Shown here: one piece after another, positions 1-64,000 of the stretch | How the letters are laid out: every line of letters starts with the position of its first letter | How positions within the stretch are numbered: position 1 is the first letter of the stretch | DNA from: Planctomycetota bacterium | GTDB taxonomy: Bacteria > Planctomycetota > B15-G4 | Assembly: GCA_029259725.1 (NCBI GenBank) | Contig: JAJDER010000070.1 | Location: 1-64,000 of the forward strand | Direction of reading: 5' to 3' | DNA: 64,000 bases | Program-made: the position numbers and the translations under genes | Notes under the pieces: model-generated | The model's input: the letters and a program-made list of their open reading frames with translations, nothing else | Database searches by the model: none | What the model was told of the DNA's origin: nothing

Positions 1-1
1 C

Positions 2-1996
2 GTCGCCGTCGTCGGAGCGGCGGTGTCGGGGTTCCACGTCGGCCTGCACGCGACGGCGGCCGACGGCCTGCTGGTCGAGGACGCCGACGTCTCCGACAAC
101 ACCCGGCAACACCTGGCCTCCACGCCCGAGGCCGCCGACGACGGCGCCGACTGGCTGAACCCCCACGACAACGACGAGCAGCAGTGGCGGCAGCGCTACG
201 GCGCCGGCCTGTGCATCGAGTCCAGCCGCGACGTCGTCGTGCGCCGCTGTCTCGCACGCCGCGTGCAGAACGGACTGATCCTCGACCGCGTCGAGGGCGC
301 CCAGGTCTACAACAACGACTTCAGCTTCCTCTCGGGCTGGGGCCTGGCGCTGTGGCGCAGCAGCGACAACGTGATCACGCGCAATGCCCTCGACTTCTGC
401 GTGCGGGGGTACAGCCACGGCGTCTACAACCGCGGGCAGGACAGCGCCGGGCTGCTGCTGTTCGAGCAGTGCCACCGCAACGTGATCGCCGAGAACTCGA
501 TCACCCACGGCGGCGACGGGATCTTCGGCTTCGCGGGTCGCGAGGCGCTGGGCGAGACCGACGCCGACCTCGACCTGCTGCGGCGCGGCTGCAACGACAA
601 CCTGTTCGTCGGCAACGACTGCTCCTGGGCCGCGGCGCACGGGCTGGAGCTGACCTTCTCCTTCGGCAACGTCGTCGAGGACAACCTCTTCCGCGGCGAC
701 GCCATCTGCGGGATCTGGGCCGGGTACAGCAAGGACATGCTGATTCGCGGCAACCGCTTCCTCTTCAACGGGGACGCGGGCTACGGCGTCGAGCGCGGCG
801 GCGTGAACATCGAGCACGGCGAGCGCAACGTGATCACCGGCAATCGCTTTGAGGGCAACGCCGCCGGCGTCCATCTCTGGTGGGACGAGGACCCGCACCT
901 GGTCGGCACGCGCTGGGCCCTGCTCAACGGCGCCGCCTGCGCCGACAACGCGCTGGTCGGCAACGTCTTCGAGCGCGACGAGGTGGCCGTGCACCTGCGC
1001 CATGCCGAGACCACCCTGCTGGCCGACAACGACATGCGCGAGGTCGGCGTGGAGATCGAGGCGGTGCACAGCCCGGTGCGCACGACGGGGAGGTTGCCGA
1101 CAGCGAGCGCCGGGGCCGGGCGCCGTGGCGGCGGTGACCGCCGCGTCCCCGAGCTGGTCGTCCTCGGCGAGAGCGAGCCGATCGGCGCCCGCGTCTGGAT
1201 GTGGGGCCGCGAGTGGATCGTGATGACGCCCTGGGGCCCGTGGGACCACGACTCGCCGCTGCTGCATCGCACGTCGGCGGCGCCCGACGTCCACGCGTTC
1301 CAGCTCACGCTGCTCCCTCCGGGCGCGCGGGTCCTGGTCACCGGCACGGGCGTGGCCTACGCGCTGCGTCGACGCGGCACCGAACTCGAGGTCTTCCTCC
1401 CGCCGGACGCCCGCGGGTTGTTCCCCTACCGCGTCGAGGTCCGCGGCACCGACGAACCGCTGGTCGTCGAGGGCGTGCTGCAACGCCTGGGCTGGAACGT
1501 GACCGTGTTCCCGTGGAGCATCGACCCGCGTGAGGACCTGCGGGCCTGGCGCGCCGAGGCGTTGGCGGACGCGGCCGTGACGACCACGACGGATCGGCTC
1601 GACCTGCGTTACGCCATGGGCGGCCCCGGCGACCTGCCGCTGTTCACCGACGAGCTCGACGCCGCGCTGCGGCCCCCGACCGCCGCAGCCCTCGGCACCG
1701 ACCGCTTCGGCACCCTGGCCCGCGCCGAGGTCCCGCTCACCGTGGGGCGCTGGCAGGTCACGACGTTGAGCGACGACGGGGTCCGCGTCCTGATCGACGG
1801 CGAGCCCGTGATCGACAACTGGACCTGGCACGGGCCGACGACCGACATCGGCACCTTCGACGTGACCAGCACCGCGCCGGTCGCCATCACGGTCGAGCAC
1901 TTCGAGCTGGACGGCTACGCCACGCTCTCGGTCGAGCTGGTGGCGCTCCCCTCGCCGCCCACGACCCCCTCGCCGCCGGCCACCTCCAACCGGTAA
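2..1996 (+). CDS. Right-handed beta-helix protein with C-terminal PA14-like domain (5' partial)
   Basis: The reading frame is open from base 2, upstream of the GTG used in the ORF track, so the true start lies outside the window. The first 330 or so residues are short repeats rich in Asn and Gly (for example NDFSFLSGWG, ENSITHGGDG, GNRFLFNGDAG), the pattern of parallel beta-helix proteins of the pectate-lyase/NosD type. These usually bind or cleave polysaccharides. Near the C-terminus the segment DDGVRVLIDGEPVIDNW matches the core of PA14 domains, which often bind carbohydrate. The middle part is not recognised. The protein is probably extracytoplasmic, but the signal peptide would be off the edge. 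No substrate can be inferred. The gene ends in TAA immediately followed by a hairpin. Confidence 0.75.
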   Translation, partial: VAVVGAAVSGFHVGLHATAADGLLVEDADVSDNTRQHLASTPEAADDGADWLNPHDNDEQQWRQRYGAGLCIESSRDVVVRRCLARRVQNGLILDRVEGAQVYNNDFSFLSGWGLALWRSSDNVITRNALDFCVRGYSHGVYNRGQDSAGLLLFEQCHRNVIAENSITHGGDGIFGFAGREALGETDADLDLLRRGCNDNLFVGNDCSWAAAHGLELTFSFGNVVEDNLFRGDAICGIWAGYSKDMLIRGNRFLFNGDAGYGVERGGVNIEHGERNVITGNRFEGNAAGVHLWWDEDPHLVGTRWALLNGAACADNALVGNVFERDEVAVHLRHAETTLLADNDMREVGVEIEAVHSPVRTTGRLPTASAGAGRRGGGDRRVPELVVLGESEPIGARVWMWGREWIVMTPWGPWDHDSPLLHRTSAAPDVHAFQLTLLPPGARVLVTGTGVAYALRRRGTELEVFLPPDARGLFPYRVEVRGTDEPLVVEGVLQRLGWNVTVFPWSIDPREDLRAWRAEALADAAVTTTTDRLDLRYAMGGPGDLPLFTDELDAALRPPTAAALGTDRFGTLARAEVPLTVGRWQVTTLSDDGVRVLIDGEPVIDNWTWHGPTTDIGTFDVTSTAPVAITVEHFELDGYATLSVELVALPSPPTTPSPPATSNR

Positions 1997-2023
1997 CGTC
2001 TCGGCCTCGGAACTCCCGAGACG
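1997..2023 (+). terminator. Hairpin after the beta-helix gene
   Basis: CGTCTCGG and CCGAGACG form a perfect 8-bp stem around an 11-nt loop, starting at the base after the TAA stop. No T-tract follows, so termination is inferred from position and stem strength only. Confidence 0.5.
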
Positions 2024-2066
2024 CGATTGCCCCGTCCGGCGTCGCGACCCGGGGGCCCGTTGCACC

Positions 2067-5000
2067 ATGCCGCGACCGAAACGCCCGCCGACCGATCCCT
2101 TCGCGCTCCTGCGCGACGCGCTCGGGGTGCGCCCGGCCCTCGCCGCCGCCCTGGACGACCCGCGCGGACGGCACCTGCTCACCGGGCTCTGGGCCAGCTC
2201 GGGCGCCCTCGCCACCGGGCTCATCGCGCGGCGCCGCGACAGCCACATCCTGGCCCTGGCCCCCACCGTGGAGCTGGCTGAAGCCCTCGCGCTCGACCTC
2301 TCCACGCTGCATCCGGACCTGCCCGTCGCGCTGCTGCCGGTGGAGGAAGAAGGGCTCGAGGAGGGCCCCGAGCTCCGCGCCAACCGCTCCGAGCGCCTGG
2401 TCGCCCTGGCCACGCTGATCCAAGGCGGGCCGGGCGTGCTCGTCGCGCCCTCGCCGGTGCTGCTCGAGGACCTGCCGTCGGCCGAGCCCGAAGGCCGGCA
2501 CCTGGCCGTCGGGGATCGCCTCGATCGCGAAGCGCTGCTGTCGGACCTCGTGGATCGCTTCGGCTACAACCGCGCGCCGATGGTCGCCGCCCCGGGCGAG
2601 GTCTCGAGCCGCGGCGACATCCTCGACATCTACCCGTGGGTGGCCGCGTCCCCGGTGCGCGTCGAGCTCTTCGACGACGAGATCGAGGAGCTGCGCCGCT
2701 TCGACATCGAGTCCCAGCGCTCGGTGGAGCTGCTGCAACACCTGGATCTGGTCCTCGGCGGCGGCGACCTCACCCGCACGCGCCGCATGCTCGACGTGCT
2801 CGAGGACGACACGACGATCGTGCTGCACGACCCGCCGCGCGTGCGCGACCGGCTGGTCGAGGTGGCCTTCGAGCACGACCGCGCCCCGCGCGAGGTGGAG
2901 GCGGCGCTGACCGCCCTGGCCGGCCGACCCGGCGCCGACCTGCACCCGCTCGACGTCGGCGACCCGGCCACCGATCTCTCGGTCCAGTCCACCGGCAGCG
3001 ACCCGCGGCCCGTGGACGAGGTGCTCGGGGACTGGCGCCTCGACGGCCGCGACGTGCTGCTGCTCGGCGACAGCGACGGGGAGATCGAACGTCTCGCCGA
3101 ACTGCTGGCCGAACGCGGCGTGCCCGTGGACACCGGCCTGCGCCTGGCCGTGGGCCGCGTCACCTCCGGCTTCGCCCTGCCCGACGGCGGCCCGGTGGTC
3201 ATCAACCACCACGAACTGCTCGGCCGCCGCGCGATCCGCCGCCGCCGCCCGCGCCGCGTGGTGCTCAGCCGCGCGCTCGAATCGCTGGCCGAACTCGAGC
3301 CCGGCGACTACGTCGTGCACCTGACCCACGGCGTGGGTCGCTACCGGCGCATGGAACGCCGCGAGCGCGAACAGGGCGAAGAGGACTTCCTGATCCTCGA
3401 GTTCGACGGCGAGACCATGCTCTTCGTGCCGGCCTCGCGCATCGACCTGGTGGAGCGCTTCATCGGCGCCGACGGCGCGCCGCCCAAGCTGGACAAGATC
3501 GGCGGCAAGAGCTGGCGGCGCAAGAAGGACAGGGTGGCGCGCGCCGTCGCCGACCTGGCCAGCCAGCTGCTCGAAGTGCAGGCCATCCGGGCCGCCGGCG
3601 AGGGCTTCGCGTGCCCGCCGGACGACCCGCACCAGGCGCGCTTCGAGGCGGCCTTCCCGTACGAGGACACGCCCGACCAGCACACCAGCTGGGGCGAGGT
3701 GCGCGACGACATGGAGCGCCTGCGCCCGATGGACCGGCTGCTCATCGGCGACGTGGGTTTCGGCAAGACCGAGGTCGCCATCCGCGCGGCCTACAAGGCG
3801 GTGCTGGCCGGCAAGCAGGTCGCCGTGCTGGTGCCGACCACGATCCTGGCCGAGCAGCACTTCGACACTTTCAGCCACCGCATGGCCGAGGAGCCCGTGC
3901 GCATCGAGGTGCTCAGCCGCTTCCGCACGGCGGGCAACACCAGGCAGGTCCTGCGCGACCTGCACGAGGGCAAGGTCGACATCGCCATCGGCACGCACCG
4001 GCTGCTGGGCAAGGACGTCGAGTTCCTCGACCTCGCCCTGGTCATCGTGGACGAGGAGCAACGCTTCGGCGTGGCGCACAAGGAGCGGCTCAAGCAGCTG
4101 CGCTCGTCGGTGGACGTGCTCACGCTCTCGGCCACGCCGATCCCGCGCACGCTGCACATGGCCATGAGCGGGATCCGTGACATCAGCTCGATCAAGACGC
4201 CGCCGCCGGGTCGCCGCTCGGTCCTGACGCGCGTCGCCCTGGACGACGACAAGGTGCTGCGCGACGCGATCCGTCACGAGGTCGGGCGCGGCGGGCAGGT
4301 CTTCGTGCTCTACAACCGCGTGCAGACCATCGCCCACATGCTCGCTCGCGTGCAGCGGCTGGCACCCACGGCGCGCTCGGCGTGCGCGCACGGGCAGATG
4401 CAGGCCACCGAGCTGCGCTCGATCGTGGAGGCCTTCGCGCGCGGCGAGATCGACGTGCTCGTGTGCACCACGATCATCGAGTCGGGCGTCGACATCCCGC
4501 GCGCCAACACGATCGTGGTCACCGACGCGCACCGCTTCGGCCTGGCCGACATGCATCAGCTGCGCGGCCGCGTCGGACGCGAGAACGTCCAGGCCTACGC
4601 GTGGTTCCTGGTGCCCGCGGAGCTGCCGCTGCCGGACCTGGCCAAGCGGCGACTCAAGGCGATCGAGGAGTTCCGCTCGCTCGGCGCGGGACTGCCCATC
4701 GCCCTGCGCGACCTGGAGCTGCGCGGCGCCGGCAACCTGCTGGGCAGCGAGCAGTCCGGACACATCCTGACCGTCGGCTACGACATGTACTGTCGCTTGT
4801 TGCGCTCGGCCGTGGCCGTGGCGCAGGGCCGGCGGGTCGAGGAGGAGCCCGGCGAGATCGAGGTCGAGCTGGGCCTGACCGCGTTCCTGCCGACCGACTA
4901 CGTGCCCGACGAGACCCTGCGCATGAACCTGCTGCGTCGGCTCGCGGCCGCCGGCAAGCGCAAGCTCGACGGCATCGACAAGGAACTGGTCGACCGCTTC

Positions 5001-5294
5001 GGCCGCATGCCCGGGCCGGCCGTCGATCTGCTGGACCTGTTCCGGCTGCGGCGCCTGGTGCGCCTGGCGGGCGTGACCTCGGTGCTGATCGACGGCCTGG
5101 GCGGCGTGATCCTCACGGTCGGCAACGAACGCGAGTATGGGCAGCGCGGCCCGTTCGTGCCGCCCGAGGTGACCCTGGTGGATCCCACCCGCATGCGCCT
5201 GGCGTGGCCCGCGGGGATCAAGACACCGAGGGATCGCCTCAGGTACCTTCTGGAGCGCTTCACCCGCGCCTCGCGCCCGGTTCCTGCTCGCTGA
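2067..5294 (+). CDS. mfd: Transcription-repair coupling factor
   Basis: Mfd is an ATP-driven translocase that removes RNA polymerase stalled at DNA lesions and recruits UvrA. At 1075 aa it is slightly shorter than the E. coli protein (1148 aa). The N-terminal third is the UvrB-like region. A CarD-like RNA-polymerase-interaction domain follows around residues 410-480 (PGDYVVHLTHGVGRYRRM). The helicase core has Walker A GDVGFGKTE near residue 560, Walker B DEEQRFG, SATPIPRTL, and the late helicase motif HQLRGRVGREN. The C-terminal TRCF domain ends with ELVDRFGRMP and a short tail. The ATG at 2067 begins the conserved region; no clear Shine-Dalgarno precedes it. It is followed 33 nt later by a SurA-like gene, likely in the same transcript. 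Confidence 0.97.
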   Translation: MPRPKRPPTDPFALLRDALGVRPALAAALDDPRGRHLLTGLWASSGALATGLIARRRDSHILALAPTVELAEALALDLSTLHPDLPVALLPVEEEGLEEGPELRANRSERLVALATLIQGGPGVLVAPSPVLLEDLPSAEPEGRHLAVGDRLDREALLSDLVDRFGYNRAPMVAAPGEVSSRGDILDIYPWVAASPVRVELFDDEIEELRRFDIESQRSVELLQHLDLVLGGGDLTRTRRMLDVLEDDTTIVLHDPPRVRDRLVEVAFEHDRAPREVEAALTALAGRPGADLHPLDVGDPATDLSVQSTGSDPRPVDEVLGDWRLDGRDVLLLGDSDGEIERLAELLAERGVPVDTGLRLAVGRVTSGFALPDGGPVVINHHELLGRRAIRRRRPRRVVLSRALESLAELEPGDYVVHLTHGVGRYRRMERREREQGEEDFLILEFDGETMLFVPASRIDLVERFIGADGAPPKLDKIGGKSWRRKKDRVARAVADLASQLLEVQAIRAAGEGFACPPDDPHQARFEAAFPYEDTPDQHTSWGEVRDDMERLRPMDRLLIGDVGFGKTEVAIRAAYKAVLAGKQVAVLVPTTILAEQHFDTFSHRMAEEPVRIEVLSRFRTAGNTRQVLRDLHEGKVDIAIGTHRLLGKDVEFLDLALVIVDEEQRFGVAHKERLKQLRSSVDVLTLSATPIPRTLHMAMSGIRDISSIKTPPPGRRSVLTRVALDDDKVLRDAIRHEVGRGGQVFVLYNRVQTIAHMLARVQRLAPTARSACAHGQMQATELRSIVEAFARGEIDVLVCTTIIESGVDIPRANTIVVTDAHRFGLADMHQLRGRVGRENVQAYAWFLVPAELPLPDLAKRRLKAIEEFRSLGAGLPIALRDLELRGAGNLLGSEQSGHILTVGYDMYCRLLRSAVAVAQGRRVEEEPGEIEVELGLTAFLPTDYVPDETLRMNLLRRLAAAGKRKLDGIDKELVDRFGRMPGPAVDLLDLFRLRRLVRLAGVTSVLIDGLGGVILTVGNEREYGQRGPFVPPEVTLVDPTRMRLAWPAGIKTPRDRLRYLLERFTRASRPVPAR

Positions 5295-5327
5295 CCGGCC
5301 CTCTCGCTGACTGGCCCTGCTCGCCCG

Positions 5328-6347
5328 ATGACCGTCGACTCGCTGCTCACCTCGACCCTGCTCCTGCTCGCGCTGGCGGCTGCCGCTCCGGGCCAGACCC
5401 CGCCCGCGCCCGACCCGCGCGCGCCCGACCCGCGCGCTCCGACCGCCGATCCGCGCGACTCGAACATCCCGCAACACGGCCTCGTCGCCACCGTGAACGG
5501 CGAGGCCATCACCATGGGCGACGTGCGCCTGCGCATGGAGGTCCTGAAGGCGACGATGGTGCCCGACGAGACGGTCACCGAGGAGGAGCTGGCCCTGCGC
5601 GCGCGGCGCGAACTGGCCGAGGAGATCCTGCTCGCCGCCGAGGCCACGCGCCTCGGCCTGATCCTGAGCGACCTCGAGGTGAAGGACTACTGGGCCGCTC
5701 GGCTGGGCCACGAGCCCGACTTCGAGACCAGCGCCCAGGCCGCCGGCACCACCGTCCCGCGGCAGATCGAGCTGGCCCGACGCGCGGCCCTCTCCAAGCT
5801 CTACATCGACCACCGCTCGGGGTTGGCGAGCCGCTACACCGGCCGGGTGCCGCCCGATCCGGTGCTGGTGCGGCTGGTCAACGTGACCCCGGGGCAGCTG
5901 CGCGAGGCCTTCACGTCGCAGCGCGACTACTACGTGCTGCCCGAGCTGGTGCACTTCGACGTCTTCCTCTGCCGCGACACCGAGACGGCTCGCGAAGTGG
6001 CCGGCACGCTGCGCAAGGGCGAGTCGCCCACCAGCACCCGCATGGAGTCCGACACGGCGGCGGTCCCGGCCCTGGACGAGCTGTTCACGCCGCAGGCCGC
6101 CGAGTTCCTGAGGACGGCCTCGGGGGGCGACATCAGCGACCCGGTCGAGGTGGTCGGCAACGGCCGCCTGCTGGGGGTGCTCGTCTTCCGCCTCGGGCGG
6201 CGCGAGCCGGGCCGGCCCGCCACCTGGGAAGAGGTCCAGAACGAGATCCGCTTCCGGGTCCAGCGCTCCCGGCTCGAGGAGGCCCGCGCGTACCTGGTGC
6301 GCGGCCTGATCTACAGCGCCCTGTACGGCCCCGACGACCTGTTCTAG
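5328..6347 (+). CDS. SurA/PpiC-like periplasmic foldase
   Basis: This is a 339-aa exported protein. It starts with a hydrophobic signal peptide (LLLLALAAAAPGQ) and a proline-rich linker. LVATVNGEAITMGDVRLRME then follows, which is the opening of the SurA N-terminal chaperone domain. A helical region and a C-terminal part resembling a weak parvulin fold (SDPVEVVGNGRLLGVLVFRL) come next. The parvulin catalytic signature is not clear, so chaperone activity is more likely than isomerase activity. The role is inferred as folding or escort of outer-membrane or secreted proteins. It lies directly downstream of mfd, and a hairpin at 6391-6418 closes the pair. No Shine-Dalgarno is visible before the ATG. 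Confidence 0.75.
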   Translation: MTVDSLLTSTLLLLALAAAAPGQTPPAPDPRAPDPRAPTADPRDSNIPQHGLVATVNGEAITMGDVRLRMEVLKATMVPDETVTEEELALRARRELAEEILLAAEATRLGLILSDLEVKDYWAARLGHEPDFETSAQAAGTTVPRQIELARRAALSKLYIDHRSGLASRYTGRVPPDPVLVRLVNVTPGQLREAFTSQRDYYVLPELVHFDVFLCRDTETAREVAGTLRKGESPTSTRMESDTAAVPALDELFTPQAAEFLRTASGGDISDPVEVVGNGRLLGVLVFRLGRREPGRPATWEEVQNEIRFRVQRSRLEEARAYLVRGLIYSALYGPDDLF

Positions 6348-6354
6348 AGGCGTC

Positions 6355-6385
6355 GCTCGTGCTCCTGCTCGTGCTCCTGCTCGTG
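6355..6385. repeat. 12-bp tandem repeat
   Basis: Two perfect copies of GCTCGTGCTCCT and a partial third copy lie just after the stop codon of the SurA-like gene. Confidence 0.7.
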
Positions 6386-6390
6386 GCGCT

Positions 6391-6418
6391 CGGTCGTCCC
6401 GGAGCCGGGACACGACCG
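6391..6418 (+). terminator. Hairpin ending the mfd transcript
   Basis: CGGTCGTCCCGG pairs with CCGGGACACGACCG through 12 base pairs with a 2-nt bulge. It sits between the SurA-like stop codon and the promoter of the next gene. There is no T-tract. Confidence 0.5.
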
Positions 6419-6437
6419 TGGGCCCGGGCGGGTGCCG

Positions 6438-6466
6438 TTGCCACCCTTCCGGTCAGGGCCTAGAAT
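6438..6466 (+). promoter_or_regulatory. Sigma-70-type promoter for the first toroid gene
   Basis: TTGCCA and TAGAAT are separated by 17 bp, a near-consensus housekeeping promoter. The expected transcript starts near 6473, leaving a leader of about 65 nt with AGGAG before the GTG at 6538. Confidence 0.6.
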
Positions 6467-6537
6467 CGCCTGTTGGCACCCCGCGACCCCGCAGGTCCCC
6501 ATGGACCGCCGGGCCCCCCCGCGCAGGAGTCTTGGCC

Positions 6538-8097
6538 GTGGCCGAGCACTACCCCGAACTCGTCACCCAGCACCAGCACGGCGTCGGCATGCACGAGCCG
6601 AAGTCCTTCGAGGACACGCTGCGCGACCTGGTGCGGAACTCGCCGTACTTCTTCTTCTCGCTCGTGCTGCACGGCGCGGCCATCGGCGTCTTCATGCTGA
6701 TGCCCACGGACAACATCTCGGGCGAGGACGCGCGCATCATCCAGGCGACGGCTGAAGAGTTCGAGGAGCCGATCCCGCCGGAGCCGCCGCCGGAGGAGGA
6801 GATCGAGGAGGTCGAGGAGATCATCGAGGACCCGGTCGTGACCGAGGACGAGGTCACCGAGGTGATCGAGATCGTCGACAACGTCTCGACCGACGCGCCC
6901 TTCGACAGCACCGGCCTGAACGACGTGATCGGCGTGGGCGGCGGTGGCGGCGGGCAGTTCGGCAAGCTGGGGGGTCGCGGCCGCGCCGGCAAGGCGGGTG
7001 GTGAGGCCACCCAGCGCATCGTCGACGACGCCCTGCGCTGGCTGAAGAACCACCAGGACCCCGAGGGCTTCTGGTCTTGCGGCGCGTTCGACCTCGAGTG
7101 CGGCAAGCAGGGCGAGGACGTGATCTGCTCCGGACCCGGCAGCACGCAGCACGACGTGGGCGTGACCGGCCTGGCCCTGCTCGCCTTCCTTGGCGCCGAC
7201 AACACCGACAAGCGCGGCAAGTACAAGGACACCGTCCGGAACGCGCTGAAGTGGCTCAAGGACGTGCAGGAGCCCGACGGCAACTTCGGCTACATGCAGA
7301 ACGCCGACTACACCTACGACCACATCATCGCCACCCTGGCGATGGTCGAGGCGTACGCCATCACGCAGCGCAACTATCTCAAGAAGCCCGCGGAGAAGGC
7401 GCTCGAGTACATGTACTCGATCCGCAACCCCGGGGCGGCCTGGCGGTATGCGGACTTCCACCCGGAGATGCTCACGCACCAGAACGACGTGTCCGTGAGC
7501 GGCTGGGCCGTGCTGGTCATGTCGCTGGCCAAGGAGTACGACCTGCCCTTCGACGAGGTCGCGATGGACGACACCATGTTGTTCATCGAGGAGATGACCG
7601 ACGAGACCGGCAAGACCGGCTACTTCGAGCGCGGCGGCGATCCGGCGCGTCTGGAAGACAAGGGCGTGATCTGGGACAGCGGCCTCTCCGAGTCGATGAC
7701 CGCGGTGGGCATCCTGTGCCGCATCTTCGCCGACCCCGAGCTGGACAACTACCCGGGCAACAAGGCCATGGTCGAGAAGGGCATCAAGCTGATCGAGGCC
7801 AAGCCGATCGTCTGGGACGAGAACGAGATCGGGAAGATCGACTTCTACTACTGGTACTACGCGACCTACGCGCTGTACCAGTACAGCGAGATCGACTCCA
7901 AGCCGTGGAAGGCCTGGGAGAAGCGCATGGTCGATGCCATCGCCGAACAGCAGGTCAAGGAAGGCGAGGAGAAGGGCAGCTGGGACCCGTCGGTGGATCC
8001 GTGGGGCAACGTCGGTGGGCGCGTGTACAGCACGGCCACGCTGGCGCTGTGCATGGAGGTCTTCTACCGCTACGAAACGGTCATCGGCAGCCACTAG
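6538..8097 (+). CDS. TonB-like anchor fused to squalene-cyclase-like toroid domain (paralogue 1)
   Basis: The protein is 519 aa. I chose GTG 6538 over the ORF-track start because AGGAG lies 8 nt upstream and the protein then aligns with the start of paralogue 3. Residues 1-36 are cytoplasmic. One membrane segment (about 37-55) contains SLVLH, the SxxxH pattern of TonB-type energy transducers. An acidic, proline-rich stretch and a Gly-rich linker follow. The rest is an alpha/alpha-toroid of the prenyltransferase/squalene-oxidase-repeat type (ALRWLKNHQDPEGFWSCGAF, GSWDPSVDPWGNVGGRVYST). The DXDD acid of true squalene-hopene cyclases is not present (AMDDT instead), so cyclase activity is unlikely. 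Conserved cysteines (LECGK, VICSG) are shared by all three paralogues. The function is unknown. Confidence 0.8.
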   Translation: MAEHYPELVTQHQHGVGMHEPKSFEDTLRDLVRNSPYFFFSLVLHGAAIGVFMLMPTDNISGEDARIIQATAEEFEEPIPPEPPPEEEIEEVEEIIEDPVVTEDEVTEVIEIVDNVSTDAPFDSTGLNDVIGVGGGGGGQFGKLGGRGRAGKAGGEATQRIVDDALRWLKNHQDPEGFWSCGAFDLECGKQGEDVICSGPGSTQHDVGVTGLALLAFLGADNTDKRGKYKDTVRNALKWLKDVQEPDGNFGYMQNADYTYDHIIATLAMVEAYAITQRNYLKKPAEKALEYMYSIRNPGAAWRYADFHPEMLTHQNDVSVSGWAVLVMSLAKEYDLPFDEVAMDDTMLFIEEMTDETGKTGYFERGGDPARLEDKGVIWDSGLSESMTAVGILCRIFADPELDNYPGNKAMVEKGIKLIEAKPIVWDENEIGKIDFYYWYYATYALYQYSEIDSKPWKAWEKRMVDAIAEQQVKEGEEKGSWDPSVDPWGNVGGRVYSTATLALCMEVFYRYETVIGSH

Positions 8098-8444
8098 ACG
8101 ACGTCGCCTGATCGAACCACCGGCGCCATGCGCGTCGGTGAGCCGCGGCCCCGGTATCCCTTGCGGATGCCGGGGTCGCGGTGGTTCCGGCCGCATGCGC
8201 TCCCTCCCGGGCGGAGGCACGGGGCGGGAAAACGACCAGGTGCCCCGTGCTCAAACAGGCGCTTCGCTAAACTGCCCGCGGGACACCTGGACTTTTCCCC
8301 GTCGCCGATACATCGGAGGCGGGTGGGAGCGCCTGCGGGGGCCGGGGTGAAAGGGGCGGGACTCTGGCGCGCTTCGGCCCTGGTGGCGGTGGGCCGGACC
8401 GGCGGTATGGTGGCAAGCAGGGAGCCTCGGGGGAGTCGCCGACC
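8098..8444. other. Intergenic region between toroid paralogues 1 and 2
   Basis: This 347-bp stretch holds the hairpin at 8143-8181 and a TAAACT box at 8268-8273 with no convincing -35. The ribosome binding site GGGGGAG lies 9 nt before the ATG at 8445. I see no gene here. Confidence 0.5.
8143..8181 (+). terminator. Strong hairpin after paralogue 1
   Basis: CCGCGGCCCCGGTAT pairs with ATGCCGGGGTCGCGG over 15 positions, two of them wobble pairs, around a 9-nt loop. It lies 46 nt after the stop codon, with no T-tract. Confidence 0.5.
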
Positions 8445-9674
8445 ATGCCGTCCATTCGCGTCCTGCAGCACGTCCTGTTCTCGTTGGTCATCGTCGGCAT
8501 CGCCGCGCCCTGCTGCGAAGCCCAGACGGACCCTCCACCCGACAAGACCGATCCGAAGGCCGCCGTCGGTGGTATTGGCGGGGGCGGCAACTTCGGGAAG
8601 ATCGGCAGGCTTGGACCGATCGGTGCCAACGGCGTCAGTACCATGCGCATCACGGATGACGCACTGACGTGGCTGAAGAACCATCAGCGCCCGGACGGCT
8701 CCTGGTCAAGCGCCCACTTCGACCTGGAGTGCGGCAAGCAAGACGACGACGTGATTTGCTCCGGCAAGGGCAGCCCACAGCAGGACGTGGGTGTGACCGG
8801 GCTGGCGCTACTCGCCTTTCTCGGTACTGGCAACACCCACAGGGTGGGCAAGTACAAGTACACCTGCATGGGCGCACTGACCTGGCTCGTGGACATCCAG
8901 GATCCCGACGGCAACTTCGCCGACTCGAAGAGCAGCGACCTCGCCTACGGCCACATCATCGCCACCGTGGCCATGTGCGAAGCGTACGCAATCACGCGCG
9001 ATGACGACTTCGAGTTGCCAAGCCGGAAGGCAGTCGAGTTCATGTCCGTCGTCCTCGAGGACAAAGACGACATCACCCTCATCGGGTGGGCCGTGGTGGC
9101 CATGACCGTGGCCCGCGAATACGACATCGCGATCGATCAGTCCTCGCTGGATCGTTGCATGCGGATCCTCGTGGAACGGACCGACGAGTCCGGCCGCACC
9201 GTCGCCTCGGGTCTTGGTGCTCGGGACCAGACAGGGGGCGAGCCCGGTGCCGAGCATGCCGACCGCCACGAGCGGCCGACGGCACTCGCCCTGCTGGCTC
9301 GCATCTTCGCCGACCCCACGCTGAGCACGTACCCAGGCAACCGCGAGATGATCGACAAGGGCGTCGAGCTGATCGAGGCCAGGCCGATCGCGTGGGACAC
9401 AAGCGATCCCGGCGAGATCGACTTCCACTACTGGTACTACGGGTCCTATGCTCTCTATCAGTACAGCGTGATCGACTCCAAGCCCTGGAAGGCCTGGGAG
9501 AAGGGGATGCGCGAGGTGCTCTCCGAACATCAGGCCAAGGAAGGCGAAGCCAAGGGCAGCTGGGACCCGTCGGTGGATCCGTGGGGCAACGTCGGGGGTC
9601 GCGTCTACAGCACGGCCATGCTGGCCCTGTGCATGGAGGTCTACTACCGCTACGACACGGTGCTCGATCGCTAG
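8445..9674 (+). CDS. Secreted squalene-cyclase-like toroid protein (paralogue 2)
   Basis: The protein is 409 aa. Its toroid domain matches paralogues 1 and 3 (DALTWLKNHQRPDGSW, FDLECGKQDDDVIC, GSWDPSVDPWGNVGGRVYST). In place of the TonB-like anchor it has a signal peptide (VLFSLVIVGIAAPCCEAQT). The proline-rich arm is absent and only the Gly-rich linker remains. A segment of about 17 residues present in the others (PGAAWRYADFHPEM region) is missing. The last 100 or so bases are almost identical in DNA to paralogue 1, which suggests recent duplication or gene conversion. GGGGGAG precedes the ATG by about 9 nt. It is presumably periplasmic; the function is unknown. Confidence 0.8.
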   Translation: MPSIRVLQHVLFSLVIVGIAAPCCEAQTDPPPDKTDPKAAVGGIGGGGNFGKIGRLGPIGANGVSTMRITDDALTWLKNHQRPDGSWSSAHFDLECGKQDDDVICSGKGSPQQDVGVTGLALLAFLGTGNTHRVGKYKYTCMGALTWLVDIQDPDGNFADSKSSDLAYGHIIATVAMCEAYAITRDDDFELPSRKAVEFMSVVLEDKDDITLIGWAVVAMTVAREYDIAIDQSSLDRCMRILVERTDESGRTVASGLGARDQTGGEPGAEHADRHERPTALALLARIFADPTLSTYPGNREMIDKGVELIEARPIAWDTSDPGEIDFHYWYYGSYALYQYSVIDSKPWKAWEKGMREVLSEHQAKEGEAKGSWDPSVDPWGNVGGRVYSTAMLALCMEVYYRYDTVLDR

Positions 9675-9902
9675 ATCGTCGTCGGGAGCAGCGGCAAGCG
9701 ACCGTCTCGGTCCCACGCAGGCCGCCCATCGCTAGATTGCGGGACGCGCCCCCCCATCCGTGACCGGCCTCGGCCGTTGCTTGCGCGCCCCCTGCTCCTA
9801 GAGCCTCCTGCTCCGCCCGGACCGTGAGCGACCGACGGCACGCGAACGCCGCGCCCCGCGCTCCACCCCTGAACCGCCCGGGCGGCGGCGAGGAGGTGGA
9901 CC

Positions 9903-11471
9903 ATGGTCGCGACCCATCCCGAACTGGTCGTCCAGCGCCCGCACGAACGCAGCTTCGAGGACACGCTGCGCGAGCTGGTCCGCGACGCGCCGTACCTCTT
10001 CGTGGCGCTGGTGCTGCACGCCGTCGTGATCTTCGTGTTCGCGATGATCGAGACGCCGGCGATGGTCACCGACCCGATCCGCCAGATCACGATGACTCCC
10101 AAGCCCGAGGTCCCGCCGCTCCCGCCCGAGCCGATTCCGCCGGAGCCCGTGATCGAGCCTCCCACCGAGCCGATCATCGACCCCGTCATTGCCAAGGAGG
10201 ACGTGCCCGACGCCGAGCCGGACCTCCCGCTCGCGCCCGATACGGGCCCCGTCGACGACAACCCGCTCCCCATGATCCTCGGCCCGGGGCCGGGAGGCGG
10301 GAGCACGCACTATGGCGACCGCCCGGGGCCAGGCATAGGAGGCCCTCCCGGCGCCGGCGACGCGACCAACGAAGCGGTGAACCGAGGCCTGCGCTGGCTC
10401 GCGAAGCACCAGACTTCCGAAGGGCACTGGTCCACGGCCGCCTTCGACCTGGAGTGCGGCAAGCTGGGCGACGACACGATCTGCGACGGCGTGGGTAGCC
10501 CGCAATACGACGTCGGCGTCACCGGCCTCTCGCTGCTGGCCTTCCTGGGCGCCGGCCACACCGACAAGCGCGGTGACTTCCGCAAGACCGTCAAGGCCGG
10601 CCTGCGCTTCCTCGTGGACGTGCAGGACGGCGACGGCGTCTTCGCCGGCGGCACGGGCAGCCAGTACCCCTACGATCACGCCATCGCGACGCTGGCCCTG
10701 GTCGAGGCCACGGCGCTCAGCGGTTCGTATCCGATCAAGCAGGCCGCCAAGCGCGCGCTCGAGCACCTCTACCTGCTGCGCCAACCCGGCGCCGGCTGGC
10801 GCTACGCGGACTTCCATCCGGAGATGACCGACCCGCGGCACCGCAGCGACACCTCGGTCACCGGCTGGGCGATCCTCGCCATCACTTCGGCCAAGGAGAT
10901 CCCCGGGCTCCCGTACGACGCCGTGGCCCTCGACGACGCCATGCTCTTCCTCGAAGAGATGACCGACCGCGACACGGGGCGCACCGGCTACATCGAAGCG
11001 GGCAGCTACCCGGCGCGCGAGGCCGACCGCGCCGAGTTCTGGCCCGACCGCCAGAGCGAGTCGCTCACCGCGGTCGCCGTGTTGTGTCGCGTGTTCGCCG
11101 ACCCCGACCTGGAGATCGCCGGCAACCGCGACATGATCGAGAAGGGCGCCGCGCTGATCGGCGCCCTGCCCCCGCTCTGGAACGACGACGAGCCCGGCCG
11201 CCGCGACCTCTACTACTGGTACTACGGAGCCATGGCCCTCTACCAGGCGCAGGAACTGGACCAGAAGCCGTGGAAGCGCTGGGAGCAGGCGATCGTGTCC
11301 GAGATCGTCCCGCACCAGCACCTCCAGGGCGAGCGCACCGGCTCCTGGGACCCGCAGGTCGATCCGTGGGGTCACCTCGGCGGCCGCGTCTACAGCACGG
11401 CGATCATGACCCTGACGCTCGAGGCCTACTACCGCTACGGGCGGGTGCTCACGCCGGGGCGCGGCAGGTAG
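9903..11471 (+). CDS. TonB-like anchor fused to squalene-cyclase-like toroid domain (paralogue 3)
   Basis: The protein is 522 aa, with GAGGAGG shortly before the ATG. The first 60 residues mirror paralogue 1: RSFEDTLRELVRDAPYLF leads into a membrane segment with ALVLH, where Ser of the SxxxH pattern is replaced by Ala. The proline-rich arm (EVPPLPPEPIPPEPVIEPP) is very TonB-like, as expected for a periplasm-spanning rod. A Gly/Pro-rich linker and the toroid domain follow (GLRWLAKHQTSEGHWSTAAF, GSWDPQVDPWGHLGGRVYST). The segment equivalent to the cyclase acid motif reads ALDDAM, again without the first Asp. It is more diverged from 1 and 2 than they are from each other. The role is unknown. 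Confidence 0.8.
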   Translation: MVATHPELVVQRPHERSFEDTLRELVRDAPYLFVALVLHAVVIFVFAMIETPAMVTDPIRQITMTPKPEVPPLPPEPIPPEPVIEPPTEPIIDPVIAKEDVPDAEPDLPLAPDTGPVDDNPLPMILGPGPGGGSTHYGDRPGPGIGGPPGAGDATNEAVNRGLRWLAKHQTSEGHWSTAAFDLECGKLGDDTICDGVGSPQYDVGVTGLSLLAFLGAGHTDKRGDFRKTVKAGLRFLVDVQDGDGVFAGGTGSQYPYDHAIATLALVEATALSGSYPIKQAAKRALEHLYLLRQPGAGWRYADFHPEMTDPRHRSDTSVTGWAILAITSAKEIPGLPYDAVALDDAMLFLEEMTDRDTGRTGYIEAGSYPAREADRAEFWPDRQSESLTAVAVLCRVFADPDLEIAGNRDMIEKGAALIGALPPLWNDDEPGRRDLYYWYYGAMALYQAQELDQKPWKRWEQAIVSEIVPHQHLQGERTGSWDPQVDPWGHLGGRVYSTAIMTLTLEAYYRYGRVLTPGRGR

Positions 11472-11516
11472 GCCGTGTCCGGTACGACCGGCACCCCGTG
11501 CCGGCATCCCACCGCG

Positions 11517-11870
11517 ATGCCCATCAGCCTGAAGCGTGTCTACGAACCCGCCGCCCCCGAGGACGGCCTGCGCATCCTGGTCGAACGCCTCTGGCCGCGC
11601 GGCCTCAGCAAGGTCGACGCGAAGCTCGATCACTGGTCCCGCGACCTGGCCCCGTCCCCCGACCTGCGCAAGTGGTTCGACCACCGCGAGGACCGCTGGC
11701 TGCAGTTCCAGAAGCGCTACCACGCCGAACTGGATGCCCGCCCCGAGGCCGTGGAAGAACTGCTCGCAATCCTGCGAGGCGCGAAGCGCTCCACCTTCGT
11801 CTTAGCCTCCCGCGAAGAGCAGATGAACAACGCCGTCGCCCTCCGCGCCTACATCAGCAAGCGCCTCTAG
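11517..11870 (+). CDS. DUF488 family protein (YeaO-like)
   Basis: This is a 117-aa protein of the DUF488/YeaO family. The typical markers are KRVYEP near the start, ILVERLWPRG, KLDHWSRDLAPSPDLRKWF and a C-terminal LASREEQMNNA. The family has no settled biochemical function. The ATG at 11517 begins at the conserved MPISLKRVY; the ORF-track start 42 bases upstream adds residues not seen in the family. It follows paralogue 3 by 45 nt and may be cotranscribed, but there is no functional link that I can see. Confidence 0.85.
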   Translation: MPISLKRVYEPAAPEDGLRILVERLWPRGLSKVDAKLDHWSRDLAPSPDLRKWFDHREDRWLQFQKRYHAELDARPEAVEELLAILRGAKRSTFVLASREEQMNNAVALRAYISKRL

Positions 11871-12368
11871 CCAGCGGCCCCCCCGCCCGAGGCCTCGCAC
11901 CCGACGCACATCGCCCGACGCACATCGCCCGACGCACATCACCCGAGGCGCATCACCCGAGGCGTCGCGCCCGAGGGCCACCCGAGCCCCAGCCGAGGGC
12001 CGCCAGCGGGCCACCCGAACCCCAGCCGCGGCAGGTACTGAACAGCCTCCGCTCGCAGCGCCCGCGCCGGCACCACCAGCGCGCCCCCACCCCCAGGCTG
12101 GTCACCCGCGCCGTTCCTCGCCACCTGCGACCTGTCCGCATCCCCGCCCCATCCCCGCGCCCACCCGCACTCAGGTCCACGGCGTGTCAGGGAAAAGACA
12201 GTGATGCTGCCCGCGCAGTTAGCGCAGCGCGGTCCGAGCACGGGAGCCTCACGGTAGATTGCCGGGCGCCCCCGCCCCCACCTGCACCTGCGTGGACAGA
12301 CCCCGTCCGCCAGGATTCCCGAGCCGACGTTCTCGCGCGCGAGCTCCACGCCCGCACAGCGGAACCGT
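11871..12368. other. Intergenic region with minisatellite
   Basis: This 498-bp gap lies between the DUF488 gene and the convergent rpsT gene. It contains a 14-bp tandem repeat (11900-11969), a second imprecise duplication around CCACCCGAGCCCCAGCCG, and C-rich low-complexity sequence. A plus-strand TAGATT box at 12255-12260 has no gene behind it. No coding sequence is supported. Confidence 0.6.
11900..11969. repeat. 14-bp tandem repeat, five copies
   Basis: Units read CCCGACGCACATCG (twice), CCCGACGCACATCA, CCCGAGGCGCATCA and CCCGAGGCGTCGCG, so divergence rises to the right. It is intergenic. Confidence 0.85.
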
Positions 12369-12629
12369 CTACTTGAGCGCCGCCGTCCGCGCCACGAGCG
12401 CCTTGCGACGCGCGGCGGTGTTGGCGTGGATGCTGTGCGCCTTGGCGGCCTTGTCGATGGCCTTGAACGCCGCGCTGACGGCGGTCTTCACGGCCTCGGC
12501 GTCACCCGCCTCGACGGCCGTGCCGACGTGCCGCATGGCCGTCTTCATGTTGGACTTGCGGGCACGGTTCGCCATCCGACGGTTCGCGGCCTGGCGCACG
12601 CGCTTGGCGGCCTGCTTGTTGTTCGGCAT
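12369..12629 (-). CDS. rpsT: 30S ribosomal protein S20
   Basis: S20 is a small basic protein that binds 16S rRNA early in 30S assembly. The 86-aa length is normal. It opens with MPNNKQAAKRVRQAANRR and has the conserved helical core (RKSNMKTAMRHV, AFKAIDKAAKAHSIHANTAARRK). AGGA lies 5 nt before the ATG. It sits 43 nt downstream of a TPR gene on the same strand and converges with the DUF488 gene. It may be expressed from the leaderless TPR promoter or from its own signal in the gap. Confidence 0.97.
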   Translation of the reverse strand: MPNNKQAAKRVRQAANRRMANRARKSNMKTAMRHVGTAVEAGDAEAVKTAVSAAFKAIDKAAKAHSIHANTAARRKALVARTAALK

Positions 12630-12672
12630 CGTTCCTGGTGATTCCTGGGGGGGTCGGCGATCCGGCCCCCGG

Positions 12673-14001
12673 CTAGCGGTTCAGGGCCTCGATCTTGGAG
12701 GCGACGTCCTTGAAGTTGATGTCGACCTCGTAGATCTGGAGGTATCGCTCGAGGGCCCCGGAGGCATCTCCCTGGCGCTCGGCGACGAGCCCCAGATGGT
12801 AGCAGATCTCCTTTCCGCGGTCCCCGGCCACACCCCCGGAGGCTTCCAGCGCCCCCTCGAACTGCCGGGCCGCCAGCGGGAGCAGGCCCTTCTTGAAGAA
12901 GCAGGCCCCGAGGCCCTCCTGGCTCTCGATCTGGGTGCGCGGGTCCTTGACCGACAGCTGGAAGCTCTCGATGGCACCGTCCACGTCTCCGGCGCGATAC
13001 AGGGCCCGGGCCAGCTTCAGGCGCAACTCGGCGTCCCCGGGCGCCCGGCGGGCTCGGCGCCCGAACTCCTCCGCCTCCAGCACCGCCCGCTCGTCCTTCA
13101 GCCGGCGCGCCGCCTCGGCGTCCCCGGCGGCGGACTCGATCGCGGCCCGGTTGACGGCCAGCGCGAGGTCCCCGCGGGCATCGAGCAGCTCGTCGTCCTC
13201 GGGCGAGGCGGTCAGGGCCTCGTCGACCACGCCGCGAGCCCGATCCAGCTGCCCCGACGAGCGCAGCGCCGCCACGAGCTGCCGACGGAGCGCCGCCGTG
13301 GGGGCCTCCGCGTAGGCCGCGGTCAGGGACTCCACGTCCGCGGCCAGCTCACCCCCGGTCCGGTGCAGGCGCTGCTGCCGCTCGGCCTTCTGCATCGCGT
13401 CCTTGTCGCGCACCAGTTCCTGGGACGACGTCGCCGAGGCGTAGCGGGTCGACTTGAGCGTCCCCTCGGCCGCCAGGTTCTTGCGGAGCTTGCCGATCTC
13501 CGGGTCCCGCGGGTCGAGCCGGTGTGCGCGCTCCAGGCAGTCGATGGCCTGGTCGATCTCGCGCAGGGCCCAGTGCAGCTTCCCGGCTGACTTGAGCGCC
13601 TCGACATCACCGTCGTCGAGTTCGAGCCGGTAGCGCCAGGCCGCCAGCGACGAGCCCTGGTAGCCCAGCTCGTCGAGAGCCCCGGCCAGCACGGCCACCA
13701 GCGCCAGATCCGTGGGGTCGCGCTCCAGCCCGGCGTCGCAGGTCTTGACCACCGCCTCGAGCTTGCGGCTGCCGCGCAGGGCCAGGGCCGTGGCGCGCAG
13801 ACCCTTGGCCGCCAGGCGATCGGGGAGCTTCGGCCCACCCCGCAGCTCGGCCTTGCGACGGTAGGCCGACAGCAGTCCGCCGCGGGCCTCGGGGTGTCCC
13901 GGCTTGGCCAGCAGCACCTGCTTGTAGAGGGCGATGGCCTGGGCCGGATTGCGCTTTCTCAGCGCCTGGGTGGCACGCGAGATGAACTTGTCCACGTCCA
14001 T
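12673..14001 (-). CDS. TPR-repeat protein
   Basis: This 442-aa protein is built of helical repeats. Typical TPR units are visible at the N-terminus (PAQAIALYKQVLLAKPGHPEA), in the middle (IDQAIDCLERAHRLDPRDPEI) and near the C-terminus (GDASGALERYLQIYEVDINF). No signal peptide or membrane segment is present, so it is presumably a cytoplasmic scaffold. I start it at ATG 14001, where MDVDKFISRATQALRK begins; the ORF track ran upstream antisense to def. A TAAGGT box lies 7 nt before this ATG with no room for a ribosome binding site, suggesting a leaderless mRNA. It is divergent from def and upstream of rpsT. The partner is unknown. Confidence 0.85.
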   Translation of the reverse strand: MDVDKFISRATQALRKRNPAQAIALYKQVLLAKPGHPEARGGLLSAYRRKAELRGGPKLPDRLAAKGLRATALALRGSRKLEAVVKTCDAGLERDPTDLALVAVLAGALDELGYQGSSLAAWRYRLELDDGDVEALKSAGKLHWALREIDQAIDCLERAHRLDPRDPEIGKLRKNLAAEGTLKSTRYASATSSQELVRDKDAMQKAERQQRLHRTGGELAADVESLTAAYAEAPTAALRRQLVAALRSSGQLDRARGVVDEALTASPEDDELLDARGDLALAVNRAAIESAAGDAEAARRLKDERAVLEAEEFGRRARRAPGDAELRLKLARALYRAGDVDGAIESFQLSVKDPRTQIESQEGLGACFFKKGLLPLAARQFEGALEASGGVAGDRGKEICYHLGLVAERQGDASGALERYLQIYEVDINFKDVASKIEALNR

Positions 14002-14008
14002 GGCCGAG

Positions 14009-14014
14009 ACCTTA
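14009..14014 (-). promoter_or_regulatory. -10 box for the TPR gene (leaderless)
   Basis: On the minus strand TAAGGT is followed by 7 nt (CTCGGCC) and the ATG at 14001. A transcript starting 6-7 nt after the box would begin at the start codon. No -35 is evident. Confidence 0.4.
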
Positions 14015-14202
14015 TCACGGGGGGCGGGCCACCCGCCTCGAAGCGAGACGCGCCCGACGCGCCCAAGGGCGCACCTGGCACGAGGTCCGGGAGCACCCGC
14101 CCCCCACTGCGTCACCGAGCCCCGCGGCGTCCTCCCGCCGCGTCCTCCCGGCTCGTCCCGGCGGCTCGTTGCGGCGGCTCGTGCCGGCCACGGAGGCTGT
14201 GC

Positions 14203-14208
14203 CATAAT
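14203..14208 (+). promoter_or_regulatory. -10 box for def (leaderless)
   Basis: CATAAT is followed by 6 nt (CGGCGC) and then the ATG at 14215. The spacing places the expected transcription start on or next to the start codon. Confidence 0.5.
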
Positions 14209-14214
14209 CGGCGC

Positions 14215-14751
14215 ATGCAGATGGAGCTCCGCCTCTACCCCGATCCGGTCCTGCAGAGACCCGCGGACCCGATCACCGACTTCGACGACGCCCTCCGCGA
14301 GCGCGTCGCCGAGATGTACCGGATCATGTACGAGGAGGGCGGAGTCGGCCTCGCCGCTCCCCAGGTGGGCTGGTCGGCGCAGGTGCTCGTGATCAACCCG
14401 GCAGCCGACAAGGACGACAGCAGCCGCGCGCTGACCGTGATCAACCCGCGCCTGCTGAAGAAGTGGGGCAAGACCACCGATCAGGAGGGCTGCCTCTCGT
14501 TCCCCGAGATCTTCGTCGAGGTGGAGCGCCCCGTGGGCGTGCGCCTCGCGTGGCAGGACGAGCACGGCGAGTCCCACGAGGACGACCTCACCGACTTCGC
14601 GGCGCGCATCGTGCTGCACGAGAAGGACCACCTCGACGGCGTGTTGCTCGTGCACCGCATGAGCCCGGTGGACCGGATCCAGCACCGCGACGCCCTGGAC
14701 GAGCTGATCGACCTCTTCGCGCGCAAGCAGGCCCGGGCGAACGCGGGCTGA
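14215..14751 (+). CDS. def: Peptide deformylase
   Basis: This metalloenzyme removes the formyl group from the N-terminal methionine of new proteins. All three signature motifs are intact: GVGLAAPQVG (about residues 43-52), EGCLSFP (91-97, with the metal-binding Cys) and HEKDH (135-139, the HExxH metal site). The length of 178 aa is normal. Two in-frame ATGs lie at 14215 and 14221; I chose the first because it fits 6 nt behind a CATAAT box. No Shine-Dalgarno is present, in line with a leaderless start. It is followed 22 nt later by ribF. Confidence 0.96.
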   Translation: MQMELRLYPDPVLQRPADPITDFDDALRERVAEMYRIMYEEGGVGLAAPQVGWSAQVLVINPAADKDDSSRALTVINPRLLKKWGKTTDQEGCLSFPEIFVEVERPVGVRLAWQDEHGESHEDDLTDFAARIVLHEKDHLDGVLLVHRMSPVDRIQHRDALDELIDLFARKQARANAG

Positions 14752-14773
14752 GCCCGCCACGCGCGGCGCGACC

Positions 14774-15745
14774 ATGGAGCGCCATCACCTCACGAGCCTG
14801 GATGACGCTCCGGCCGTGCTGCCGGCCGCCGTGGTCACCATCGGCGTCTTCGACGGAGTGCACCTCGGACACCAGACGATCCTCGACCGGCTCGTGGACA
14901 TCGCGCGCGAGCGTGGGCTGCCGTCGGTCTGCGTGACCTTCTCGGTGCACCCGCGCGAGGTCCTCGCGGGCGAGGCGCCCCACTCGATCCTGTCGCTCGA
15001 GCACCGGCTCGAACTGCTCGAACGCCGCGGGGTGGATCACGCCGTGATCGTGGAGTTCTCGCGAGCCTTCGCCGAGGTCGACGCCGAGACCTTCGTCGAC
15101 CGGCTGCTCGTGCGGGCCCTGGGCGTGCGCGAACTCGTCCTCGGCCACGACACCGCCGTGGGCAAGAACCGCCGGGGCGACGCCGCCTTCCTGGCCGACG
15201 CGGGACGTCGCCACGGGTTCGGCGTGGTCACCGTCGGCGGCGTGACCGTCGACGGGGCCGTGGTCTCGTCGAGCCGCGTCCGCGCGGCCATCTCCCGCGG
15301 CGACGTCGAGACCGCTCGGCGCCTGCTCGGCCGCCCGCCCAGCCTGCTCGGCACGGTCGTCCATGGCGACGGCCGCGGCACGACGATCGGCTTCCCGACC
15401 GCCAACCTCGAAGTGCTCAGCGAGGCGTTCCCGCCCTACGGCGTCTACGCCGTCACGGCGCGCTGCATCCCATCCGGCGGCGGCGCGGCGCCGGTCGACC
15501 TGCCGGCCGTCATGAACTACGGCACGCGCCCGACCTTCCATCAGGACGACACCCACGCCGTCTTCGAGATCCACGTCCTCGATCGCGACGACCTGCAGCT
15601 CTACGGCCTGCGCATGGAGGTGTTCCTGCACGCCTTCCTGCGGCGCGAGCGGCGCTTCGAAGGGGCCGACGATCTCGTGGATCAGATCGCACGGGACTGT
15701 GCGGCCGCGCGGCTCGTCGAGCGTTCGCTACCCGACGCCTCCTGA
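14774..15745 (+). CDS. ribF: Bifunctional riboflavin kinase/FAD synthetase
   Basis: RibF converts riboflavin to FMN and FMN to FAD in the cytoplasm. At 323 aa it has the usual two domains. The N-terminal nucleotidyltransferase domain carries IGVFDGVHLGHQ and the later VSSSRVRAAISRGDVE. The C-terminal riboflavin kinase domain carries GRGTTIGFPTANLE, PPYGVYAV and the NYGTRPTF segment. All key motifs are present. It follows def closely, so the two are probably one operon. Confidence 0.96.
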   Translation: MERHHLTSLDDAPAVLPAAVVTIGVFDGVHLGHQTILDRLVDIARERGLPSVCVTFSVHPREVLAGEAPHSILSLEHRLELLERRGVDHAVIVEFSRAFAEVDAETFVDRLLVRALGVRELVLGHDTAVGKNRRGDAAFLADAGRRHGFGVVTVGGVTVDGAVVSSSRVRAAISRGDVETARRLLGRPPSLLGTVVHGDGRGTTIGFPTANLEVLSEAFPPYGVYAVTARCIPSGGGAAPVDLPAVMNYGTRPTFHQDDTHAVFEIHVLDRDDLQLYGLRMEVFLHAFLRRERRFEGADDLVDQIARDCAAARLVERSLPDAS

Positions 15746-15760
15746 GCCACGGTCCGCTCC

Positions 15761-15824
15761 CGGCGGGTTCAGGGCGCGGCGGGTTCAGGGCGCGACGGGT
15801 TCAGGGCGCGGCGGGTTCAGGGCG
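15761..15824. repeat. 16-bp tandem repeat, four copies
   Basis: Four copies of CGGCGGGTTCAGGGCG (the third with GA for GG at bases 3-4) lie between convergent ribF and the next minus-strand gene. The last copy supplies the stop codon of that gene (TCA at 15817-15819), so repeat turnover can alter its C-terminus. Confidence 0.85.
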
Positions 15825-16392
15825 CGACGGCCCAGCCGCCCTCGGCCCGCTCCAGCCAGAACCACTCGCGCACCGCCGGGATCGCCTTCAGGTCCACCAG
15901 CGAGACCACGGCCACCGTGCGCTGGGCGTCGAAACCCGGCCGGGACAGGTACACCATGGGGCCGATCTCGGTGAGCACGCCGACCTCGGCCTGGGCCACG
16001 GCCCGCGCGCCGCCGGGCGCGAGCAACGGTCCGTACTCCCCTTCCCCGAGGATGCGCAGCGGAGCCTGGGCCGCGAAGTCGGCGGGCAGCCAGGCGAGCG
16101 TCTCGTTGCGCTCCCGATAGGACTGTGCAGCCTGGGCGACGGCATCGGTGTCGAGCGTCGCGGCACCGCCGCGGCCGACCTCGTCGACACCGACCACGAG
16201 GCCTCGCACGACCTCGGCGATGCCGAGCTCCCGCTCCGTCACGTCGAAGCGGTAGTCGAGCACGGTCGAGAGCACCCGCGTCTCCTCGTCCGCGAGCAAC
16301 GGTCGATCGACGAGCAGGCTCGAGACGGTGTCCAGATTGAGCACCGCGTAGGCCACCGCCGCAAGGATCACCACCACCAGGATGCGTCGCAC
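15817..16392 (-). CDS. Membrane-anchored protein of unknown function
   Basis: This 191-aa protein has an N-terminal hydrophobic anchor or signal (RRILVVVILAAVAYAVLNL) followed by an extracytoplasmic domain. I recognise no family. The C-terminal half (DAQRTVAVVSLVDLKAIPAVREWFWLERAEGGW) looks like a beta-rich domain ending in a Trp-rich edge. I start it at GTG 16392, where GGAAAGGGA is placed as a ribosome binding site; the ORF-track start is 93 bases upstream inside the preceding gene. The preceding minus-strand gene ends 17 nt before it, so the two are likely translated from one mRNA. The stop codon lies inside a 16-bp tandem repeat. Confidence 0.6.
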   Translation of the reverse strand: MRRILVVVILAAVAYAVLNLDTVSSLLVDRPLLADEETRVLSTVLDYRFDVTERELGIAEVVRGLVVGVDEVGRGGAATLDTDAVAQAAQSYRERNETLAWLPADFAAQAPLRILGEGEYGPLLAPGGARAVAQAEVGVLTEIGPMVYLSRPGFDAQRTVAVVSLVDLKAIPAVREWFWLERAEGGWAVAP

Positions 16393-16408
16393 CAGTCCGT
16401 CCCTTTCC

Positions 16409-16699
16409 TCACTCGCGTCCCGCGGCCACAGCGTCGCGATCCAAGCCGAAATAGTCCAGCAGGGAGCGCCGCAGGTCCTCGGCATGCGCGAGCTCGACCA
16501 CGTCGAGCAGGCGCTCGAGGTCCCGGTTGCGCTTGTCCGCGAGCGCCTCGACGTCCAGCTCGGCCGGCCCCAGCGGACGGACGAAGCGCCGGTGTTCCAG
16601 AACGGGCCCGGGCTCGATCACACCGAGCTTGTCCAGGGTGATCAGGCAGGCCTCGGCGCGCCGATCGTTCGCAGGATCGTGTCGAGAGTCATGCCGCAC
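16409..16699 (-). CDS. Small protein of unknown function
   Basis: This is a 96-aa protein, helical and charged (ELDVEALADKRNRDLERLLD, DLRRSLLDYFGLDRDAVAAG), with no signal peptide. The ORF-track version starts at 16798 and would run through tRNA-Phe, so I use GTG 16699. The segment CLITLDKLGVIEPGPVLEHR resembles a small wing or zinc-binding region, but I cannot assign a family. It lies 60 nt downstream of the tRNA and 17 nt upstream of the anchored protein gene. Confidence 0.5.
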   Translation of the reverse strand: MRHDSRHDPANDRRAEACLITLDKLGVIEPGPVLEHRRFVRPLGPAELDVEALADKRNRDLERLLDVVELAHAEDLRRSLLDYFGLDRDAVAAGRE

Positions 16700-16759
16700 C
16701 CCGGAACAAGGCGAGCCACGAGGCGCCGACGCGCGCCTCGTGGCTCGGATCAAGTGCGG

Positions 16760-16835
16760 TGGTGGGCAGACCCGGACTCGAACCGGGGACACCTGCATTT
16801 TCAGTGCAGTGCTCTACCACCTGAGCTATCCGCCC
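16760..16835 (-). tRNA. tRNA-Phe (GAA)
   Basis: The minus strand reads GGGCGGATAGCTCAGGTGG at the 5' end, giving a normal D arm. The anticodon loop CTGAAAA gives anticodon GAA. The T arm carries GGTTCGAGTCC. The acceptor stem GGGCGGA/TCTGCCC has one G-T wobble pair, and the 3' CCA is encoded. The length is 76 nt. Confidence 0.96.
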
Positions 16836-16917
16836 GCGCGCCTCGGGAATGGAACCCGGTCGCTTGGGGGGCAGTCTCCAATTCCCCGTGCAGGTCGTCA
16901 AGCAAGGCCCATCGGGC

Positions 16918-19900
16918 TCACATCGAGTCGGGGATCTCGACTCCGTCCTCGGACTCGGCCCCGGTGACATCGGCTCCTTCGGCGCGACGGATCTCCTCGA
17001 ACGTCTGGCGCGCCTGCTGTTCGATCTCCTCGAAGTGCCGCTGGGACTCCTCCAGCTCGCGCTGCACGGCCTTGCGCTGCTCGATGGCCTCGTCACTCGC
17101 CTGGCGCTGACTGGCCAGGGCCCGGGCCATCATGTCTCCGGCCTCCTTGACGGCCGACTGGGCGTCCTCGCGCTGCCGGTTGATCTGGTCGAGGATCCCG
17201 TGCTGCGCCTGCTCGGCGAGGTGCAGACGTTCCTTGGCGAGCCGCAGCTGATCCTCGGCGGCGATGCGCTTCTCGCGAGTCCGCGCCTCGAAGCGCAGGC
17301 GCTCCTCGATCAGCTCGCGCCGCCGCGTCTCGGCCGCGGCGAGACGCCGCATCGTCTCGCGCGCCAGGAGCTCGTGGTCCGACAGCTCCTGGCGTGCCTC
17401 GACCAACGCCTCTCGCGCCTTGCGAGCGTGGGCCACGGACTGCTCGGCGGTCTCCCGCGCCTCGGCGATCTGCCCGTCGAGATCCGCCAGCTCGCGCCGC
17501 GCCTCGCCGCCGGTCTCGATCAACGAATCCGCCTCGGCGCGCAACTCGACCACACGCGTCTCGAGCGCCGTCTGCTGCTCGGCCAGCCGCTTGATCCGGC
17601 CCGAGGTCTCCTTGGCGGTCTCGTCCGCCTGCTCCCGCAGGGCCTCGACCTCGCGCTCCAGCGCCTCCTTCTCGATGCGCAGCGTCTCGACCCGTTCCTC
17701 ACCGCGCGAGACGAGCTCGTCGTGCGTGCGCCGTGCCGCTTCGAGCCGCTCCGCGCTGGCGGTCTCGGCGGCCTCGGTCTCGGCCAGCTGACTCGTGGCC
17801 ACGCGCAGGTGATCCTGGGTGGTGTCGACGTCGCGCCGCAGCGTCTCCAGCGCCGCGTGCTGCTCGGCGGTCTGCTCGCGCATCTCGCCCTGACGCGTCT
17901 CCAGCACCGCGACATCCTCGGCCACGCGCGCCTGGCGCGCCCCCGTGATCGCCAGCTCCTCCTCGATCTCGGCCCGCTCGGTGACCAGCTCGGCCAGATG
18001 CTCCTCGAGCGCCTTGCGATCCGCCTCGAGGCGTTCCACCTGGCTGCGCGAACGCTCCACCAGTTCGGACTGCTCGGCACGCACCGTCGCCAGGGCGGAG
18101 GTCGCGTCCTCGTGCTGGAGATCGACGCTCGCCAACGCCTCGCGGGTCTGCCCAAGCAGGGCATCCGTCGTGGCCAGCTCCTCCTGCAGCGAGGCCAACT
18201 CGGTCTCGGACTCACCGACCCGACCACGCAGTGACGCCAACACCGCTTCCAGCTCGGTCTCGGCCGCAAACGCCCGGGCCTCGCTCTCAGCCCGCTCGAC
18301 CGTCGCCGCCTCGCGCTCGTCGGCGAGCTGTCGCTCGAGCTGCGCGCGCGCTTCGGCCGCCTCGCGAGCCCGCGTCTCGGCGGTGGCGAGATCCGCCGAG
18401 ACCTGCTCGAACCGCACCAACGCGCTGTCGTGTTCCTGGTGCAGACCGACCAGCTCTTCCTGCAACTGGTTCCGCGCCGACTCGCTGGCCGCGCGCTCCT
18501 GGCCCAGGACCGCGAGTTCACCGTTGAACGCGTCGATCCCGTCGCGCAGCTCGCTCTGCTCGGCCTTGATCCGGTCGGCCTCGGTGCGCAACTCCTGGTT
18601 CCCGACCTCGAGCGACTCGCGCTGCGCCTTGAGCTCGGCCAACTCGGCCTTGCGCCGCTCGATCGTCGCGCGCGCCTCCTCGACCTTGGTGGTGATGCGC
18701 TCCTCGACGTCCCGGTGCCGCGTCTCGGTCGCCGCCAGCTTCTCCTCCAGGGCCGCCAGGGCCTCGGTCCGCTCGCGGGTGCGCTGGCCCAGGTCATCGG
18801 CCGCCGCGGCCAGCGTGTCGCGCCGATCACCCAGCTCCAGGACGACCACCTCGAGCCGACCCGATTCCTCGCGGGCAACGCGAGCGCGTTCCTCGAGTTC
18901 GAGCGCCTCGCCTTCGGCAGCCCCGGCCCGCGCGCGCGCGTCATCGACCCGCTTCTGGGTGTCCTCGGCCTCGCTGGTGAGCGCAGAAAGGCGAGCGCCC
19001 TCCGCGTCGAGCAGCCGCTGCGTCTCGTTCAGGTTGACCGTCAGCGTCTTGAACGCCGTCTCGGTCGCGCGGGTGCGGTCCTCCTTCTCGCGCAGCGCCT
19101 CGTCGGTGGCGACGAGATGCCTGTCCAGCTCGGTGACCTTGCCCTGCAACTCCTGCAGGGTGGCCTCGAGTTCGGCCCGCTGCGTGCGCGCGCCCTCCAC
19201 CTCGAGGGCCAGCTCCTCGGCCGTCTCGCGCGCCTTGCGACCGCGTGCCTCGGCGTCGCGGACGTCGGCCTCGGCCTCGGCGAGCTGCCCGCGCGCGCCA
19301 TCGACGCGCTCCTCCAGCGTGCGCACCTCGGTCGACAGCCGCTCGGCGCGCAGGGTCGCGCGGCGCTCGGCCTCGTCCCGCACCGCCGCCGCGGTCTCGG
19401 CGTCGGCGCGCTGGGTCTCCTCCTCGCGGCGCGTCTCGGCCAGGCGCTCGGTGGCGCTCTCGACCTGCTCCTTGACGTCCTTGAGCTGGCTCCGCCACGC
19501 GGCGGCATCCCGCTCGGCCGCGCTGGCCCGCGACTGGGCGTTGGCGATGGCGTGCTCGATCTCGTTGAGCTTCTCCGCCGCACCTGCGGCGTCCGTCTCG
19601 GCCGCCTGCTGGCGGCCCACGGCGGCGGCCAGGGATTCCTCGACCCGGCGCAGCTCGGCCAGCCGGACGCGCTCGTCGTCCCCCGTCGAGCGCACCCGCT
19701 CGCTCACCCGGGCCAGCTCGGACTCGGCTTCCACCAACGCCGCGTCCAGCCGCTGGCGACGCGTCTCCATGCTCGCGCAGGCGGTGACGGATTCCTCGCG
19801 TTCATCGCGAGCCGCCGTGATCTCATCCTCGATGCCGGCCAGTTCCTCGCGCGCCCTGACGATGCGCGACTCCTGCGCCTCGGCCCGACCCGCGGCCTCG

Positions 19901-22212
19901 GTCGCCGCACGCTCGGCCTCCTCGGCGCGGCGGCGCGCTTCCTCGACCTGCCGTTCGGCCACGGCCCGGTCGTCGTCGAGCTCGCGCAGCGCTCGCTCCA
20001 ACTCACCACGCCGCTTGCTGCCCTGCTCCTCTTCCAACACCAGGGCCGCGACGCGCGCCTCCGACTCGCTGCGCTGGAGCTGCTGCTCCTCCTCGAGCTT
20101 CTGCAACTCGAGCGCCGTGCCGTCGGCCTTCTGCCGCAGCTGATCGACCCGTTCCTGCCAGGTCTGGTGGTCACCCTTCACGCTGCGCAGTTCATCGCGC
20201 GCGTCGGTGATCTCACCGCGCAGGCGCTCCAGCCGCTCCGACGCGGTGGCCACGACCTTCTGCGCTTCCTCGCGGCGCTCCTCGGCGGCCACCTGGCTCG
20301 CCGCGGTCTCCTCGAGACGCTTCTGCGCCGCCTTGGCCTTGGCCATGGTCCCGCGCACCAGTTCCTCGCTGCGCTCGAGACGCATGTCGACATCGGCCTG
20401 GTTGGTGGACAACTGCCGCGCCTGCGTCTCCAGCTCGACGATGCGCTCCCGCACCTCGGCGTGCTCGCGCTCGGCCGCCTCGATGTCCTCGTCGATCTCG
20501 GCGGCACGCTTGCCCAGCTCGTCCAGCAGGGACTCGCGCTGCTCGACCAGGGCACGCGCAGCCTCGGCACGCTGCTCCAGGTCAGCCACTTCCGCGACCG
20601 CCTGACGGGCCTTGTCCACGGCGCGCTCGCGACGCGTCTCGTCCTCGGCCAGACGCGTGCTCGCCTCGACGACCCGCTCCTCGAACGCCGCCAGGTCGGC
20701 CTGGGTCAACGTGTGACGCTGCTCGGTCTCGTCCGCCATCCGCTGCAGGTCGGCCACCCGCTGCTTGGCGACGCGCACCCGCTCCACGGCGTCACGCACA
20801 TGCTTCACGGCGGTCCGCGCCCGCTCCTCGGCGTCCACCGCCTGGCCCTCGAGCTCGGCGACGCGCGCCACGGTGGCGCGCTCCTCCTCGGCGGCGGTCT
20901 CGGCCCGGGTCACGGCCTCGGCGGCACGCGCCTCCGCCAGCCGCCGATCCGCCTCGATCTTGGCCAGGCCCGCTTCGATCTCGCTCGCCTGCGTGGCCGC
21001 ATCCGCCAAGGCCTGCTCGCGTTCGGAAGCGGCCGCCTCCGCCGCTTCGGCACGCGCTTGCGCCGCGTCCAGGCGACTCTTCACGTCGTCGAGCCTGGCC
21101 TGCACGCGCTGCTTGGTCTTCTCGACGTGCGCGCGCGCCTCGGCCTCGGCCACCTCGCGCTGCTCGTCGGAGCGGCGCTGCGCCTCGGCGCGGACCTCAG
21201 CCAGCTCGGCCTCGGTCGACGCTCGCAGCTCGGCCAGCTCGGCGGCGAGCGCCTCACGCTGGGCGGTCAACTCGGACACGACCGCCTGCTGCTCCTCGCG
21301 GGCCGCGCGTTCGGCGTCCTTGCGTTCCGCGTCCCAGGCCGCACGAGCCGTCTCGAGCTCAGCCTCGGCCTGCGCGCGCAAGGTGGCCAGCTCGGCCTCG
21401 ACCGCGTCCCGGCGGGCGGCGAGGTCGGCATGCAGCGCCGTCTCGGCCTGCGCGCCGAGCGCAGCGCGCTGGTCCGACAGCGCCTCCAGTTCGCCCTCCA
21501 CCTCGGCACGCCGGGCCGCCAGCTCGGCGGCGACCTCGTCCTGCCGGCGAGCCCCGTCCTTCTCGGCCGAAGCGCGGGCGTGTTCGACGATCTTCTTCGC
21601 CGCGGCTTCCGCCTTCGCCTTCAGCTTGACGATCTGGGCTTCCAGCTGCGCCTTGCGCGCCGCGCCGGCCGCCTCCGCATCGGCCTGGGCGGCCTCGAGC
21701 GCGGCCCGTTCGGCGTGGGCCACCTCCGCCAGCCGTTGCTCGGCTTCGGCCCGGGCCTCGGCGACGATCCGCTCGGCCTCGGCGCGAGCCTCCTCCTCAC
21801 GTTGATCGGCGCGCTCCCGCGCGCGACGCATCTGCTCGGTCGCCTCGCGCTCGGCTTCCTCGAGCCGCTCCTGCGCACGGGACGCGGCCTCCTGTTCCGT
21901 GTCGCGAGCCAGGGATCGGGCCGCGTCGGCCTCCTCGCGAGCCCGCTGCGCGCCCGCGGCCACCTCGTCCGCCGACACCCGCGCCTCGTCGAGGATGCGT
22001 CGCGCCATGTCCTCGGCCTGCCGCACCACGGCTGCGTGCCCCGCCGCCGTGGCCTCGGCATCCGCCGCCTCGTCCACGTCCGCTGCTTCCCCGGTGAACG
22101 CGATCTCGAACGACTCGCCGCACCCTCCACAGCGTGCGCGCCGACCCGCGTAACTGTCCGGCACCCTGAACGACTTGTCGCAATGGCTGCAAGTCGTGAG
22201 CCGCGTGGCCAT
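16918..22212 (-). CDS. Giant coiled-coil protein with MJ0042-type zinc finger
   Basis: This 1764-aa protein starts at ATG 22212, preceded by GGGAGGGA. The N-terminus is a small finger (MATRLTTCSHCDKSFRV, then CGGCGESF) with cysteines at 8, 11, 28 and 31, the MJ0042 pattern common in Planctomycetota and Myxococcota. Almost all of the remaining 1700 residues are Ala/Glu/Arg-rich heptad sequence predicted to be one long coiled coil. There is no membrane segment or signal peptide, so it is cytoplasmic. A single coil of this length could span hundreds of nanometres. Possible roles are a cytoskeletal or polar scaffold or an SMC-like tether, although no ATPase head is present. Function is not known from sequence. 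Its strong codon bias creates very long antisense ORFs on the plus strand. Confidence 0.85.
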   Translation of the reverse strand: MATRLTTCSHCDKSFRVPDSYAGRRARCGGCGESFEIAFTGEAADVDEAADAEATAAGHAAVVRQAEDMARRILDEARVSADEVAAGAQRAREEADAARSLARDTEQEAASRAQERLEEAEREATEQMRRARERADQREEEARAEAERIVAEARAEAEQRLAEVAHAERAALEAAQADAEAAGAARKAQLEAQIVKLKAKAEAAAKKIVEHARASAEKDGARRQDEVAAELAARRAEVEGELEALSDQRAALGAQAETALHADLAARRDAVEAELATLRAQAEAELETARAAWDAERKDAERAAREEQQAVVSELTAQREALAAELAELRASTEAELAEVRAEAQRRSDEQREVAEAEARAHVEKTKQRVQARLDDVKSRLDAAQARAEAAEAAASEREQALADAATQASEIEAGLAKIEADRRLAEARAAEAVTRAETAAEEERATVARVAELEGQAVDAEERARTAVKHVRDAVERVRVAKQRVADLQRMADETEQRHTLTQADLAAFEERVVEASTRLAEDETRRERAVDKARQAVAEVADLEQRAEAARALVEQRESLLDELGKRAAEIDEDIEAAEREHAEVRERIVELETQARQLSTNQADVDMRLERSEELVRGTMAKAKAAQKRLEETAASQVAAEERREEAQKVVATASERLERLRGEITDARDELRSVKGDHQTWQERVDQLRQKADGTALELQKLEEEQQLQRSESEARVAALVLEEEQGSKRRGELERALRELDDDRAVAERQVEEARRRAEEAERAATEAAGRAEAQESRIVRAREELAGIEDEITAARDEREESVTACASMETRRQRLDAALVEAESELARVSERVRSTGDDERVRLAELRRVEESLAAAVGRQQAAETDAAGAAEKLNEIEHAIANAQSRASAAERDAAAWRSQLKDVKEQVESATERLAETRREEETQRADAETAAAVRDEAERRATLRAERLSTEVRTLEERVDGARGQLAEAEADVRDAEARGRKARETAEELALEVEGARTQRAELEATLQELQGKVTELDRHLVATDEALREKEDRTRATETAFKTLTVNLNETQRLLDAEGARLSALTSEAEDTQKRVDDARARAGAAEGEALELEERARVAREESGRLEVVVLELGDRRDTLAAAADDLGQRTRERTEALAALEEKLAATETRHRDVEERITTKVEEARATIERRKAELAELKAQRESLEVGNQELRTEADRIKAEQSELRDGIDAFNGELAVLGQERAASESARNQLQEELVGLHQEHDSALVRFEQVSADLATAETRAREAAEARAQLERQLADEREAATVERAESEARAFAAETELEAVLASLRGRVGESETELASLQEELATTDALLGQTREALASVDLQHEDATSALATVRAEQSELVERSRSQVERLEADRKALEEHLAELVTERAEIEEELAITGARQARVAEDVAVLETRQGEMREQTAEQHAALETLRRDVDTTQDHLRVATSQLAETEAAETASAERLEAARRTHDELVSRGEERVETLRIEKEALEREVEALREQADETAKETSGRIKRLAEQQTALETRVVELRAEADSLIETGGEARRELADLDGQIAEARETAEQSVAHARKAREALVEARQELSDHELLARETMRRLAAAETRRRELIEERLRFEARTREKRIAAEDQLRLAKERLHLAEQAQHGILDQINRQREDAQSAVKEAGDMMARALASQRQASDEAIEQRKAVQRELEESQRHFEEIEQQARQTFEEIRRAEGADVTGAESEDGVEIPDSM

Positions 22213-22526
22213 CGACGTCCCTCCCACCGTCGGGTGATGCCGCGTCGCGCCCCTTCCCACCGCCATGTCGCGCAGGGCGCCGCCGTCCCGATCGAGGACC
22301 CGAAGATACAACGAACTCGCGGACACTGGGGAGGGGTTGACAGCAACGCGCGCAAATCACCCGCGCGCGGTGGCGAGGAATGGGCGTCGTTTCGCGGAAC
22401 GACGAGCGCGCGCCTCGCGCCGAGACGACGAACGCGCCTCGTGAACTCCGCGATGGAGCAAATCCGAACGCCCCCGCGCGGCCGCCCACGCTGCGATCGG
22501 CCCCGGTTCGCCGTCGTCGGGCGGGT
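22213..22526. other. Intergenic region upstream of the coiled-coil gene
   Basis: This 314-bp gap lies between two minus-strand genes. A minus-strand TATCTT box at 22313-22318 could serve the coiled-coil gene, but its -35 is poor. A perfect TTGACA at 22337-22342 on the plus strand has no matching -10. GCGCG-rich low complexity fills the rest. No gene is supported. Confidence 0.4.
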
Positions 22527-23825
22527 TCAGCTCGTCCGGGCGGCGCGCGGAGCGCCCTTCCGCATCGACTCGGGATCGCTGAGCTGGCCGCTGATCGAGG
22601 CCGCCGCGGCCACCGCAGGGCCCACAAGCACGTCGTCGTCGTCGAATCGGGTCGTCGTGGCCCGGCGTTCGCCGCGACTCAGGGCCGGCGGGAGCGTTCC
22701 GGGCGACAGCAGCTGGCCGCCGGCACGGAGCAGGTCCGCGACCAGCCCCTCCTCGACGGCGTGCAGCAGGTGCCGATGGCTCGCGGGGCGCCAGTAGAAG
22801 GCCAGATCGAGCTTCACGCGCCGTTCCCGGGCCACATCCACGGCCACCCGCAGGTCCTCGACCCGACCGGACAGCACCACCTGCTGGACGTGGATGGCGC
22901 GGCCCTTGCCCACTTCGACCACCCGCCCGGTGAGCAGATTGGTCACGGCGGTGAAGCCCAGCTGGCGGGCTGCGACGGTGACCCGGCGCTCGGCCGGCCC
23001 TGCGCCACCCTCGGGGTCCTCGTCCGTGCCGGGCTGAGCGGCCGCCTTGGCCTGCGTGGCCCGATCGGCCGAACTGGCCCGGGCCCGGAGCCAGACCTCG
23101 GTCGCATCGTCGGGCGGGACGATGCCGGCCACACCGACGCAGGCCAGCGTCTCGCAGAGGTTCAGGCGCTCGGGGATGGTCAGTCCGGCGATGGTCGCGC
23201 CGGAGAACTCGAGCACACAGCCGGAAAGGGTCTCGATCCCGCCCGCGGCATCCACGCCGGCCAGGGCCAGCTCCGTCGGCCCGACCCAGCGCGGAAGGCG
23301 GCCTTCCACCTCCACGTAGATCGTGTTCGGCACGGGCACGGGCAGGGTCCTGGCGCCCATCAGCGCGGCCAGCGCGTCGATCGGCGGGCGCAAGGCGACA
23401 CAGCCGAGGCCACCCAGGCCGCCCACGTCCGTGCCGCGCCCGGCCACCACGTCGTCGGCGCCGACCAGCCCGAGGTCGGCGGCGACCACACCGGGCAGCC
23501 CGCATCGATCCGGATCGAGGGCCAGCTCCAGGTTGTGCTTGCGGGCGAAGTCGATGACGGTGCGCGCCTCCTCGCGGGGCTGCGGGGCGCCACCCACGAA
23601 GACGAGCCGCCGCGCCGCCTTGAGCGCGGCCGACTCACCCTGGATGCGGAGGCTCTCGCGCGTGTCGAGCACGGCATGCGCGCCGGGACCGTCGAGCACG
23701 ACGCGGTGGATGCGCGCGTCGACCAGGTCCCCCACCGCCAGACGCCGCCGCCCCGAAGCGGCCGCGAGCACGGCCGCCACGCGGCTGCGCGTCAGGGGCG
23801 CGGCGATCGGGGCCGGATCGGACAC
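22527..23825 (-). CDS. Degenerate LeuC/aconitase-like protein
   Basis: This 432-aa protein starts at GTG 23825, 4 nt after the leuB stop, with GGAG 7 nt upstream. The middle resembles the core of aconitase-family enzymes: IYVEVEGRLPRWVGPTELAL, then GCVLEFSGATIAGLTIPERL corresponds to the segment that in LeuC reads like VIEFxGxxIxxLSMxxR. However, the GDSHT substrate motif, GSCT and the CxxC cluster ligands are all missing. It should therefore lack the [4Fe-4S] cluster and be catalytically inactive as a dehydratase. It may be a regulatory or structural partner of the LeuD-LeuC fusion encoded two genes upstream. Similarity is judged by eye. Confidence 0.6.
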   Translation of the reverse strand: MSDPAPIAAPLTRSRVAAVLAAASGRRRLAVGDLVDARIHRVVLDGPGAHAVLDTRESLRIQGESAALKAARRLVFVGGAPQPREEARTVIDFARKHNLELALDPDRCGLPGVVAADLGLVGADDVVAGRGTDVGGLGGLGCVALRPPIDALAALMGARTLPVPVPNTIYVEVEGRLPRWVGPTELALAGVDAAGGIETLSGCVLEFSGATIAGLTIPERLNLCETLACVGVAGIVPPDDATEVWLRARASSADRATQAKAAAQPGTDEDPEGGAGPAERRVTVAARQLGFTAVTNLLTGRVVEVGKGRAIHVQQVVLSGRVEDLRVAVDVARERRVKLDLAFYWRPASHRHLLHAVEEGLVADLLRAGGQLLSPGTLPPALSRGERRATTTRFDDDDVLVGPAVAAAASISGQLSDPESMRKGAPRAARTS

Positions 23826-23829
23826 CGCG

Positions 23830-24911
23830 TCACTCCGCCACGGCCTCGGCGACCAGGTCACCGAGGACATCGGTGGGCTGGACCCCGGCCGAGAGCGACT
23901 CGATCTTCCGTTCGCGGATCAGGCGCGCCACGGTGTCCTCGATGTCCCGCGCGGCGGCGGCGTGCCCGAGGTGGTCCAGCATCATCGACACGGCCATGAT
24001 CGAGGCCACCGGGTTGGCCACGTTCTGCCCCTTGTACTTGGGGGCGCTGCCGTGGATCGGCTCGAACAGCGAGACCTGACCCGGGTGGATGTTGCCCGAA
24101 GCGGCGATGCCCAGGCCCCCCTGCAGCATCGCGCCGACGTCGGTGATGATGTCGCCGAACAGGTTGGTCGTGACCGCCACGTCGAACCACTCCGGGTTCT
24201 TGAGCATCCACATGCAGGCCGCGTCGATGTAGGCGTGATCCCGCTCGATGTCCGGGAACTCGGCGCCGACTTCCTCGAAGGTGCGGGTCCACAGGTCCTG
24301 GGCGCGGACCGCGTTGGCCTTGTCGATCATCAGCAGCTTGTGGCTTCGGGCCCGTTTGCGAGAGAGTTCGAAGGCGTAGCGGATCACGCGCTCGGTGCCG
24401 TGCCGCGTGTAGCGCATGGGCTGACTGGCGACCTCGTCGGGAGTGCCCTTGGCTTCGAAGGTGGGCTGGGCGGTGTACGCGTCCTCGGTGTTCTCGCGCA
24501 CGAAGACCATGTCGACGTCGGCCGGGCCCTTGTCCTTGAGCGGGCACAGGCGCTGGTCGTAGAGCTTGACCGGACGCAGGTTCACGAACAGATCCAGGCC
24601 GACGCGCAGGGTCATGATCACGCCGTGCTCGACCAGGCCGACGGGCGCGCGCGGGTCGCCGATGGCGCCGAGCAGTACCGCGTCCATCTGCTGGATGTCG
24701 GCGAAGGCGGAGTCCGGCAGGGTCTCACCGCCCTCGGTGCCGCCGGTCCGCAGCCAGTGGTCGGTGCCGAAGGGATACACGACCGGCTCGAACTCCAGCC
24801 CGTGCTTCTCGCTCGTGGCGGACAGCACCTTCAAGCCCTGGTCGAGGCACTCGGGGCCGATGCCGTCGCCACCGATCACCGCGATGGTGTGGGACGTGGT
24901 GGCGGCGCCGC

Positions 24912-24915
<4 letters not shown>
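23830..24915 (-). CDS. leuB: 3-isopropylmalate dehydrogenase-type enzyme
   Basis: This 361-aa enzyme belongs to the NAD-dependent beta-decarboxylating dehydrogenases, which oxidise and decarboxylate isopropylmalate, isocitrate, homoisocitrate or tartrate. Visible motifs are IGGDGIGPE at the N-terminus, VRENTEDAY for substrate recognition, [16 protein letters not shown], the metal-binding NLFGDIITD and [15 protein letters not shown] for NAD binding. RENTE is found in both actinobacterial-type LeuB and isocitrate or homoisocitrate enzymes, so substrate assignment rests on its neighbour. The ATG overlaps the stop of the LeuD-LeuC fusion (ATGA), giving translational coupling. Leucine biosynthesis is the best guess; a homoisocitrate-type pathway is the alternative. 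Confidence 0.8.
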
Positions 24916-26924
<2,009 letters not shown>

Positions 26925-27008
26925 GGAGCGCGAGCGCGCCGGGGTGGGGGCGCGCCTCCTTCAGTGGGTGTGCGGTGGCTGCGGAATGCCTCGCGCGGAC
27001 GCGACGGC

Positions 27009-28217
27009 TCAGCTGCGCTCGATCAGCATGGCAATGCCCTGTCCGCCACCGATGCAGGCCGAGGCCACACCGTAGCGCGTCCCGCTGCGCTCGAGCTCGT
27101 GGGTCAGCGTGAGCAGCAGCCGCGTGCCGGTCGCGCCCAGCGGGTGGCCCAGCGAGACGGCACCCCCGTTGACGTTGACCTTCTCGCGGTCGAGTTCGAG
27201 TTCCTTCTCGACCGCCAGGTATTGGCCGCTGAAGGCCTCGTTGATCTCGAAGCGGTCCACGTCGCCCAGCCCGATCCCGGCCTTCTCGAGGGTGTTGCGG
27301 ATGGCCGGGGCGGGGCCGATGCCCATCTCGGTCGGATCGACGCCGCAGGCGTTCCAGGCCACGATGCGCGCGCGGGGCTTCCAGCCGTTGGCCTTCGCCT
27401 CGTCCGCGGTGGTGACCACCAGCGCCGCCGCGCCGTCCACGATGCCCGACGCGTTGCCGGCCGTGACCGTGCCGTCCTTGCCGAAGGCCGCGCGCAGCTT
27501 GGCGAGACCCTCGAGCGTGGTGTCCGGCTTGACGTGGTCATCGGTGTCGACCACACCCACGACCTGGTCGCGCTTGATGATCTCGACCGGCGCGATCTCC
27601 TCCGCGAAGCGACCGGACTTGACCGCCTCGGCGCCGCGCATATGCGACTGGTACGCGAACTCGTCCTGGGCCTCGCGGCTGATCCCGTAGCGCTTGGCCA
27701 GCTTCTCCGTGGTCTGCGCCATGTACAGCCCGCAGTGGGTGTCGTAGAGGCTGCCCATGAGCATGTCGACCAGCTCCCAGGGCTTCTGGCCGAAGCGGTA
27801 GCCCTTGCGGCCGTCCCACATCACCATGGGCGCCTGGCTCATGTTCTCGGTGCCGCCGGCGACCGTCGTCTTGGCCTCGCCGGCCAGGATCATGTGACAG
27901 GCCGAGACGACCGACTGGATCCCCGAACCACACAGGCGGTTCACGGTCAGCGCGCCGACCTCCTGGGGCACGCCCGCGCGCAGCGCGATGTGGCGCGCGC
28001 CGTAGAGCGCATCCTGGCTGGTGTAGAGCACGTTTCCGAACACGACGTGATCGACCTGTTCCGGCTTCACGTCGGTGCGCTCCAGCGCGGCCTTCGTCGC
28101 GTGGACACCGAGGTCCAGCGCCGTGAGGCCGGCCAGCTTGCCGTGGCCGGGGGTGCCGAGGTACTCGGCCATCGGGGTGCGGGCGCCGCCGAGGATGACG
28201 AGGTCAGGGTTGGTCAT
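27009..28217 (-). CDS. Thiolase (acetyl-CoA acetyltransferase)
   Basis: This 402-aa thiolase condenses acetyl-CoA or cleaves 3-ketoacyl-CoA. The nucleophile Cys is in NRLCGSGIQSV, the His motif is GHPLGATG, and the second Cys is in SACIGGGQG. The NEAF motif (INEAFSGQYLA) is also intact. It lies between enoyl-CoA hydratase and the LeuD-LeuC gene on the same strand. Acetoacetyl-CoA thiolase and 3-ketoacyl-CoA thiolase activity cannot be told apart from sequence alone. A second thiolase is at 37029-38222. Confidence 0.93.
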   Translation of the reverse strand: MTNPDLVILGGARTPMAEYLGTPGHGKLAGLTALDLGVHATKAALERTDVKPEQVDHVVFGNVLYTSQDALYGARHIALRAGVPQEVGALTVNRLCGSGIQSVVSACHMILAGEAKTTVAGGTENMSQAPMVMWDGRKGYRFGQKPWELVDMLMGSLYDTHCGLYMAQTTEKLAKRYGISREAQDEFAYQSHMRGAEAVKSGRFAEEIAPVEIIKRDQVVGVVDTDDHVKPDTTLEGLAKLRAAFGKDGTVTAGNASGIVDGAAALVVTTADEAKANGWKPRARIVAWNACGVDPTEMGIGPAPAIRNTLEKAGIGLGDVDRFEINEAFSGQYLAVEKELELDREKVNVNGGAVSLGHPLGATGTRLLLTLTHELERSGTRYGVASACIGGGQGIAMLIERS

Positions 28218-28326
28218 GGGTCAGCCTTGTTGGGGGTGTGTCCGGGTCCGGTGGTGTGCGCCGACGCCCGCCGGGAACGCCGCGGCGACGCCGACCGAGG
28301 TCGTGCCGGGAGCCGATCGCTCGGGA

Positions 28327-29109
28327 TCAGTGCCCCTGGAAGTGGGCGGGCCGCTTCTCCAGGAAGGCCGTCATGCCCTCCTTGACGTCGTCGGTCGCGG
28401 CGAGCAAGCCGAAGAACGTGGCCTCGTAGTCGAGGCCGTCCGCGAGGGGCATCTCGCTGCCGTGGTTCACGGCATCGAGCGCGAAGCGCATCGCGACCGG
28501 GCCGTGACCGAGCATCTTGCGCAGCGCCTTCTCGGTGGCGGGGATCAACTCGGCCTGCGGAAAGACCTTGTTGACCAGACCGATGCGGTGGGCTTCGGCG
28601 GCATCGATCGGCTTGGCGGAGAGGATCAGCTCCATCGCGCGGCCCTTGCCGACGAGGCGCGGCAGGCGCTGGGTCCCGCCATAGCCGGGGATGATGCCGA
28701 GCGTGACCTCGGGCAGGCCGAGCAGGGCGTTGTCGCTGGCGAAGCGCAGGTGGCAGGCCATCGCCAGCTCGCAGCCCCCGCCCAACGCGAACCCGTTGAC
28801 GGCCGCGATGACCGGCTTGGGCAGGCCCTCGATGGTGTCCATCAGGTGCTGACCCTTCTGGGCCAGCGGGCGCGCCTGGAGCGGCGTCTGCTTGGCGAGC
28901 TCGCCGATGTCGGCCCCGGCCACGAAGGCCTTCTCACCCGCACCGGTGAGGATCACGGCGCGCACGCTGTCGTCGTCGCGCAGGGCCTCGAAGCAGTGCT
29001 GCAGCTCGCCGATCACGGCGTCGTTGAGCGCGTTGAGCTTATCGGGGCGATCGACGGTGACGCGGGCGATGCCGCCCTCGTCCTCGCGCAGGATGTTCTC
29101 GTAGGCCAC
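28327..29109 (-). CDS. Enoyl-CoA hydratase (crotonase family)
   Basis: This 260-aa protein hydrates trans-2-enoyl-CoA to 3-hydroxyacyl-CoA. The oxyanion-hole segments are AFVAGADIGEL and NGFALGGGCELAMAC. The two catalytic glutamates are in the expected places, in GGCELA and LPEVTLGIIPGYGGTQRL. The length is normal. It starts 3 nt after the stop of a cyclophilin gene and precedes a thiolase gene, fitting a short-chain beta-oxidation or butyryl-CoA set together with the dehydrogenase at 31197-32066. Chain-length preference cannot be read from the sequence. Confidence 0.93.
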   Translation of the reverse strand: MAYENILREDEGGIARVTVDRPDKLNALNDAVIGELQHCFEALRDDDSVRAVILTGAGEKAFVAGADIGELAKQTPLQARPLAQKGQHLMDTIEGLPKPVIAAVNGFALGGGCELAMACHLRFASDNALLGLPEVTLGIIPGYGGTQRLPRLVGKGRAMELILSAKPIDAAEAHRIGLVNKVFPQAELIPATEKALRKMLGHGPVAMRFALDAVNHGSEMPLADGLDYEATFFGLLAATDDVKEGMTAFLEKRPAHFQGH

Positions 29110-29112
29110 GGG

Positions 29113-29943
29113 TCAGTCCTTCTTGGCGCGCTTGGTCGTCGCCTTCTTCTTGGTGGTGGTCTTCTTGCCCGCCGGCTTCTTGGCAGCGGACGCGGCCGAC
29201 TTGGCCGACGCGGCCTTCTTGGCCGGCGCCTTCGTCGAGGCCGAGCTCTTGGCCTTGCCCCCCGAGGAGCCGGACCGCGAGCTCGAGGCGGCCTTCTTCC
29301 GGGGCGCCGGCTGCTCCTCGGGCGCCTCGACGTCCTGCTCGGTCTCGACCTCGGCGCTCGACTCGCGCTGGTCCCCGCCCTTGGACTCGGACCGCGAAGT
29401 GGACCGACCGCCGTCGCGCGCGCTCTCGGGCATGTCGGTCTCGTCGAACTCCGCGCCCTCGATCTCGATGCGGTTGATGTAGATCGGGAAGCGCGGCGAG
29501 CTGCACTCCTTGTAGCGGTTCTCCTCGACCGCGACCTCGCAGATCTTGGCCAACACTTCGTCACCGTCCAGCAGCCGGGCGAACGCGCTGTACTTGTAGT
29601 CGAGGTAGCGCGCGTCGTTGGTGCAGACGAAGAACTGGCTGCCGGCACTGTGCGGATCGTTGTTCCGGGCCATCGACACGGTGCCGCGAACGTGCGGCGT
29701 GTCGTTGAACTCGGGACGGATCGTGTAGCCGGGGCCACCCGTGCCATCACCCTTGGGGCAACCGGCCTGGATCATGAAGTCGGCCAACACCCGGTGGAAC
29801 GTCAACCCGTCGTAGAAGCCCTGGTGCGCGAGACGGGCGAAGTTCTCGCAGGTGCGCGGGGCCTTGTCGACGAGCAGCTCGAGCGCGAACTCGCCCATCG
29901 ACGTGTGCAGCCGCGCCTGGGCCGACTTCTGGAAGATGACCAT
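29113..29943 (-). CDS. Cyclophilin with Lys/Ala-rich C-terminal tail
   Basis: This 276-aa peptidyl-prolyl isomerase has no signal peptide, so it is cytoplasmic. Residues 1-165 form the cyclophilin domain, with FHRVLADFMIQAGCPKGDG, GTVSMARNNDPHSAGSQFFV and ARLLDGDEVL. After it comes an acidic Ser-rich stretch, and then about 70 residues of Lys/Ala/Ser repeats (KKAASAKSAASAAKKPAGKK) like the tails of histone H1 and AlgP. The tail probably binds nucleic acid. It belongs to the acyl-CoA operon: 60 nt after the lipoprotein cyclophilin and 3 nt before enoyl-CoA hydratase. Confidence 0.88.
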   Translation of the reverse strand: MVIFQKSAQARLHTSMGEFALELLVDKAPRTCENFARLAHQGFYDGLTFHRVLADFMIQAGCPKGDGTGGPGYTIRPEFNDTPHVRGTVSMARNNDPHSAGSQFFVCTNDARYLDYKYSAFARLLDGDEVLAKICEVAVEENRYKECSSPRFPIYINRIEIEGAEFDETDMPESARDGGRSTSRSESKGGDQRESSAEVETEQDVEAPEEQPAPRKKAASSSRSGSSGGKAKSSASTKAPAKKAASAKSAASAAKKPAGKKTTTKKKATTKRAKKD

Positions 29944-30003
29944 GATTGCCCTTTGAGGGCTGACCCTCGGGGGAGGGTTCGCCTCGGCAGGAGGTGGGTC
30001 GCG

Positions 30004-31200
30004 CTACTCGGCGACCTTGATGTCGTCCGCGCTACGCGGGCGGATCGTGACCTTTTCCATGAGGACCCGCTCGCTCGTCGCACCCGAACTCGAGCCCACG
30101 GCGGTGAGCGCGTCGATCGCCTCCCAGCCGCTCAGGACCGAACCGAAGACGGTGTAGTTCCCATCGAGGTGCGGCGCGGTGGCGTTGCAGATGAAGAACT
30201 GGCTGCCGGCGGAATCCGGGTGCTGGCTGCGAGCCATCGACAGCGTACCGCGCGTGTGCGGACGGTCGTTGAACTCGGCATCGATCTTGTAGCCGGGGCC
30301 GCCGGTGCCGTTCCCGTCCGGGCAGCCGCCCTGGATCATGAAGCCGGGGATGACGCGGTGGAACAGCAGCCCGTCGTAGAAGCCCTTCTGCGCCAGGTCG
30401 ACGAAGTTCTTCACGTGCCCGGGGGCCACGTCGGGGAAGAACTCGAGCACGATCGTGCCCTTGTTGGTCTCCATCACGGCGACCATCTCGTCGCTCTCGT
30501 AGGTGCTCATCCAGAACTCCTTGCTCGCCTCGTCGACGATCGCCTCGGCGGCGACCTCGACTTCGGCCGGGGTGGGTTGGGCCTCGATCACCGCGCGCGC
30601 GGCCGCTGCGGCCTCGGCGCGGGTGGAGAGGTCGGCGGCCTCCTCGAACAGGTCCGTGCAGGCGGCGGCGATCTGGGCCGCCCCCTCCTCCAGGGCGACG
30701 AGTTGCGCGCCGTCCTGCGCGGCGGCGGCCTGGGCCAGGTCGCGCTGCGCCTTGCCGGCCTGGCGCGTGAGCAGCCCGGCGCGGGTCATGAGCTGACTGG
30801 CCTGCTTGCGGATCTCGGGCACGCCCGAGGCACCGGCCTTGCCGACGAGCCCGCGCGCGGCCGCCTCGGCCTGCTTCGCGCGGTCGAGAGCGGTGCTGAC
30901 CGCGACCCCCACGTTGCCGGCCAGGTCGGCCACCGGCGTCGACAGGCGCTCCATGCGCACGGCTTCGGCGGCTTCCGCCACGGGGTCGTGGTCCTCGATG
31001 GCGCTCTCACGGGCCCGGAACGCCTCGGCGTCGGCGATGGCGCGCTGCGCCTGCTCACGCGCCGCGTCGGCCTCGGCCTGACTGTCGGCCAGGGACGGGG
31101 TCGCCGTCGCGGCAGCGGTGCTCTGGGCCACGTCGTCGGTCGCGCAGCCCGCGGCGATCAGGAGCACACCCGCGGTCAGACTCCGGATGACGGTGTTCAT
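30004..31200 (-). CDS. Lipoprotein cyclophilin with helical N-terminal region
   Basis: This is a 398-aa protein. The N-terminus (LTAGVLLIAAGCATDD) is a lipoprotein signal with Cys at the lipobox. About 200 residues of Ala-rich helix follow (EADAAREQAQRAIADAEAF), reminiscent of DUF4398-type periplasmic coils. The last 170 residues are a cyclophilin domain (FHRVIPGFMIQGGCPDGNG, GTLSMARSQHPDSAGSQFFI). It is likely a membrane-tethered periplasmic prolyl isomerase. The ATG overlaps the stop of the upstream dehydrogenase gene (ATGA). This version and the neighbouring cytoplasmic cyclophilin look like a duplicated pair addressed to two compartments. The long ORF-track extension upstream is antisense. 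Confidence 0.85.
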   Translation of the reverse strand: MNTVIRSLTAGVLLIAAGCATDDVAQSTAAATATPSLADSQAEADAAREQAQRAIADAEAFRARESAIEDHDPVAEAAEAVRMERLSTPVADLAGNVGVAVSTALDRAKQAEAAARGLVGKAGASGVPEIRKQASQLMTRAGLLTRQAGKAQRDLAQAAAAQDGAQLVALEEGAAQIAAACTDLFEEAADLSTRAEAAAAARAVIEAQPTPAEVEVAAEAIVDEASKEFWMSTYESDEMVAVMETNKGTIVLEFFPDVAPGHVKNFVDLAQKGFYDGLLFHRVIPGFMIQGGCPDGNGTGGPGYKIDAEFNDRPHTRGTLSMARSQHPDSAGSQFFICNATAPHLDGNYTVFGSVLSGWEAIDALTAVGSSSGATSERVLMEKVTIRPRSADDIKVAE

Positions 31201-32066
31201 GCGCGCTTGTCTCCTTGCCAGTCGTAGAAGCCCTCGCCGCTCTTGCGGCCGAGCTTGCCCTCGGCCACCTTCTGCTTCAGGAGCGCTGGCGGCACGAAGA
31301 GCGGGTTGGACGGGTCCTCGGCGTGCCACCCCTCCAGGATCGACAGGGTGGTGTCGAGACCCACGTAGTCGGTCAGCGTGAACGGGCCCATGGGGTAGCC
31401 GCAGCCGAGCGTCATGCCCGCGTCCACGTCCTCCACGGTGGCATCGCCGCGCTCGACCATGCGCATGGCCTCGGCCATGTAGGGCACGAGCAGGCGGTTG
31501 ACCACGAAGCCCGGGGTGTCGGAGGCCGACACGGGCACCTTGCCCACGGCCTCCCCGAAGGCCTTGGCCTCGGCGAACACCTCGTCGCTGGTCTTGTCGG
31601 TCTTGACCACCTCGACCAGCTTCATCAGCTGGACCGGGTTGAAGAAGTGCAGCCCGACCATGCGCTCGGGGCGGCCGCTGGCCGCGCCCATGTCGCCGAC
31701 GCGGAACGAGCTGGTGTTGCTGGCCAGGATCGTCGCCGGCTTGCAGATCCGGCCGAGCTCGGCGTACAGCGTGTTCTTGATGCCGAGGTCCTCGATGATG
31801 GCCTCGACCACGAGGTCGCAGTCGGCCAGGTCGGCGAGGTCCAGGGTGCCGGTGATCCGCCCGAAGGCGCCGTCGGCGACGTCCTGCGTGAGCTTCTCCT
31901 TCTCCACCAACTTGGCGAGGCTCTTCCGGATGCGGCCGAGGCCCTTGTCCAGCGCGCCCTGCTCGGTCTCGCGGACGACGACGTCGTGCCCGCTCGCCGC
32001 GGCGATCTGGGCGATGCCGTGGCCCATCAGGCCGCAGCCGATCACGCCGACTTTCTGGATGGTCAT
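31197..32066 (-). CDS. 3-hydroxybutyryl-CoA dehydrogenase
   Basis: This 289-aa enzyme oxidises 3-hydroxyacyl-CoA with NAD. The Rossmann motif GVIGCGLMGHGIAQ is at the N-terminus. SNTSSF and HFFNPVQLMKLVEVV carry the catalytic Ser/His region, and PGFVVNRLLVPY the substrate domain. It ends with GRKSGEGFYDW, typical of the family. ATG 32066 gives the normal N-terminus; the ORF-track start is 150 bases upstream. A promoter (TTGCCC-18-CATAAT) at 32225-32254 precedes a leader of about 150 nt. It is the first gene of the minus-strand acyl-CoA and Leu run. Confidence 0.94.
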   Translation of the reverse strand: MTIQKVGVIGCGLMGHGIAQIAAASGHDVVVRETEQGALDKGLGRIRKSLAKLVEKEKLTQDVADGAFGRITGTLDLADLADCDLVVEAIIEDLGIKNTLYAELGRICKPATILASNTSSFRVGDMGAASGRPERMVGLHFFNPVQLMKLVEVVKTDKTSDEVFAEAKAFGEAVGKVPVSASDTPGFVVNRLLVPYMAEAMRMVERGDATVEDVDAGMTLGCGYPMGPFTLTDYVGLDTTLSILEGWHAEDPSNPLFVPPALLKQKVAEGKLGRKSGEGFYDWQGDKRA

Positions 32067-32224
32067 CGGAGTCTGGTTTCCTCGGAGGATGGAGTGCGGT
32101 CGGTCTGGACGGGTGCCGCCTGGGGACGGCCTCCGGCGGCGCCCGCGGGGAAGTGGGGGCGCCCGGATCCCCGCTGGCGGGGACCAGTGCCGCGCCCCTT
32201 CGGGGGGCGGCGGCAAACGGGGGG

Positions 32225-32254
32225 ATTATGGCAATCCAGGGGGCCTCAGGGCAA
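32225..32254 (-). promoter_or_regulatory. Sigma-70-type promoter for the acyl-CoA operon
   Basis: On the minus strand TTGCCC and CATAAT are 18 bp apart. It is the only good promoter in the 411-bp gap between the GNAT gene and the dehydrogenase. Confidence 0.5.
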
Positions 32255-32361
32255 GCGATCCCGGCCTCAGGGCCGGCCGGCGAAACGGCCCAGGAGCGCC
32301 TCGAACGGACGCTCCGGACCCGTCGCGGAGGGCTCGCCGCCCGGGGTGCGGAACGGGGTGC

Positions 32362-32469
32362 GGCACCGGGCATGCCAGCGGGCATTGCAGCGGGCATTGC
32401 AGCGGGCATTGCATCGGACATTGCATCGGGCCTGGCACCGGGCCTGGCACCGGGCGCCGTACCGGGCCG
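32362..32469. repeat. 12-bp tandem repeat, nine copies
   Basis: Nine imperfect 12-bp units run without gaps, such as GGCACCGGGCAT, TGCAGCGGGCAT (twice), TGCATCGGGCCT and GGCACCGGGCCT. It starts 8 nt beyond the end of the GNAT gene. The array is close to the coding sequence but not inside it. Confidence 0.88.
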
Positions 32470-32477
32470 GGGTCGGC

Positions 32478-32951
32478 TCAGTCGTCCTCGGCGCCCTCGG
32501 CGTCCGGTCGCGGCATGTCCGGCGCCTGCCAGGTCATGACCACGTGACGGCCGATCCCGGGCAGGTCGAACTCGTCGCCGTCACGGACCAGGCCGAACCG
32601 GGCGTAGAAGGGCTCGACGTCCGTGCGGGCATGGCACCAGAGCCCGCCGCCACGGTTGCCGGCGATGGCCAGGAGTCCCTTGAGCAGGATCGCGCCGAGG
32701 CCCTTCCCGCGCTCCTCGTCGAGCACCGCCATCCCGCGGATGCGCCACTGCTCGGGGCCGTCCGGCCGCGGATCGGGGAAGACCGACCCGACGCCGAGCA
32801 CGGCCTTGCCCCGCTTCATGGCGAAGTGGACCGCCCGCGGGTCGTCATCGAGGGGGTAGACGTTCTCCTCGGCGGGTCGGCCCGGGCGCAGGATCTGGGA
32901 GCGCAGGGGCCGGCAGGCCTCCGCGTCGACGAGGATCAGTTCGGCAGCCAT
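32478..32951 (-). CDS. GNAT-family N-acetyltransferase
   Basis: This 157-aa protein has the acetyl-CoA binding motif of GNAT enzymes in RIRGMAVLDEERGKGLGAILL, with R-G-K-G-L-G as the pyrophosphate loop. The C-terminal half has the usual FYARFGLVRDGDEF. The length and layout fit small cytoplasmic GNAT acetyltransferases; the acceptor is unknown. I use ATG 32951 because a TAGACT box lies exactly 7 nt upstream and the conserved start MAAELILVDAEA follows. The gene is divergent from a glycosyltransferase gene 74 bp away. Confidence 0.85.
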   Translation of the reverse strand: MAAELILVDAEACRPLRSQILRPGRPAEENVYPLDDDPRAVHFAMKRGKAVLGVGSVFPDPRPDGPEQWRIRGMAVLDEERGKGLGAILLKGLLAIAGNRGGGLWCHARTDVEPFYARFGLVRDGDEFDLPGIGRHVVMTWQAPDMPRPDAEGAEDD

Positions 32952-32958
32952 GGCCGGC

Positions 32959-32964
32959 AGTCTA
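32959..32964 (-). promoter_or_regulatory. -10 box for the GNAT gene (leaderless)
   Basis: TAGACT on the minus strand is followed by 7 nt (GCCGGCC) and the ATG. There is no ribosome binding site in between and no recognisable -35. Confidence 0.5.
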
Positions 32965-33011
32965 ACCGCGGCGTGGCCGCACCCGCGCCCGTCGACCGCT
33001 CGCGGACTAGC

Positions 33012-33017
33012 TAGAGT
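33012..33017 (+). promoter_or_regulatory. -10 box for the glycosyltransferase gene (leaderless)
   Basis: TAGAGT is followed by 8 nt (TGCGCTCC) and the GTG at 33026. With the GNAT box it forms a back-to-back leaderless promoter pair. Confidence 0.45.
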
Positions 33018-33025
33018 TGCGCTCC

Positions 33026-34099
33026 GTGCCCACGCCTGCCGTCCCACCCGCCATCGACGTCCTGCTGCCGGTCCTGCGCGCCCTCGACACGCTGCCCGAC
33101 GCCGTCGGTGACGTCCTCGCCCAGCGAGACGTGGACGTGCGGCTGATCGCGATCGTGGACACCGCGCCCGCCGAGGGTCCCGACGGTGAGGACGACGGCT
33201 CGCGAGCCTGGCTGCTCGCGCGCGCCGCGGAGCAGCCGCGCCTGCTCGTGATCGACGGCCCCGGCGCCGGCGCGGGGGCGGCCCTGCACGCGGGGCTTGC
33301 CGCGGCCGACGCGCCCTGGCTGTCGCACATGGAAGCCGACGACCGCTGTCCGGCCCACCGGCTGGCCACGCTCCACGCCGCGCTCCAGTCCGCGCCCGCG
33401 GGCGCCCCCGCCTGGTCCGGCGTGACCAGCGCCGTCGAGCAGGTCGGCGCGGTGACCGACGGCATGGCCCGCTACCTCGCCTGGCAGAACGGGCTGCGCA
33501 CCCACGCGGCCATGGCCGCCGAGCGCTTCGTCGAGATCCCGGCCCTGCACCAGACCGGGCTCTACCGCACCGAGGTCCTGCGCGCGATCGGCGGCTACGC
33601 GACGCGCGGGCCCTGGCCGCCGGACATCGACTTCTGGTTCCGCTGGTTCGAGCACGGCGCGCGGGTGGTGAAGCTGCCCGAGGTGCTCTACCAGTGGCGA
33701 CAACACGACGGCCAGTCCACCCGCGGCGGCGGGCAGCACGGTCTCGAGGCCCTGCGCGCTGCCAAGGTCGATGCGCTGGAGCGGCTGCACGGCCGGACCG
33801 GTCGACAGCCGCGCGAGGTGCTGCTGCTCTCGGTCGGGGCCACGCTCGAGGCGTGGCGGCGGGATCTCGAAACCTCGACGGTCACGCTGGCCGACGCCGT
33901 CGAGTGGCGGCCGGGAACGACGCTGCCCCCGACCCTGGCCGCGTGCATCGAGCCCACGCCACCCCCATCGTCCGGCGCCGCAGGCGTCGAGCGCGCGACG
34001 CCGCTCGTGCTCGCCGCCTACGGAAGCGCCGCGGTCCGACAACGAGTGCGCGGCGCGCTCGGCCTGCGCGAACCCGACGCGCTCCTGTTCACGGCCTGA
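33026..34099 (+). CDS. Family 2-type glycosyltransferase
   Basis: This 357-aa protein resembles GT2 enzymes. The N-terminal nucleotide-sugar domain opens with IDVLLPVLRALDTLPDAV. The acidic metal motif region is HMEADDRCPAHRL, and PDIDFWFRWFEHG and VLYQWRQHDGQSTR are typical acceptor-side segments. The last 100 residues are not recognised. It has no membrane segment. I prefer GTG 33026 to the TTG of the ORF track because a TAGAGT box sits 8 nt before it and the family start follows. Sugar and acceptor are unknown. Confidence 0.8.
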   Translation: MPTPAVPPAIDVLLPVLRALDTLPDAVGDVLAQRDVDVRLIAIVDTAPAEGPDGEDDGSRAWLLARAAEQPRLLVIDGPGAGAGAALHAGLAAADAPWLSHMEADDRCPAHRLATLHAALQSAPAGAPAWSGVTSAVEQVGAVTDGMARYLAWQNGLRTHAAMAAERFVEIPALHQTGLYRTEVLRAIGGYATRGPWPPDIDFWFRWFEHGARVVKLPEVLYQWRQHDGQSTRGGGQHGLEALRAAKVDALERLHGRTGRQPREVLLLSVGATLEAWRRDLETSTVTLADAVEWRPGTTLPPTLAACIEPTPPPSSGAAGVERATPLVLAAYGSAAVRQRVRGALGLREPDALLFTA

Positions 34100-34133
34100 A
34101 TCGCGGCACCGATCGCGCCGGGCGTCTCAGCGT

Positions 34134-36989
34134 TCAGTCCTCGGTGACGATCTCGAGCTCGCGCACCTCGCCCCGCGACAGCGTCAACTCGCCGCGCCAG
34201 TGGATCCAGGCCTCGCTCCCGAAGTGTTCGGCCTGGGCGACGTTCCCGACGACCAGCTCGTAGTCCCCGGGGTCGATGCCCTCGAAGGCGAAGGCCCCCC
34301 CGAGCAGGTCGGTGCGGCCCGCCAGGCCACCGCCCGGCCGAAGCAGGTTCACGTAGGTCCCGTCGGCCACCGGCACGCCCGAGGGCGTGAGCACCGTGCC
34401 CGAGAGCCTCGCGCCGTACTCGCCTTCGAGCACGAGACGCAGGTCCTCGACATCGGTGCCGGCGCCCAGGGACACCGTGGCCGTCGCGCCCCGGTAGCCC
34501 TGCAGCCCCGCGCTCAGGACGTGTTCCCCCGGCGCGAGGTGGTTGACGACGAAGCGGCCGTCCTCCCCGGCGGGCACCGACACCGGCTCGCGACCGACCA
34601 GCACCCGCGCGCCCGGCAGCGGACGACCGTCGTCGTCCATGATCCGCCCCGTGATGCGCCCGCCCGGGAAGGCGATGTCCACGATCTCGTGTCGGTTCCA
34701 GTCCAGCCGCGCCGGACGCGACACCCGCGACCCGCCTGGGGCCGTGGCCACCACGTCGACGTTGCCGGGCGAGTTCACCTCGAGGACGTAATCACCGCGC
34801 TCGTCGGAGTGCCGCGTGTTGCTGGAGAGCTGCCGCTCGGCGCCGTCGCGCAGCACGGTCCACACGGCCTTGACCCGCACCCGGGCCAGGGGCGCGCCGA
34901 GGTGATCCGTGATCCGCCCGGTGAGTCGGGGATCGTCCCGCTGCTGGATGACGAGTTCGGCGATCTCATCAGCAGCCACATGGACATCGAAGGCCGCGCC
35001 GGGGTCGCACTGGACGTGGTAGTCGCCGGGCACCAGGCCGAGGAGCTCGAAGCGTCCCTCCGCGTCGGCGCTGAGCACATGGAACGAGGCGAAGGGATCG
35101 GGCCCCTCGGTGGCGCGACGCCAGAGGGCCGCGCTGCCCCCGGCCGCCGGGCTGCCGTCCGGGAGGCGGATGACGCCGGACACTCCGCCGCCCAGGCCGA
35201 GAGTGAGGATCAGGTCCTCGCGTCGCTCGCCCGCCGCGAGGACCACCGGCTCGTCCTCGAGCGGGGCGAAGGGCGACGCGCTCACGCCGATGCGTCCGTC
35301 GAGCGCGGGGAGACCGACGAAGCGGAAGCGCCCGTCGGTCGCGGTGAGCTGCACGAGCGGATCGGGAGCGTTGGCGTCGCCCGGGTCGATGGACCCCACG
35401 GTCAACGACACGCTCGCCCGGGAGAGGGGCGCCCCGTCGGGGCCGACCACCGTGCCGGCCAGCACCGCCTCCGGGGACAACGACACGGTGTGCTCCCGCA
35501 CGCCCGGCGCCTCGATGCCGGCCGTGCTCGTGCGCAGGGTGGCCCACCCGTCGGCTGCCACGACCAGCCGCGTCGCCACCCGTCCCGGCCGGGCGACGAG
35601 GAAGGTCCCCGGCTCGTCGCCGGCGACCACCTCCAGCGCGGGATCCTTCCAGTGCGCCACGCCCCCGGCGCGGAAGGCCTCGACCCGCGCGGACGGCACG
35701 GGCTCTCCGGTGACCCCGTCGACCACGGTGAGCCGCAGGGTCGCCTGACGAGTCAGCCGCACGACCACGCCCGTCGCGCCGGGCGCGACGTCGTCCGTCC
35801 TTCCCGGCTCGTACCCGGTCCGCGCGGCCAGCACCGTGAAATTCACGCCGTCCAGCCCTTCGATCCGGAAGCGCCCGGCCTCGTCGGTCACCGGGAGGTC
35901 GGGCCGCTCGGTGGCATTGCCGACCAGGTGCAGGATCGTGTCCGACCCCATGTCGGCCGAGCTCCGCCCCCCGGGGCGCGTGAAGACCGTGGCGCCGGCC
36001 AGGGGCAGGCCCTCGGCGTCGTGGACCACGCCCGAGATGCTGCCGCCGCCGGAGAGCACCAGGGTGCCGAGATCCCGGGTCTCCGCCGCCGCGAGCTGGA
36101 TGCGCTCGGTGGTCGTCTCCACGCGGCCGGGCCGGCTCAGCAGGAAGGCGCCGGCGCCCTCGTCCAGGCCGCCGAACAGGAAGCGTCCGTCGGAGCCGGT
36201 GACGGTCCGCAGGAACACGCGCGGGTGGCCCTTCTGGCCGACGTCGTCCGAGGCCGTGGACCACTCCACGCGGAAGCTGAAGCGCGACGCATCGACGGTC
36301 ACGCCGGACAGCGGAGTCCCGAGGTCGTCCACCACCAGGCCGGTGACCACGGCCGCGGGACGCAGCACGATGTCGCCGGTGGACCAGTCGCCGCGCTGGA
36401 AACCGCGACAGACGTGCGCGGCGGCGGCGAACCCCTCGGCCATGACCAGCACTTCGGGGAAGCGCAGCGGGTTCATGTAGCGATCGGGGTGCGGCTCGCC
36501 GGGGCGCGCCGGCTCGTGGTGGACGTCGAGCACGAAGCGGCCGGCGTCGTCGGTGAGGGTCTCGACCGTGTCGGCGGGATCGAGCCGGCCGGGGACCAGC
36601 GGCAGGTCGCGGGCCTCGAGCGTCCAGCCGTCGGGATGCCAGATCACCCGCGCGCCGGGGACGGGTCGGCCGCCGAGGTCCACGACGCGTCCGTCGAAGC
36701 GGGCGGGCACGCCGGCGGGGCGAGCCTCCGCTGCGACCTCGGCCGCGGTGTCGGCGTCGGTGTCGGCGATGGGCTCGAGGACTTCGGCGCCGTCGCGCTC
36801 GATCGGTGACCCGACGGGACCGCCCGGCCCGCTGTCCCCGCCCGACGATCCGGGTGCCTCGGTGACTTCGCGATCCCGCGGCGCGAACGCCGCGTCGTCG
36901 TCGGGTCCCAGCGCCAGCCAGACCAGGGTCACCACCGCCACGACGGCCAGCAGCACCAGCCCGCGTCGCCTGCCCCGACCGTGACTCAA
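34134..36989 (-). CDS. Membrane-anchored protein with many carboxypeptidase-regulatory-like domains
   Basis: This 951-aa protein begins at TTG 36989, with GGGAGGGCCGAGG just upstream. It has one N-terminal membrane anchor (GLVLLAVVAVVTLVWLAL). The remainder is a chain of about eight to ten Ig-like CarboxypepD_reg domains, marked by repeats such as GTVVGPDGAPLSRASV, GVVHDAEGLPLAGATVF and GRIMDDDGRPLPGARVLV, each about 80-90 residues. Such chains form extracellular or periplasmic rods and usually contribute adhesion or scaffolding. No enzyme domain is visible. It follows the thiolase gene at 37029 by 39 nt on the same strand, an unexpected pairing. Confidence 0.85.
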   Translation of the reverse strand: MSHGRGRRRGLVLLAVVAVVTLVWLALGPDDDAAFAPRDREVTEAPGSSGGDSGPGGPVGSPIERDGAEVLEPIADTDADTAAEVAAEARPAGVPARFDGRVVDLGGRPVPGARVIWHPDGWTLEARDLPLVPGRLDPADTVETLTDDAGRFVLDVHHEPARPGEPHPDRYMNPLRFPEVLVMAEGFAAAAHVCRGFQRGDWSTGDIVLRPAAVVTGLVVDDLGTPLSGVTVDASRFSFRVEWSTASDDVGQKGHPRVFLRTVTGSDGRFLFGGLDEGAGAFLLSRPGRVETTTERIQLAAAETRDLGTLVLSGGGSISGVVHDAEGLPLAGATVFTRPGGRSSADMGSDTILHLVGNATERPDLPVTDEAGRFRIEGLDGVNFTVLAARTGYEPGRTDDVAPGATGVVVRLTRQATLRLTVVDGVTGEPVPSARVEAFRAGGVAHWKDPALEVVAGDEPGTFLVARPGRVATRLVVAADGWATLRTSTAGIEAPGVREHTVSLSPEAVLAGTVVGPDGAPLSRASVSLTVGSIDPGDANAPDPLVQLTATDGRFRFVGLPALDGRIGVSASPFAPLEDEPVVLAAGERREDLILTLGLGGGVSGVIRLPDGSPAAGGSAALWRRATEGPDPFASFHVLSADAEGRFELLGLVPGDYHVQCDPGAAFDVHVAADEIAELVIQQRDDPRLTGRITDHLGAPLARVRVKAVWTVLRDGAERQLSSNTRHSDERGDYVLEVNSPGNVDVVATAPGGSRVSRPARLDWNRHEIVDIAFPGGRITGRIMDDDGRPLPGARVLVGREPVSVPAGEDGRFVVNHLAPGEHVLSAGLQGYRGATATVSLGAGTDVEDLRLVLEGEYGARLSGTVLTPSGVPVADGTYVNLLRPGGGLAGRTDLLGGAFAFEGIDPGDYELVVGNVAQAEHFGSEAWIHWRGELTLSRGEVRELEIVTED

Positions 36990-37028
36990 GCCTCGGCCCT
37001 CCCCGACGTCTCCTCGCCCGGGCGCTCC

Positions 37029-38222
37029 CTACCGCTCGAACAGCGCCGAGATGCCCATCCCGCCGCTCACGCACAGCGAGGCCAGGCCGCGCCGGGCGTC
37101 CCGCTTCTTCAACTCGTGCAGCAGCGTGACCACGATGCGGGCGCCGGTGCAACCGATGGGATGGCCCAGGGCGATCGAGCCGCCGTTCACGTTGAGTCGC
37201 TCGGCATCCAGGCCCAGCTCGCGATCGCAGGCGATGACCTGCGCGGCGAACGCCTCGTTGAGCTCGATCAGGTCGATGTCGGCCAGCGCCGTGTCGGTGC
37301 GGCCCAGCAGCGCCTCGGTGGCGGGCACCGGGCCGATGCCCATGACCTTCGGGTCCACGCCGGCCATGGCGCCGCCGCGCAGGGTGGCCAGGATCTCCAT
37401 GCCGCGGCTGTCGGCGAAGGCGCGCGTGGTGACCAGCACCGCCGCCGCGCCGTCGGTGATGCCCGAGCTGTTGCCCGCGTGCACGCTGCCGTCCTTGCGG
37501 AAGACCGGCTTCAGCCGGGCCATGGACTCCAGGTTCGCGTCGGGCCGCGGGTGCTCGTCGGTGTCGAGCACCGTCTCGCCCTTCCGCGTCTTCACCGTGA
37601 CCGGGACGATCTCGTCCTTGAAGCGCCCGGTCTCCATGGCCACGCCGGCCTTGCGCTGGGACTCGACCGCGAAGGCGTCCTGCTCGTCGCGCGAGATCTC
37701 GTAGCGATCGGCCAGGGTCTCGGCGGTGCGGCCCATGGGCACGTCGGCCAGCGGACAGTGGAAACCGTCCTGGTAGTTGCCGTCGAGCAGGTCCGCGTGA
37801 CCCATGCGGTAGCCGGCGCGCATCTGCGGCATGAGGAACGGGATGCGCGTCATCGACTCGGTGCCACCGGCGATGATCGCGGTGGCGTCGCCGCTGCGGA
37901 TCTCGTTGCCGGCCATGAGGATCGCGCGCAGGCCGCTGGCACAGGCCTGGTTGATCGTGATCGCCGTGCCGGTGTCGTCGATGCCGGCGCCGATCTGCAC
38001 CTGACGCGCGACGTTGGGGCCCGAGCCCGCCTGGCGCGCCATGCCGAAGATGACCTGGTCCACGTCGCCGGGCCGGCAGCCGGAGCGCTCGAGCACGCCG
38101 CGCGTGGCGATCACCCCCAGCTCGACCGCACTCACGCTCGACAGCCCACCGTTGAAGCGGCCGATGGGTGTGCGCGCCGCTCCGGCGATGACGACGTCGG
38201 TGGCTTGGGGCTGGGCACTCAT
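37029..38222 (-). CDS. Thiolase (acetyl-CoA acetyltransferase), second copy
   Basis: This 397-aa thiolase has the nucleophile in NQACASGLRAI, INEAF-type LNEAFAAQV, GHPIGCTGAR and the second Cys in LCVSGGMG, all in the right order. It is not a close copy of the thiolase at 27009-28217, so the two likely differ in substrate or direction. ATG 38222 has GGAAG about 8 nt upstream. The gene is divergent from the RDD/SpoIIM gene, with about 140 bp between them. Confidence 0.93.
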   Translation of the reverse strand: MSAQPQATDVVIAGAARTPIGRFNGGLSSVSAVELGVIATRGVLERSGCRPGDVDQVIFGMARQAGSGPNVARQVQIGAGIDDTGTAITINQACASGLRAILMAGNEIRSGDATAIIAGGTESMTRIPFLMPQMRAGYRMGHADLLDGNYQDGFHCPLADVPMGRTAETLADRYEISRDEQDAFAVESQRKAGVAMETGRFKDEIVPVTVKTRKGETVLDTDEHPRPDANLESMARLKPVFRKDGSVHAGNSSGITDGAAAVLVTTRAFADSRGMEILATLRGGAMAGVDPKVMGIGPVPATEALLGRTDTALADIDLIELNEAFAAQVIACDRELGLDAERLNVNGGSIALGHPIGCTGARIVVTLLHELKKRDARRGLASLCVSGGMGISALFER

Positions 38223-38349
38223 GGGGTCTTCCGTTCCGCGGGGTGTCGACCGGCCCCGATCGGTGGCCCCGATCGGTGGGCCCGGCGTGGAACCGGGGAC
38301 TGTAGCGCAAAGGGCGGGGCGCCCGCATCCGGCTCCCGGACCCACCCGC

Positions 38350-38355
38350 TACACT
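38350..38355 (+). promoter_or_regulatory. -10 box for the RDD/SpoIIM gene (leaderless)
   Basis: TACACT is followed by 7 nt (CGGACTC) and GTG 38363. No -35 is evident and no ribosome binding site fits. Confidence 0.45.
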
Positions 38356-38362
38356 CGGACTC

Positions 38363-40268
38363 GTGACGCCGTCGCCCGATTCCTCGCCGCCCGTGTCCCC
38401 GTCGGCCGGCACCTCCGCGCCCGAGGCGGGGTCGCGCAGACCGACGGTGTCCAAGGCGACGGCGGCCGGCACGCGGGCGGCAGGCACGGCGGCGGCCGGC
38501 ACGACGGCGGCCGGTTCCTCCGGCGATGCGCTGCAGGACCGGACCATGCGCGTCGACACGCCGGAGAACGTGGCGCTCGACTACCCCCTGGCCGGCCTCG
38601 GCTCGCGCTACGCCGCGCTGTTCGCCGACGCCCTGATCATGGTGCTGGTCGGACTGGGCGTGCCGCTGCTCCTCGCCCTGTTCATGGGCCTCGGCGGCTT
38701 CGCCGACGGCGGGCTGCTGACGGGCCTGTTCGTGCTGTGGGTCTTCCTCGTCTTCTGGGGCTACTTCTTCGCCTACGAGGCCTTCCGCGACGGGCAGACG
38801 CCGGGCAAGCGCTGGCTCTCCCTGCGCGTCGTCATGGCAGGGGGCTACCCGCTCACCGTGCAGGCCGCGGCGATCCGCAACCTGGTGCGAATCGTGGACC
38901 TGCAGCCGATCCCCGCCTGCCTGCTGGGCGGTTTCGTGATGCTGCTCACTCGCCAGGGCCAACGCCTCGGCGACCTGGCCGCGGGCACCGTGGTGGTGCG
39001 CGAGCTGCCGATCGCGTTTCCCGAGGTGGACGCCGCGACCCACGCCACCGTCGGGCTCCCACGCCTCTCCGACGCGGGCTACGCGGCGCTGGAGTCGTTC
39101 GCCGACCGCCACGGCGCGCTCGACGCGGACATCGCCCGCACGCTCGCCACGCGACTCTCTCGCAAGCTCGCCCCGGTCGTGCCGCGCGAGACCCTCGAGC
39201 ACCAGATCACGCACGTGCTGCGCGTCCAGGCCGACGAGATGCAACGCCGACGCGCCGCCCGCCTGCGCGTGGCCGGCGGCTCGGCGGCCGCCACCGCGTT
39301 GCTCGCGGCCAAGCGCGAGCGCTGGCTCGGTTTTCACGAACAGGTCGGCGACGTGCGCCGGCGGGGTCTGCGCAAGCTCGGCGAGGACCAGGTCGGCGAG
39401 TTCGCCGCGCGCTACCGCGAGGTGTCCGCGGACCTGGCCCGGGCGCGCACCTATGGCGCGTCGGCCGGCACGGTCTTCGCGCTCGAGCGGCTCACCGGCG
39501 CCGCGCACAACCTGTTCTACCGGCCCGCTCGCCGGGAACTCGGTCGGCTCGGAGCCTGGATCACCGGCGGCTACCCGCGGCTGCTGCGGCGACTGTGGCG
39601 CCCCATCGGCCTGGCCTTCGTGCTGCTCTACGGCCCGGGCCTGATCGTCTACCTGTTGATGACCTCCGACCCGAGCCTGGAGACCCTGCTCTCCACCCCG
39701 GACATGATCGCGCGGGCCGAAGCCGCCACCGAACCCGGCGTGGACTACCGCGACACCTGGGACTCGCCCTGGATGGGCAGCACGGCGTTGAGTTCGGTGC
39801 TCATCGCGAACAACGTCCAGGTGGCCTTCCTGGCCTTCGCATCCGGCATCCTCGCCGCGCTCGGGCCCGTGTTCGTGCTGATCTTCAACGGCATGCACCT
39901 GGGCAGTGCCCTGGCGGTCTTCGCCAACCGCGGCGTGCTCGACGTGATCGGCGTGTTCGTGCTGCCCCACGGCGTGATCGAGTTGACCGCCATCGTCATC
40001 GCCGGCGGCGCGGGCCTGTGGCTCGGGAGCGCGATCCTGTTGCCGGGGCGCCAGACGCGGTTGGCGGCCCTGGCGACCCGTGCGCGCGACGCGGTGCAGC
40101 TGGTCTTCGGCGTCGCGCTCATGTTGCTCGTCGCGGGCCTGATCGAGGGGCACATCTCCCCGGCGCGCATCCCCGACGAGGTCAAGCTGAGCTTCGCCGC
40201 CGTCGCGGCGGCGGGGCTGGTCTGGTACCTGACGCTGGCCGGGCGCGCGCCGGCGGCGAGCGGAGCTC

Positions 40269-40291
<23 letters not shown>
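38363..40291 (+). CDS. RDD domain-SpoIIM (DUF95) fusion membrane protein
   Basis: This 642-aa membrane protein has a low-complexity Ala/Gly/Thr N-terminus. An RDD domain follows (GLGSRYAALFADALIMVLVG, YEAFRDGQTPGKRWLSLRV) with about three membrane segments. After a soluble middle region comes a SpoIIM-like domain with several membrane helices (NNVQVAFLAFASGILAALGP, FNGMHLGSALAV, PHGVIELTAIVIAGGAGLWLG). RDD and SpoIIM genes are often separate neighbours of MoxR operons; here they are fused. It converges with the DUF58 gene and the two coding ends overlap by 23 nt. The transported or sensed substrate is unknown. Confidence 0.88.
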
Positions 40292-41671
<1,380 letters not shown>

Positions 41672-41675
<4 letters not shown>

Positions 41676-42658
41676 CGCGGCGCCTCGACGCTCTCGACCA
41701 CGGCCGCCACGCGCGCGTCGGCGGTGACGCCCTCCACCTCGGCCTCCGCCGTGAGCATCACGCGGTGGCGCAGCACGGGGATGGCCATCGCCTTCACGTC
41801 CTCGGGCACCACGAAGTCACGGCCCTGCACCAGCGCGCGTGCCTGCGCCGCCCGCGACAACGCCACGCTCGCGCGCGGGCTGGCCCCGAGCGCGAGGCTC
41901 GGATCCTGACGCGTCCGCCTCACGAGTGCGACGACGTAGCGGCGCAGTTCGGGGTCGAGGCGCACACGACGCGCATCCCGGCGCAGCGCCAGCAGTCCCT
42001 CCCGCCCCAGGCTCGCCGACAAGCCGAAGGTCTCCGGGTCCGCGGCGTCGAAACCCATGGCATGTCGATCGAGGATGGCCACCTCGGCTTCCTCGGCCGG
42101 ATAGTCCACGCGGATCTTGAGCAGGAAGCGGTCCAGCTGCGCCTCGGGCAACGGATAGGTGCCCTCGTACTCCACCGGGTTCTGGCTGGCGAAGACGCTG
42201 AACGCCGCGGGGAGCTTGTGCGACCTGCCGTCCACGGTGACCTGCCGCTCCTCCATGGCCTCGAGCAGCGCCGCCTGGGTCTTGGCCGGGGCACGGTTGA
42301 TCTCGTCGGCCAGCAGCAGGTCGGCGAAGATCGGGCCGGGCTGGAACACGAACGCGCGCTGCATCTCGTCGAGCATGTTCACGCCGGTCACGTCGGTGGG
42401 CATCAGGTCGGGCGTGAACTGGATGCGGCCGAACTCCGCGTGCAGGCTGCGCGCCAGCCCGCGGATGGCCAGGGTCTTCGCGGTGCCGGGGACGCCCTCG
42501 ATCAGCGCATGCCCCCCGGCGACCAGGGTGACCAGCATCTGCTCCAGCATGTCGTCCTGTCCGAGGACGACCTGACCGAGCTCGGAGAGCAGCTGGTTGC
42601 AACGCTCGCCGGCGGCCTCGGCTTCCTCGGGCGACAGCGGCAGCGGTGGCTCAGGCAC
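41672..42658 (-). CDS. MoxR-type AAA+ ATPase
   Basis: This 328-aa cytoplasmic ATPase has Walker A (EGVPGTAKT), Walker B (LLADEINRAPAKTQ), sensor 1 (FASQNPVEYEGTYPLPEAQLD) and the C-terminal lid with VPEDVKAMAIPVLRHR. MoxR proteins act as chaperones for assembly or activation of partner complexes, often with a DUF58 protein. It is coupled to both neighbours: its GTG start overlaps the DUF4350 stop by 8 nt, and its stop overlaps the DUF58 start. Confidence 0.95.
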
Positions 42659-43856
42659 GGGACGTCTCCGGTCGGGTGGTGGATGCCGGGTCGGCGAACA
42701 CGACGAGCAGGCGATCGATGGCGGCGCTCAGGGCGACGAGGTCGGGCACACCGCCGGACCCGGCGTCGCCCTCGCGCGCGGCGAGGATGGTGGTCACGTC
42801 ACCGTCGCGGTCCGGCCGCGCGGCGCCGAGGGCGTGCAGCCGTTGCTCGAGCGCCGCGGCGTCGGGCAACTGCAGGTGCTGGCGCAGACCCTCCACCAGC
42901 AGACGCGCGGGGCGCGAACGGGCGGCCGCGCCCTGGTAGGCGCTGGCCAGGGCCTCGACGTGCTCGAGCGAAGAGCGCCCCGGCACGGGCGGCGCCGGCA
43001 GCGGCGGCCCGAAGCGCACGCCGGCGAACACGAGCGTGGCGAGCAAGAGCACGATCGAGCCGATCACGGACCAGCCCGCGTGCGTCCCGGCCAGCCACCG
43101 GCCGGTCGTCGCGAAGAGCCCGGCGCCCTCCTCGTAGCCGTGGTGGAACTCGTCGAACCACACGGCGTCCTCGGGCGCCAGCGCCAGCAGCGCACGGATC
43201 GCCACGGGGCCCAGCCGCGACGACCGGAGGCCGCCGTTGGTCAGCACTCCGGTGTCGCTCAGCATCAGGATGTGGCCCGCGCCGAGAGCCAGGCGCACCA
43301 GGGGCGAGCCGCCCTCGTCATCGATGAGCAGGGGTTCGATCCCGTCGGCCTGCAGCCCGGCCAGCTCGAAGACCTGGTCGACGCCGGCGATCTCCGTCGG
43401 CGCTCCCTCGAGCACCGACAGCGCCCATTCCCCGGCGCGCGCGCCCGTCCGGCAGCGGCCGGCGGCGTCGACGACGGAGACACCCAACCGGCGGGCCAGG
43501 GTCTCCTGCGGGGCGCCCGGTGGCCGCGGCGCGTAGAACAACCGCCCGCCGCGCGCGACCCAACCGAGCAGGGCATCCGCGTCCGGCTCGGTGATCTCCT
43601 CCTCCGCGTGCAGCAGCACCAGCACCGACACGTCGCGCGGGTCGAGTGCATCAACCGGTCGCATCCAGCGTGCGACCGGCCGGCCGAGCTGCTCCAGCAC
43701 CTCGTACAGCGCGCGGGCACCACCGTCACCGACGAAGAAGGTGCTCGGGCGCAGCCTCTCGCTGCGCTCCACGGCCCCCGGGTTGAGCAACGCCACCACC
43801 GCGGTGAAGAGCCCGACGATGAGCAGCGCGCGTCGTTGGAGGCGTGCCTCGTTCAC
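42651..43856 (-). CDS. DUF4350 domain membrane protein
   Basis: This 401-aa protein has an N-terminal membrane helix (ALLIVGLFTAVVALLNPG). The large extracytoplasmic domain begins with FFVGDGGARALYEVLEQLG and has DAVWFDEFHHGYEEG, the characteristic DUF4350 segment. A second membrane helix (VIGSIVLLLATLVFAGVRF) lies near residue 275, and a cytoplasmic helical tail follows. DUF4350 proteins occur in MoxR/DUF58/DUF4129 operons. Function is unknown. The GTG start overlaps the DUF4129 stop (GTGA). Confidence 0.85.
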   Translation of the reverse strand: MNEARLQRRALLIVGLFTAVVALLNPGAVERSERLRPSTFFVGDGGARALYEVLEQLGRPVARWMRPVDALDPRDVSVLVLLHAEEEITEPDADALLGWVARGGRLFYAPRPPGAPQETLARRLGVSVVDAAGRCRTGARAGEWALSVLEGAPTEIAGVDQVFELAGLQADGIEPLLIDDEGGSPLVRLALGAGHILMLSDTGVLTNGGLRSSRLGPVAIRALLALAPEDAVWFDEFHHGYEEGAGLFATTGRWLAGTHAGWSVIGSIVLLLATLVFAGVRFGPPLPAPPVPGRSSLEHVEALASAYQGAAARSRPARLLVEGLRQHLQLPDAAALEQRLHALGAARPDRDGDVTTILAAREGDAGSGGVPDLVALSAAIDRLLVVFADPASTTRPETSRA

Positions 43857-44521
43857 TCCGGCACCCCCATCGCGCTGGCCGACGCGCGCATCTCCCGAAA
43901 CGCCTGCGCCTGCGCGATCCGGCCGCCGAAGGCCACCGGGTAGAAGACCGCCAGGATGCGTCGGAAGAAGGGTCGATGCGGCGAGGCCGAGAGTTCCCGC
44001 ACGTAGTCACCGCCCGTCTTGCTCTCCTCGAAGCGCAGCTGCCCGGCCGTGTCGAGCCAGTGCAGCGTGCCCGCGTAGAGCGCGTGCATGGCGTCGGCGA
44101 AGCGTCCCGACGCGGCGAGGGCGCGCGCGTCGTCCAGCGCCGACGACGCGTCCGGCAGCTCGTTCACCGGCGGCCCGCCCGCCCCGCCCGGCCCGCCCGC
44201 GGTGGCCGTCCTGGGTTGGCGCAGCTGGAGCAGGGTCCAGACGAAGTGCCCGACGATCGCCGCGAGCACGAGCACCATCCACCAGAACACCAGGCGCGCG
44301 AGCAAGCCGTCCCCGCCGAGGAACTCGGCCGCGCTGGAGAACAGCCCCCCGAAGACATCGTCGAGCAGCTCCAGCACGCCGTTCCAGAGCCGTTCCATCA
44401 GGCCCTCCGACTCGGGCCGGAATTCCGGCCGCGCGAGCACCTCGTCGACGGCGCGCGAGATGCTCGAGGTGTCGGGCAGGTCCGACGGACCCGCCGCCGG
44501 CGGTGGTGTCGGGACGGCCAC
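43853..44521 (-). CDS. DUF4129 domain membrane protein
   Basis: This 222-aa protein has one membrane segment (LVFWWMVLVLAAIVGHFVW) after an N-terminal soluble region. The C-terminal domain, with FADAMHALYAGTLHWLDTAGQLRFEESKTGGDYVRE, is the DUF4129 signature (a short helical motif ending in a conserved Gly-Asp-Tyr). GTG 44521 directly follows the upstream gene's stop (3 nt). It is the second gene of the MoxR operon. Confidence 0.85.
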   Translation of the reverse strand: MAVPTPPPAAGPSDLPDTSSISRAVDEVLARPEFRPESEGLMERLWNGVLELLDDVFGGLFSSAAEFLGGDGLLARLVFWWMVLVLAAIVGHFVWTLLQLRQPRTATAGGPGGAGGPPVNELPDASSALDDARALAASGRFADAMHALYAGTLHWLDTAGQLRFEESKTGGDYVRELSASPHRPFFRRILAVFYPVAFGGRIAQAQAFREMRASASAMGVPE

Positions 44522-44524
44522 GCG

Positions 44525-45295
44525 TCAGCCCTCGACCGGGACGCTCCAGGTCTCGTCGTCCTCGGCCGCCTCCATCGCCACGGCCACGTCGAGGCCGTCC
44601 TTGCGCACCCGCATGTCGAAGTAGAGCAGCACCCAGGCCAGGGCGTAGAACGGCTCGGTCAGCACGCGCACGAGCAGCCCCGAGAGGAACAGCCACAGGG
44701 GTTGCCGGAAGGCCTCGGCGAGACTCTGCGGTTCCCGCGAGAACTGCTCGAAGTTCGTGATCCAGCTGCCTGCGGCGAGGGCGAGCCCCGGTGCGTAGGT
44801 GATCAGCATGCAGATGAACAAGGTCACGGCGATCTTGGCCCACGCGTCCCGCGCCAGCGCGCGCGAGCGGCCGAAGAAGTCCCACTGGTCCTCGATCACG
44901 AGGATCGGTGCCCAGGCGAACCAGAGGATCCAGAGGATCACGGCCGGCACCACCAGCAGGACGAAGCCGAACGCGAACGCGAACCTCGTGAACACGAACA
45001 CCGTGAAGAGCGGGAACGCCTTGCGCAGCCCCTTCCTCAGCGACGCTCCCAGCGTGGCCTCACGACCCTGGACCACTTCCGACGACATCCAGACCAGTGC
45101 GCCGAGGTAGATCCAGTAGGTGAAGAACTCCATCAGGAAGGAGAACTCCTGCCCGAACACGAGCCCGACCACGGCCTGCGCTCCGAACACGAGCAGTCCC
45201 AGCAACATGAACCGGGTGAAGTGTCGCCGGAAGAGGCTGAAAGCCCCGTCGAGGATCTCTCCGATGGAGAGCGGACGCAGCGCAGAGGACGCCAT
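44525..45295 (-). CDS. Multi-pass membrane protein heading the MoxR operon
   Basis: This 256-aa protein opens with MASSALRPLSIGEILDGAFSLFRRHF, as in the membrane domain found beside glycerophosphodiester phosphodiesterases and in related YckC-like proteins. About six hydrophobic segments follow, including VLLVVPAVILWILWFAWAPI and FICMLITYAPGLALAAG. There is no enzyme domain. ATG 45295 has GGAGGAG about 12 nt upstream, and a TTGCGT-18-TAGACT promoter lies at 45368-45397. The protein probably assembles with the DUF4129/DUF4350 proteins, but this is inference from operon membership. Confidence 0.8.
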   Translation of the reverse strand: MASSALRPLSIGEILDGAFSLFRRHFTRFMLLGLLVFGAQAVVGLVFGQEFSFLMEFFTYWIYLGALVWMSSEVVQGREATLGASLRKGLRKAFPLFTVFVFTRFAFAFGFVLLVVPAVILWILWFAWAPILVIEDQWDFFGRSRALARDAWAKIAVTLFICMLITYAPGLALAAGSWITNFEQFSREPQSLAEAFRQPLWLFLSGLLVRVLTEPFYALAWVLLYFDMRVRKDGLDVAVAMEAAEDDETWSVPVEG

Positions 45296-45367
45296 GGTCG
45301 GACGGGTCTCCTCCGGGGCGTCGAGTGCGGGCCGCACGGCTTGCGCGACCGTATCCCCCGTGGGCGC

Positions 45368-45397
45368 AGTCTAGCGGCGGTCTCCGTCCCAACGCAA
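45368..45397 (-). promoter_or_regulatory. Sigma-70-type promoter for the MoxR operon
   Basis: On the minus strand TTGCGT and TAGACT are 18 bp apart. The predicted leader is about 65 nt before ATG 45295. Confidence 0.45.
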
Positions 45398-45434
45398 CGC
45401 GCGCCGCCCGAACGGAGTCGGACGACGCGCGTCT

Positions 45435-45473
45435 CGGCAGATCGTCGCGGCAGATCGTCGCGGCAGATCGTCT
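45435..45473. repeat. 13-bp tandem repeat, three copies
   Basis: CGGCAGATCGTCG occurs three times in a row (last base changed in the third). It lies in the gap between two minus-strand genes, just outside the 3' end of the triple Cys-repeat gene. Confidence 0.8.
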
Positions 45474-45486
45474 GCGGTCGGCGGGA

Positions 45487-46251
45487 TCAGCCGCCGCGGC
45501 CACCGCGGCCACCGCGCTCGCCGGCGCCACCTTCACGGGCGGGCTCCTGCTCGCGTTCGGGGGCGGCGTCGCGCGCCGGCGCGGCGTCACGCCCCGGCGA
45601 GCGTGCCGACGCGCGCGCGTCGGCCAGCGCCTTCAGGGTCGGCCGCGGATCCGCGTCGAAGGCCTTGACGCAGTTGCCGCAGCAGAACTGCACGAGCGTG
45701 TTGCCGTAGAGCACCTGCCGGGGGTTGTCGCCGAGCGCCTTGCCCTTCACCAGGCAGGTGGTGACCGGATAGTCGGCCGCCTGCGCGGTGATGTAGGCCT
45801 GGTCGAGGCGCGCCATCGCCGCGGTCGGGTCGGCCGTGAGCTTCTTGGCGCAGCTCTTGCAGCAGGTGCGGGCGAGACGGGTGCCGACCACGACGTCGAC
45901 GGGCGCATCACCGAGAGCCTCGCCCGGCTGGAACAAACAGGTCTCGAGCGGGTAGCTGGCGGCCTGGGCCTCGATCACGGCGCGGTCCACCTTGGCGATG
46001 GCGGCGGCGGGCTCGGCGTGCACCTTCTTGACGCAGCCGTTGCAGCACAGCTTGACGAGGCGGCCCTCGACGACGACATCGATCGCATCGCCCATCGAGC
46101 CGAGCTCCTCGCCGCTGATCACGCAGGTGGTCAACGGGTACGAGGGGGACTGGGCGGCGATCACGTCGGCGTCGCCGGGCGTGGCCGCGGTGAGGAGGAC
46201 GGTGAGAACGGGCAGGGCCGCAAGGGCCAGCAGGCGGGTGAGCATGGTCAC
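45487..46251 (-). CDS. Secreted protein with three CC-x-x-C metal-binding-type repeats
   Basis: The protein is 254 aa. A signal peptide (LLALAALPVLTVLLTAATPG) precedes three repeats of about 60 residues. Each begins with YPLTTC or YPLETC, continues through a Gly-rich turn with LG, and ends in a cysteine knot: LVKLCCNGCVKK, LARTCCKSCAKK and LVQFCCGNCVKA. This layout resembles TRASH/YHS-type heavy-metal-binding modules, but the pattern of four cysteines per repeat is distinctive. An Arg/Gly/Pro-rich tail follows. Start is GTG 46251 (GGAG 5 nt upstream), with an ATG two codons later as an alternative. It is divergent from the PepSY-like gene. The same kind of CC..C segment occurs in the lipoprotein at 58458-58742. 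Confidence 0.75.
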   Translation of the reverse strand: MTMLTRLLALAALPVLTVLLTAATPGDADVIAAQSPSYPLTTCVISGEELGSMGDAIDVVVEGRLVKLCCNGCVKKVHAEPAAAIAKVDRAVIEAQAASYPLETCLFQPGEALGDAPVDVVVGTRLARTCCKSCAKKLTADPTAAMARLDQAYITAQAADYPVTTCLVKGKALGDNPRQVLYGNTLVQFCCGNCVKAFDADPRPTLKALADARASARSPGRDAAPARDAAPEREQEPAREGGAGERGGRGGRGG

Positions 46252-46487
46252 GAGTGCTCCTTGGATGGTGGGTTCGGCGCGGTCTTGTCGTTCACCGGCC
46301 GGGCGCGGCTGATTATTCCAGGTTGGGCGGCTCGGCGGGGGAACTTCACGGCGACTTGCCGTGCGCCGGCGGCGGCGATGCGGCCATCATGTCCGGGGCG
46401 CACGCCCGCAGGGGCCTCTCGCCGGGCCCGTATCCACGCGGCCGAGGCCGATCCCGCCAGGAATCCCGATCTCCCGGAGAACGACCC

Positions 46488-47204
46488 ATGCCCTCGATCA
46501 CCACCACGCGGACGTGGCATCGCCGCCTCTCGATCCTCGTGGGCCTGCAGCTCCTGTTGTGGACGACGAGCGGGCTGATCTTCTCCTGGGATCCGATCGA
46601 ACGCGTGCGCGGCGAGGACGCGCTGGCCGAGCCGGCGGGCGAGTCGCTCGCGGCCGGGCGGTTGGTCTCCCTGTCGGTCGCGGCCGACACCGCCGGCGTC
46701 ACGCGGCTGGAAGGCGCCTCGCTCACCGCGGGGCGCGGCGGCTGGCTCTGGGTCCTGCATGACGACGAAGGCGCGCGACACGTCGTCGACGCGCTGGCCG
46801 GCGGCGTCGCGGCCGAGCTGTCCTCCGAGGAGGCCGCCGACCTCGCGCGGGGCCGCTTCCTCCCCGCCGCGGCCGGCGCCGCCGTGACCGGGGTGCGGCG
46901 CGTGGCCGTCGCCGACGGCGAGTACCGCCACAAGCCCGTGCCCGCCCTGCGCGTCGACTTCGACGATGGCGACGAGACGCACCTCTACCTGGACGCACTC
47001 ACCGGCGAGGTCACCGCCGTGCGCCACGACCTCTGGCGGCGCTTCGACTTCTTCTGGATGCTGCACATCATGGACTACGCCGACCGCACCGACTTCGGAA
47101 CGCCCTGGCTGAAGCTCTTCGCGCTGCTCGGCGTGGCCACCTCGTTGAGCGGGCTGGTGCTCGCCGTGCAGGTCCTCAGGCAACGGCGATCGAGCACGGA
47201 GTGA
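46488..47204 (+). CDS. PepSY-like two-helix membrane protein
   Basis: This 238-aa protein has a membrane helix near each end: RLSILVGLQLLLWTTSGLIF at the N-terminus and LFALLGVATSLSGLVLAV near the C-terminus. The extracytoplasmic middle has a PepSY-type segment (VPALRVDFDDGDETHLYLDALTGEV), which often inhibits or binds peptidases, and HLYLDALTGEVTAVRHD is diagnostic. WRRFDFFWMLHIMDY resembles the inner portion of iron-uptake PepSY-TM proteins. ATG 46488 has GGAGA 8 nt upstream. It lies between the Cys-repeat gene and a metalloprotease gene. Confidence 0.75.
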   Translation: MPSITTTRTWHRRLSILVGLQLLLWTTSGLIFSWDPIERVRGEDALAEPAGESLAAGRLVSLSVAADTAGVTRLEGASLTAGRGGWLWVLHDDEGARHVVDALAGGVAAELSSEEAADLARGRFLPAAAGAAVTGVRRVAVADGEYRHKPVPALRVDFDDGDETHLYLDALTGEVTAVRHDLWRRFDFFWMLHIMDYADRTDFGTPWLKLFALLGVATSLSGLVLAVQVLRQRRSSTE

Positions 47205-47274
47205 CCCGCGACCCGCAGGCCGCCCCGGCCCGGTAGGATGGGCCCACCCCTCTCCTCTTCCCGAGGAGCCTCTC

Positions 47275-48657
47275 ATGCGTTCGCCGTCCCACACCCTCGC
47301 CGCGGGCCTGTGCCTGGCCGCCATGCTGTCGGCGCTGATCGGACTGACGGTCCACACCCGCGCGGTCGCTGCTGGCTTCCCACCCTGGGTGACGCCACTC
47401 CCGCTCACGCAGCGCGACTTCCGCGTGTTCCCCAACTTCACGGACTCGAGCGCGAACGACAACGTCGTCCCGCATCCGCACTTTCCCGGCGCCACCGGGG
47501 CGGCTCTCGCGATCTGGAAGGCGCACACCGAATGGAGTGCCGTCCCGCGGGGTGGTGATGGTGCCGGGGACGGCTGGGCGGGCAATCCGGTGCTCGGCGA
47601 CGGAGGCGCGCTCTTCGAGACCCACTACCAGGGCCTGGCCGTGATGCCCGGCGGAACCAACGACAACGTCCACTCGGCCATCGACGGGGGGATCTGTGGC
47701 GGCGGCACCTTCGCCTTCACCGAGACACCGACGCACGACGGCTGGCGGATCCGCTATTGCGACGGAGGCCTGTTCCAGCTGGCGTGGCACGACGGGCCGG
47801 GCGCACCGACGAACGGCTGGGACCTGCAGGGCGTCTCCACGCACGAGGTCGGACATGCGCTCGGCCTGGGCCACAGCAACGCCGCCGGGAATCCGACCAT
47901 GGCGCCGGCGTTCGCCGGGACGGGTGTCGAGTGGCGTTCGATCGAAGCCGACGACATCGAGGGCGTGCAAGCCATCTACGGGATCGCCACGAGCGTCAAG
48001 CCGGTGCTGCTCGGCGCGGACGGCTCGAGCGAACCGGGCGGCACGCTGGTCCTGACGGGCACCGGCTTCGCGGACACGGGCAACGAGGTGTGGTTCACCT
48101 CGGCCGGCACGGTCGGCGACGCGCTCGTCGTGTCGGGCGTCCCGGCGGATCTCGGGGGAACGCGGCTCAGCGTCGCCGTCCCGCTCGCGGCCGAGTCCGG
48201 AGAGGTCCTGGTGCGGAGCGGGACGACCGCGACGTTCGCCGGGTTGTCGAACCCGCTGCCCCTGGACGTCGGTGGGTTTCCGGGGACCTTCGCAGGCTCG
48301 GGTCAGGGCGTGGCGGGCGCCAAGGGCTTCCCGGTCCTGTCCGGAAGCGGAGACCTGACGCCGGGCGGACCCGGGTTCACGCTCCATCTGCAACTCGTGA
48401 AGAACCTGGCGAGTGGACTGCTCTTCGTGAGCACCGAGGTCGGAGCGTTGCCCTTCAAGGGCGGTACGTTCGTGCCCGTCCCGGTCCTCGCCGCAGTGCC
48501 CGTCAGCGTGGGTGGCGGCGGCAAGCTCGACCTGCCGGGAGCCCTTCCGGTCGGCCTGCCCGCCGGCACCACGATCGTGCTCCAGGCCTGGTTCACCGAC
48601 AGCGCGGCGATCCTGGGCGTGAGCGCGACCAACGGCCTGCAACTGACGACGCCTTGA
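47275..48657 (+). CDS. Secreted matrixin-type metalloprotease with C-terminal module
   Basis: This 460-aa protein has a signal peptide (TLAAGLCLAAMLSALIGLTV). The catalytic motif STHEVGHALGLGHSN contains HExxHxxxxxH, and NPTMAP supplies the Met-turn, as in the matrixin/metzincin families, so it is a zinc protease. A beta-rich IPT-like region follows from about residue 240 (VKPVLLGADGSSEPGGTLVL). The C-terminal 100 residues end in LQAWFTDSAAILGVSATNG and resemble the C-terminus of the HAF protein across the terminator. A TAGGAT box at 47234-47239 and GAGGAG before ATG 47275 fit a promoter with a short leader. The substrate is unknown. Confidence 0.85.
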   Translation: MRSPSHTLAAGLCLAAMLSALIGLTVHTRAVAAGFPPWVTPLPLTQRDFRVFPNFTDSSANDNVVPHPHFPGATGAALAIWKAHTEWSAVPRGGDGAGDGWAGNPVLGDGGALFETHYQGLAVMPGGTNDNVHSAIDGGICGGGTFAFTETPTHDGWRIRYCDGGLFQLAWHDGPGAPTNGWDLQGVSTHEVGHALGLGHSNAAGNPTMAPAFAGTGVEWRSIEADDIEGVQAIYGIATSVKPVLLGADGSSEPGGTLVLTGTGFADTGNEVWFTSAGTVGDALVVSGVPADLGGTRLSVAVPLAAESGEVLVRSGTTATFAGLSNPLPLDVGGFPGTFAGSGQGVAGAKGFPVLSGSGDLTPGGPGFTLHLQLVKNLASGLLFVSTEVGALPFKGGTFVPVPVLAAVPVSVGGGGKLDLPGALPVGLPAGTTIVLQAWFTDSAAILGVSATNGLQLTTP

Positions 48658-48755
48658 CTCTGCAGGCCTTCGCGTGACTCGCGACATCTCGCGGGAGGTG
48701 GCCACGACACTTCGTGATCGACGAGATCCCGCGCCGGCAGGATCCGGCGGCGTAG

Positions 48756-48788
48756 GGCCCAAGTCGTTCGGGGGCAACGACTTGGGCC
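48756..48788. terminator. Perfect 13-bp inverted repeat (bidirectional terminator)
   Basis: GGCCCAAGTCGTT and AACGACTTGGGCC flank the 7-nt loop CGGGGGC. It lies between two convergent genes (48657 end and 48933 end). No T-tract follows, so termination is inferred from symmetry and location. Confidence 0.6.
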
Positions 48789-48932
48789 GTCGGCCTGGAT
48801 TGGCACAGGACGTGCGGTGCGGAAGGCATGTCGCTCCTGCTGCTCCCGCCGGAGACCGCCGCACGTCGCCCCCCACCCGAAGCGACGCGCGCCACTGTCC
48901 CGCAGGCCCGCCCGCGGCGGCGGCCATCCGCC

Positions 48933-50438
48933 CTACGGGATCTGCAGCTCGATCGGGTTGGTGACCGCGAGCCCGCCCGAGGCCGCCGGATCCCGCAGGA
49001 TGGCCTGGAGATTGACGGTCAACCCCACGAGCCCGTGAGGCAGCGTTGCCGTCAGGCTGAGCGAGCCGTCCGCCGGGCCTCCGCCGGTGAGCACGAAGGG
49101 GATGCCGGCCGTCAGCAGCGGGAGGTTCTGGAGCGCGCTCCCCGGCTTCACGTCGGCGACGCCGGTCCCGCTGCCGAAGGTCAACAGGCCGAGTTCGCCA
49201 CCGGCCCCGTTGACGGCGGTCAGCGTGAGGGCTCCGTCAGGGAAGCCCTGGCCGCGCAACCTCGGGACCAGGCCCGCCCCACCGACACTGCCTTCACCGT
49301 AGACGGTGAAACCACCCTCTCCGTCCGGAACGGCGACGAACGGATGCACGCCGCCGCCGAAGAACCCGTCGCCGGTGATCGCACCGTCGTTCGTGATCGA
49401 GTAGGCGTTGGCGAGGATCCAGCCCGTCGCCGGGTCGATCAGGTCATTCAGGTCCGTCATCACGCCGTCCTCGTAGACGATGGCGTGGACGCTGGAGCCG
49501 TTGGACGAGCTGGTCCCGACGATGGTCCCGTGCTCGTTGATGTCGCGCGCCCAGCTCATGCCCGCGCCTCCCAGCAGCGTGCCGAGGTTCTCGGGCACAC
49601 CGTCGACCCAGACCGTGGCGGTCTCGAACTGGCTGCCGTCCTCGATGAAGTCCGCGATGCCGACGATCACGCCGGACTCGTTGATCGCGCGCGCCTCACT
49701 CACGCCGCCGAGGATCACGGCCGGGTCGTGCAGGTCTTCGATCTGGCCGTCGACCCACCTCACGGCGTGCCGGGCCGCGCCCGCGAAGCCGGCTCCCACC
49801 ACGACGCCCTGCTGGTTCCGATCGAAGGGGAAGGCGGTCCCCGACATCGGGCCGGACAGCGAGCCGAGGTCCTGCGAGAGGCCGGTGGCGAGATCAAGCA
49901 CGAAGGGCCGCGCCGTACCCGTCGCGGCCTGGCGACCGAGGCCGAGGACCACGCCGTCGTTGCTGATGCGGTGCGCCTCGAGCAGATCCAGGTGCACGGC
50001 ACCGCCCGTGACGAGACCATCGAGCGCCTGCACCTCGCCCGCGATCCAGACCACCGCGTCCGGCGTGAAGGTGGGAAAGGGGCCGCTGAGGTCTACGAGG
50101 TAGGACTCGCCCACGGCGTCCCCGAAATCGTTGACGTCGCGCCCGTTGCCGGCCTCGTGGCCCGGCAGGGTGGGCAGCAGCGTGGTCGTGCCGTCGAAGC
50201 TCCACAGCCCGGCTTGCGCGAAGCCCGGGCCCGGCGGGAACGCGTTGCCGACGGCCAGGCCGAAGTCGTTGGTCTGCAGCGCGACGCCGCCGGACGCGCC
50301 CCCATCGGCATCGAGCTGACGCGGCGAGAAGTCGAGGTCGGCGAGTTGGGCGCCCACGACGGGCGCCAGCGCGGTCAGGACGAGGACGAGGCTGACAGCC
50401 CTGAGGAAACCCGAAGTGGCATTCGAGAGGTGTGACAT
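48933..50438 (-). CDS. Secreted HAF-repeat protein with shared C-terminal module
   Basis: This 501-aa protein has a signal peptide (VSLVLVLTALAPVVGAQ). Its body is built of HAF-type repeats marked by VNDFGDAVGESY, ISNDGVVLGLGR, INESGVIVGIADF and INEHGTIVGTSSS, about seven to eight units, and predicted to be beta-propeller-like. The C-terminal 110 residues (FPDGALTLTAVNGAGG, then VNLQAILRDPAASGGLAVTN) match the C-terminus of the metalloprotease encoded on the other side of the terminator. It is secreted or surface exposed. The function is unknown. It is divergent from the PAS/Fis regulator gene. Confidence 0.8.
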   Translation of the reverse strand: MSHLSNATSGFLRAVSLVLVLTALAPVVGAQLADLDFSPRQLDADGGASGGVALQTNDFGLAVGNAFPPGPGFAQAGLWSFDGTTTLLPTLPGHEAGNGRDVNDFGDAVGESYLVDLSGPFPTFTPDAVVWIAGEVQALDGLVTGGAVHLDLLEAHRISNDGVVLGLGRQAATGTARPFVLDLATGLSQDLGSLSGPMSGTAFPFDRNQQGVVVGAGFAGAARHAVRWVDGQIEDLHDPAVILGGVSEARAINESGVIVGIADFIEDGSQFETATVWVDGVPENLGTLLGGAGMSWARDINEHGTIVGTSSSNGSSVHAIVYEDGVMTDLNDLIDPATGWILANAYSITNDGAITGDGFFGGGVHPFVAVPDGEGGFTVYGEGSVGGAGLVPRLRGQGFPDGALTLTAVNGAGGELGLLTFGSGTGVADVKPGSALQNLPLLTAGIPFVLTGGGPADGSLSLTATLPHGLVGLTVNLQAILRDPAASGGLAVTNPIELQIP

Positions 50439-50618
50439 GGTGTCGACTCGGATCCGAGGAGGAAGAGCGCGGCGACATCCGGATCGCCGCGGGGAAGGCG
50501 CAGTGAGTGCGCGCGAAACACGCTATCTCCCGATGCCGCGTTGGCCCGACGGCGTCGCGACGCCCGTGATCGCCGACATGTCGCGACTTCCGCGGCCCAC
50601 CACGATCGGAATCTGCCC

Positions 50619-51293
50619 ATGACGACCCACGACGAGTCCACACGCGACCTGCGCCTGTGGCGAATGCTCTTCGAGCGAGCGGGCTGGGGCATCGCCATCG
50701 GTGACGCCGAGCGTGTCAGCATCGCGCTGATGAACCCGGCCTTTGCGGCCATGCACGGCTACTCCGTGGATGAGCTCTTGAACCAGCCCGTCGAAGTCGT
50801 CTTCGCCCCCGAGGAACGCACGACCACTCTGCCCGGTCATCTCCGTCGCATCGAACGCGAGGGACGTGCCCGCTTCCAGAGCATGCACGTGCGCAAGGAC
50901 GGCACGCGGTTCCCCGTCCTCGTGGATGCCACGGGCGTCCGCGACCCGGACGGTCGCGTGCGCTACCGCGCCGTCCACGTGCTGGAGCTCGATCCGACGG
51001 GCCCTGCGGACATCGAGATCCCGAGCGCACCGAAGCCCCCCGACCTCGGAGCGTTGCTCGCCGATGTCCGCCAGGTCGTGGCGGCGCTCGAGGCGCTCGT
51101 GGACGACGACCCTCCCGAGATCCTGTCGCTACGGGAGAACGAGCGCCGACACATCCTCACCACACTCGAGTCCACGCGCTGGCGCGTGGCCGGTGCACGC
51201 GGCGCCGCCCGGCTGCTCGGTGTGCCGCCGAGCACGCTGAGCTCACGCATGAAGAAGCTGGGGATCTCGAAGCGCCCCTTGGACCAGGGCTGA
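50619..51293 (+). CDS. PAS domain-Fis-type HTH transcriptional regulator
   Basis: This 224-aa protein has an N-terminal PAS domain (GIAIGDAERVSIALMNPAFA, then HVRKDGTRFPVLVDATGV). A linker leads to a C-terminal Fis-like DNA-binding segment (VAGARGAARLLGVPPSTLSSRMKKLGI), the type that ends NtrC regulators. The sigma-54 AAA+ domain between them is absent, so it is not a classic enhancer-binding activator. PAS may bind a small ligand or cofactor, but I see no heme or flavin signature. ATG 50619 begins the PAS domain. The possible target is the divergent HAF gene or the metal-efflux operon downstream; neither can be shown. Confidence 0.8.
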   Translation: MTTHDESTRDLRLWRMLFERAGWGIAIGDAERVSIALMNPAFAAMHGYSVDELLNQPVEVVFAPEERTTTLPGHLRRIEREGRARFQSMHVRKDGTRFPVLVDATGVRDPDGRVRYRAVHVLELDPTGPADIEIPSAPKPPDLGALLADVRQVVAALEALVDDDPPEILSLRENERRHILTTLESTRWRVAGARGAARLLGVPPSTLSSRMKKLGISKRPLDQG

Positions 51294-51336
51294 ACGACTC
51301 CCGCCGCGGGCGCGCGCGCGAGAGCGGCCAGGGCGT

Positions 51337-54300
51337 TCAGGTGCTCGCCCTTGCCAGACGCCGCTCGCGCACCCAGCAGAAGAGCACCGGCACCACGAAC
51401 ATGGTCATCAGCTCGATGGCCATGCCGCCGAAGCTGGGGATCGCCATCGGCACCATCACGTCGGCGCCGCGGCCGGTGGAGCTGAGCACGGGGAGCAGCG
51501 CCAGCAGCGTGGTGGCCGTGGTCATCAGGCACGGGCGGCAGCGACGGGTGCCCGCCGAGACCACCGCCTCGCGCACGCCGGCCACCGAATCGGGCTCACG
51601 CCGATCGAAGGACTGCTTGAGGTAGGTCGCGATGACCACCCCGTCGTCGGTGGCGATACCGAACAGCGCCAGGAACCCGACCCACACGGCGACGCTCAGG
51701 TTCACGGTGTCCATGTGGAACAGCTCGCGCAGGTTCTCGCCGAGCAGCGAGACGTCACCGAACCAGGCCTGCCCGTAGGCCCACAGCAGCAGGAAGCCGC
51801 CCGACCAGGCCACGAAGACGCCGGTGAAGATCATCAACGTGGTCGAGACCGCGCGGAACTGCAGGTACAGGATCAGGAAGATCAGGAACAGCGCGACGGG
51901 CAGCACGACGCGCAGGGTCTTCGTGGCGCGGAGCTGGTTCTCGTAGCTGCCGGCGAAGACGAAGCTGACTCCGGCGGGCAGCTCCCACTCGCCGGACGCC
52001 CGCTTGGCCTCGAGGTAGCGCTGGCACTGCTCGACGACGTCCACCTCCGCCCAGCCCTGCTGCTTGTCGAAGACGACGTAGCTGGTCAGGAAGGTGTCTT
52101 CGGTCTTGATCACCGCGGGCCCACGGACGTAGCGGATCTCGGCCAGTTCGCTGAGCGGGATCTGCGCTTCGCCCGGCGTGGGCACCAGCACGCGCTCCAT
52201 GTCCTCGAGCGTCGTGCGCAACTCGCGCAGGTAGCGCACGCGTACCGGGTAGCGCTCGCGCCCCTCCACGGTGGTGGTGATCTTGCGGCCGCCCAGGGCG
52301 ATCTCGATCACGTCCTGCACGTCGGCGACGGACACGCCGTGGCGCGCGGCAGCGCGGCGGTCGACGTCGAACTCCAGGTACGGCTTGCCGACCACCCGGT
52401 CGGCCAGCACCGCGGCGGGCTCGACGCCGGGGACCTCCTTCAGCAGGCGCTCGAGCTCGAGGCCGACGCGTTCGATCGTCTCCAGGTCCGGCCCGCGCAC
52501 CTTGATGCCCATGGGCGCGCGCATGCCGCTCTGGAGCATGACCAGGCGCGCGGCGATGGGCTGCAGGCGCGGCGCCGAGGTCGTGCCCGGGAGCCGCGCC
52601 GCGCGCACGATCTCGTCCCAGATGTCGTCCGGGCTGGTGATGTGGTCGCGCCAGTTGCGATACGGCCGGCCGTCCTCGTCGGGCACGAGCCGGTCCGCGG
52701 CGTCGCGCAGGTGGACGTCGTGATCGTCGTCCCAGGCGAAGCGCTCCCGGTGGCCGTTCTCGTCGACGATGTACTCGGGCGCGTAGTTGACGACCGTCTC
52801 GATCATCGACACCGGCGCGGGATCCAGCGCGGTCTCGGCCCGGCCGAGCTTGCCGACCGCCATCTCGACCTCGGGCACGCTCTCGATCGCCTGGTCGAGG
52901 CGCGCGAGCACGTCGAGCGCCTCCCCCAGGGACGCGTGCGGCATGGTCGTGGGCATGAACAGGTAGCTGCCCTCGTCCAGCGGCGGCATGAACTCCTTGC
53001 CCAGCCCGGGGAAGGCGTGCCGGCCGTCGGCCCACAGCCCGGTCCGATATACGCTCGTCGCGTCGCCGCCGAGGCCCGCCCAGGTCGCGGGAACGAACGC
53101 GAACACGCGGTCCCAACCGAGCCAGACCAGGAGTCCGAGCAGCACGGTCACGATCGGCGCCAGCAGGAACGTGCCCTTGTGGTCGAGGCACCAGCGCAAC
53201 AGGCGCGGATAGACGCGCTGGAAGAACCAGAACAGCAGCAGCAGCCCGCCCACGGTCAGCGCGACGAAGAGCAGGTTCGCGAAGTCGCCACGGCGAGGGC
53301 CGAGCGGCTCCCAGGCGCCCGCGAGCACGACCGCGACGACGGCCATCGCCCCCCACAGCAGCAGCCGGTTGCCCAGCTTGCCCCAGACGCGAGGCGTCGC
53401 CGACGGCCGCCGCGGGAACAGCCAGAGCGCGAAGGCCGGGATGATCAACAGGGCCACGACGATCGACCCGACCAGCGCGAAACTCTTGGTGAAGGCCAGC
53501 GGCCGGAACAGCTTGCCCTCGGCCCCGATCATGGTGAACACGGGCAGGAAGCTGACGATGGTCGTGGCCACCGCCGTGAGCACCGCCGAGGCCACCTCCA
53601 TCGTCGCGGCGTGGATCGTCTCCAGCGCCGAGGACCCCGGCGCCGCCTCGTCGAGTCGGCGCAGGATGTTCTCGCTGAGCACGATCCCGACGTCGACCAT
53701 GGTACCGATGGCGATCGCGATGCCCGACAGGGCGACGATGTTCGCGTCCACCTCGAACAGCTTCATGGCGATGAAGGTGAACAGCACGGCCGTCGGCAGC
53801 AGCACCGACACGAGCACCGACGCGCGCAGATGCCGCAGCATGAACACGACGACCAGGATGGTGACCAGGATCTCGAGGCGCAGCGCCGTGTCGAGCGTTC
53901 CGAGCGTCTCCTGGATCAGCCCCGTGCGGTCGTAGAAGGGCACGATCGTGAGCTGGGAGACGGTGCCGTCCTCGAGCACGCGCCGCGGCAAGCCCGGGGA
54001 GATCTCCGCGATCTTCGCCTTGACGGACTCGATCACCGCGAGCGGGTTCGCCCCGTAGCGCGCGACGACCGAGCCGCCCACGGCCTCGGCCCCGCCCTTG
54101 TCCAGCGCGCCGCGCCGCAGCGCCGGGCCGAGCGCCACGTGCGCCACGTCCTTCACGCGCAGGGGCACGCCATCGACCGAGGTGATCACCGACTCCTCGA
54201 TGTCCTCGAGCGACTCGAACCAGCCCGTGCCGCGCACGAAGTACTCGACGCGGTTGATCTCCACCGTGCGCGCGCCGACCTCCAGGTTGCCCTCGCGCAC

Positions 54301-54981
54301 CGCGCTGAAGACCTGGTCCAGGCTCACGCGATGGGCGCGCATGGCGTCGGGGTCGACGTCGATCTGGTACTCGCGCACGAAGCCGCCGACCGACGCGACC
54401 TCGGCCACGCCGTCGGCCGCCATGAGCGCGTAGCGCACGTACCAGTCCTGCGCCGAGCGCAACTCGTCCAGGTCCCAGCCGCCGGTGGGGTCGCCGTCCT
54501 GGTCACGCCCCTCGAGCGTGTACCAGAACACCTGCCCCAACGGCGTCGCGTCCGGCCCGAGCGACGGACTCACGCCCTCGGGCAGGGTGTCGGGCGGCAG
54601 GCTGGCGAGCTTCTCCAGCACGCGCGAACGCGACCAGTAGAAGTCCACGTCCTCCTCGAAGATCATGTAGATCGAGGAGAAGCCGAAGTAGCTGAACGAG
54701 CGCACCGTGCGCACGCCGGGCACGCCCAGCAACGACACCGTGAGCGGATAGGTGATCTGGTCCTCGACGTCCTGCGGACTGCGCCCCATCCACTCGGTGA
54801 AGACGATCTGCTGGTTCTCGCCGATGTCCGGGATGGCGTCGACCGGGATCGGGTCGCGTGGCAGGCCGGTCGCGTCCCAGTCGAAGGGCGCGACGGCCAC
54901 GCCCCAGCCCAGGAGCGCGACGCACAACAGCACGACGATCAGCCGCTGTTCGAGGAAGAAGCGGACGACGCTGGACAGCAC
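51337..54981 (-). CDS. cusA: CusA/CzcA-type heavy-metal RND efflux pump
   Basis: This 1214-aa inner-membrane transporter belongs to the heavy-metal efflux RND family. The N-terminus (LIVVLLCVALLGWGVAV) is transmembrane helix 1. DIGENQQIVFTEWMGRSPQD is the HME signature, and GIAIAIGTMVDVGIVLSENI is TM4 with the proton-relay Asp. It is longer than E. coli CusA (1047 aa), with extra sequence in the second periplasmic loop (around WRDHITSPDDIWDEIVRA). It uses the proton gradient to export copper, silver or similar ions. GTG 54981 is 4 nt from the stop of the adaptor gene. It is the last gene of the operon. Confidence 0.93.
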   Translation of the reverse strand: MLSSVVRFFLEQRLIVVLLCVALLGWGVAVAPFDWDATGLPRDPIPVDAIPDIGENQQIVFTEWMGRSPQDVEDQITYPLTVSLLGVPGVRTVRSFSYFGFSSIYMIFEEDVDFYWSRSRVLEKLASLPPDTLPEGVSPSLGPDATPLGQVFWYTLEGRDQDGDPTGGWDLDELRSAQDWYVRYALMAADGVAEVASVGGFVREYQIDVDPDAMRAHRVSLDQVFSAVREGNLEVGARTVEINRVEYFVRGTGWFESLEDIEESVITSVDGVPLRVKDVAHVALGPALRRGALDKGGAEAVGGSVVARYGANPLAVIESVKAKIAEISPGLPRRVLEDGTVSQLTIVPFYDRTGLIQETLGTLDTALRLEILVTILVVVFMLRHLRASVLVSVLLPTAVLFTFIAMKLFEVDANIVALSGIAIAIGTMVDVGIVLSENILRRLDEAAPGSSALETIHAATMEVASAVLTAVATTIVSFLPVFTMIGAEGKLFRPLAFTKSFALVGSIVVALLIIPAFALWLFPRRPSATPRVWGKLGNRLLLWGAMAVVAVVLAGAWEPLGPRRGDFANLLFVALTVGGLLLLFWFFQRVYPRLLRWCLDHKGTFLLAPIVTVLLGLLVWLGWDRVFAFVPATWAGLGGDATSVYRTGLWADGRHAFPGLGKEFMPPLDEGSYLFMPTTMPHASLGEALDVLARLDQAIESVPEVEMAVGKLGRAETALDPAPVSMIETVVNYAPEYIVDENGHRERFAWDDDHDVHLRDAADRLVPDEDGRPYRNWRDHITSPDDIWDEIVRAARLPGTTSAPRLQPIAARLVMLQSGMRAPMGIKVRGPDLETIERVGLELERLLKEVPGVEPAAVLADRVVGKPYLEFDVDRRAAARHGVSVADVQDVIEIALGGRKITTTVEGRERYPVRVRYLRELRTTLEDMERVLVPTPGEAQIPLSELAEIRYVRGPAVIKTEDTFLTSYVVFDKQQGWAEVDVVEQCQRYLEAKRASGEWELPAGVSFVFAGSYENQLRATKTLRVVLPVALFLIFLILYLQFRAVSTTLMIFTGVFVAWSGGFLLLWAYGQAWFGDVSLLGENLRELFHMDTVNLSVAVWVGFLALFGIATDDGVVIATYLKQSFDRREPDSVAGVREAVVSAGTRRCRPCLMTTATTLLALLPVLSSTGRGADVMVPMAIPSFGGMAIELMTMFVVPVLFCWVRERRLARAST

Positions 54982-54984
54982 CGG

Positions 54985-56997
54985 TCAGTGCTCCTCGGAC
55001 CCGGTCCCGGCGACCTCCGGAGGCGCCACGCGCAACGCTCGCGTCGCGTCGCCACACCGGAGCATCGACAGGCCCAGGTACGGATTGGCCGTGGGCCCGA
55101 CGACCTGGAGCCAGTCCGCACCCTGGTCACCGAACGCCATGGGACAGTGGTACACGGCCAGCTCGGTGGCAGCCTGCCCGTGGCCGAACACACCGGCGGC
55201 CACGGTCACCGCCCGGCCCAGCTGCTCGAACGCCGCGCGCGCGGGCAGGAGCGCTTCGGCCGACGCCAGCGCGGTCGCCGTCGATCGGGCGATCGCGGAC
55301 TGCTCGCCCCAGATCGCGCGCACGGGTTCCGACAGGCCTTGCCGGGGCACGTCCGCCACACGCGCGCGCAGGACGCGCGCCGCCGCGCGAGCCGCCTCCA
55401 GGTCATCCCCCGCGAGGGCGCGCTGGATCTCCAGGTAGCTCGCGACGACCTCGGCGAGAGCCGCGCCGAAGGCCTCCGGCGCCACGAGCATCTCCGGCTC
55501 CGCCGCCGCGTCGGTGGCGTCGGTGGCGTCGGAGACAGGACTCATCATGCTCGCCTGACCTCGCAGCTGGAGCTCGGCGTCGATCTTGAACGCCCCCTGG
55601 GTGACCACGAGTTCGCCTTCCCTGAGACCCTCGACGACGACGTAGTCGTCACCGGCCCGCGGCCCCAGGACGACCTCGCGCAGCTCGAAGGTCGGGCGCT
55701 CGGCGTCGGGGCGCTTCACGAAGACGACGGCACGCTTGCCGGTCACGAGCGGCGCGCTACCCGGCACGACCAGCGGATCCGGTCCCGGCGGCGCGGCCCG
55801 GTACCCCAGCGAAGCCGCGGGCACGAGCTGCATGCCGCACAGTTCACACTCGATCTGCGCATCCGCCACGATCTCCGTGTGCATCGGGCACATCCAGGCG
55901 TCCGCCAGGTCGGGTTCGATCACGCGGCCGCCGTCGCCGAGTTCCGCATCCACGATCGCTCGCACGAACATGCCCGGCCGCAGCCGACCGTCGGGATTGT
56001 CGACGTTCACGCGCACGCGCACGGTGCGCGTGGTCTCATCGAGGATCGGCGCGATGAACGCGACGGTCCCGTGCTCGACCACGCCTGGGTAGGCGTCCAC
56101 CTCGAAGGTCACGTGCTGACCGAAGCGGATCCAGGGCAGGTCAGGCTCGTACGCGTCGAGCATCAACCACACGTGCGAGAGGTCCGCGATGGTGTAGATG
56201 TGGTCGCCGGTGTTGACGTAGGTCCCTTCGGCCACCGGCTTCGCGATGACCGTCCCCGCCGTCTGCGCGAAGATGGTGACGTGCGTACTCGGCTCCAGCT
56301 GCTGCTCGATACCGGCGATCTGCTCGTCCTTGAGGCCCCACAGCCGCATGCGTTCGCGGGCCACCTCCAGCGACGCCTGCTGACGAGTGGGCACTTCCTC
56401 GCCACGCTCCAGGTAGGCGTTCGCGGCTGCCACGGCCTGCAGCAGCTCGCGTTGGGTCGTCAGCAGGTTGGGGCTGTAGATCTCGCCGAGATGGTCGCCG
56501 GCCCGGACCCGTGCGCCCACGTAGTCGACGAAGAGCTTGTCGAGACGACCGGACACCCAGGCCGTGATCGTGTCGACGCGGGTCTCGTCGTGGGAGACGC
56601 GCCCGAACAGCCGCAACGGGCGCGCGACCGCGCGGCGCTGCACGACCGAGGTCGCGACGTCGGCCAGGGCGGCGGCCTGCGGCGAGAGGGACAGCACGCC
56701 GGGGCCGAGGTCGTCGCCGTCGTCCTGGTTGGCGGGGATCAGGTCCATGAAGCAGATCGGGCACTGACCGGGATCGGGCAGGCGGATCTGTGGATGCATC
56801 GAGCAGGTCCAGGCCGTCACGCCCGCGTCGGGGGCACCCATCCTGTGCGCCGGCCCACCGTCGCAGGACCGGCCGATCACGATGCCGAGCAACAGCGCGA
56901 CGAGGATCGCGAGCACACCGGGTCGCCGTCGCGGCGCGGGGGCCTGCGGTGCGGCGGTTGCCGGCGGCTGCGCTTGCGAGGCGCTCGAGGACGTCAT
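54985..56997 (-). CDS. cusB: CusB-type efflux adaptor with two metal-binding domains and DUF3347
   Basis: This 670-aa periplasmic adaptor of the RND pump is anchored by GVLAILVALLLGIVIGRS. It has two heavy-metal-binding domains: TCSMHPQIRLPDPGQCPICF near residue 65 and MCPMHTEIVADAQIECELCG in the middle. Between them is the membrane-fusion part (GRLDKLFVDYVGARVRAGDH, a biotinyl-lipoyl-like segment). After a beta-barrel region the last 170 residues form a DUF3347-type helical domain, ending with a further CPM motif (YHCPMAFGDQG). This is larger than usual CusB. The ATG overlaps the outer-membrane gene's stop (ATGA). Confidence 0.9.
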   Translation of the reverse strand: MTSSSASQAQPPATAAPQAPAPRRRPGVLAILVALLLGIVIGRSCDGGPAHRMGAPDAGVTAWTCSMHPQIRLPDPGQCPICFMDLIPANQDDGDDLGPGVLSLSPQAAALADVATSVVQRRAVARPLRLFGRVSHDETRVDTITAWVSGRLDKLFVDYVGARVRAGDHLGEIYSPNLLTTQRELLQAVAAANAYLERGEEVPTRQQASLEVARERMRLWGLKDEQIAGIEQQLEPSTHVTIFAQTAGTVIAKPVAEGTYVNTGDHIYTIADLSHVWLMLDAYEPDLPWIRFGQHVTFEVDAYPGVVEHGTVAFIAPILDETTRTVRVRVNVDNPDGRLRPGMFVRAIVDAELGDGGRVIEPDLADAWMCPMHTEIVADAQIECELCGMQLVPAASLGYRAAPPGPDPLVVPGSAPLVTGKRAVVFVKRPDAERPTFELREVVLGPRAGDDYVVVEGLREGELVVTQGAFKIDAELQLRGQASMMSPVSDATDATDAAAEPEMLVAPEAFGAALAEVVASYLEIQRALAGDDLEAARAAARVLRARVADVPRQGLSEPVRAIWGEQSAIARSTATALASAEALLPARAAFEQLGRAVTVAAGVFGHGQAATELAVYHCPMAFGDQGADWLQVVGPTANPYLGLSMLRCGDATRALRVAPPEVAGTGSEEH

Positions 56998-58400
56998 GGG
57001 TTCTCCTCCGGAAGCAGTTCGGCCCCGGACAGGCCGCGAAGGCGGTAGCGCGCACGACCGGCGTCGGCGCGGGCACGGGCGACGGCGTGCGCGAACTCCA
57101 GCCAGACGCGCTCGGCGTCCACCAGGTCGAGGAAGGAGGCGTCGTCGTTCTGGTACGCCGTGAGCGTGGTGTTCACGTTCACCTCGGCGAGCGGGATCAG
57201 CTCCTCCTGGTAGAGCGACACGCGCCTGATCGCGTCCCCTAGCCGGAACAACTCCATCTCGATCTCCGCCGCCGTCCGGTTGCGCGCCGCGGCCAGATCG
57301 CCGAGGGCGGCGGAGAGGTTGGCGCGCGCCTCGTGGCCCATGGCCTCGTCGCGGCTGCGGAAGATGGGCAGGTCCACACCGAAGCTCACGGCGATGGCGT
57401 CGTTGCCGGAGTCCTTGATGGCCGGGCCGCTCGCCGCACTGATCGCGGTGTAGTCCACGCCCAGCGCGAAGCCGGGGTAGCCGGCGAGGTCCGCGAGGGA
57501 GACGCCCAGCTCCGCCGCCTCCACGGCCAGGCGGCGAGCGCGCAGGTCCGGGCTGGTCTCTTCGAGCCGCGCGAGCATCGCCGCCGACTCCGGGACGTGC
57601 CTCGGCGCGGGCAGCTCATCGCGGGGCTCGAGCGGGGCCCCGGTCGGTCGGTCGAGGATGGTGTTGACCCGCGCGCGCAGCGGTCGCTGCAACTCCTCAC
57701 TGGCACGCAGGCGGTCCTCGAGGATGCCCAGCTCGACCTGGGCGCGCGTGAGATCGTGATGCGTGCCGACGCCGGCGGCGTAGCGTTGGCGCGCGATCGG
57801 CTCCCACTGCACGAGCAGGTCGCGGTGGTCCCGCGCGATGGCGGCGTCGGCGCGGGCGTGCAGGAGTTCGATCCACGCCTCGCCGAGCTCGACCTCGACC
57901 GCGAGGCGCGTGAGGATGAACTGCTCGCGGGCGACCTCGGCCAGGGCCACGGCCTGTTGTCCAGCGAGATCGAGCGTGCCGAACCAGGGGAAGCCCTGGG
58001 TCAGGCTCGCGCGCCAGTCCATCGCGCCGCCCCGCGTCTGGACCTCGTCCAGGTAGGGCGAGAAGGTCAGCCGCGGGTCGGGCAGGCTGGTGACCTGCGG
58101 GATGCGCTCGAGGGCCGCGCGCCAGCGCTGGTGCGCGGCGCGTACGCGGGGATTGCGGCTCACGGCCACGGCCAGGGCGCCGTCGAGGTCGGCCGTCGCA
58201 AGGTCAGCCGTCGCAAGGTCAGCGGTCGCTGCGTCGGCGGTCGCTGCGTCGGCCCGGGCCGCGTCAGCAAGAGGCCCGCCGCGAGGCGTGCCGGACGCCG
58301 CCGCCCAGTGCTCCATGCGGGAGCGGTACTCCGGCGACGTCGTGTCGCAGGCCGCCAGCGACACCAGCAGGACCATCGGGGAGAGCGTGGAGATGCGCAT
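56994..58400 (-). CDS. cusC: CusC/TolC-type outer-membrane efflux lipoprotein
   Basis: This 468-aa outer-membrane factor has a lipoprotein signal (VLLVSLAACDTT) with Cys at the lipobox. A low-complexity ADLATADL repeat follows, encoded by 15-bp-type tandem DNA. The TolC helical hairpins come after (AVAVSRNPRVRAAHQRWRAA, SLTQGFPWFGTLDLAGQQ, then RYAAGVGTHHDLTRAQVEL), typical of the OEP family. The operon places it as the outer-membrane channel for the CusB/CusA proteins. Confidence 0.9.
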   Translation of the reverse strand: MRISTLSPMVLLVSLAACDTTSPEYRSRMEHWAAASGTPRGGPLADAARADAATADAATADLATADLATADLDGALAVAVSRNPRVRAAHQRWRAALERIPQVTSLPDPRLTFSPYLDEVQTRGGAMDWRASLTQGFPWFGTLDLAGQQAVALAEVAREQFILTRLAVEVELGEAWIELLHARADAAIARDHRDLLVQWEPIARQRYAAGVGTHHDLTRAQVELGILEDRLRASEELQRPLRARVNTILDRPTGAPLEPRDELPAPRHVPESAAMLARLEETSPDLRARRLAVEAAELGVSLADLAGYPGFALGVDYTAISAASGPAIKDSGNDAIAVSFGVDLPIFRSRDEAMGHEARANLSAALGDLAAARNRTAAEIEMELFRLGDAIRRVSLYQEELIPLAEVNVNTTLTAYQNDDASFLDLVDAERVWLEFAHAVARARADAGRARYRLRGLSGAELLPEENP

Positions 58401-58457
58401 GGGATCAAGGGCCGCGGGTCGGCGCCCCGGCAGAGCGCCGACCCGACAGCACGGGGC

Positions 58458-58742
58458 TCACTTGGGGAGTTCGGCTCCGGCCTCGGCCAGCGCCGCCACC
58501 TTGCCGGCGTCGTCGAGCGCCGCGAAGTCCTCGGAGCAACCGTCGCAGCAGAAACCGATGGTCGCACCGGCGTACTCGAACGTGCCGCCTTCGGGCTCCA
58601 CGTCACCGCCCATGATCGGGCACTTGGAGTTGAGCGTGAGGCTGACGACCTCGGCGACCGGCGAGGCGTCGTCACCCCCGGCCGTGCAGCCGGCGGCCAC
58701 GAGGAGCAGGCAGGAGGTCAGGATCAGGGTGATGCGGGACAT
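58458..58742 (-). CDS. Small lipoprotein with YHS/TRASH-type metal motif
   Basis: The 94-aa protein begins at ATG 58742 with GGAGA 7 nt upstream. LTSCLLLVAAGCTAGG is a lipoprotein signal. The body has CPIMGGDVEPEGGTFEYAG and IGFCCDGCSEDF, the layout of YHS/TRASH heavy-metal-binding proteins in which CPIMG and CC..C bind the metal. It lies 57 nt upstream of the cusC gene in the same direction, so it probably buffers or delivers periplasmic copper or a similar ion to the efflux pump. Confidence 0.8.
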   Translation of the reverse strand: MSRITLILTSCLLLVAAGCTAGGDDASPVAEVVSLTLNSKCPIMGGDVEPEGGTFEYAGATIGFCCDGCSEDFAALDDAGKVAALAEAGAELPK

Positions 58743-58907
58743 GCGTATTCTCCGGGCATCGGGTCCGGGCGGACCCATGGGGTGAGGGGTGCAAGGGAGA
58801 CGGAGGGATTCCGTCGTCCCGGAAGACAGGGGTGGCTCGGGGAGGAGCCGGGCGGACGCAACGAGCCGGGATGCGCGACGGAGCGAGCCGTCACACGACA
58901 CGTCCGC

Positions 58908-59318
58908 TCAGAGCAACATCACGCAGCAGCGCAGCCGTGTCGTCGCATCGGCGAACGCCGCGCGGGACCCGGAGCCGGACGGCTTACGGATCGGTTCCGG
59001 CGACACCGGACGCGCCACCGACTCGGACCAGCTCGGGAGCACGGGCGGGTCGAGGGGCAGCACGGTCACGTCGCGCGAGGGTGCGGGAGGCGCGGTCGGA
59101 AGTGGCTCGACGTGGCAGGCGCAAGGCGGACGCTCGAGGGACAGAGCGCCCGCGCTGGTCCCGCACCCGCAACAGCACTCCTCGAACACCGGGTCGGACC
59201 CGGCGCAGGTGGCTTCCGCCGCCACCGGCCCCGCGATCAGCGCCACGACCACGAGGAGCAGGACACCGCGCACCGGGGCGCGGAGGTCTCGGGCGGTTCG
59301 CACGGTGTGGTGCCGCAT
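58908..59318 (-). CDS. Small Cys-rich exported protein
   Basis: The 136-aa protein starts at ATG 59318 with GGAAGTG 7 nt upstream. A signal peptide (GVLLLVVVALIAGPVAAEA) is followed by a compact cysteine cluster (CAGSDPVFEECCCGCGTSAG, then PPCACHV) and a proline-rich tail ending in RLRCCVMLL. I recognise no family. Position at the head of the metal-efflux operon and its dense cysteines suggest metal binding or sensing in the periplasm. A promoter (TTGGCC-18-TATCCT) lies at 59376-59405. Confidence 0.6.
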   Translation of the reverse strand: MRHHTVRTARDLRAPVRGVLLLVVVALIAGPVAAEATCAGSDPVFEECCCGCGTSAGALSLERPPCACHVEPLPTAPPAPSRDVTVLPLDPPVLPSWSESVARPVSPEPIRKPSGSGSRAAFADATTRLRCCVMLL

Positions 59319-59375
59319 GGGGATCACTTCCGCGGGCTCTCCGGTGCCCGCTGGACCGTCCAGCTCGCTCGATGC

Positions 59376-59405
59376 AGGATACGGACCCGGCGCGGATGAG
59401 GCCAA
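59376..59405 (-). promoter_or_regulatory. Sigma-70-type promoter for the metal-efflux operon
   Basis: On the minus strand TTGGCC and TATCCT are separated by 18 bp, with the predicted start near 59369 and a leader of about 50 nt. No operator repeat was recognised. Confidence 0.4.
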
Positions 59406-59482
59406 CCCCTGAACCCTCCGCCACGAGCCGGCCACCCGACCAGGCCTGATCGGGCCCTATCGGCACCCGGAGCCCTCATCCT

Positions 59483-60652
59483 TTGCTGTGCACCGTCGCC
59501 ACCAACACACATGCCGATGGATCGATGGCGATCGAGCCACTCTGCGAGCAGGTGCGCGCGTCCCTGGGCGGCCGATCGCCGGACGTGGTCGTGATCTTCT
59601 TCACGGCCCACCATCGCCCCCACGTCGAGCGCTTCCGCGAGCGCGTGCTGCGCCTGCTGCGGCCACGCATCGTTCTCGGCTGCCCGTGTTCGGGCGTCAT
59701 CGGCGGCGAGACCGAGGTGGAGGGCCGGCCCGGCCTGACCCTCTGGGGTGCCCGCTGGGCCGAGGCCGACGTGGTCCCGTTCCACCTCGAACTCGATGAG
59801 GTCGACGGGCAGCCGGGCCTGGTGGGCTGGCCCTCGTCGCTTCCCGAGGGCGCCGGCTTCATCGTCCTGGCCGATCCGTTCTCCACGCCCGGCGACGAAC
59901 TCGTGGCCGGTTTTCGCGAGCGCTATCCGGGCGCGCCCGTGGTCGGCGGACTCGCCAGCGGCGCGCGGCAGGCCGCCGAAGCACAGCTGATCACGACCCA
60001 CGGCGTGGCTGACGAGGGCGCGGTGTGCCTCGCCATCGGCGGCGGCACGCGGCTCGATGCGGTGGTCAGCCAGGGCTGTCGTCCCATCGGCCGGCCCTTC
60101 GTGATCACGAGCGGCGAGCGCAACGTGATCGCCACCCTGGGCGGCAAGCCCGCGTTCAAGCAGCTCGTGTCGGTGCTGCGCTCGATCGACAAACGCGACC
60201 GCGAGCTGACCCAGGGCGGCGCGATCCACGTCGGGCGCGTCGTCGATGAGCGCAAGAGCCGCTTCGGCCCCGGCGACCTGCTGGTGCGCTCCATCACCCA
60301 CATCGACACCGACTCGGAGAGCATCGCGCTGAGCGACTTCGTGCGACCGGGCCAGACGATCCAGTTCATGGTGCGCGATGCCCAGGCGGCGTCGGCCGAA
60401 CTCGAGACCATGCTCGCCGAAGAAGCGGCGCGGGGGCCGGCGTCGGGAGCGCTGCTGTTCTCGTGCAATGGCCGGGGTGAACGCTTCTTCGGCGCGCCAC
60501 ACCACGATCTCGGCCGGGTGCGTGACGGCCTGGGGGACATCCCCGTGGCCGGCTTCTTCGCCGCCGGCGAGATCGGCCCTGTGGGTGGCGAGCCCTTCAT
60601 GCACGGGTACACGGCCTCGTTGGCGCTCTTCCGAGACGCACCACGAAGCTGA
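59483..60652 (+). CDS. FIST domain protein
   Basis: This 389-aa protein has the FIST N and C domains. The N-terminal part runs from PDVVVIFFTAHHRPHVERFR through LGCPCSGVIGGETEVEG and GFIVLADPF to VVGGLASGARQ. The C-terminal part has ALLFSCNGRGERFFGAPHHD and GFFAAGEIGPVGGEPFMHGY. FIST domains are sensory modules thought to bind small ligands such as amino acids. No output domain is attached. The start TTG at 59483 is chosen because the N-terminal FIST strand begins there; an in-frame ATG later (MAIEPLCEQ) is the alternative. It is divergent from the metal-efflux operon. Confidence 0.85.
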   Translation: MLCTVATNTHADGSMAIEPLCEQVRASLGGRSPDVVVIFFTAHHRPHVERFRERVLRLLRPRIVLGCPCSGVIGGETEVEGRPGLTLWGARWAEADVVPFHLELDEVDGQPGLVGWPSSLPEGAGFIVLADPFSTPGDELVAGFRERYPGAPVVGGLASGARQAAEAQLITTHGVADEGAVCLAIGGGTRLDAVVSQGCRPIGRPFVITSGERNVIATLGGKPAFKQLVSVLRSIDKRDRELTQGGAIHVGRVVDERKSRFGPGDLLVRSITHIDTDSESIALSDFVRPGQTIQFMVRDAQAASAELETMLAEEAARGPASGALLFSCNGRGERFFGAPHHDLGRVRDGLGDIPVAGFFAAGEIGPVGGEPFMHGYTASLALFRDAPRS

Positions 60653-60710
60653 GCAGCAGGCCCTCGGTGAACGCGAGTCGCGCGGGCCTCCAGCGGTCGC
60701 GGCCTGCGTG

Positions 60711-62366
60711 TCAGCCGTCGTTGCCCAGGGCGATGCGGATGCGTTCGCGCACGCCGGCATCGGACTCGTTGTGCAGCGCGGCCCGGAGCGTGTCCAGCGC
60801 GCGGCTGGCCGCGGGCTCGGTCGCGAAGTCGCGCAGCGCCAGGGCCGCGAGCGCGCGGTGCTGGGGGCGCAGGTCATGCAGCAGGCGCTTCTCCAGGGCG
60901 ACGCGCACGCGCTCCTCGTGTGCCGACGAGGGCGCCTCGGCGCTCCCGAAGCCGATCGAGAGCCCGCGCGACAGGCGGTCGTACTCCAGGCTCATCGACA
61001 GCGCGCCCAGCTCGGCGAAGGCCAGCGCGTCGTCCTTCTCGTCGGCCAGCGCCCCGGCCAGCACCGCTTGCGCGGCGCGCGCCTGATCGAGCTGGTCCCG
61101 CTCCACCTGGGTCAGGCCGAGCAGCGAGACCACGGCGCGCAACCGATCGTCGACGCTCGCCGACGGATCGCGAAGCGTCGCGGCCAGCTCGTCGAGCGCG
61201 GGCGGATCGTGGGCCAGGGCCCTGGCGAACCCGACCAGACGCACCATGCGGTCCGCCGCCTCTCCGGGCGCGAGGCCCTCGACGTCGGCCGTGTCGCGCA
61301 GCAGGGCACCCAGCGCCGCGCGGGCCTCCGGGCTGCTCCCGCGCGCGAGGACCCACAGAGCCGCGTTGGCCGTGGTCCGGTCGCCGCGCTTGTTGCCCAC
61401 CTGCAGGCCCGACTCCAGGTTGGACCACACGGTCTGCGGGCCGGCCCCGGCTCGCGACTCACCGACTCCGGCTCCGGTTCCGGGCTCACCGCGTCGGATC
61501 GCGTCGCGCAATATCGGCACCACCACGTCGGGTCGGCGGTCGAGTCCGGTGCCGAGGACCAGCAGCGCCGCGGCCTTGATGCGACGCTCCGCCGACGAGT
61601 CCGCGGAGGTCTTCAGCTCCCCGCGCGCCCAGGCGACGACGGTCGGGTCCGGCGGCCGCGTGACCTCGAAGGAGAGGAGTTCCTCGCGCCGCTCGAGCAC
61701 CGCGAGCGAGAACTCATGGGTCGGCATGGACAGCCCGGGCTGCGCGAGGCGCAGCGGATCCCAGGCCGCAGCCGCGATCACGTCCGCCTTCCAGTCCCAG
61801 GACAGCCGCTCGATGTCGGCCAACAGCACGGCGCCCCCGCCGAGGGCCGCGCGTGCCAGGGCCACGCCGGCCCGGGCTTCATCGGCGCGGGCGCGGGCCT
61901 CGGCCAGGAAGCCGGGCGCCTCGTCCACCTGTCCCGCCGCGAAGGTCTCGTCGAGGAAGGTCTTCACGCGCTCGAGCACCAGATCGCGGCGGCGCGTGCG
62001 CGGCATGAGCACGTCATCGAGGCGCTCGAGGTCGCCGACGAACTCGACGACGCGCTGGGAGATCCCGAGGCCATCGTCGACGACCGCGCGGTGTGCTTCC
62101 GCCACGGTCGGGATCTCGAGTCGACGCGGCGCGTCACCCGCTGCCGTCGACGTGAAGTTCGTGGCGGGGTGGTCGGGCAGGCCCTCGCGAACCCCAGGCG
62201 TGGCCGACGCGGAGCCTGGGGCCAGGTCGGACGTCGCGAGGTGCGTCGGGTCTCCCTCGGTGCCTTCCGAAACACCGGGCGTCTCGATCAGCACCCAGAC
62301 GGCGCCCAGCGCCACGAGGGCGGTGACGGCCAGCCCCGCCCCCATGACTCCACGCGAGCGCTTCAC
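60711..62366 (-). CDS. Anchored protein with HEAT-like repeats
   Basis: This 551-aa protein has an N-terminal signal or anchor (GVMGAGLAVTALVALGAVWV). A long helical region follows with no recognised domain. HEAT-like repeats are visible at the C-terminus (RALAALALRDFATEPAASRA, ALHNESDAGVRERIRIAL), with a second repeat-like stretch around residues 260-350. Such repeats bind partner proteins. GTG 62366 overlaps the symporter stop (GTGA), so both are translated from one mRNA. The ORF-track version (969 aa) extends antisense into the symporter gene. Confidence 0.7.
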   Translation of the reverse strand: MKRSRGVMGAGLAVTALVALGAVWVLIETPGVSEGTEGDPTHLATSDLAPGSASATPGVREGLPDHPATNFTSTAAGDAPRRLEIPTVAEAHRAVVDDGLGISQRVVEFVGDLERLDDVLMPRTRRRDLVLERVKTFLDETFAAGQVDEAPGFLAEARARADEARAGVALARAALGGGAVLLADIERLSWDWKADVIAAAAWDPLRLAQPGLSMPTHEFSLAVLERREELLSFEVTRPPDPTVVAWARGELKTSADSSAERRIKAAALLVLGTGLDRRPDVVVPILRDAIRRGEPGTGAGVGESRAGAGPQTVWSNLESGLQVGNKRGDRTTANAALWVLARGSSPEARAALGALLRDTADVEGLAPGEAADRMVRLVGFARALAHDPPALDELAATLRDPSASVDDRLRAVVSLLGLTQVERDQLDQARAAQAVLAGALADEKDDALAFAELGALSMSLEYDRLSRGLSIGFGSAEAPSSAHEERVRVALEKRLLHDLRPQHRALAALALRDFATEPAASRALDTLRAALHNESDAGVRERIRIALGNDG

Positions 62367-63883
62367 GGCGCGGGCTCCGGCGCGGGGTCCGGCGCGGGGT
62401 CCGGCGCGGGGTCGCGCGGCTTCGTCACCAGGCTCACGACGATCATCAGCACCACGGCCACGATCACCGAGGGCACGACCGCGTCCACCGACGAACCCTC
62501 GGGCAGGCCCATGCGCGCGGCGGCCCAGGGGCCCAGCTCGAGGTTGCGCCAGGTCACCGCGCAGGTGACGGCGGCGAGCATCGACGTCACCGCCCCCGCC
62601 GGCGTGGCCCGCTTCCAGAACAGCGCGGCCAGCAGCGGCGGCGTGATCCCGACCCCATAGATCGTGTAGGCGAAGAGGGCCACGCTGAAGAACTCCTCGT
62701 CGCCGAGGGCCACCACCACCGCGATCAACGCCAGCAGTCCGACGACGACGCGCGCGGCCCGGAGCAGTTCCGCCTCGCTGGCGGTGCGGCGCACGAAGCG
62801 CTGGTAGACGTCGCGCACCAGCGAGGTCGACGACGCCAGCAGGTAGCTGTCGGCGGTGGACACGATGATCGCCAGGATGCTCGCCACGAGCACGGCGCCC
62901 AGCAGCGGCGGCAGTACGGTGAGCCCCAGTTCGAGCACGATCGGCCCCGGGCTCTCGAGCCCCGGCAGGAGCACGCTGCCGCCGACCGCGACCAGGATGA
63001 TGATCGCGTCCAGCACCAGCACCGAGGGGATCAGGCACAGCACCGCCAGGCGCGCGGCGCGGTCGCTCTTCGCCGCGAGGAAGCGTTGGTGCAGGTTCGC
63101 GTCGCCGATCACGAGCAGGAACAGCGGCAGGGTGCGCGAGAGGATGTCGAACAGCGAGTAGTGCCCGCCGAGTTGCCGCGCGCTCTCGGGCAGGGCGCCG
63201 AGCGGCGCGAAGACCAGGCCGGACGTGCCCGCCCCCGTGGCCGAGGCCACGACCTGCGGCGCGTCGGCCACCGCGCTCCACACGACCGGCAGGGCCAGGA
63301 TCAGGCCGAGGCCCATGAGCACGCCGTTGAAGGTGTCGGTCAGCGCGATGCTCATCAGCCCGGCGAGGGCCGTGTAGCCGGCGATGGCCACGGCCACGAG
63401 GATCAGCAACGTCGTCGTCGACACCTCGCCCGCGCCGAACATGCCGGAGGTCTCCAGGGTCCGGCGCAGCACCGACTCCGCCGCGCGCAGCTGGTAGCTG
63501 ACGATCACCAGGTAGGCCAGCACGAGGGTCAGCGTGCCGAGCACGCGCGCCGCCGGGCCGAAGCGTTCCTCCAGGATGTCCTGCAGGGTGTAGCGGCCCC
63601 TGGCGCGCACGCGCGTGCACAGGAACGCGAGCACGACCAGGCCCAGCGCCGTGGACAGGGGCACGAGCAGCGCCGGCAACCCGACGGTGTAGCCCTCCTC
63701 GGCCAGGCCGAAGATGGACCCGGTGCCGGTCCAGGTGGCCAGCAGCGTGCCGGTCAGCACGAAGGGGCCGAGACCGCGACCGGCCAGGCTGAACCCGGCC
63801 TGGGTCGTCACCTGACGCGACTTGACCAGCCCCACGCCGAGGAGGCCCAGCAGGTAGATCAGCAGGACGGCCGGAAACAGCAC
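62363..63883 (-). CDS. Sodium:solute symporter (SSS family)
   Basis: This 506-aa transporter has about 13 membrane helices. The SSS signature elements are FVLTGTLLATWTGTGSIFGL in TM1-2, YTLQDILEERFG, and LVASILAIIVSTADSYLLAS with the conserved sodium-site Ser/Thr region. The C-terminal tail is a cytoplasmic PDPAPDPAPDPAPEPAP repeat, encoded by 12-bp tandem DNA. The solute is unknown; PutP-like, sugar or solute/carboxylate uptake all remain possible. GTG 63883 has a TAGACT box 6 nt upstream and no ribosome binding site, again suggesting a leaderless mRNA. Confidence 0.9.
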   Translation of the reverse strand: MLFPAVLLIYLLGLLGVGLVKSRQVTTQAGFSLAGRGLGPFVLTGTLLATWTGTGSIFGLAEEGYTVGLPALLVPLSTALGLVVLAFLCTRVRARGRYTLQDILEERFGPAARVLGTLTLVLAYLVIVSYQLRAAESVLRRTLETSGMFGAGEVSTTTLLILVAVAIAGYTALAGLMSIALTDTFNGVLMGLGLILALPVVWSAVADAPQVVASATGAGTSGLVFAPLGALPESARQLGGHYSLFDILSRTLPLFLLVIGDANLHQRFLAAKSDRAARLAVLCLIPSVLVLDAIIILVAVGGSVLLPGLESPGPIVLELGLTVLPPLLGAVLVASILAIIVSTADSYLLASSTSLVRDVYQRFVRRTASEAELLRAARVVVGLLALIAVVVALGDEEFFSVALFAYTIYGVGITPPLLAALFWKRATPAGAVTSMLAAVTCAVTWRNLELGPWAAARMGLPEGSSVDAVVPSVIVAVVLMIVVSLVTKPRDPAPDPAPDPAPEPAP

Positions 63884-63889
63884 GGCGCC

Positions 63890-63895
63890 AGTCTA
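63890..63895 (-). promoter_or_regulatory. -10 box for the symporter gene (leaderless)
   Basis: TAGACT on the minus strand is followed by 6 nt (GGCGCC) and GTG 63883. No -35 is evident. Confidence 0.5.
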
Positions 63896-63925
63896 TCGCC
63901 GGGATCCGACGAGGGGCGCCGCCAC

Positions 63926-64000
63926 GTGAGGCACCTCCGTGTCGCCGCCGCGCTCCTCGCGGGCCTCGCCGCCGCGCTCCTCGCGGGCCTCGTCGCTGTC
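63926..64000 (+). CDS. Exported protein, 5' end only
   Basis: From GTG 63926 the 25 codons to the window edge encode an Arg-His start and an alanine/leucine-rich hydrophobic run (AAALLAGLAAALLAGLVAV), as in a signal peptide. GAGG lies about 11 nt upstream. The window ends inside the gene, so nothing else can be said. The hydrophobic core is formed by a perfect 24-bp duplication. Confidence 0.45.
   Translation, partial: MRHLRVAAALLAGLAAALLAGLVAV
63944..63991. repeat. Perfect 24-bp tandem duplication
   Basis: GCCGCCGCGCTCCTCGCGGG followed by CCTC occurs twice without change, in frame, inside the signal peptide region of the right-edge gene. Confidence 0.85.

Follow-up and report, generated by a model that had tools for sequence, protein, structure and literature searches.

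For a long time the textbook examples of proteins served by the 5:2 motors of the inner membrane, which act on the outer membrane, were TonB and TolA. Planctomycetes have unusual envelopes and take up large molecules. In cryo-EM structures the serine/histidine pair of TonB (Ser16/His20), and likewise that of TolA, packs on the first transmembrane helix of ExbB or TolQ (PMC12215075). A strand of Escherichia coli TonB with the sequence SVTM, located about 30 residues past the serine, is offered to ExbD (PMC10907165). A further group of SHLS force transducers, carrying a vWA head, was proposed for PVC bacteria in 2025, the genes of which are reported to adjoin a single tolQ, two tolR and TPR genes (PMC12204202, Mol Biol Evol).

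The window, that is the whole stretch of 64,000 nucleotides which was analysed, corresponds to contig C162 in a draft genome (195 contigs, 84% complete), the closest named relatives of which are Planctomycetota MAGs. Three tandem genes on its + strand, P1, P2 and P3, encode toroid proteins, and P1 and P3 are probably periplasmic force transducers driven by the proton motive force, belonging to a class defined by its toroid head. P1 (6538..8097) encodes 519 amino acids from a GTG start, the GTG at 6538 being the best start because the N-termini of P1 and P3 then align; P3 (9903..11471) encodes 522 amino acids. Both proteins are built in the order cytoplasmic tail, transmembrane helix, arm rich in glutamate, aspartate and proline, and toroid, and the sole transmembrane helix contains SLVLH in P1 (residues 41–45) and ALVLH in P3 (residues 35–39). 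On the + strand the helix of P1 (residues 37–54, also a helix in the AlphaFold2 model) is encoded at 6646..6699, with the codons of Ser41 at 6658-6660 and of His45 at 6670-6672; the acidic, proline-containing arm, which is predicted to be disordered (pLDDT 34-61), follows at 6709..6957 and the toroid head (residues 150-515) at 6985..8082. The corresponding positions in P3, on the same strand, are 10005..10019 for ALVLH (Ala35, His39) and 10350..11447 for the toroid head. The TonB-like layout which had been read from the letters in the original prediction, with a tail, one SLVLH or ALVLH helix and a proline-containing acidic arm, was borne out by the sequence and, for P1, by AlphaFold2. The middle paralogue P2 (8445..9674, + strand) has a signal peptide where P1 and P3 have the anchor, and lacks the RNPG-AWRY stretch as well as several near-invariant residues of the toroid. 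A search of P1 against plasmid records gave no match.

The transmembrane histidine was present in all 155 distinct anchored homologues from Planctomycetota, with serine in 146 and alanine in nine of them at position -4; this set had been selected by [SA]xxxH in the transmembrane window. P3, with Ala35, is one of the nine cases in which serine is exchanged for alanine and the histidine is retained. The anchor consensus reads [A/S]-P-W-x-x-[I/L]-[S/A]-x-x-x-H, the proline being found in 147/155 and the tryptophan in 132/155. In an unselected tally of 176 distinct toroid proteins, 155 carried the motif, 11 had a transmembrane helix or signal peptide without the motif and 10 had no transmembrane helix in reach; nearly all of these motif-less proteins (11 + 10) proved to be signal-peptide copies, truncated frames or members of other toroid families. 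As a background, SxxxH occurred in 10 of 804 transmembrane windows (1.2%) of other coding-like frames of the same DNA, and its occurrence in anchored toroid proteins is far above chance. Only Pro36 and His45 are invariant among the anchor positions in an alignment of 96 rows (histidine in 96/96). The conservation of the SxxxH residues in orthologues which the original prediction implied was found across the phylum. The full SHLS motif is not present throughout, position +11 being leucine in only 82 of the 155 homologues, and in P1 Pro56 occupies the place of the second serine. The leucine/serine half of SHLS is poorly conserved in TonB as well (PMC12215075).

A match of the anchor to TonB had been set beforehand as a test. 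With hhalign, the anchor profile aligned to true planctomycete TonB anchors with a local E-value of 3.5e-5 and a probability of 72%, the ExbD and ExbB anchors used as controls reaching 7% and 1.3%, respectively; within the phylum, SxxxH is also found in the majority of true TonB proteins. When all 177,635 distinct PDB sequences were scanned with the anchor profile, ranks 1-3 were taken by the TolA sequences of TolAQR structures at weak E-values of about 0.7-1, so that weight attaches to the rank of TolA and not to the E-value. The P1 anchor taken alone as a query to the PDB brought up nothing of use. Judged by these comparisons, the anchor is of the TolA type as much as of the TonB type.

The arm, with a median length of 109 amino acids in the 155 homologues, contains 24% acidic residues and 9% proline. 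A hydrophobic/polar alternation resembling the D-box was detected in 69 of the 155 (45%), compared to 20.1+-4.2 in shuffles, a statistic to be read with the looseness of the pattern and the non-independence of related sequences in mind; in 50 of the 69 occurrences it lies exactly at +27 from the serine. In P3 the stretch reads IRQITMT (10077..10097, + strand) followed by proline, to be compared with QPISVTMVTPAD of E. coli TonB, where the D-box has been defined (PMC10907165). Proteins of the type found on contig C159 of the same genome carry FKVRLAP, FRVQLAP or YRVTMAR, and the stretch is weak in P1 (ARIIQATAEEF, 6730..6762, + strand, about 26 residues past Ser41). These stretches are suggestive of a strand which may be taken up by ExbD.

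Pfam assigned the head of P3 to SQHop_cyclase_C (PF13243) with 40.8 bits (E 1.8e-10), above the gathering cutoff of 26.1, and P1 (23.4 bits, E 3.5e-5) and P2 (19.2 bits) remained below this cutoff. The same domain was matched at E<=0.1 by 94 of 96 relatives, and a family profile of 16 members found squalene-hopene cyclase in the PDB with an E-value of 6.8e-11. AlphaFold2, supplied with 96 sequences from related loci, modelled P1 with a helix (residues 37-54), a disordered arm and an (alpha/alpha)6 toroid, most of the latter at pLDDT values over 95. Foldseek neighbours of the predicted toroid are squalene-hopene cyclase domains, GH76 and AGE-type epimerases, with TM-scores of about 0.6 by target. 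That a toroid stands in place of the TonB C-terminal domain, as originally predicted, agrees with this confident model and with the lack of any TonB_C match in P1-P3. In the alignment of 96 rows, conservation reaches 3.33 bits in the inner helices versus 2.31 in the outer helices, where which helices are inner and which outer is inferred. The near-invariant residues Asp206, Tyr260, His262, Asp317, Ser319, Glu385, Thr388, Asp435, Tyr437, Arg495 and Tyr497 sit at or near the N-terminal turns of the six inner helices, a pattern which would be expected of a cavity that holds a ligand or is catalytic. The DxDD acid of cyclases, already reported missing in the original prediction, is absent from the toroids of P1 and P3. 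It was also considered as a catalytic site of the family and rejected, as the DxDD strings of 25 of 197 toroids lie at varying positions and are without conservation. A CGEQ sequence in two relatives (L051 and L111) was considered as a thioester site, and its context argues against this.

Absence of ExbBD from the genome would have spoken against a motor-docked protein. Genes for ExbB are located on contigs C159 and C90, and genes for ExbD on C159, C90 (two) and C155. On C159 the gene order is TPR, exbB, exbD and then, 5 nucleotides past the exbD stop, a toroid protein of about 1170 amino acids, which is composed of an N-terminal transmembrane helix, PD40 repeats, a second transmembrane helix, a third transmembrane helix containing SLLVH, a long arm and a toroid which shares 30% identity with that of P1. 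ExbB and ExbD of this contig match solved TolQ/ExbB and ExbD/TolR chains. By an ungapped offset reading, Ser45 of the C159 ExbB corresponds to Ser34 of ExbB and is apparently kept, and the docking face would be similar, not identical, because Trp38 is replaced by leucine. C90 contains a TPR-TPR-exbB-exbD-exbD series with no adjoining toroid gene. It is a candidate motor for P1 and P3 because the same series, with a toroid gene added, constitutes the operons of P1-type genes in relatives.

The composition of the C159 stretch raises the question of a Tol-like function. The operon might replace CpoB-TolQ-TolR-TolB/TolA as a stabiliser of the outer membrane, with P1 and P3 as extra TolA-like arms; TPR, motor and PD40 parts do occur together, the genome encodes a single OmpA-domain protein and lacks any TonB_2-type domain, and the first match of the anchor profile is TolA. 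We nevertheless consider this rather unlikely, as an OmpA-domain gene is absent from the C159 stretch, P1 and P3 are devoid of a propeller, and several paralogues per genome fit substrate-specific roles better than a single housekeeping role. Such a stabiliser would be a sub-version of the force-transducer reading in which the job is named.

Linkage of toroid and motor genes was also found in relatives, where a toroid protein adjoins exbD on the same strand in 12 of 60 exbD loci (L188, L190, L191, L193, L197, L198, L202, L205, L211, L213, L216 and L229), against a chance expectation which we estimate at about 0.1, assuming that each genome has around ten toroid genes in a total of several thousand. 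The anchors of these 12 toroid proteins contain SxxxH in nine cases and ALVLH in L198 and L202; that of L216 is unreadable. In L153, L160 and L162 P1-type genes themselves head a same-strand series of the order toroid-TPR-TPR-exbB-exbD-exbD, and in L098 a series of the order toroid-TPR-exbB-exbD-exbD; such a series in L120 is cut short by the contig end after one exbD. Opposite-strand exbBD genes near toroids (L141, L145, L152) were excluded from the linkage. In a toroid tree, which served for placement of motor-linked and C159-type sequences and in which the 'noanchor' labels include mislabelled duplicates, motor-linked P1-type genes occupy four separate places, and the C159 type forms a neighbouring clade. 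Most of about 105 P1-type loci are without exbBD linkage, and therefore the case for linkage does not rest on the neighbours of P1-P3. The expected linkage of exbBD to homologues accordingly holds for the class, by C159, the 12 of 60 exbD loci and the five P1-type series, and fails for the P1-P3 genes themselves.

That no exbBD adjoins P1-P3 in the source genome would suit another reading, a periplasmic enzyme or binding protein tethered to the membrane by an anchor which descends from a TonB/TolA-type helix and is now a mere tether. Most proteins with a toroid fold are enzymes (GH76, epimerases, squalene-hopene cyclases), the head has many invariant polar and aromatic residues, and soluble copies like P2 exist. 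A plain tether, however, would not retain the histidine in 155 of 155 homologues across the phylum while the remainder of the helix varies, and the linkage to motor operons recurs, which makes this explanation improbable.

Of 148 genomes sampled from the phylum, 126 contained homologues of P1, and the 77 named loci are all assigned to Planctomycetota, to a taxon within it or to an unclassified bacterium. Among them is the isolate Poly30 (L184), and the key histidine is therefore testable. A second sample comprised 58 genomes, 56 of them with ExbD and 44 with TonB_C. These numbers bear on the idea that P1 and P3 are TonB proper and energise TonB-dependent receptors via the toroid. The layout of anchor and arm is the same and the genome has a receptor, but P1-P3 contain no TonB_C domain, and the genome's only TonB_C match is a separate true TonB on contig C43, adjoining that TonB-dependent receptor. 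Moreover, 12 of the 14 genomes without a TonB_C match have toroid homologues, 11 of these 12 together with ExbD; two of the 12 (G036 and G059) are single-contig genomes of 99% completeness with a gene of the L190 or L205 type beside exbD. A TonB proper is on these grounds very improbable.

By domain content P1 and P3 are neither TonB nor TolA; most likely they work like these proteins with a new head. The interpretation as a TonB-type anchor docking onto a motor is supported by sequence, fold and gene context. The data show the anatomy, the conserved motif, the presence of motor genes in the genome and the operon linkage of homologues; that the proteins dock, transmit force and hold a partner, and that C159 or C90 supplies the motor for P1 and P3, is what we infer. 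The N-terminal helix would dock via its Ser/Ala-xxx-His face onto the outer surface of a pentamer of the ExbB/TolQ type, and ExbD would take the D-box-like strand about 27 residues further along. The disordered acidic arm would cross the periplasm and bear the (alpha/alpha)6 toroid instead of a TonB or TolA C-terminal domain. The toroid may hold a partner in the envelope, which could be a ligand (glycan or peptide) or a protein that is secreted or belongs to the outer membrane; driven by ion flow, the motor would pull on this partner or release it. P2 would then be a soluble, anchor-less copy competing for or buffering the same partner. More tentatively, a phylum-wide class of such transducers, several per genome, is conceivable in which the pull of the motor acts directly on a ring domain that holds a ligand or is catalytic, and not on a receptor-binding domain. 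If this were true, the capture of glycans or peptides, remodelling or traffic of the outer membrane would be powered by ion flow in Planctomycetota, also in those genomes that lack TonB.

The combination of a motor-type anchor and a ring head points to an undescribed route of force transmission across the cell envelope. A toroid-headed class, present in the majority of the Planctomycetota sampled, would contribute a head with a quite different fold and would make the roles of the many exbBD sets of the phylum testable. The original prediction had regarded the combination as functionally undescribed, and no earlier description of a toroid with an SxxxH anchor was found in the open-access literature.

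Compared with known systems, P1 and P3 share with TonB (PF03544) and HasB the cytoplasmic tail, the SxxxH helix (AxxxH in P3), the proline-containing acidic arm and possibly the D-box-like strand, and differ by the toroid where TonB_C would be. TolA provides the best PDB match of the anchor profile, and TPR and PD40 parts are found near some homologues; the C-terminal domain of TolA is however missing, and the arm is predicted to be disordered, whereas that of TolA is a long helix. The toroids of squalene-hopene cyclases (PF13243), GH76, AGE epimerases and TED are alike in fold with weak sequence similarity; in contrast to these, the present proteins have a single toroid domain, against two in squalene-hopene cyclase, which is SxxxH-anchored, without a conserved DXDD and with invariant residues of its own. 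With the vWA-headed class (PMC12204202), in the main text of which neither squalene nor toroid is mentioned, they have in common the transmembrane helix with an SHLS-type serine/histidine pair, the disordered arm and a globular head unrelated to TolA or TonB, and the same type of operon houses P1-type genes. The head itself is a toroid with no vWA domain, as judged by Pfam and AlphaFold2. The vWA-headed SHLS transducers are the nearest published system, and the toroid-headed class is parallel to them, differing in the head.

Among the 155 distinct anchored homologues of the toroid proteins, conserved stretches were found in the region which in P1, the first anchored protein of the window, comprises residues 100–150 (window 6835–6987; columns 190–250 of alignment A1). 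A DHNETD-like motif is conserved in the acidic, proline-containing arm of 52 homologues when a loose pattern is used, and an IGxGGGAGG stretch ahead of the toroid occurs in 73. In the signal-peptide paralogue P2 (window 8445–9674) both the anchor and the AWRY stretch are gone. As P2-like signal-peptide copies adjoin anchored toroid genes in loci L067 and L068, and probably in further loci, a soluble partner copy is a recurring feature. Two additional secreted toroid proteins of the same genome (L018, 3629–4750, and L019, 4806–5897) lack the TonB-type anchor and form a separate branch in the toroid tree.

On contig C90 of this genome (L016) the genes to either side of a TPR-TPR-exbB-exbD-exbD series encode proteins whose C-terminal ends, judged by eye, are secretin-like. 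On contig C159 (L015, 4952–13101) one operon contains TPR, exbB, exbD, and a fusion of PD40 propeller, anchor, and toroid. It resembles a Tol operon in which TolB-like and TolA-like parts are joined. A further set on contig C43 (L017 5357–9951, C43:45356–49950) consists of an ECF sigma factor followed by a zf-HC2 anti-sigma-like protein, and then a TonB-dependent receptor and a true TonB. The anti-sigma-like protein has one transmembrane segment and a toroid-like periplasmic portion, and the arrangement is a Fec-like signalling one, in which a toroid appears to occupy the position expected for the domain of FecR.
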